Assembly: GCF_037975245.1 (NCBI RefSeq)
Contig: NC_092572.1
Span: forward strand, 10,232,769-10,296,768
Length of the DNA: 64,000 nucleotides
DNA from: Apostichopus japonicus
Lineage: Eukaryota; Echinodermata; Holothuroidea; Aspidochirotida; Stichopodidae
Reading direction: 5' to 3'
The position numbers and the translations under genes are program-made. Positions 1 to 64,000 of the stretch are shown here, one piece after another. Under the pieces are notes generated by a model. That model saw only the letters and a list, made by a program, of their open reading frames with translations, did no database searches and was not told where the DNA came from. Each line of letters begins with the position of its first letter. Within the stretch, counting starts at the first letter, position 1.

Positions 1-1071
1 GTAAACTAGCTTAGTTTCTGTGTGAGTTTTTTAAGTTCAATCAGAAATGGATTATTTTTATTTCAGTCTAGCCGATCAATTGTTTGTGTTCGCCATCTTC
101 ATCTGTTCGAAACTAATATCATGCACTGCATCTAATTCATAAATCTAATGAAATTAAAGAGGACAATAATTCAGTCAGTTGGCTGTTGCAGCTTATAAGT
201 GCTCTATTGATTTTCATGGCAACGGTTGTCATATAATGGATATGACAATTACCGGGACTAGCTAGGAATTTTGTCATGCATGGTGAAATATGAATCAATG
301 CTGTGCATGGGTTCCATTGGTGGATGTAGTGACGAAAAGTGTCCGGTTTGTCTATATGCGTTTGGGTGTTGTGTAAGCGCTTATAAAAAGTGTTTCCATA
401 CGCCGCCTAACCCGTCACGCCGATTGAATTCAAACTTGTGGGTATGTGCCTGGTCATGAGGCGAAATGTCTCTTTGACCTTTTTATAGGAATAAGATCAA
501 ACCAAAATGCCAAATAACCCCAAAACAGCATTTTGGTCATAAAGCGCCTGAAACTCTCAAAACCATGTTAAATATTAGCCTTGCCAGTTAAGGAAGCATC
601 AATAAACGTGAAATACCAAAAGGTGCACAGTCAATATTACGATATTCAAACATCAAATAGGGCCAAAATTGTACGGAAAGGGGATTTTATCCCATCAACA
701 TAGGAGAAGGGGTAATGTCCCTTTGATTAAACAATACAAGCATTAACTTCAACAGTTTAATGATGGAATGAAAAATCTCGGAATTAGAGTTCGTGATAAG
801 ATTAAAATGTAGCCTACATTATATATTTTCCCCTAGGAAATGTGGGGCAAAAGTTGGCCGAGCTAGGTGACACCAATACCCTCTCTTATTTTCTACTCTG
901 CCAGCCATCACAATTAATTATGTGGGCTCTCCTCCTGTTAACCACAATATCAATACTTCAGTCACATTTGCTTGCTATTGTAAGGAATCAATGAAGTGTA
1001 AATCAATTGTTGACTTGATGCATTGTAGTGGAATGTACACGCAGTCAGTAAACATTGAATGTTCACAGAGT
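1..1071. other. No gene seen
   Basis: AT-rich sequence. A 62-codon frame at 271-459 has a cysteine-rich sequence but no splice or start support. Confidence 0.5.
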
Positions 1072-2057
1072 TATGCTACTGTACTTGTACACTTATGATG
1101 TTGTAAAATACAAGGGTGATCTGACGATGTTTTATTAAATCAGGATAGAAAGGCACATCCCATTCTCTAACTATATGTTTGGTGTAATGCTGAATAATGG
1201 CAACTAAGTATTGGATGTAATTTTGGACTTACATTCTTCTGTGCAGGTAAATGTAAACTTATATAGTCTATGGGAGATTACCTTATTAATGAAAACTTTA
1301 GCTGCTATTGAACAAAAGGAAAAATTAAACATCGGATCCGGTGATATTCCCATGCTGCTCATTTTTAACGATGATTGTTTGGTAAGGGGTATTGAACAGT
1401 TTCACGTTTGTTAGTTACGGCCATCTTTTAACAAGTTGGTAAGGCTAATCCGACAAAAGGCAATGCATTACTGGACTCGAAAAATATTTCGAAAAGTGGT
1501 AGCCCAAAGGGCTTTTGCTTTCAAGATTTCTGTTGCGGACGATATTTTGTAGGAGCCCGACATTTATGTTATAATTTTGCTACTGTACGTGTACACTTAT
1601 GATATAGGGAAATACTGCAAGGTTGATCTGACGATGTTTCATTATATCAGGATAGAAAGGCACAACCCATTCTCCATATAAATGTTTGGTGTAATGTTGA
1701 ATAACGGCAACTAAGTATTGGATGTAATTTTAGACTTATATTCTTCTGTGCAGGTTTATGCAGTCAAGTTATATATTCTATGGGAGATAGCCTTTTGAGT
1801 GAAAACTCTAGCTGCCTTATGGATAAAAGGAAACAGGAAACAGTGGATCCGGTGATATTTCCATGCTGCTCAATTTTAGCGACGCTTGTTTGGTAAAGGG
1901 TATTAAAGAGTTTCACGTTTTTTAGTAAGGCTAATCCGACAGAAGGCAATGTATTACAGTAATCGAAAAATATTTTGAAAATTGGCAGCCCGAAGGGCTT
2001 TTGCTTTCGAGATTAATGTTGCCCGACGATATTTTGTAGGAGCCCGACGTTTATGTA
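1072..2057. repeat. Tandem duplication of about 490 bp
   Basis: Unit 1 (about 1072-1571) and unit 2 (about 1574-2057) are adjacent and share long blocks, for example CAGGATAGAAAGGCACA, CAACTAAGTATTGGATGTAA and GATATTTTGTAGGAGCCCGA. The small frames inside are not conserved between the units, so it looks non-coding. Confidence 0.82.
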
Positions 2058-3257
2058 TGCGCTTTAGACCGATATAGGTAAAGGAACACAATCATTCTCT
2101 TCACTGGTGTAAAGTTTAGGGTCACCGATTTTCCGCGACTTTGCTTTTGTTTGTCGCGGGATAGAATTACCTCTGCCAAATCGAACGTGAAAACGTTAGC
2201 TAATCCAGGCGGGACGAAAAATTGCTCAGACGGTGTATCTAATATGTTTGGACTTGACTGCTTAGCCATATATGGTCGGGTTTAACGTGTGCTACATGAT
2301 TGTAGGGCTAGAAAATAACCCATATTAGAACATAAGGAGCGAATTCAACCAAATACAAAATACAACCAAATACAAATTGTAAAAATCTCTCATGAATCTT
2401 AACTGCAACTTTATTTAAATGATACTATGTATCTTAACATGCCTACGTTGTAAAGTACGATATGACTGTTTGATTTTCTATTAAGTTTGTACTTTGTACT
2501 ATGTGCTTAGTTTTTTTTTATGGCGTGACTGTTTGTACTGATTCGGTTGAAAAGGACTTCATTCGTAATTTGCCTATCGCACGGATTACATATTATAGAT
2601 TATATATTGCTATATGCAGACTTCCCAGATCAGTATCGTATGACTACAAGATCGTTTAATTTATGACTCGTCATATCGTGACTTTTAGTTTCGGTTCTTA
2701 GCGCAATCGGTAAACACTTAAAGTAGTATAGGTTATTCCATTGCATATTTGGGTTGCATTCTATTAAACCATGAGCAGATCATCTGAGATACATGGTTAT
2801 GAAATCCATGGTGCTCGATAAGCTGCAATCAATTGATAAAGAAGGAAGACACCATGTTTCAACCTTCATTTTGTCCATCCCATGTTATTGTAAGTTGTTA
2901 TCTTGCTATGAAAAGGATTTTCATTACAAAAGTCATGTGTGAGATTAACATTTAACTATTCATTGAAAGAAGCCGGTAGCATGTTTTTCAGCATTCGTTA
3001 ACATTCACCGCCACAAATTACTCTGAGTCATGTCGCGTTGTGTTCACGTTGCGTCTCAGCTTAACAGTTATTAACTTATTAACTCACGATAATCTAATGA
3101 CTAATAATGATAATGGTACAACAGTACACATTTTATCCTGCACCTTTCAGAAATGAACGCTACTGTCAATGTCATCAATTAATGCCCATTCGTTTTTTGT
3201 TCAAGTATGTTTTAGATATGTCAATGCTTTCTTCTGTAAACCGTTTATATTAAACAC

Positions 3258-3531
3258 AACTTCGTTAACTGGGGTAAGTGTTGGCCACGTTAAAGCTACT
3301 CAAAGGGAAAGCAATATTACCTTAGCATGCACAAGAGGGACGGAGGCGGCTGTCTGGTTAGTGTTACCTACGTGATATACGCAACCGACCATTGCTTTGG
3401 CGGCGACCAGTGAAAATATTTTTAATTTACAAAATACGTCCAGAGGAGACAAGAGTTTAGAAAGCGTTAGTGTCACCTTTTCAGATGAAGGATTATACAG
3501 ATTAAGAGTAGGTAGTAACGCCGACTCTACG
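3258..3531 (+). pseudogene. Decayed V-type Ig exon upstream of locus A
   Basis: One frame reads SNITLACTRGTEAAVWL (B strand Cys, C strand Trp), crosses a TGA at 3373-3375, then continues in the same frame through SLESVSVTFSDEGLYRLRV (E-F strand Asp-Glu-Gly-x-Tyr) to a TAA at 3532. The second cysteine is absent. The in-frame stop marks it as a relic of a third Ig receptor copy. Sequence after CCCTACAG at 3592 may be a more decayed second exon, but I could not resolve it. Confidence 0.6.
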
Positions 3532-3599
3532 TAATATACGTATATAATTATACTTTTGAAATGAATTTTCATCCCTTAAAATCCCTACAGGAGAAGTCT

Positions 3600-9264
<5,665 letters not shown>

Positions 9265-9310
9265 ATGCCGATAATCGTATTACTGCTACTCGGATCAATA
9301 TCATCCAACG
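9265..9310 (+). CDS. Locus A exon 1: signal peptide
   Basis: The ATG at 9265 opens a short hydrophobic leader (MPIIVLLLLGSISSN) and is followed by a GTAAGT donor at 9311. The exon ends after one base of a codon (phase 1), matching the acceptor of the first Ig exon. An ATG upstream of a hydrophobic run and directly before an Ig exon is the usual layout of secreted or membrane Ig proteins. The leader is short, so extra 5' coding sequence is not excluded. Confidence 0.75.
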
Positions 9311-12300
9311 GTAAGTTAAACATATTTGTGATAAATGTGTTAATGTTACGTGGGTATCCGTGTCATGCTTACGAGATGACGCCTAAACGAATAACGATAT
9401 GTCTATTTATATTTTAGATTAATTGTGCTTATTCAGAACCGAAATCACAACATGTTGACCTTTATATCCAATCCTGTAAGTGCTCGTTATTCTAGTGCAT
9501 GCAGAAATTACCAAGTCTCCATCGAGTGGTATCTACCTGGAAGGTAGTGATGTTACATTGACTTGCGTTGTTGAAGGAAATGACAACGTTGTATGGGATG
9601 ATCTCAATTATGCAACATCGATTTTCATTGGCAAAGACAAGAACACAGACAAGAAGAAGTATGACAACTTTGAGATAAGTTCAGTTGTTGAAGATTTCAG
9701 TTTAATTATCAAAGACTTCCAGTTATCAGATGAAGGAACCTACGTATGCAAGGACAGAGACCGACTTGCAAATGCCACAGTAACAATCGGAGGTAATACA
9801 TTGCAAAGTTCTAAAACCTATTTAAAGCTAAAACAATTCAGTTTCAAGACAATTGAGGAAAATTAAGCACATGAGAGAGCAATCATTGCCTTTTCTTAAT
9901 GAACATGATCAACTTTATTGTCTTTGTTGTTATGTCAGTCACCTATCAATCGTATAACAAACACTATTTTCAATCACATTGTCCCATACACGTATTTAAA
10001 TATCGAACTGTGATACTCATGAATGTAGTTTAATTATATAATTTGCAGTTGTAATTCAAAAATTATGACGCACACAGAGGCAATAACATTGCAGAAGGTT
10101 GTTCATAACTTGTGTAACTTTAATTGCGTTCAAGCTGGGGCTTATCATATATGTTAATCTGTCGAATCGTATCTTACATTGACAGTTTTACCATACGTGT
10201 ACCTCTCTGTAAAGCAAACAGAAGCTACACAAGCACCGCATACAAGTACAGAGGTCAACATTACGTGTTCTGCATACAACGCTAGACCTGCTGTGTCTGT
10301 GTTCGAGCTAAGTGTCATTGGCAGTGAGAAGACGGTAAATATCACAAACGATAAATCCAATCAAAACGAAGATGGAAATACCTATAATTCATCAGCTTCT
10401 GTTTCTTACATCATGTCATCAGAAGAAATGTCTGTATATTGCCGAGTATTTACAGCCGGACGGTCGCTCAGTCACACTGAAAACTTCTGTAAGTACTGTG
10501 TTATGTTTATCAATGGTAGATGTCTAAGCTGAAAACGGCTTGAGGGAAAATCAATAGAAAACAGATTTAGAGCCCAGGAATGAGAATGCTCTATAGAAAA
10601 TCTAATAAAAAAATAACTATGGAATATCAAACGTATTACGTAATCAATGGCGGTTTATTGTGTACTGTGGTGAGGACTTAAGAGCTAGCTTCCAAAGCAA
10701 GCGTATTCAATCAAACAGGAAGAGTTTCACTTACAAATATTACACAAGATAGTTTGGAGGTTACTTAATAATATAAAATGTCTTCGATCCCTGCCTTCGT
10801 CATTCCTTTAATAGAGACTCGTTAAAGAATGGCGCAATTTAATAAAAGTTTAATAAAAATTATAAATTGTGAATTTTATTTTAATCTTTAGTCACTTTCG
10901 ATGTAGGATCTAATAGTACCATTTTAAGCCACTCGATGTCCAGTTACACTGGAGGATTATCGCATCAGTGGTACAACAACATACATGGGAATGGTGTCAA
11001 TGTTTTTTTGCTAATAGTTTTCCACAAAACATGCTCTGATCAATGACAAGAATCTTTTATCTTCAACTCAAATAGATAAACCGAGATGCAACATAACAAT
11101 CTCTGGTAACGAGATTAGATGTTTATGCCAAGCTAATCCACAAGTGAACACTTATTACATAGACGTTAATGGAAATAACCACGACGGGGATGTTTTGTTT
11201 ATTGAAGAAGACGATCCGATGAATATTAGATGTTTTGCTACAAATGAATTAGGAACCGGGCAATCTGATATTCTGTTTCCTGACGACATTAATGGTAAGT
11301 GCATGTGTTGTTATAGAGGCATGGACCCTATAAGAAAAGCAGAGTGGGTAGTGTTTCTTAATTTGTGGTAAAAAAAATGAAAGACAATAAGCTATTAATC
11401 CCTTTTCATGATGGTGTCCTAATACCGGAATGTCTGTACAACTTGCATTTTGTTTCCTTAATGAGGGTTTTCCGCGTGAGTGGAATAAATGTAATTATCT
11501 CGCATTTTTGCTCTCGGCTCCTGGGGGCGTATGGGAAAGTATTTAGAAACCAGAACGCATTTTTTCAGTAGACAGAGAGAAGATGGCCTATAACGGATGC
11601 TTCATTATTTTCACAAGTAAGGATTTTTAAGTTAATATTTTGTTTTGTTAAGAAACGAAAAACCAACTTTCTCAACTTTCCTCTCTGAAAAAGGTTTTGG
11701 TATAGTCCCAGTAGCAGTGATCGTGTCAGTTGTTGTCTTACTGGTGGTTCTAACAGTTATATTCATCATATGTCGACGCGGTCCGAGGGAAAAGAAATCA
11801 GACGGTATTTATGTATCTTTGTAGATATAAACGGATGCAATTATATGAATGCATGGATAGAAGTTTTGATGGAAGGATGAATGGATGGATTGGTAGGTGG
11901 GTGGTTGTTTGAGTGGGTCACTGACTGCATGCTGGTAATATGCATGCCTGGCTGGATGTAATAATGCATGTGTGAATGTGTCGATGGTTTCCTTGATCGA
12001 TAAGTGGGCGGCTGGGTACAAGAATATATGTGTGAATGAATGGATTAATAGATGAATGGATGGCTGGTCGATCGGGTTGCAACATGAATGGATGGATGTG
12101 TTGATGGAAGAATATATCCATTTATAAATGAATGATTAAATGTATGGAAGAGATGCATATTTGATATGGTATATAATTAATATTCTATTTTCCTGATAAT
12201 CTATATTTTCTGTCAATGAAATATATCAACAGCAGTACTTCACAGGTGATACGATGGCAGCAAATACCTCTGATGTTAATGTCTCCGAATAGAGATTTTA

Positions 12301-15300
12301 CTTACCTTGCAAAGCAAAAGCATATCTTTGTTATATGAACTAACAAATGGTTCACAAAGTCGAAACATTAATCTTTAGTACCATCAACAGTGGTCAAATC
12401 TTTAAATCTGTAGACGAAAGCTGATAGATGACGCTACATATTTATATTAATCTTGAATGCGTAAATTATATGGCCTGACGAAACAATGATTTTTAAGAAG
12501 AAAGCATTCCGCAGTTGCTCCTTTTGCTACAATTGGCTCGCGTGTTCTACATCCGACTTCTGAAAATGAACCACTTTCGCAACTGAAAGTCTGGAAGTGG
12601 ACTGCTTGTCGCGTAAGTTGACACTGTAATTCAAAAGCGCACTGTCCAAATTAATTTGCACAATAATTTACATTACCAATAATTAATTCTTAAATACAAA
12701 CTACAACTGCATAAATTCCCGTTAATTCGTCAAGTCGAATGACATGCAACAAAGGCATTGGTGTTCTACTACTGATCATTCTAACTGGATACCCATCAAT
12801 TAGTTTCGCATGGAGTGTAGTTTTTAGTTTCGATGTATATATTTTTCAATTAAAACAAATAGTATAGACATTGCTATGAACTACATATCGCTACACAGGC
12901 CTAGGAAGCATACGTGGAAAAGTCCTAGCTTAGATATGAATATTCGCAAGGCCAGCAAGTTCTTACTAATAGTATTACACTACATTAGCCTATATTATGC
13001 ATGTTTGTAACATTCATCAACATAATGCTGAAGTGAACATTATTTGTCTAGCGAGATAAGTTAACTTTCGGATTAATTGCGTATCTACTAGAGGTTTTGC
13101 TTGGAGAATTCTGATAACCAAAAAAGGTGAGGCAATTCACATTACTGATGCTTTCTTATTTACTTACAATGATATCCACGATATCGTAGCAATGCTGATT
13201 AGACTGAAACAATTGTATTACATCAACTGTTTAATTGATTTAGAACTTATACATCCTGTTAGTACCGAAACACCTTTCAATACTGCAGTAGCAGAGCTCG
13301 CGTCAACTTGGATAAATACGTCTAACAACAAGTGTGGTAATCAGATGCTCATATTGAAAAAAAAGAAGAAAATACTCTTTGCTGATTTTTAGATTTAATA
13401 AGGTCATAAGAATAAGTTTGGAAATCTTAACTCGAGTCAAGATAGTACAATGTATGTAACATTCTATGCAGCTGATCTAATAATATGCATGAATGAAGGT
13501 ATGATTCATTACACCGAGCTTTTAATAATTACATAATAATAATTAAAATAATAAATAATAATTACTACACATTTTCCCCTCTTTTATATTTTGAATGTCG
13601 TATTCAAAATGTTTCGTTTTGATAGAGATAATATTGATGATCTTCCCACAGAAGAGCAACCTACAGAACAACATTGTGCTAACAAGGAGGAAAGTGTCAA
13701 TCTACTCCCTCAGTCGTGAGTAACTTGAAACAGTGCAGAGCGCAATATTAAATACAATTTTCAAAATGGCATTTGTTACTTTAACCTAACTCTACCTTCT
13801 TCCCTTTGTTACTTTTGCATAAGTATACGTTCTTACGTCTGTTCTTACTATCTAAATGTGATTTGTATAACAGTACTCCACATCAGCTGGAAGTTTTGTT
13901 AAACATTGTTACTAACCTGTTTGCTTTTTTCCGTTTTCTTAGAGAACACATACCACCTGGTAACGAAGGTAATTATAATATAAAGTATATTAAACAACAT
14001 TTCATCTGCTTCCATAGCAAATAACTTTGATAAAGATATAAGAAATTGTTGGTATCGTCGCGCGTTTCTTTTTGATAGAGATAATATTGATGATTTTCTT
14101 CCCACAGAAAAGCAACCTACATTACATGGTGCTAAAAAGGAAGAAAATGTCAATCAACCCTCTCAGTCGTGAGTCACTTTAAACAGTGCAGAACGCAATA
14201 TTTAATCCATTTTTCGAAATTGCATTTGTTACGTTAAAATAACTCTACATTCTTGCCTTTGTTACTTTTCCATAATTATACATTCCTACGTCTGTTATTG
14301 CTATCTAAATGTGATTTGTATAACAGTAATCCACATCAGCTGAAAGTTTTGTTAAACATTGATACTTACCTGTTTGCATTTGTCTTCCGTTATCTTAGTG
14401 ACCACATACCACCTGGCAACGAAGGTAATTATAATATAAATTATATAAAACATCATTTCATCTGCTTCTAGCAAATAACTTTGACTAAAATATAAGAAAT
14501 TGTTAGTATCACCACACGTTAGTTTTTGATAGAGATGATAGAGATAATATTGATGATTTTCTTCCCACAGAAGAGCAACTAACAGTACAGGGTGCTAAAG
14601 AGGAGGAAAGTGTCAATATACCCTCTCATTCGTGAGTAACTAGAAACAGTGCAGAGCGAAATATTCAATACAATTTTCGAAATGACATTTGTTACTTTAA
14701 CCTAACTCTTCATTCTTGCCCTTGTTACTTTTGCATAAGTATACATTCTTACGTATGTTCTTGCTATCTCAATGTGATTTCAATAACAGTATTCCACATC
14801 AGCTGGAAGCTTTGTTAACATTGATATTAACCTGTTTGCATTTGTTTTCCGTTATATTAGTAGACACATAACACCTGGCAACGAAGGTAATTATAATATA
14901 AACTTTATAAAGCAAAGTTTCATCTGCTTCTAGCAAATAACTTTGACTAAGATATAAAAAATTGTTGGTATCGCCTTACGATGAAAAATTTAACTGTTGG
15001 TGGACATTAATTACTGTACGTAAAACGAGGCATATCACAAACACTTTACAATCCTATGTGACTACTACATACTTTTTGCACAAATGAATATTAAGAACAT
15101 TGTGTTGCTAACACTAAGCCCACATGTATTCTTTTACTCTATAGAAATGTCCGATAGAAAAAATACCAATGATGAGGAAGCTTCACGTCTCTCTCCTAAA
15201 CTGTGAGTAGTGGACTTTTCTATCACAATTAATAGAAGTATAACAATTCAATTTTTGTCTTCGAGAAAGCAAATGCATCGTTATTTAACAATGTTAGCAC

Positions 15301-18300
15301 ACTTGTTTCTTTTTGTTATTTCCTTCAGTGAATCATCATTTCCAAAAACGGATCTAACCAGCGACTTAAAAGGTACAGATTTATGATTTTACTTCCATAC
15401 CTCACATGACCGATGTTAACAAGACCATGCCGTTAACACACCACCATACAATAATAACTACGTTCTCTAGTACTAGAAACTGTTTTTGTTAACAGAATTA
15501 TTTACTGAGATAATCCAAAATCCAAAATCGAGTTCGGTGGTCTTGAAAACATGCTAAAATGAACAGTAAACTATGGTATTTCAGAAAATCATCTTATAGT
15601 TTCCTTTACAAACAAAGCACAAAGCTGTCGTCACTCATAGTTGTTAGAATGCAAATGCAAGTTACACACTTTGCTCAACAATATTTACTCATTCAGGGTT
15701 ATAGTATCTTAACACTTTCTGATATTGCAGACGTGTGTGTGATACTTGTTTTTAACGTTTTATCATCTCTTGATCCAGAGCAATGCTGTGTGGACAAGCA
15801 TTTATGTCAAATGCGAACGTTTACATTGTATTCTCTAATTTGTTCTTTTAATCCGTTGTCAGAGGAAACAATATGGTAAGAGAAACAATTTCAAAAGAAA
15901 CGCAAAATAAAGTTGGCATTTTAAGCAGTTGTGTTTGTTCAAACTACACAAACTTAAATCATTGTCTTCAAGATACATGAATTCATTCTTTGGATAGTAT
16001 TGGCTAGGCACTCATCTTTAAGAAAACTATCGAGGATATAATAGAAATTAATACATGTATATTTCCACCCTTAAGTTTTCCAGCCCAAAAATTACTGTAT
16101 TTGTGGGGTTATTATAAATATCTATTTAGATTGAGAATTCATCGCACACTTCATGATGTCACACAGTAGCTTATATATATATGTATATATATATATATAT
16201 ATAACAAGAACACGTGGATGACACAGAATCAGTTTCTCAGTATAAAAAAAAACCTGTCAAATGATCATGTATATTGTACCATTTGACAATACAAATGTAG
16301 ACGTTATTCTACTTCATGAAAACATCTATAGTACCATAATTAAGTAGTAGTAAAACAAGCTAGTAAAATCATACGTGTGGAGTTGACCTGACCTAAGCCT
16401 TTTCATACTTAAGAAAATGATGGTATATTATGACCATTTTGATCAAAATATTGTGTGACATTTAATAAAGCTTGGTCAACAAATATGGAAATATTGTTTG
16501 TTTATTATGTCTATTTAATTTCATAGATCCACAGAAGTTCATAAGTAAAATTCTATTACAAGTGAATAAAGACTGGGAAATTTTCGCCATTGAAATATTA
16601 AACATATCTGAAAAAGTTGTGAAAGAAGCAGTGATGAAAAATAACAACTTAGAAGGTGAGAATTTCATTATTTTGTTTAAGAATTGATATAGATGCAAAC
16701 TTGCAAATAATATAAGAAAATTATAAAAGTGTTAGACTATCTATTTCATTGTTTTGGATTTCACCAGAATTGTTTGTATAAAATTAATCGTCCGCATGAT
16801 TCTAGATTATATTCAATTCGATTGTACTTTTGCATTGAAATAATTCTTGGCATTGATTTCCTCGCAGACCAAATAAACGCAGCTACTAAAAATATGACAT
16901 CTTATCATATCGAGGTATTAGACGAAAATGCAGAATTGTGTGAGGAATTCGGCTTTGAATACGTTAAGCGAGAAAAGGGATGCTTCTTACTACACATTAA
17001 CAACACACAAGCTGGTAAGTGTATTTAGTTATTTACCCTTCTCAAAATTTGTTGAGAGAAACCATTTTGTTTGAGTTAGTGGAATCCTAAGATCTTAGTA
17101 GCAGGTCCTTTCTTCTAGTGTCTGCAATGTCTCTGCAAGTTATTTCTTACTAAACTACTTGGAGAGGGTGGGTAAATATTCCCTTTACCACCGCCCGGCT
17201 TCGAAGCCAATGAAAATAAGTTATCATATAACCAGTTTCAATCTAAAACACTTATAACTGTATTGTTTAATTACTATTCTGCATGTTAATCTGCACGTGT
17301 CGTGTAATTATGTATTATCATGAGTATGTTATGCAATATTGATATAATACTCTTCCCATCTTTCGTTTTGAATTGCAAAGGGCTCTACAACACATTAATT
17401 CTGATTTTATTTTGTCTTTAATATCTAAACATGAAATACAACTCATTAACTTCCCGCTTCAGCTCCGATTTAGACTACATTTATCGTTTTTTTTAATAAA
17501 CACAATTGAATGTGGCAGTAGATTTCTGCTACTTTTATAGTGTGCAAGTTCTTAACGAAATTGGTGATTTCGTGGTATATTTTCTTGCAAACGCCTTTTT
17601 CTAAAGTATTTGTAATTGATAAATTCAATTTTAAATTTGAAGACATTTTTTTTTCATTTTAGACTTGATTCTAGAAGCATCTCAGGAGAATGATCCTACG
17701 AATATTTCAAGCAGGTTCGTTTGTCTTTCTCTCTTTAGTTGAAATAAGTCTTAAAAGTAAAACATCATACGATGACTGAGAGGAACGAAATAATCCAGTC
17801 ACCATTACATGTCATAATGCAGTCATTGAAACAAGACAGATCTAATTGAAAATTTGTTTCTACATTCTTCTACTACTTTTTCCCCTCAAAGTGACGACAT
17901 ATTAGTCTCATGTGGATTCAGAATTGGTAAAATTGGAATTAAGAAACTTTTGGAAGCATTCGGCAAAACGTGTATTGGAAGTGCGGATGGTGCCACTATC
18001 TTGAAAACGTTAGAGCAGACGAATGTGATAGGGAAACCGTATGTCAATCTTCTGCGACAACTTACAAATTGCAAAATCTATGGAGCGAGGAAAATACTTC
18101 TTTTTTATATCGAAAAAGGTTGGTGAATTATAATATTGCAAAGTTGACTACCATATTGTCAAGGTCGTACAAATTTACAAAGCGTTTTTAGTTCTATGTT
18201 ATAGGTCTACAAGATCACAGTATTTGAATGTCAATGTGAAGCGTTTGTATGTTACAAACAATTAATATTATATGTGTTAATATTATTTCACAAGTGAGAA

Positions 18301-21300
18301 TATATTTCGATTTAATAACTCACCTGAAAATAATATCACGGTATCAGCGCCCTTGTTTAAGTAAGTAATAAGAAATAACGGAACTATTTTGACATGCACT
18401 CCTATGACAGTGCGTATTTTTACAGGTATTCAAATATTTAATTCGTAAACATATAATCTATTGTGATCCATAATTTACTATATAATATAGTTTACTCTCT
18501 GAAGTCATTGTTCCGTTCCGTAGCTTTGGTTGCATTTGTTAGAAATTGAGATTAAAGTGGATTGTACGGATGACACGGTAATATGGTTGCACCATCTGTC
18601 ACAATTTCTTTGGGAATATTATGTTCTAGCTTTCCTCGAATACTGGGGTGTTTCAGATGACCACACAAAAGATGAGATAAACACAAGATTTACTATTTTA
18701 CAATATAAATAAGAAAACAAGGAAACATAATCATCGGTTCCTTTCCGGTTGGATATCTTTTAACTTAGCTTTTACTTTCGATACTTATGATACTTTTGTT
18801 ATTAAATACTAGGACGCAATCGTCCACCTCCGGCACCTACACTAGCCATCCAATTCAGTCCCTGGGGTTAGCCACTATATGAGGAACGTCTATCCCAGAT
18901 TAGAAGCCATAACATGGCTTTTATAGGATACAGGCAACAAGCTCGGGACCTTGTGTTCAGCGTCGTAACTCAGTACAGTGTAGCAGCTCCTATAAATTTT
19001 ACTCGTATTATATGATAAATCGATGCACTTTCTCGATTTTAACCACAAGCTATTTTTGAGGCAACTTTCTAGCCTGGCTGAATTACAGGTGTTGATGCCT
19101 GAAGCTCCTTCAAGAGACTGATCTTCTCCCAGCCAATAACTACTTTAGACTTGGGTGTGACTAGGCTCACTTTGGAAATATCCACCCTTTTTCCACTGAA
19201 GGTGTGGCAGATTTAACCATGGAAGTTTCCATCACTATACAATTCTCTCTGAGATGATGTAATATTACCTAATACACCATAGCTGGAGGTTAAGCCATGG
19301 AAACACTCTCCTACACCACAATACAAATGTCACAGGGATTAAGCTGGACTTCCGGTGGGGAGGATTTCCTCTACTAATCTAGGAGGATAAAAATCAACAA
19401 CAAGTTTTGACAACATCACCATCACAACAATTATATGTCCCAATTACGTTACTTTCTTTTCAAATTATGTGTTAGATCTACAACAACTAAAGGCCACCAT
19501 ACGTAACCATGTGAAGAATGACTGGGAAATATTTGCAATCGAAATTTTAGACATACCAGAAAAACTTGTAGAGGACGCGGTAATAAACTACGACACTTAC
19601 GAAGGTGAGGTGTACTATTGTGTTCTTATTGCATATATATCGATGTTATTTATTAAATGAATACAACCCAATTACTAGAAGTAAAATGGAAGAATCATCT
19701 GAAAAAAAAAATGTTTTGAATCTGAGTTTCAGTCCGCTATGATGGACGCATTAGTGTTACTCCTCGATAATTATCCGGAAATAACAAATATTATTTACAA
19801 TTTTTTTGTAGATCATATTGAGGTAGTTATAAGAAAAATAACAGCGGAGCATATTGACATGATGAACGACATCAAAACGCATAACAAGTTGAAGAAAAAA
19901 AATAAACTGTCGGAGTTTAACCTTCAATCTGTCGAGAAAGAAGGTAGATATTACTTTAGAAACCTGGAGAGCACACAATCTGGTAAGACTTTTGGTGTGT
20001 TTCCCACTGTTAAAAGACTAAAGTTTAAAGCAGTTACGAGTTACAAAAACCAACAATATCATAAAAGAAGGCTTGAAATGTTTGTATCATCCCTTTAAGT
20101 ACGTATTGCACAGTACTCAAAGAATACCCAGAGGTGATTACGTGTTAACAACCCACATTTATACATTTATGTGTGTGTTTGACCTCACAAGTAAGTCATT
20201 ATGCTCCAGCCATCATCATCCACCTCTCACAAATTGAAATAAGTTGCAAACAAGTATACACGTATCTTTGTCGTTGGATTATTATTTATAAGTAGCACTA
20301 GTATATAGTATACTAGTGTCTTACTCTCATACTGCAATTATCGACTTTTCTTGGAATTTCAGAGGTTAACTACGTATCTTATAAAAATAATTGCGAACAG
20401 TATTATTCGTATGTTACTAATTTTTTTTTTACTCTTCAGAAAAATCGCCAAACGAAGAAAAAATCTGCCAAAAAGATCCACCAACTATCGAGAGCAGGTC
20501 TTTCAACTATCTTTATTTATTCTATTATGTTGAATATATAAACCTGTAGTTTTTCTTAGTCTTAATGTCTAATGTCTATTGTGGCCGCAATGTATACAAA
20601 CAATGTAATAAATGCGTATACTAGCACATGTTTCAAAAACGACATGTTTGGTCTAATTTTCTATTCTCATTTCTTATTCCATTAACCATGTCCTTTGATA
20701 ACAAAAGAGACTGTATGTTAAAGTTATGCAGAGAGAGGATTGGGAAAGTTGGGATCCGTAGACTGTTGGCAGCATTGAAAACAGGCAACATTGAAACTAA
20801 AGATGAAACCAATATACTGAAGAAGCTGTATGAACATGGAGTAATAAACAAAAACTGTGCAAATTTGTTGTCAAAGCTTTCAGACTGCAAGCTGTTTCGA
20901 GCAAGAAAGATAGTGATTGCTTATTTAGAAGCAGGTTTGTTATAAATTTTAAATTTAAATGATATGAAGAAATGTGATACAAAGTCTCAATGAACTATCT
21001 TGAAAACTCTGAAAGTGCTTCATTTGTTCATTAGATTGCATCACTGAGCTAGGTATTGGTAAAAATTATATATGTATAATTATAATAATTTCAGCAGTGG
21101 TTTCTCTTGCTTTGAATCTGGTAATTTTAATATTTTAAAATACTGCTCTATAATTTTAGAATAAAAAATAAAAAACCAATAAAGCTATGTTGGTATAACT
21201 GTTGCTATTCTTACCATTAAAAGTTATTGCGAATTTGTTCCTTGTCTTGTTTGAAATGCCCGTCCCCGTACATCGGTACAGTCAAACAGGCGAGGGCTGT

Positions 21301-24300
21301 AAGCGCGTACGCGTAAATATGGAATGGTGTAGATGTTATATAAAATACTGAAAAAAAATACCAAAATCCATATTATTAGAGCTGAACTAAAGTTAACCAC
21401 TGTGGATCTGACATATTGATGTTAATATATTTCCTTCGAAACATATGTTCATTTTCACTCATTACCATGACTATTCCATCACAGACCTTTGGAATTACAT
21501 CACCAATAGCATCTGTCCACAAATATCTGTAGACTGGGAAATATTTGCAGTTGATGTCCTGGGCTTGGAAAATTGTTATGTGGTGGAAATAATTGAACAT
21601 ACCAAGGACGAGAAGGGTACGTCTTATTTCAAACGCGCTTTGTCTTTAAGTTCATTGAAATGTAACACAACTATATGTTTTGATGCAGCACATTGTTGTT
21701 ATCATTCTCAGTAAAGGCAAATGAGTACTGAGGCGGTGCAAGGTTATTAAATCTAAGTAGAGAGAGCACAGAAGTTAATTTCCAAGGGTAAGATGATTTT
21801 GCTTTGATAGTTAATCACCAAAATAACTGCCCGGTATAATGCATTTTTGATGCATTTTGCAGCACAATTAATTATCCCAGTTTGAATGTTTTAAAACCCC
21901 AAACACCCAAACCTCTGCTTCGCCGCTCCTGACTAAGTATTTTAATACCCTTTGCTCTTAAAAATACACTCGCTATTCCAATAATTGACAACAACAAAAA
22001 ACATACAAAACGGTCGCAAAGGACTTTGGAAAAAGGAAATGTGATTGTGATGTGATATCAAAAGAAAGTTATAGAAAGAACCAAAATAACGGCCTGTTAC
22101 AATGAATCATCGATGCTTTTTTTCAACATATTGCAACACATTTCTTTTTCAAGGTTGAATGGATTCCCACAAATGGCACTCTGTGTTCTATTTGTTAACT
22201 TTTACTTCAATATCTCCGAAAAGTTGTCTGAATTCTGAAAAACACAAGCACATTCACAATGGTCAAAAACAGAACAAAAGGGGTTTAATGTTTAAAGGAT
22301 AATGTTTTCTTGATAAGTGTTAAGTTAAATAACAAATCATTTAGAGAGTAAACTACTGCTAGTTGGTTGTATTGCTACTTATTTCGGGGAATACGTTCAT
22401 GAATTCTTGAAAACCTTCCTTAATTCATGTAAGTAACCATTTCTTATGTAAAAGATCAGACAATATAAATCAATATATTTGATTTTCTGTTAACTTTTCA
22501 GAGCAAGTGCTGAGCATGTTTAGAAAATGGAGGTATATGTATGGTCAGCGGAAGGAAGTTTCTAATCAGATTCTTCAAGATCTCATCTACGCCAAAAATA
22601 TCAGCAGTAAAATAATGTCAAAAGACAACAGACCAAAAGATAATACTGCTTTAAAAGGTATGAAACATTGCATAGAAGTGTACCGAACTATCAGCCTGAA
22701 TCAATGTAGAGTAATGGTAATGAAATACAAATTGAAGAAACGTTCTGATAATTAGATTCTAGAAAGTTAAATTGTTATCAAGTGATGTTTAAAAGATTCT
22801 GACAAGTTTAAATTCAAGTCACTATCTACCAATACTTTTAAATTTAGGTATTTGTTTCGGGCAGCAGGGTTGAAATATTAAGTTTCTTGAAGCTCGCTCC
22901 GCTCAATGATTTTATAACGTACGGGAAAAATAGTGGAGCAGCAATTATATCTATGTGCAGAATATTTTGATCTTACTTAATTACTTTTATAGTCTCATAC
23001 CTCACTATACCTCAAAGTTATCATCACATTGAACATTATTATCTACGAGATTGTAATTTACAATCAGTATAATAGCTGTTTTTGTTTCTTTTATTTTTAG
23101 TGAAACCCATCAACGAGGGTGGCTGCAGGTACACACTTTTACAATATTTAAAACTGTTTTTTTTTTACAATTTATTTCCTGTGATCAAATGTGTCTTGCT
23201 ATGAAATTGAACTCATTTTACAAGTAACGGACATGTACCTGTATTACATGGGGTTCTCAAAATACAATGTATTATAATCATTTTCATCAGTTGAAACGGA
23301 CACAAACAATAAAAACCCATTTTTTTCATTGGCAGTAAAGATTTTTTGGCGATGTTAACAAATTGTAGCAAGAGAATTGGCGTTGCTGGAAGTAAACGAT
23401 TTGCAGAAATCAATTCTCAGGGTGGAATACGCAAATTTCTAGTTGCGACTGGTGTAGTGGGTGCATCCGCTGAAGCACCAGAGGGGATTTCGGTGGATGA
23501 CAGCGTTGACTCTTTAGGACAATTGTGCTCTATGTTGAGTAAAGCAAACCTATTTACAGCAAGAGATGTGGTCATAACCTACATTGAGAAAAGTAAGTGT
23601 TATACCTTGTCATTCCACATTAAATTCGCTTGGCTGATATATTATCAAACCTTGAATCTTTTTATTTTACACGTTTTGCTGTATAGGCGACTATTAATGT
23701 ATTTTGTTCTTCATTAGTTAATACATTTGCCGTTTAACGAAGGTGAACGGAATATGAAAACATTGTAAGTCGGTCATATTGACCTAACTGCATTACCATT
23801 CTAATATGTTTGTAATGCCAAAGATCTAAGAGTAATTCTTGGTAGAAATTCAATTACGCCATTAGCTTAGATGATGTAAGAGTAAATCAGTTATTGCAGA
23901 AAATTGTCGAATTTATTCTATCAAGGAAACCTTCTCAACGCATGAGGAGCCTAAGGTATCTGTCCTACTGTTTTTTGAAAATCCGTACCAGTGCCCATAT
24001 CATTTTTACATGTGCTCCTTTAGATGAAAAAAGTACCACCCCTATATTCGTAAAATGTGCCCTTTTTCTACATTAAATGGTGCCCTATTGTTGCAAATCA
24101 TTCAAATATTAAATTTCATTTTCTTAAAAAAAGTCACGTGTACCTTTCTCCTACGATGCTTGATCACCCACAGATTGCACGCTCTTCCACGAATCATGTG
24201 TATGCTATGATCCAATATAAATGTCATGTGGTCTATTCGTTGCAATCTCATTCATATTTTAGAACTAAAGGATGTAATAACACAAATTTCAAAGAAGAGA

Positions 24301-25209
24301 GCATCTACTTGGGATAAATTAGCATGGTATGGCTTATCCCTATCCAACGAGGATGTTGTTCACATAGAGAGAGCAGAAAAGTCAAACGAAGGTAAGTAGT
24401 CTGTGTTTCATGAACGTTGAAATATGTAAATACCATCATGTATAATCGGTACACTTAAAGTTTTGACATTGAACTTGCTCGTAGAATATACATGTTCCTT
24501 TAACGATACAATTTTTACTCTTGTCCTACATAACACTGTACCTCACTGAAATAAAATAAACTCGTCTTAAGATGTAAAACATGTGACATAACTGGCATGA
24601 ACTGAAAAAAACTACTGATGGAAGTTAATCTTTAGGCCATGGGTATTTACGTTCTTAATATCTTTCAAGAGGATGTCAAGAGGATGTTATAGTAATAACT
24701 GTTGATAACAGTAGTCAAGCGCCCAATATTAACATCTATTTCCCTCAAAAGTTGTTATTGCCTTTCTTTTAGAACGAGTGCGCATGGCTATCTCCAAGTG
24801 GATGAGAAAAACGGAGATCTGTGAAGATGTTCAGCAAACATTGATGAAAAAAGCCCAAATAACTTTCCCCGACTTGGGTAAGAAGTATTTTAATAGAGTT
24901 ATATATTAGTTCGATTATTATGACTGTTAAGCGAAATTACACATACTTGTTTTGCTCCGACAATTAAGATTAATTTTGGAAAAGGACTGGCATTGGGAGA
25001 GAAGAATCAGGCTTGAACAAATTTCGAAAGACAATGTCACATGCGAGTTTGAATAGAGGAGGCAATACACAAACCCTGTAAAATGAATGCTTTTCTTGCA
25101 CAGAAACTATTTAACATATACATAACATGACATATATTATGTATCATAATAATATATAGATGACGAAGAGAACATTTTCATTTCAAAAATTGAAGTTTTC
25201 ATTAACTAA
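9265..25209 (+). CDS. Locus A: Ig-superfamily receptor with DD/DED-like tail (multi-exon gene model)
   Basis: Predicted single-pass type I membrane receptor. Exons of the long form: 9265-9310, 9496-9792, 10186-10488, 11076-11294, 11694-11804, 13652-13715, 13943-13968, 14108-14168, 14399-14424, 14571-14631, 14861-14886, 15145-15202, 15329-15372, 16527-16655, 16868-17014, 17663-17714, 17892-18118, 19476-19604, 19812-19982, 20440-20497, 20708-20934, 21485-21616, 22502-22657, 23101-23128, 23336-23592, 24263-24391, 24773-24877, 25160-25209. All have AG/GT borders and compatible phases, and they sum to 3,339 nt (1,112 residues plus stop). Domain order is signal peptide, three Ig, TM, acidic linkers, DD, then three linker-DED-DD modules. 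A short form uses the stop exon 12246-12292 (340 residues). The main doubt is whether the Ig-TM part and the death-fold array are one gene or two adjacent genes. The same order in locus B, and phase-1 joining at the boundary, favour one. Confidence 0.62.
9496..9792 (+). CDS. Locus A exon 2: V-type Ig domain
   Basis: A 99-codon phase 1-1 exon, the classic Ig exon symmetry. It carries a B-strand cysteine (VTLTCVVEG), a C-strand tryptophan (NVVWDD) and an F-strand motif with an acidic residue and Tyr-x-Cys (SDEGTYVCK), so the disulphide pair is intact. It is clearly paralogous to locus B exon 3 (42364-42648): both have a Pro-Ser-x-Gly start and a KYDNF motif in mid-domain. It should lie outside the cell and bind a ligand, which is unknown. 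Confidence 0.88.
10186..10488 (+). CDS. Locus A exon 3: C-type Ig domain
   Basis: A 101-codon phase 1-1 exon starting after TTGACAG and ending before GTAAGT. It shows NITCSAYNARPAVSVFEL (B and C strands with the Asn-Ala-x-Pro motif common in C1/C2-like domains next to a V domain) and SVYCRVF (F strand). The C-strand tryptophan is replaced by Phe/Leu. Several Asn-x-Ser/Thr sites suggest N-glycosylation. The locus B counterpart is 43608-43916. Confidence 0.87.
10892..11074 (+). pseudogene. Decayed Ig half-exon in locus A
   Basis: After an acceptor-like TTTAG the plus strand reads an Ig-like fragment (VGSNSTIL, then HQWYNN with a C-strand-type Trp) until a stop near 11044. A second frame then runs open straight into the next exon (LINDKNLLSS). 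The switch of frame between the two halves suggests an indel in an older, longer Ig exon. No clear donor is present. It is left out of the gene model because locus B lacks a convincing equivalent and the model is in frame without it. Confidence 0.4.
11076..11294 (+). CDS. Locus A exon 4: membrane-proximal Ig-like domain
   Basis: A 73-codon phase 1-1 exon encoding a compact Ig-like domain: RCNITISGNEIRC near the start, a glycine/asparagine-rich turn, then MNIRCFATNELGTG, a typical F-G hairpin with Cys and Asn-x-x-Gly. It has the same length (219 nt) as locus B exon 5 (44927-45145), including an identical NITISGNE block, so it is under constraint. A GTAAGT donor follows. Confidence 0.82.
11694..11804 (+). 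CDS. Locus A exon 5: transmembrane helix and stop-transfer
   Basis: A 37-codon phase 1-1 exon starting GFGIVP, followed by about 22 Val/Leu/Ile residues and then a basic cluster (CRRGPREKK) marking the cytoplasmic side. Locus B exon 6 is exactly the same length (111 nt), starts GFGIF and has the same basic end. This fixes the topology: Ig domains outside, everything encoded 3' inside. Confidence 0.88.
11866..12110 (+). repeat. GGAT/GAATG-rich imperfect minisatellite, locus A intron
   Basis: An imperfect array of ATGGATGG, GAATG and GGCTGG words directly 3' of the membrane exon. A related array is at the same position in locus B (45777-45990), so it predates the locus duplication or was copied with it. 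The open frames on the minus strand here are by-products of the repeat. Confidence 0.8.
12246..12292 (+). CDS. Locus A short-tail terminal exon (stop)
   Basis: After a CTTCACAG acceptor, 15 codons and a TAG are read in the phase left by the membrane exon (GDTMAANTSDVNVSE). The locus B counterpart (46140-46189) also joins in phase 1, also gives 16 codons including the stop, and shares the Thr-x-Asp-Val-Asn core. Using it gives a receptor with about 30 cytoplasmic residues and no death-fold domain. It may be the true 3' end of the Ig gene or an alternative end. No AATAAA lies close downstream in locus A; the nearest seen is at 13550. Confidence 0.66.
12293..13608. other. Non-coding, possible 3'UTR or intron of locus A
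   Basis: No convincing exon. Parts of 12540-12660, 12720-12840 and 13030-13100 resemble locus B 46710-46820, 46905-47000 and 47175-47235 in the same order. The open frame at 13192-13392 has no splice support or paralogue. The sequence may be the untranslated end of the short-tail form. Confidence 0.5.
13652..14886 (+). CDS. Locus A linker array: three tandem two-exon units
   Basis: Three copies of a pair of mini-exons: an acidic exon (13652-13715, 14108-14168, 14571-14631; phase 1-2; cores such as EEQPTEQ and KEEESVN) and a 26-nt exon (13943-13968, 14399-14424, 14861-14886; phase 2-1; core HIPPGNE or HITPGNE). The pairs repeat about every 460 bp together with their introns, which share blocks such as the CTTCCCACAG acceptor and GTGAGT donor. 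They would encode a disordered, acidic, Pro/Gly/Asn-containing stretch just inside the membrane. No known domain. The copies differ by whole codons only, so the frame is kept. An ATG at 13609 is in frame with the first unit and could start a separate transcript, but the matching ATG in locus B is followed by a stop. Confidence 0.68.
15145..15372 (+). CDS. Locus A fourth linker pair
   Basis: Two exons, 15145-15202 (phase 1-2, MSDRKNTNDEEASRL) and 15329-15372 (phase 2-1, SSFPKTDLTSDLK), diverged from the three preceding pairs but with the same phase pattern. The second has the same length (44 nt) as locus B 48504-48547. Acidic, Ser/Thr-rich, probably disordered. A further possible exon starts at 15496 (ELFTEII), similar to locus B 48607-48645 (DELFHST), but it has no good donor. 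Confidence 0.62.
15373..16526. other. Intron of locus A; one long chance frame
   Basis: AT-rich intron with a short (TA)n run at 16172-16202. The 106-codon frame at 15559-15879 has no splice support, no start context and no similarity to neighbouring exons, so it is not called. Confidence 0.5.
16527..16655 (+). CDS. Locus A death domain 1, first half (helices 1-3)
   Basis: A 43-codon phase 1-1 exon. It carries KDWEIFAIEIL followed by an amphipathic stretch (ISEKVVKEAV), matching helix 2 (Asp-Trp-x-x-Leu-Ala) and helix 3 of death domains as in FADD. The exon is exactly 129 nt, as are its paralogues at 19476 and 24263. Predicted cytoplasmic homotypic interaction surface. Confidence 0.72.
16868..17014 (+). 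CDS. Locus A exon after DD1a, diverged second half
   Basis: A 49-codon phase 1-1 exon in the position of a DD second half. It is similar to 19812-19982 (shared pattern of a Thr-x-x-His-Ile early and Gln-x-Gly at the end) but lacks the Trp seen in helix 4-5 of units 3 and 4. It may be a strongly diverged second half of the death domain or another short helical module. Confidence 0.6.
17663..17714 (+). CDS. Locus A linker exon 1 before DED-like 1
   Basis: A 52-nt phase 1-2 exon (LILEASQENDPTNISS) between a TTTTAG acceptor and a GTTCGT donor. Its phase 2 end fits only the DED-like exon type that follows. Linkers at 20440, 23101, 27555 and, in locus B, 59634 play the same part. Confidence 0.6.
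17892..18118 (+). CDS. Locus A DED-like domain 1
   Basis: A 227-nt phase 2-1 exon. It encodes a six-helix-type sequence: RIGKIGIKKLLEAF, then ILKTLEQTNVIG, then LLRQLTNCKIYGARKIL and an aromatic-acidic end (FYIEK). The second half matches the death effector domain layout seen in FADD and caspase-8 (a Leu-rich helix, a loop with a hydrophobic-polar pair, then Leu-Leu...Tyr-Leu). The exon length is identical to DED-like 2. It could be another death-fold subclass (CARD or Pyrin), but pairing with a following DD favours DED. Confidence 0.68.
18811..19400. repeat. GC-richer intronic insertion, probable dispersed repeat
   Basis: This stretch is clearly less AT-rich than the introns around it, has no exon signals that fit the locus phases, and lies between DED-like 1 and DD2. 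Base composition suggests an inserted element, but I see no terminal repeats or coding domain, so the class is unknown. Confidence 0.35.
19476..19604 (+). CDS. Locus A death domain 2, first half
   Basis: A 129-nt phase 1-1 exon with NDWEIFAIEIL and IPEKLVEDAV, near-identical in layout to DD1a. It follows DED-like 1, giving the DED-DD order. The acceptor is GTTAG and the donor GTGAGG. Confidence 0.73.
19812..19982 (+). CDS. Locus A exon after DD2a, diverged second half
   Basis: A 57-codon phase 1-1 exon, lysine-rich in the middle (KLKKKNKL) and ending in ESTQSG, paralogous to 16868-17014. No Trp of the DD helix 4-5 region. Predicted helical. The acceptor TTTTTGTAG has a strong pyrimidine tract. 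Confidence 0.6.
20440..20497 (+). CDS. Locus A linker exon 2
   Basis: A 58-nt phase 1-2 exon (SPNEEKICQKDPPTIES). The donor GTCTTT is weak, but the phase fits the following DED-like exon exactly. Acidic/basic, probably disordered. Confidence 0.55.
20708..20934 (+). CDS. Locus A DED-like domain 2
   Basis: A 227-nt phase 2-1 exon, aligning without gaps to DED-like 1: RIGKVGIRRLLAAL, ILKKLYEHGVINK, LLSKLSDCKLFRARKIV, AYLEAG. The shared Arg-Ile-Gly-Lys start, Cys-Lys pair and Ala-Arg-Lys-Ile block define this DED-like subfamily. The acceptor is an AAAAG with only a modest pyrimidine tract, so the start rests on alignment. Confidence 0.68.
21485..21616 (+). CDS. Locus A death domain 3, first half
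   Basis: A 44-codon phase 1-1 exon with VDWEIFAVDVL and a hydrophobic helix 3 (CYVVEIIEHTK). The acceptor is CATCACAG and the donor GTACGT. It pairs with 22502-22657 to form a full death domain. Confidence 0.73.
22502..22657 (+). CDS. Locus A death domain 3, second half
   Basis: A 52-codon phase 1-1 exon starting EQVLSMFRKWRYMYG, with a Trp in the helix 4-5 region, then a Leu-rich helix (NQILQDLIYAK). This is the expected second half of a death domain (basic helix, Trp, polar loop, Leu-x-x-x-Leu helix). A Lys/Asp-rich tail follows. Confidence 0.7.
23101..23128 (+). CDS. Locus A linker exon 3 (28 nt)
   Basis: A very short phase 1-2 exon (VKPINEGGC) between a TTTTTAG acceptor and a GTACAC donor. 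It is called only because phase and position match the other linker-DED pairs. Confidence 0.45.
23336..23592 (+). CDS. Locus A DED-like domain 3
   Basis: An 85-codon phase 2-1 exon, ten codons longer than DED-like 1 and 2. It has RIGVAGSKRFAEI, then a Gly/Glu-rich insert, then LGQLCSMLSKANLFTARDVV and TYIEK. The C-terminal half aligns well with the other copies; the extra residues lie between the first and second helices. It ends in A rather than G before GTAAGT, so the junction codon is Lys. Confidence 0.68.
24263..24391 (+). CDS. Locus A death domain 4, first half
   Basis: A 129-nt phase 1-1 exon with STWDKLAWYGLSLSNEDVV and HIERAE. This is the most canonical DD half in the window: Trp-x-x-Leu-Ala, then Leu-Ser, then an Ile-Glu motif just as in FADD-type and ankyrin-type DDs. 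Confidence 0.8.
24773..24877 (+). CDS. Locus A death domain 4, second half
   Basis: A 35-codon phase 1-1 exon opening ERVRMAISKWMRKTE, closely like the helix 4-5 junction of FADD-type death domains (Glu-Arg-Val-Arg...Trp), then VQQTLMKKAQI and a closing Asp-Leu. Together with 24263-24391 it makes a complete, intact six-helix DD. Confidence 0.8.
25160..25209 (+). CDS. Locus A candidate terminal exon
   Basis: After TATATAG, 16 codons end in TAA at 25207-25209 in the phase left by DD4 (DDEENIFISKIEVFIN). It closes the long model in frame. No AATAAA is seen nearby, and splicing past it to 27555 is equally compatible in phase, so this end is provisional. Confidence 0.45.
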
Positions 25210-27554
25210 AAGGTCACTCAAGTTTTTGAAGAAAAACAATGGGCAAGGGAAGCTCTACAAGTTATTATTTTTAATTAGAATTTGCCCCAACGCCCCTCCT
25301 GTCCACGACGTGCTTCACAAACGGTATCTACCTCCATGTACTAGTATCAAAAACACACCATAAGACATATCAACTTAATTTTCCTCGATATTAGCAATTC
25401 ATGAGCAAATGGTGTCCTTTATGATGGCAGGGATTTCGGTAGTTTATGGCAATATTTGCAGTGCGCACCCATACATCTGATATCCATTCTCCTGGCTAAG
25501 AAATAATATGTCTACTTATTCAAGACCGCAAACGTATCATGCACTTCTTTGCAAAGGTCACTTCAGGCGATTCGAAGAACTTGCTTCACTAGTAAAACTG
25601 GGAAGTCGATCCTTCACCAGTGAAAAAAATTGGCAATTTTGCTGAAACTACATACATATCTCGAATAGTGTTTGATTTGGTTCGGACATTGTTGCCGTTG
25701 TTGATTTCCATCTTCCCTCCAAAGTATGTTATTTTTAAATTGTTTTCAATGGCTTTCTTACTCGCCATGCGAGAAGGAAGAACATATACTGTTCAGAGTT
25801 GATGTTTATTATAAGTGAAAATGAAGGGAACAATCGAAATAAGTTACATATTTACTGTTATTTACAGGTATTTGATGTTTGACAACTGTTAGTCAGTCAA
25901 CGAGTGAGTGGAAAGACAGATGGTGATGCACATGACAAATTTCCGCTTCAGCTGTTTCATTTTTCATTTATTATTCTGCAAACATCAAGTGAATTTAATA
26001 CAATCATATCACTGTTGCCTGAAATGGAAGAATAGAATTGACGACAGAAATATTGCACTACTGATGTCAGTTGTGGATTTAAGAGGGATAACTCCAGAGC
26101 TGGTAAAGAGACGGTATCTCTTTTGTTAGTAATGTAATGCCCATTACCCTTATTTGTTGATATTAGTCACGTGAGCTCTTATTGCATGAACGTAACTCTT
26201 TAATATGATTTTTACAACTTCGTTTACCTTCTGAATATCAAGTATTTTCCTAATACGCTACCGTACTTCTATCACACCAACCAAGAACACCATAACTTTG
26301 GTGGGAAAGATCCGCACTCTATCAATACTTTGATTATTCACCAGAACCAGCGAACACATTGTTCATTGTTTATATTAACCGTTTAACGTATATGGGTTTT
26401 CGGAGTACCTGTTTCATTCCTTTTTAGAATTTTTGGCATCTGTTCAGCTCGAGAGATTAAAAACGGTATTTTTGTTTTATTAGTTGTAATCACAATGTAA
26501 TGTTTTTCTCCTATGTTGTTTTGATTCGTCCTATCTGAGACAAAATACAGTATCAAACAATGTTCTAGTTATCATTTATCTTCCTTTTTAATGGTGTTCT
26601 TATTTATTAAAAGACACAGAGTTGTGTTAACTCGTTTTGTGTACATAAAGTTTATTTTAGAAGGCAACGATGTGTCTGTTTACTACGCGTTAATAAATAT
26701 CAAACAATTGACGTCGTACATCACTGTTATGCTCAATGTGATTCTTTTTTGAAAGTTGTGCAAAGCTTAGTGTTTTGGGGTACAATTCACGTCTCAAGTA
26801 AATAATGAAAATAATGACTTTAAAGATTAATACTTACAGCAATAGGACCATTCCTTCAATTACTTCTAACCCGTTAAGACAAAAGGGTTTATTTATTTTT
26901 AAGTAACATCATGACTTTCAGTTATTTAATGACATCACGCCAATAAGTTAACCGTTACCATATAACTTCCAAAGAATTGTTCAAAAATATCCAACAGGAG
27001 TAATTTGGAGCAGAACTGGTCACTGGTCATGTTCATCACTATGTGACCTATTATTCCCGTATGCTACATCGTTAATGTTGTTTGTTACTAAAGTTACGAA
27101 TGGATTTTAGAATATTTCTACAAAGCAACAACATTACAAAGTTCATGATCAAGGCAATATGCATAGAATAGTGCTTTAAAATTGATTATTTCAATGGAAT
27201 TTCTAAGAATTGTTAATTATTTACCTTACAAACGAAATCTTCATTGTAAGTAATATACAAATCAATCACACGCGTTGATCAAGGTGATGGGTAGTTAAGC
27301 AGTATTCTACATGTCTTTTGCTCCAATGGAATTAATAAGAAATGTTTTTTTGTGTAGCCTACCTTACCTATAGTGAACAGTAATGATACTATACGCTTAT
27401 GCTGTAAAATGCCACCACTGAAAACAATGATTGGAGTGCTAAATGATATACATACTCTTCTTTTTTTAATGTTTTGTTCTAACCAGGTGTATGTTGATCT
27501 ATGAAACTGATGTAAACCTTGATATCATATCGTGTTTTTTTTAATAAATACCAG
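25210..27554. other. No gene seen; 3'UTR or intron of locus A
   Basis: AT-rich sequence with only short chance frames (for example 25620-25802 and 25908-26129) that lack splice borders in the locus phases. AATAAA words occur near 26692. Nothing else recognised. Confidence 0.5.
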
Positions 27555-27627
27555 AATACACCGTGTCAATGGGCCGAGAGCTGAAACAAAAGGAAAATCA
27601 GAGTATTAATGATAACCATATCACCAC
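27555..27627 (+). CDS. Possible further linker exon of locus A
   Basis: A 73-nt phase 1-2 exon between CCAG and GTAAGT (VSMGRELKQKENQ). It has the phase signature of a linker exon preceding a DED-like exon, so the array may once have continued, or may still continue, past DD4. Confidence 0.45.
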
Positions 27628-27992
27628 GTAAGTGAAATCAAAACCAATTTGATGAAAGTAAATGCCAGAGTATAGCGTTTAAAAGGAATTATTTCTTTCT
27701 GCGATGTGAGCTTAGGAAAAACACACATTGAGTATAAATATATAACGCTAGAATGTTTAGTAAGTTTAGTCCAAGATAACGAAATGATTTAGTAAATTGA
27801 CGTGCAATAAACGAACGCTAGAGCACAATAAAATTAATTCCAATTTATCAACTGAGATATCATAACATATCATATAGAATGATAAAGTCGATTTTTTCAG
27901 TTGCTAATAACATAACTCAGTTCGTCAGTATTGTAGTTTTATGGAGCTACCAACCGAAATATATGTTGAAATCATGTTCTCTTTGCACACAG

Positions 27993-28386
27993 AGTTACAT
28001 CAAATGTGATCATTAAAAGTCAAGGGGTGGAAAAATACAGCGATTCTGTGAGAACAGCGGTTTGTTTAATACAACTTCTCTAACCAATTTTAATTTTAAG
28101 CTAGAGCTATCTTATTTCACAAATGGTGCTAAATTTTGCAACATGCCGCACACCAGCAACAATGTACACCTTTTAGCACCATGCACACTTACAAGACGTG
28201 ACGACTTCCGTACATCAGCTACAAGAAACACCTTTTAGGACCATGTACCAGCTAACAACCGAAATATGTTGAAATCATGTCCTCTTGGCACACAGAGCCA
28301 CATCCAATGTGACCTTGAAATGTCGAGCGTTAGTGAAATACAGCAAATCTATCAGAAAGGCGGTGTGTTTAATACAAATTCTCTAA
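27993..28386 (+). CDS. Duplicated candidate terminal exons of locus A
   Basis: Two copies of a phase-2 exon after CACACAG, at 27993-28083 and 28296-28386. Each encodes 30 residues and then TAA with no indel between them (VTSNVIIKSQGVEKY in one, ATSNVTLKCRALVKY in the other; shared end AVCLIQ). They lie in an approximately 300-bp tandem duplication (about 27940-28500). Phase 2 fits the donor of 27555-27627. Possible alternative C-termini; no known domain. Confidence 0.42.
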
Positions 28387-28509
28387 AAAATATAAGCAAT
28401 AACTCTCTTATTGCACAAATGTTAGTAACTTTTGCAACAAGCAGCACACCAGCAGCAAAACACACATTTCAGCACCAGGCATACTAACAAGACGTGACGA
28501 AGTTTTCGA

Positions 28510-31500
28510 TTTTAGAAGTATCTTCGTTGGAAGCAACAGCAGAGGCCCTGAATGGATCGGCACGCCTGGCGCTATTCGCTCTTACACAATCAAAAACATA
28601 TATTTGCAGAGAGCGTTATTGTCAAATTTCTATTAGTTCTATTTTTTCTGTTTACAATAGATGTGTATGTGATTGTACACAAGCTAATTATTGCAAAACA
28701 TTTAGTTAAAGGATATTCTCGTGGCTGATTGTTATCGTTCGACAGAATCACCGTACATTTTCTGCATCTTTTGGACAGTACCACATCGGTGACGAAAGCA
28801 TCTGTAAACAGCAGAGCAAATAATGTCATCACGGAAGTTGAGCTGAAGAGGTCATTTGCTATTTTTAATGTACAATAATTTTATTCAACGAGGAAATTAT
28901 ATTGAAAATTCCTAAATAAAGAGCAAAAGGTAAAGTTTTAAAATGTGGTAATTTCCAAGGCCAATTCAACAAGAAGTTTAATTAGGATATATCTGTAAGA
29001 AAAGAACTGACCTGATAACCATTTGATAAGATCCATCTTCTGGAGTATAGAAAAGTTATCTGCTAGAAATCGTGAACTTTTAAAATAATCAAATCTAGTG
29101 TTAAGAAAAGTTTTAAGTATGCTGTGTTCAGCAAGAAGTGCATACCATTTCCCTTTCAACGCAAGCTCCACATTTTTTGCCACCAGGATATACTCATTGA
29201 AGAAACTATTCACCTGCACATGAGTGATGCAAAGCACTTGAAGCAATTATGCACAAATCACCGTTTGGTACAGTTAACATTCCGACAAAAAGTTAAAACT
29301 TACACAGAAAACATTCCTATATTAAGATTTATAGATCATGTTTATGGAATCATAAAAAAGTACGGTGTTCACATAAGGGTAATTCAAGAAGGAATAGTAA
29401 ACCAAGCTATGTTCTGTATTTGATTGGAAGCTTCTGCTGCGGACGTATACACATTCAAGAGGGTTACTCTACGACGATGTTTAACGGGTTTAGTGCCTGT
29501 TTAGCATTTGAGTATTGCATAATACTTCATATATAGGTGATTTATAAATAAAGCACCACTATAATTGTATCATTGGACAAAAAGTTTACTTGATGATTGT
29601 CCACCTTGCTTTACTGGACTATCGTTCAAATGTTATTGTCTTACTCCATTATTGTCAATAAAATGGCATTTCTAAATATTAAAATAGAATATTTCTCGAT
29701 GACTTTCCTTTCAAAATGCTTGCAATATTTATTTCAATAACAAGCATTAAGTTACACCATTGCACAAAAATATAACTAATGTTTTCTTACTTACCTTTCT
29801 TGCACAATGCTCGCACAATATGAGTATGAAAAGTGTACTGCTTCACTTAAGACGATACCTTAGAGACGAAAATGTAACGATTAGAATAGAGAAATTCTGC
29901 TCGTTACAACTCCCAAACCCTGCTATTGTTTTGAAAACCGAAACAGTTCTGATAACGGCCAGGGTACAATTATCGTTACATAAATTGTTACAAATTGTGG
30001 AACAAACATCACACTCGCAATACGTTTGTGGAAGTTACTAGAGTCCTTGCATACCTCACTGTATTCTATAAAAAGATGTCAAGGAGCACCAGGAAGAAAA
30101 GTAACACAGTTGTTTCCATTGACTATAAATGGTGTAAAAATTGCTTTTGCCATTGAACTTGTTCATCTTGGTGTCACGTGTGACTTATTAACAAAGAACA
30201 AAGGAAAAATATATCTAAGTGTGTTGCTTGCTAATGAGACTATTACAAGAAGTGAACTAATAAGACGAAACAAGAGTCTATAAAACGTGTTGTGTTGTTT
30301 TGCTTCGACGTTGTAACACCACTCATCTAACATCTTAAGGCAAAATCACATTTACACTTTCGTTGATTGATGTAGAATGAAAAAAAGAAAATATTGTTCT
30401 TGAAAATATTTAAGGACTAATTCTGGACTATGTTTAATTTTTGTGATTAAAATAGTCACATATAAATATGTTTTGCATGCTTTGTCGATTCTTTAGTCTT
30501 TCAAATAAAATATATATATGGAAAATATGATAGATTTTCTATTGTCGTAACGTTGTTGCTCACCTCCAAATGTGTTTATACAACTACAACTTTAAATTTC
30601 ATTCCACCTTAAATAGGCAACGAAACTTTGAAATAATCATGTGCTATATTTCTTGCCTCTGGCCACTTTGTACAACCCCTATCTAAATATTAATGAACAT
30701 TTTGTTGCTAATAAAGATTTGTGGGTTGTGTTATTGTGGTCGTCAAAATTGTTCAAATTTGAAAGAAATTGGACTAGAGACTATACAAATTCTAATTTTC
30801 CACTGACAAGTAGATCAATTCTAGTAGGAAAACCACATCTTTTTCGTTTTGCATTTCAGAGGAAAGTAAGGGAGCTGAATTATTTTGAGATTGATCACGA
30901 AGGTAGCAATAATGGTTCTCATAGTATCAATAAAAGTGACAATGTGTGCGAGTATGCTACTGTTGTTAAGACTACGCCTTCAAATGTCGCTTCCGAGAGA
31001 GAATTGAATGTCTGTATGAACAAAGTGTAACAAATCTTGATCTATCAAGAAGATTCCAACCATGGCAGCAAACTCAGGAGAACGTGTTCTCGTGTGTGCT
31101 ACCAGCTGACTCTGCATCTCAATTTGGCCAGTTTCCAAATCCTGGAAAAAATGGTGGTCCTTATTTTCTTCTAGAACGCTGGCATTGCTTTTTTAATCTA
31201 TATTTTTATGTAGCAAAGTTACTCATATTTTGATATATATTCTTACAGTACATACACATATAAAATATCGACGCACTGAAAAGTAACAATAATAACCATA
31301 ATAAAGTATCAACTAGTGAATATAATCCATTGCACTGTCCACAGAAAGAAGGACCTGCTGGGACTTAAGTTAAAGTTTTAAACAGAAACCGACGTTTACA
31401 GTTTGTAGCAAGATTCTTCAGTAAAAGCTGGACTCTGTAGTATAACGACGGCGGTCGTGGGCCCCAGATCCCTTCCTTTTTTAGTGGAGAACGGAAAAGT

Positions 31501-33283
31501 TTAGTTTTCACAATTTTTTGAGTAGAAAAGTAGAAATGATACTGGGCCGTGACAATTCATGTAAACAGAAATTCAAAGGTTAAACTTTCTAATGCTACGT
31601 AGGTTTTATCTAGGAATCAGGGACGTAGCCGGAAGAAGGGAAGAGGTAGTCCAGAGGGTACAAATATAACCAAACACGAAACAGGGACTGAATAAACAAG
31701 TTGTGAAAAGAAACTAACTAACTAACACTACGGTTTATTAAACAGGTAAGGCTCATGTTTACAGCATCGATGTGGCAGATTAACGGGGTGCAGCGGTCGC
31801 GCACTCTATCGGTCCTCGTTTTCATTTTTTCTAAAATGTGCTTAATAAATGCGTTACATAAGGTAATAATTAAATGTATTATTTCTTTTTCCTCATATTA
31901 CTATCAACAATATTCAACCTGTCAAAAACTTTAACTATGCAATTTAACCTATAGGTATACTTAATCATAGTTAAAAAAATGTCTCGCAATGCACCATTTG
32001 ACGTTTAAGGTTTTTTTTCCATGGGAAAGAAATATTTCTTAGCTGACAGGTGAACTGTTTAATATACGTTGTGGTAAGGTGTGTTATCAACTACCAGGTG
32101 GACATTTGTGAATAAGTAACGAGCTTCTATATTCAATTACAATGGCTTTTACTATTGACTATCTTAATGTGCGTGTGTCATTGTATTTTAAAACGTTGCT
32201 TTTTATTAGTGTCAGTATCAGCATGGTAACCGAAAATTTCTTTTCATAACCAGTAACTTGAGCAACTCAATAGAAAAGTTACGGTCCCGTTAAAATCATC
32301 CGAAGTTTGTTTGTAATATAAGTAGCAGGTGTCAACTCGATGATTAATAGCCCCGTTAATGTATGATCAATTTGGAACAAAATGACACATTTCTTGAAAT
32401 ATAATGAGCAGTTTTAAGAAAATGGCAAAATTATTATCCATCCATTCAATAAATTGAAGCAACACGATATACTTATTACTAATTATTTCCAATAATTCAA
32501 CACTTAAATCATCACGTTTTCACAAGTGTAAATAAATATTTTTTGTCAGATCTGTTAAACGCAGTTAACTTTAAGCCACATTTTCCCCATATTTGTGTAT
32601 TTGATATGCTTGTCATTGAATAACCTCACTAAACTTTAAGTAAGCTTCACACATACTTTTCTGCTGCTGTTTAATCATTCCCCTACATAACCTATTTATT
32701 GGATGATATTCTTTATGTTAACTGTTTTTTGTTATACTATAAATTGACCACATATACCCACTGTAGAACTTACTTAAACACGTGTGTATGTTATAACTGA
32801 ACTACTGAAATACCCTAACTATTTAATAAATGCAAAAATTTAAAAGTTACGGAATGGGTTTTCAACATAAAATTTAAAGCTCTTTTCATATCCTTAATAT
32901 TAACTTGGATCGTAGTAAGGTAATACTTCATGTTCTATTGATGAATATTTCCAATACATACACTAGCATGAAATACATGACATTAGGAGCCCATTTACTA
33001 AATATAAGGTAACATATTGTGACGTGAATGGTCTTCATACTCCTAATTTTGGAGGGTTAAATCTTAATTTATGGGTTTCACAGTCTAATTAGGGAATTAT
33101 AGTATTAGTAAATCAATGTTTAGCGGATTATGTTGTTGCTGTCTATTAAATAGCTTAAAGCATTGTAATTAGCTTGTTGTATTTAACAATTGTGTAGTAC
33201 ATATACCAGAGTGAGACAAAATAAATGACAGTTTTTTTTCATTTTTTTACGAAAGACAAACTTACACAGTCATTGAATATTTG
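28510..33283. other. Gene-poor interval with unassigned open frames
   Basis: Several overlapping frames of 80-130 codons (29124-29423, 29760-30041, 30026-30283, 30641-31030) have no ATG in context, no paired splice sites in the locus phases and no recognised domain. The one at 30860-31030 is the most protein-like (acidic, NKSDNVCEYATVVK) and continues in another frame (LYEQSVTNLDLSRRF) to about 31180, as a frameshifted exon remnant would. Confidence 0.4.
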
Positions 33284-33690
33284 TGCGCAGATCGCTTCTC
33301 GGCCTATTGGCTAAAATCATGTGTAGTATCTGTTCCTTTTCGAGGGGAATGGTGATACACACCCGACAATGATCACACAGTCGCAGTCCCGATGCAAGGG
33401 GACTGGGGTTGAGAGCGGATCAGTTGTTCGGTAGTTTTGTTTTCGTGCCCAGGTTCTTTCCTAAGTGACTTTTCTTAAAAAGTACTTGTGCGCAGATCGT
33501 TCTCGGCCTTTTGGCTAAGGTCATGTGTAGTATATGTTCCCTTTCGAGGGAAATGGTGATGCACGGCGATGATCACACAGTCTCGATGTAAGGGGATCGG
33601 GGTTGAAAGCGGATCAGTCGTTCGGTAGTTTCATTTTCGTGCCCAGGTTCTTTCCTGGGTGACTTTTCTTCAAAGTATTTGTGCGCAGTC
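33284..33690 (+). repeat. Tandem pair of U2-snRNA-headed elements
   Basis: Two about 204-bp units (33284-33487, 33488-about 33690) each start GTGCGCAG and then read close to the first 44 nt of U2 snRNA, including CTCGGCC...GGCTAA and the branch-point-recognition GTGTAGTAT. After that they leave U2 entirely. A stem follows with a TTCG loop (TTCCCT-TTCG-AGGGAA in unit 2; unit 1 keeps the pairing with G-T pairs), and near the end a CCCAGG/CCTGGG hairpin before TTTTC. A third GTGCGCAG at 33683 marks a truncated further unit. Neither copy has the U2 Sm site or 3' domain, so they are not ordinary U2 genes. A SINE with a snRNA-derived head or a non-canonical small RNA are the options. Confidence 0.6.
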
Positions 33691-33699
33691 TTTCTTGTT

Positions 33700-36600
33700 G
33701 TATCTGTAAGCTGGCGTGGGTCATTAGTTACCTTGGTAACCGATCCACAGGCTAGCAACGCTTTCACTGGGGTTTGCCAGTTTAGCAGAATGGCTGAAGG
33801 TACTTGACTATGCAGAGGAACTCGGAACGCAACACTATTCTATATACTCAGTATGAACTGGCACAGTTGTTTCAAGAGGTGATTTAGCAGAATTTAACGC
33901 TAAATAAGATATTAAACAGAAGGTTTAAATAATATGTTTGTCAATCGACATTTTCTATCCGAATATGCCGCAAGTAGACATTAAAACAAACTATAGTCCA
34001 ATGATGCATATCTAATTGCTTTTAAAACTGAGATGCTTTTTATTCTGCAAGGATTAATTACTGTATGTGTTTTTGTATAAGTAATTGACATGTATATGGA
34101 GAAACCTCCATGTAAAAAGAGGAATTCCAACATTAGGGTATCAACTAGTTTATATAAGTTCTATTGTAACTGAAAAAAGTGCCTGTTTAGTGTTTCTAAT
34201 TATGAATAAAACACGAGTGACTGATTCTCTATTTCATTATACTTTGATTAGCTTTCGAAAGTACTTAACCCACTCTATGAGCACAGCTAATAAATTTACA
34301 GGGATCAAATAAAAACATGCGAATTGTAAGTGTTTAGTATTTAAATGAAGTTAACATACAAAAGTATTTTGCTGAGCTACAAGTTATTTAGATCGAAATT
34401 GCTCCCCAGATGTCAAAATAGGCACACGATCATACAAACAATACACGAAAACATTTAACTGCTTGTCTAGTGTTATAAGCATTATGTACTTTATGTGAAC
34501 TAAATCAAAATCTTTCCAAATACTGCATGAACCATTCCAAAACGATGTTGTTCTCGATTCGAGTCACACGTGAACGAGAAACCGAACAATGCCCATTAAC
34601 ATTGGGGAAACTGAAACAAAAATTGCCATCACGTGATCAGAATTCGACGAATAGGACAAAGTACTGGTCTTGCAGCAGATCCATCGGATCCTGAGATAAC
34701 CAAGTTTAAGTTCGTTTAAAAGTCAGTGGGAATGACATTTCGATCCAGGATCTTCTTCAGCGGCTGAATGATAAGTAACAGTAACAGAAGGGACAAATAA
34801 AAGCATAGCAAACAGACAGGTTTATGAGCAGGGTGACCACAAAATAGATGTAAAAGGATTAGTTGACAAGGGAAGGAGAGAAGAAAGAAACTAACAGGAG
34901 TGAGAGGAGAGTTTTTAAATTTAAGAATCGTCTGAAACTAACTCTCGGCCATTCATCGTTAACCCCTTTGCCTCACAATAATATACAGGCAACACGGAAT
35001 GTAATCTAGTACACTAACACTCCACAACACAAACCTTGTAGTTAAATAACTATTTTCTACCACCCGGCGTACCATGATTAAACGAAACAGTACAAAGAAT
35101 GACGTATGATTACTCCCTACAACAGATATGGGTTGTCACATACTGCACATATATTCACACACCCGAACATTCAAGTGACTTGCTTTACATTTGGTAACAA
35201 CCCAAACTCACGGGAAACGAGAGACGATATTAGATGCGATTTGAAGAAGAAAATATACCTTAACTAACTGTGGATTTTTTTTCTTCTAAAATTCGATGCT
35301 AATACTGATGAAGATTTGCTTTTACGAACTCATGTGAGAATAAGTCAATTTAACTTGTTTAAAGTTCCAACAGTGAGTGGGCGGGGGTTGTTAGAAAAAT
35401 CTAGGCTCAATATCTGTTCCGCCAAAAGAAGATGAAACTATTCAGCTCAATACAGACAAGTTAGACATTTATTCATTGGTAACTTATGAAAGGAACGGTT
35501 ACATTTATGACTAAGAGTGACTCAATTTAATCATATCTAACCAAAACTTCAAATGTGCGACTAGTGAAACGGCAGCGCTAATTGTATATATGTCACAAAT
35601 ATAAAAAAAAACAATATTTTTCAGATTTTATTGAGGTTGCAACCGAGAGGGCAAAATGTAGTTGTCTGACTATTATCGTTTATTTTCTGTTGAAGTCACT
35701 AACATTATGCCCATTCCACACTTGAATGTAAATTGTAATAACTCAACTAAAATAATTCCTTTCTCCCCGAATACCCTGGATCACATGCCACATCATTTGG
35801 CATTGTCAAATATGTGATGCGATATGAGCATGTCATAAGACGCTTTAATATTCTTTCTGTGCTATGGAGCATCTTGTTGCATCCGACGAACTGACTTAAT
35901 GAACTTAATGAACAATTTAATAGGCTAAGTAGAATATTAACTTCAAGTGACGAACCTCAGATGTTTCAAATTTAATTCCTACAACAAAAGAGAAACAACC
36001 TAGTCACGACATGTCAACATTAATGTTAGAGCTTGAGCCACATTTGAACTATGTATAATTAGAAGGGCGGTCAACCCTCAGCAATGCATTTCTTATAAAT
36101 GCCCAATAAACACCGTGATTTATCACTAACCGCAAGAATGGTTATGACGTAACTCAATGTGTTTTCTTCTTCTTATCCGAGCTAATTTTTAGTCTCTTGA
36201 CACAATAGTAACCTTTTAAACCGCATTTTTAACATGATGACTAATGGCTTACTTCTTATACGTCACTGTTAGTAACGTAGAACAACAATTTTGAATAGTC
36301 TTATGAACCCTGACAGCTGTTCATTTACTTCCGTCTTAAGGTAATCATTGATTAGGTATTGGACATCCAATTTCAAATTTACTATATTAAGTTTCATACT
36401 CTTAAAATTTGAACAGAATAGAGATTATATGTCGACTAACCAGATTTTGTTTTGCAATGAAAAGAATCCCTTATTACACATTGTTTGTAAACTTCTGACC
36501 TGATTCGTATTTAAAACTGCCGTCACATATGCCACATCTCTTTTCAGCACATCAATGATTACCTTGGCATCACATTATTCGTTAGTTGTATCAGGGGCAT

Positions 36601-39600
36601 GACAGCGATTTGGAAATCCCTTCTCTTCATATATCACTTTTTTAAATGTTTGTTAATGATTTTCATGTACAAATCATGTGATTAGCAAGTACTTTCATTG
36701 CCCCCGTAAGAGTAAGTATGTCAGACCTTCCTAGGGATGTTGAAGCTTTCATTATCTAGAAAATCTTTAGACAATGGTACAGTATGACCAATACTTTAAA
36801 GGTGATGCGTTTATGCTACAATATTTATCACTACGTTGGCTTTTAGATTAAAACGACTGAAAGTCAACTCTACAGTATCATATATAACAGCTTTTCACTA
36901 GTTTTTATTAGTTGGCATTCATTTCTATCTATTTGGAATAATTTCCTGCATTTTCATTTAAACTGTGAATACATTTCTTGAAATGAAATATTAAAAGACC
37001 ATCCGCGATGGCACTGACTGTAACGTCTTTCAGTTCTTACTTCTAAATGGTTTAAAAAGTTATGCCGGATGACGATACTAGTCATTACGGGGTGTAATCG
37101 CTTAATGCAGTATTTAACTGAAACATTTAACTCGGTATTTTGCTGTTTTTCTATCTTTAGCAACTACCAGGTTCCATTAATAGGCTAATTAAAAGAATGA
37201 TGTGACATAGACAAATATATGTTTACAAATGATCTATCCATAAATAAGGACTGCTAAAAATGGAATGTGAAGAACATCATATATCTTGGAACATAAATCA
37301 GTAGAGCTCGATTTCGCTTCTTATAATACAGACATAACACAATCTTGATTAATTAAAAAAATCTAAACCAGTAGTTCAAGAGCACAGCATACTGCAACGT
37401 ATGATTTTTGTTTGTTTTATTTTATGGGGTTGTAGTACTTTGACCAAGTGTGATAATGGATATTTGCATTTGCGATAATGAACACTGGCTATAAACAGAT
37501 ATATACCACTCGCAATGGTAACTACACAAAATGTTGACTGAAACCTTTGGGGACCACGGAAACTACCTGCAGGTATGGACACGATATATTATGTTTATGA
37601 AACGTTGCAAGACTAAGAGTTTAGGGCAAATCCTTTCAATTTTACATTCAGTGACAATATGCACATTGATTCTCTAGATTCTCATCTATGAAAGATTGAC
37701 CAGACTTTGTTTTGAATGATAGTCTCACACTATTTGTTGTTGCTGTTACTTTAAGAAAGTTATGGTTCATTATGTGACATGTGACATATTAAGTATTACA
37801 TGACATATGACATATTTTGTGCTTTCAATTTAGTTGTGAAATGATGAAAAACCTATATTAACTTGTAGTAACATGTTGTCATGAAGATATAAAAAAAACG
37901 AAAATGTTCCATAGTATTATTACAAGGCATTTGCGAAGTTTTGCCTTTCTGAAAATTAAAAACAACTGTAATATATGTCAACGTTACTGAGTAAGTTTCG
38001 GGAATGAAATACGACATGATCATACATTTTACTTTAATGAAAAGCAAAATGGAACTGATATTGTATCAGCGTTTAGTTTGAGGTTTCGACGCACTATGAC
38101 GATACCTGGCTATGATCGCCATGAGCAATAATAACCCCAAACTGCAAAGCTATAGTTACATTGGTAGTATGCGTTACGCTAAAGACAGCAAGCCAATTGT
38201 AAAAAGCTGCCTTTAAACGGACTATGAACATATCTTTATGAAGATCTTCCGCTGTTTAAGTTAAATATGCATATGGGTACAGTGTCTGCGTTAATGAATA
38301 AGCTTTAGTAAACAACATAACAATTCTGACTTAATCCTTTTGGTAATTCAAATCTCTTAGCCTACTAGCGTAAATAAATTCAACAAGTAAACCTTTGAAA
38401 AGAAATTTCTAAGTTCACTTGAAGTCAAACAAACATTATTAGGTCGATTACATTAAGTTAGACACATCGGAATTTTAAATCATGCCATATTATACGCATA
38501 AACACTAATTTAATGAAACACGAATCTCACTTATCCTTGAAGCAAATTCCTTGTTATTACACTTTTTTTCCATGATTATGTAGTTATGGTTGTAATTGTG
38601 TAGTTGTAATTGAGTGATTAGAAATATTAAGTTGAAAAGGAGGAACGTCATTTGGAAATTTTATTTCGATTATAATTCCTTGTCAGTAAATAAAGGAAGC
38701 AAACGCTTATATTAATTGTCATCGATACACTATACCTGTTCATATTACAAAGGACAATAAAACAAAGTACATATCGTGTACTATGACGCCTGAATTTGAA
38801 GATAAGCGCTGTACTTTGATCGATCTTTACATTTCTGTAAGTTTCGTTTTGTAAATGGTTTTACAGCCCACTGTACGTGTACATTGTCTGGTATAGTGTT
38901 AACACGGGCTGTCAATAACACTGAACTGTTTGTTGTTTGGGTACATTAATCACCAAACGTTCTTAAAGAAAGAAAGCCCCGAAAAAATATATAACAAAAG
39001 GAGAGAACGAACGGAATGTGTATGAATACTATATTAAACAATATTTCAACATTCATTTGTATGGTAGAAAGAAATGCCTATGTGTGAACGAGAGTTTTAA
39101 GGATCTTTTTCAGCTTATATTTGGTAAGTTTGTATCGATCCACTTGTTATTAAATTAATGATTACTAATGTAGTTTTGGTTATGAAAATACAATTTATAC
39201 CAATATACTTCATGTAGAAGAAAGTCATTTACAGTTGAAAAGGACATGCTCTGGAGGTTACGTTTCATTTATGTTAATTATGTATCATTACTTGAGAAAG
39301 TCACCTCCTTATAAACAACCTTATCAGTAGAGTCAAAAGGAAATTAGTACTTATACAGATTCAAATATATATGATCACATGACACCGCACCAATTACTTG
39401 CTTTTAATAGTTTGATTCGTTAAAATGAGTAAGACAAACTGATCGCATGCCGATCAGTTGCTATATTAGCTGCTTCAAGGTCATAGATATCCCCATTACT
39501 GAAAACAAATCAGCTAACCTTATTTAAATGCACATTGACTACTATTAAAATGTTCTATTAGTATGAAAATATGACACATCAGAAACTGAGCTACAAAAGC

Positions 39601-40868
39601 ATTTAGAGGATCTGGAAGGAAAAGAAAGTTAACTATTCAATCAGATAGGAAATACAAGCTTACAAATACCAGTGTAAGTCACTAAATCACAAAAGTAACG
39701 TGGTCTCTTAGTCTAGATTGCAGTTCACACTAGCTAAACGCTATCCACCACTGGATAGCTTACAAGTTGGCCTTTTATGGCACCATCAGTTTTTTGTATC
39801 ATGATCTTGCAGATTTTGTTGCTATCAGAGCCTTAACTTTTCGTCACTTGTAAACAAACCTCTTCCCTCAGTAGTATATCATTTTCGAACGCTGCTCCTG
39901 AGGCGCTTTAAGGGGGTCTAAAATGCCTCAATTGAGCCAAATGTGCAACACATGTACTTCAATACATGCTCTTCAATATGCAAGTCACAGAAAAACAGAT
40001 CCTGATTAATAACATATCAAAAAGGATGTTCTCTTTCTGGCACTTTTCCTGAAGGAGAACATCCGGGCGGATTGATACGTACTCTCAATTCTGAAAGAGA
40101 GATATAAGTCCTCAAGAGCCTCACGAACTGTGGTTATGGCTCTGGTTACCGCATGTTTGATGCAGCTATCTTTCGGAAATATACCGTAAATTTGGACTGT
40201 GACGTATACATACCTTATTCAAATAACCAAGAGAATCGTTAACATTGTCTTATGCATCCAGTTCAAATTGAATCATTGGTTTGTGCGGTTGCTTTTCCAA
40301 ACAACCATAAACATTTTGGTATTAATATGTCACCAAATAATTAATGAATGAAGTTAAATTTTACAAGTTAATTTGAGGCCGAAAACAATCACATCTATAC
40401 TTAGCCATTGGTTGTTAGTGGAAAGTGACGGTCAAATGGTTCACTCTGAAAAATAATGTTCTAAGCCTCTGGAAATGTAATTGTTTAATGACCGGTCTGT
40501 TCGCTAATATTAAAGTCGACGATAGTTTGGTATATTTTGTTGATTTGAAGGCATGTGTTAAAACAGTTTACATTAAATGAAAACAAGAGGGAAATACAAC
40601 TGAATACAAATACATCATAGATAAACATTTGTATTGAGAGCAAACTGACGCCCACGCTGGTCACTCTGATAACTGATGTTTTAAACTTATAACTGACAAG
40701 TCTGTTTGATAATATTGAAGTGCACGCCATTTTGATATCGTTGGACGTCAAACATAAAGTGGCAAATTATGCATGCTTATGGTAAGAAATGAATTAGTGG
40801 TTGAGTTTGGTAGGTCATAAAGGAAGTTACTTTCACATACTTTTACAGCTTTTCCACACGTAGATAAA
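33700..40868. other. Gene-poor interval upstream of locus B
   Basis: No exon could be supported. It contains a segment (about 35230-35480) related to 5930-6165 upstream of locus A, and a partial tandem duplication at 40470-40560 and 40650-40755 shortly before the locus B start. The other frames in this interval are short and unsupported. Confidence 0.5.
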
Positions 40869-63406
<22,538 letters not shown>

Positions 63407-64000
63407 GCAATCTCTACACATGTAAAAATGTGCAGAAAAACCATCACAACATACTGATTACATGATTTAATAAGTGTTCCGGTCTGGGATATACTGTACT
63501 TTACATTAAATGCTCTTGTGCAACAATATATATGTTATTATCTTAAAATATGGGGAAAAAACAAGTTAATTGTGAAGATACTGAAGATTGACCTGACAAA
63601 GCAGATGTCTTCAAGGTTGGTATGAACTACATTGCTCTTTTACTCAGTGAGCATGCGGTATATAGTTCCAAGAAACAATGTGTATGTTTTAGCTTGCTAT
63701 TGAGATCTAATGATGCTGAAAGGGACCACTTTTGTTTTTTTTTCACCACTTATAGTAGTACTCAATAAATTCCAGTTCTGTGAAATTCCATGAATGATTT
63801 CTTTCAATCCAAAGAAACATGTTCGTTTTAATAATTTCACGTTTCCATTGTCTGATTCATGCGAGTCTTAAAGAAGTACTTGCTTACTTGGAGAAAATTA
63901 AAATGAAGAAAGATTGGAAGACACACAAAAAAGAGACACCCACAAGTTCACACAAAAAGAGAAAGTAATTGGGAGCAATTATAAAGTATGAAGTTTGTTG

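Follow-up and report, generated by a model that had tools for sequence, protein, structure and literature searches.

Background

In vertebrate death signalling, a receptor with one death domain (DD) acts together with FADD, a separate adaptor of the DED-DD type, and with a caspase that has a DED. FADD itself has a single DED-DD unit and is free in the cytosol, and TNF-receptor-type death receptors (Fas, DR4/5) are membrane receptors with a cytoplasmic DD and cysteine-rich repeats outside. UNC5 receptors have the order Ig-TSP-TM-ZU5-UPA-DD. Vertebrate paired Ig receptors are encoded by clustered genes and have similar ectodomains with differing signalling tails. In Apostichopus japonicus, AjNLRC4 has been described as an Ig-TM-NACHT receptor whose Ig part binds microbes directly (PMC8699970), and oyster HEPN-Ig-DED-TRADD-N proteins have been described as a lineage-specific expansion in which the same polypeptide has both Ig repeats and DED (PMC8195603).

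Here we analyzed a window of 64,000 nucleotides (C12:10232769-10296768) of the A. japonicus genome (671.6 Mb, 35 contigs). Positions without a contig name refer to this window, and the features described in it are on the plus strand.

A receptor gene with a tandem death-fold tail

All 28 exons of an earlier model of gene A (9265-25209), which came from gene finding by eye, were located in the DNA. They have AG acceptors, GT donors and phases that match throughout, and the spliced gene encodes 1,112 residues followed by a stop. The layout claimed by the sequence-only reading, i.e., Ig exons, a transmembrane (TM) exon and DD-[linker-DED-like-DD]x3 on one strand with matching phases, was exactly re-assembled, and it agrees with the NCBI model P0001 (1,130 aa, uncharacterized protein isoform X2, 6 member sequences), which, like the other NCBI models used here, is itself a prediction. 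P0001 is the protein of gene A: the gene A tail matched it with 100% identity over 98% of the query, and it includes the Ig domains as well as the tail. Compared with our model, P0001 is 33 residues longer at the N-terminus, upstream of the model's Met, is one residue shorter in the third linker repeat, and its end reads '..FPDLGI', two residues past D4b, so that the terminal exon with a stop (25160-25209) of the sequence-only reading is unused.

A putative signal-peptide exon (9265-9310, phase 0-1, from exon re-assembly) is followed by three Ig exons, all of phase 1-1. Ig1 (9496-9792) matched Pfam V-set (33.2 bits, cut-off 26) and I-set (30.1 bits, cut-off 23.7), Ig2 (10186-10488) matched C2-set_2 (24.1 bits, cut-off 21), and Ig3 (11076-11294) matched Ig_PDGFR_d4 (30.4 bits, cut-off 27), this last match extending into the TM exon. 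The Ig families above Pfam cut-off in gene A were V-set, Ig_3, I-set, C2-set_2, ig and Ig_PDGFR_d4. An extra exon between Ig2 and Ig3 (approximately 10892-10990) was also considered; P0001 does not use it. The TM exon (11694-11804, phase 1-1) contains a hydrophobic stretch. With Ig matches above cut-off and one TM segment, the latter judged from the sequence, gene A would encode an Ig superfamily membrane receptor. The TM exon had phase 1-1 at all 10 loci where it was found, and the paralogue tails diverge after its junction.

Past the TM exon, the sequence reading had also placed an alternative, in-phase short-tail exon with a stop (12246-12292), which is doubtful. We rejected it as a conserved short-tail isoform: the related locus A2 is without the acceptor used here and the exon of A3 is frameshifted. 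A stretch similar to it is present in gene B, the second receptor gene of the window, near 46.15 kb. Two other segments past the TM exon and outside the modelled exons are alike in genes A and B, with 83% DNA identity between 12587-12668 and 46747-46828 and 78% between 13031-13097 and 47165-47231.

The tail consists of linkers followed by D1-E1-D2-E2-D3-E3-D4. Eight small linker exons (13652-15372), found by re-assembly and also in P0001, include a two-exon unit repeated three times in near-identical form (13652-13715/13943-13968, 14108-14168/14399-14424 and 14571-14631/14861-14886) and a diverged fourth pair (15145-15202/15329-15372). The following cassette, linker(1-2)-E(2-1)-Da(1-1)-Db(1-1), is phase-1 symmetric, and its duplication is therefore frame-safe. 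Re-assembly, P0001 and Pfam support, at the level of the gene model, an Ig ectodomain, a TM segment and a tandem death-fold tail in a single gene; the predicted protein has an ectodomain of three Ig domains, a single TM helix and the cytoplasmic order DD'-E-DD'-E-DD-E-DD.

Gene B (40869-60135, and continuing beyond the window) is a tandem paralogue, which was modelled with the same order as gene A before its NCBI counterpart, P0013, came up. Its modelled exons comprise a signal exon near 40869, four Ig exons (41696-45145), a TM exon (45636-45746) and a tail of linkers (48269-49221), D (50261-51639), K+E (57598-58300), D (58520-59099), a further linker (59634-59724) and X (59972-60135). P0013 extends past the window end and shares all exons with our model except a linker (48607-48645) and the terminal exon (63188-63222). 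The second-half DD exon of gene B is duplicated in tandem (51218-51303 and 51472-51639), the first copy ending at an in-frame stop, and a similar pair of matches was seen in a relative, C, at C12:10184178 and 10184426.

Death domains and DED-like modules

On the whole gene A tail, Pfam Death (PF00531) scored 28.2 bits against a cut-off of 22.6. It was also above this cut-off in P0001 (22.9 bits) and P0007 (32.9 bits) and below it in P0005, P0006, P0010 and P0013, as well as in every D module taken singly. The modules were also scored with a DD HMM built from six loci (L006 and L008 were excluded for a stop codon). D3 (21485-22657, exons 21485-21616 and 22502-22657), a complete death domain and the best Death stretch of the tail, scored 12.8 bits alone, which was reached by none of 2000 shuffles, and D4 (24263-24877, exons 24263-24391 and 24773-24877), also complete, scored 10.2 bits, reached by 5 of 2000. 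D1 (16527-17014) and D2 (19476-19982) each combine a DD-like first half (16527-16655 and 19476-19604) with a divergent second half (16868-17014 and 19812-19982); singly they gave no signal, their scores being reached by 644 and 695 of 2000 shuffles, and their second halves showed none with the DD HMM. For the two D modules of gene B, the scores were reached by 259 and 1494 of 2000 shuffles. In blastp among seven modules, the first halves of D1 and D2 were similar to D3 (E 1e-6 and 2e-4, respectively), and D1 and D2 are alike over their full length (32%). In hhalign, a chosen set of five D modules (D3 and D4 of gene A, D4 of P0007, D3 of P0005 and D1 of gene B, with D1 and D2 of gene A omitted) matched six DDs of the same genome with a probability of 73.6 and E 2.9e-5, and a D3/D4 profile searched against PDB sequences found CRADD at E 0.18. 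By sequence, then, D3 and D4 are recognizable as DDs singly, and D1 and D2 appear death-domain-like in their first halves only.

Each E module is preceded by a linker: K1 (17663-17714) and E1 (17892-18118) at 17663-18118, K2 (20440-20497) and E2 (20708-20934) at 20440-20934, and, from the re-assembly, K3 (23101-23128) and E3 (23336-23592) at 23101-23592. The structure of the E module was predicted for E2 (model m14db592f3511) from a 19-row alignment that included E1, and among the matches listed, 24 of 24 PDB entries were death folds, as expected from the sequence-only reading. The model aligned with both DEDs and DDs, FADD's DD included, so that structure ties DED with DD. Only this model was used, since a prediction for P0007 with 8 rows had a pLDDT of 41.6 and meaningless matches.

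Pfam DED (PF01335) found no match up to E 10 in E1-E3 or in the two E modules of gene B, while 45 matches were detected elsewhere in the same genome, none of them inside the cluster described below. Many exons with genuine Pfam DED matches are grouped at C16:10.24-11.09 Mb; these could encode possible partners or belong to another expanded family. Profile-profile comparison of the E modules with the human FADD DED and A. japonicus DEDs gave no match, but a DD-versus-DED control was also blank, and this comparison is therefore insensitive. A DED HMM built from eight loci and FADD detected a signal in 8 of the 25 E modules scored, equalled by none of 1000 column shuffles; for single E modules the score was reached by 1 to 82 of 2000 shuffles. 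However, rotated E sequences scored nearly as high (up to 4.96 versus 5.15 bits), and this signal therefore rests on a local motif; the alignment registers also vary among E modules. An E profile matched only unrelated chains among PDB sequences. Based on the predicted fold, we place the E modules in the death-fold superfamily, DED-like by fold and by a weak local sequence signal. DED-then-DD order, with DED-like meant in this sense, occurs three times in gene A at the exon level. Of the earlier claim of DED-like and DD modules, the death fold of E and the DD nature of D3 and D4 hold, whereas E has no Pfam DED match and D1 and D2 were not recognized singly; likewise, in an HMM search of the spliced model, the Ig families and, over the whole tail, Death were above cut-off, whereas DED gave no match.

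A tandem cluster with two kinds of tail

A genome search with the Ig3 exon yielded 16 matches, 14 at C12 9.83-10.28 Mb (13 on the strand of gene A and one, at 9,868,154, on the opposite strand) and two at 23.1 Mb. The latter, at C12:23116117-23126188, are Ig3-like exons with 35-38% identity. All 12 matches of the E2 exon were at C12 9.90-10.26 Mb, a lower bound, as E3 and gene B's E were missed and distant copies elsewhere are possible. Five of the six E1-E2 pairs are preceded by an Ig3 exon, and no other tail intervenes. In our survey of the cluster (192 kb read in addition to the window), array-tailed loci A2, A5, A3, A4 and gene A are on one strand, and so are three kinase-tailed loci, K1, K2 and K3 (C12:9881661-9891941, L048-L049; 9985096-9995094, L036-L037; and 10091494-10101568, L042-L043). 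Gene B and its relative C, whose later exons are known from P0010, lie on this strand as well and have a second, B-type array. The D2a exon was not found in A3, and within the 10 kb examined, 9.829-9.835 Mb contained only Ig exons.

NCBI models join Ig and array at five of seven Ig+array loci, i.e., A (P0001), A2 (P0003, which ends after D3), A5 (P0005), C (P0010) and B (P0013), and two further joined models, P0002 and P0004, are on other contigs. A4 is divided by NCBI into P0009 (Ig and D1) and P0007 (E1 to D4), and no NCBI model matched A3. In P0005 (C12:9946469-9969121), D1 and E1 are separated by a long linker of TDATNNQAPR-type repeats, and the end of the model resembles, by eye, a reverse transcriptase, probably a transposon read into the model. 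Directly behind the kinase receptor K3, at C12:10116220-10129066 (L044-L045), P0006, also on this strand, is a death-fold array without Ig exons, which may stand alone as an orphan or serve the TM exon of K3 as an alternative tail. The recurrence of this architecture across loci is more than chance.

Two kinase-tailed models, P0011 and P0012, have the same ectodomain (69% and 66%, respectively), and their tails matched Pfam PK_Tyr_Ser-Thr with 97.7 and 58.8 bits, respectively. P0011 has VVIT, HPG and DFC in place of the catalytic motifs VAIK, HRD and DFG that kinases normally have, and P0012 is without the middle of the stretch that holds them; the kinase-family tail thus looks like a pseudokinase, and the sequences of these two models make this assignment probable. 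Both have a YxxM motif near the end. In a tree of Ig1-2, K1 grouped with A, A2 and A4 (95/96), and well-supported branches require at least two changes of the kinase label, whereas in a tree of Ig3, K1, on a long branch, grouped with B, C, A5, K2 and K3 (100/99), and such branches force only one change. The simplest reading would be exon shuffling or gene conversion among cluster members. In the tandem cluster, the common phase-1 TM junction is followed by one or the other of two kinds of tail, probably owing to tail exchange among members. The layout proposed in the sequence-only reading stands, but that reading overlooked this cluster and its exchangeable tails, including the probable pseudokinase one.

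Pairwise dN/dS was estimated with our own Nei-Gojobori script among A, A2, A3, A4 and the orphan array. The values were 0.21-0.94 for Ig exons, 0.62-0.92 for E modules, 0.36-1.35 for DD first halves and 0.57-0.91 for DD second halves. The inner array is at least as free to change as the outer part, and the tail range of 0.36-1.35 is looser than expected for a strictly kept signalling surface. No stop codons occurred in the exons compared across the same five loci (A5, B and C were left out, and A3 was used without D2a), a result that is partly by construction, since these exons were chosen as tblastn stretches. Neutral simulation gave a mean of 4.5-8.6 stops per tail, and single runs can yield none.

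Possible function and alternative explanations

We lean, by somewhat more than even chances, towards a cell-surface Ig receptor whose cytoplasmic death-fold array would seed DED/DD assembly without a separate adaptor, and the gene models suggest a death or immune receptor with a built-in adaptor. Ig-mediated binding or clustering would gather many death-fold modules at the membrane, and these may seed helical DED/DD assemblies and recruit DED/DD partners such as a caspase-8-like protease, FADD or an IRAK/MyD88-like kinase. The output in coelomocytes could be cell death or of the NF-kB type. The genome contains 45 DED and at least 150 Death matches, and possible partners therefore exist. As the Ig part of AjNLRC4 is reported to bind microbes, microbial recognition is, by analogy, a likely input. 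The kinase-tailed siblings, with their common ectodomain, could give a different output, as in paired receptors. More tentatively, and with the balance against it, the locus might be a paired-type germline cluster, in which one Ig family with a phase-1 TM junction carries either a FADD-like array or a YxxM pseudokinase tail, the tails being swapped by exon shuffling and the array evolving at least as fast as the ectodomain.

A rather doubtful alternative is that the array serves as a scaffold, an inhibitor or a decoy, whose degenerate DD/DED modules restrain partners or signal to NF-kB or phagocytosis. The non-DD second halves of D1 and D2, tail dN/dS values of up to 1.35, above most Ig values, and the distance of the E modules from any Pfam DED would fit such a role, and AjNLRC4 (Ig-TM-NACHT, A. 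japonicus) is reported, in its description, to drive phagocytosis (PMC8699970). However, D3 and D4 are recognizable DDs, E retains a complete death fold in the predicted structure and the compared exons have zero stops. It is unlikely that the locus instead makes two products, one an Ig receptor whose tail is short or contains only D1, the other a distinct cytosolic array protein expressed from a downstream promoter: the division of A4 into P0009 and P0007, the Ig-less P0006 (C12 10.116-10.129 Mb) and the in-phase short-tail exon with its stop could be read this way, but NCBI joins Ig and array at most of the Ig+array loci and in P0002 and P0004, P0007 starts within the E1 exon, as expected of a truncated model, and the short-tail exon is not retained as such in A2 and A3. 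That exons of unrelated neighbours were combined by annotation or assembly is highly improbable; although genes were found by eye and NCBI models are also predictions, the order recurs at further cluster loci and joined models occur on other contigs, and this repeated architecture already largely refutes an artefact.

Comparison with known systems

The favored reading, a receptor with its own array, can be compared with several systems. Gene A resembles FADD in the unit order, here DED-like then DD, and the E model aligns with DEDs and DDs, including FADD's DD; however, gene A has approximately three such units within a transmembrane receptor, its E modules fail Pfam DED, and the Ig and TM exons in the model and P0001 distinguish it from a stand-alone cytosolic adaptor. 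It shares with the TNF-receptor-type death receptors a membrane receptor with a cytoplasmic DD, but differs from Fas and DR4/5 in its Ig ectodomain and in having DED-like modules in cis; its ectodomain matches above Pfam cut-off were Ig families only, with no cysteine-rich TNFR repeats. UNC5 also combines an Ig ectodomain with a cytoplasmic DD, whereas gene A has several death-fold modules, not one, and TSP1, ZU5 and UPA had no Pfam match in the gene A model, its tail or the NCBI family models. The C12 cluster is similar to vertebrate paired Ig receptors in its clustered genes, similar ectodomains and differing tails, but its members have a death-fold array or a probable pseudokinase as their tail, not an ITIM or charged-TM tail.

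AjNLRC4 is from the same species and, as described, likewise fuses an Ig ectodomain to an intracellular immune module; its description (PMC8699970) sets it apart by NACHT in place of a death-fold array and by two TM segments, and NACHT had no Pfam match in the gene A model, its tail or the NCBI family models. The oyster HEPN-Ig-DED-TRADD-N proteins, also of a marine invertebrate, are described as having Ig and DED, as gene A has Ig and DED-like modules, but with HEPN, TRADD-N, WD40 or cGAS-like domains, and the Ig-TM-(DED-DD)n layout is absent from the descriptions considered (PMC8195603). Protein searches found relatives in A. japonicus only, with limited sensitivity, as some scored a capped list of candidates and missed gene B's own protein, and a search of limited sensitivity of titles and abstracts in the open-licence literature found no Ig-TM-(DED-DD)n receptor. 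Within these limits, Ig with DED is known from the oyster and single-DD Ig receptors from UNC5, and Ig-TM-(DED-DD)n was found only in A. japonicus. If true, a receptor with several DED-DD units would merge the receptor and adaptor steps in a single protein and allow adaptor multivalency to be tested directly, and a cluster with one ectodomain family on two tails would be an independent invertebrate case of paired receptors.
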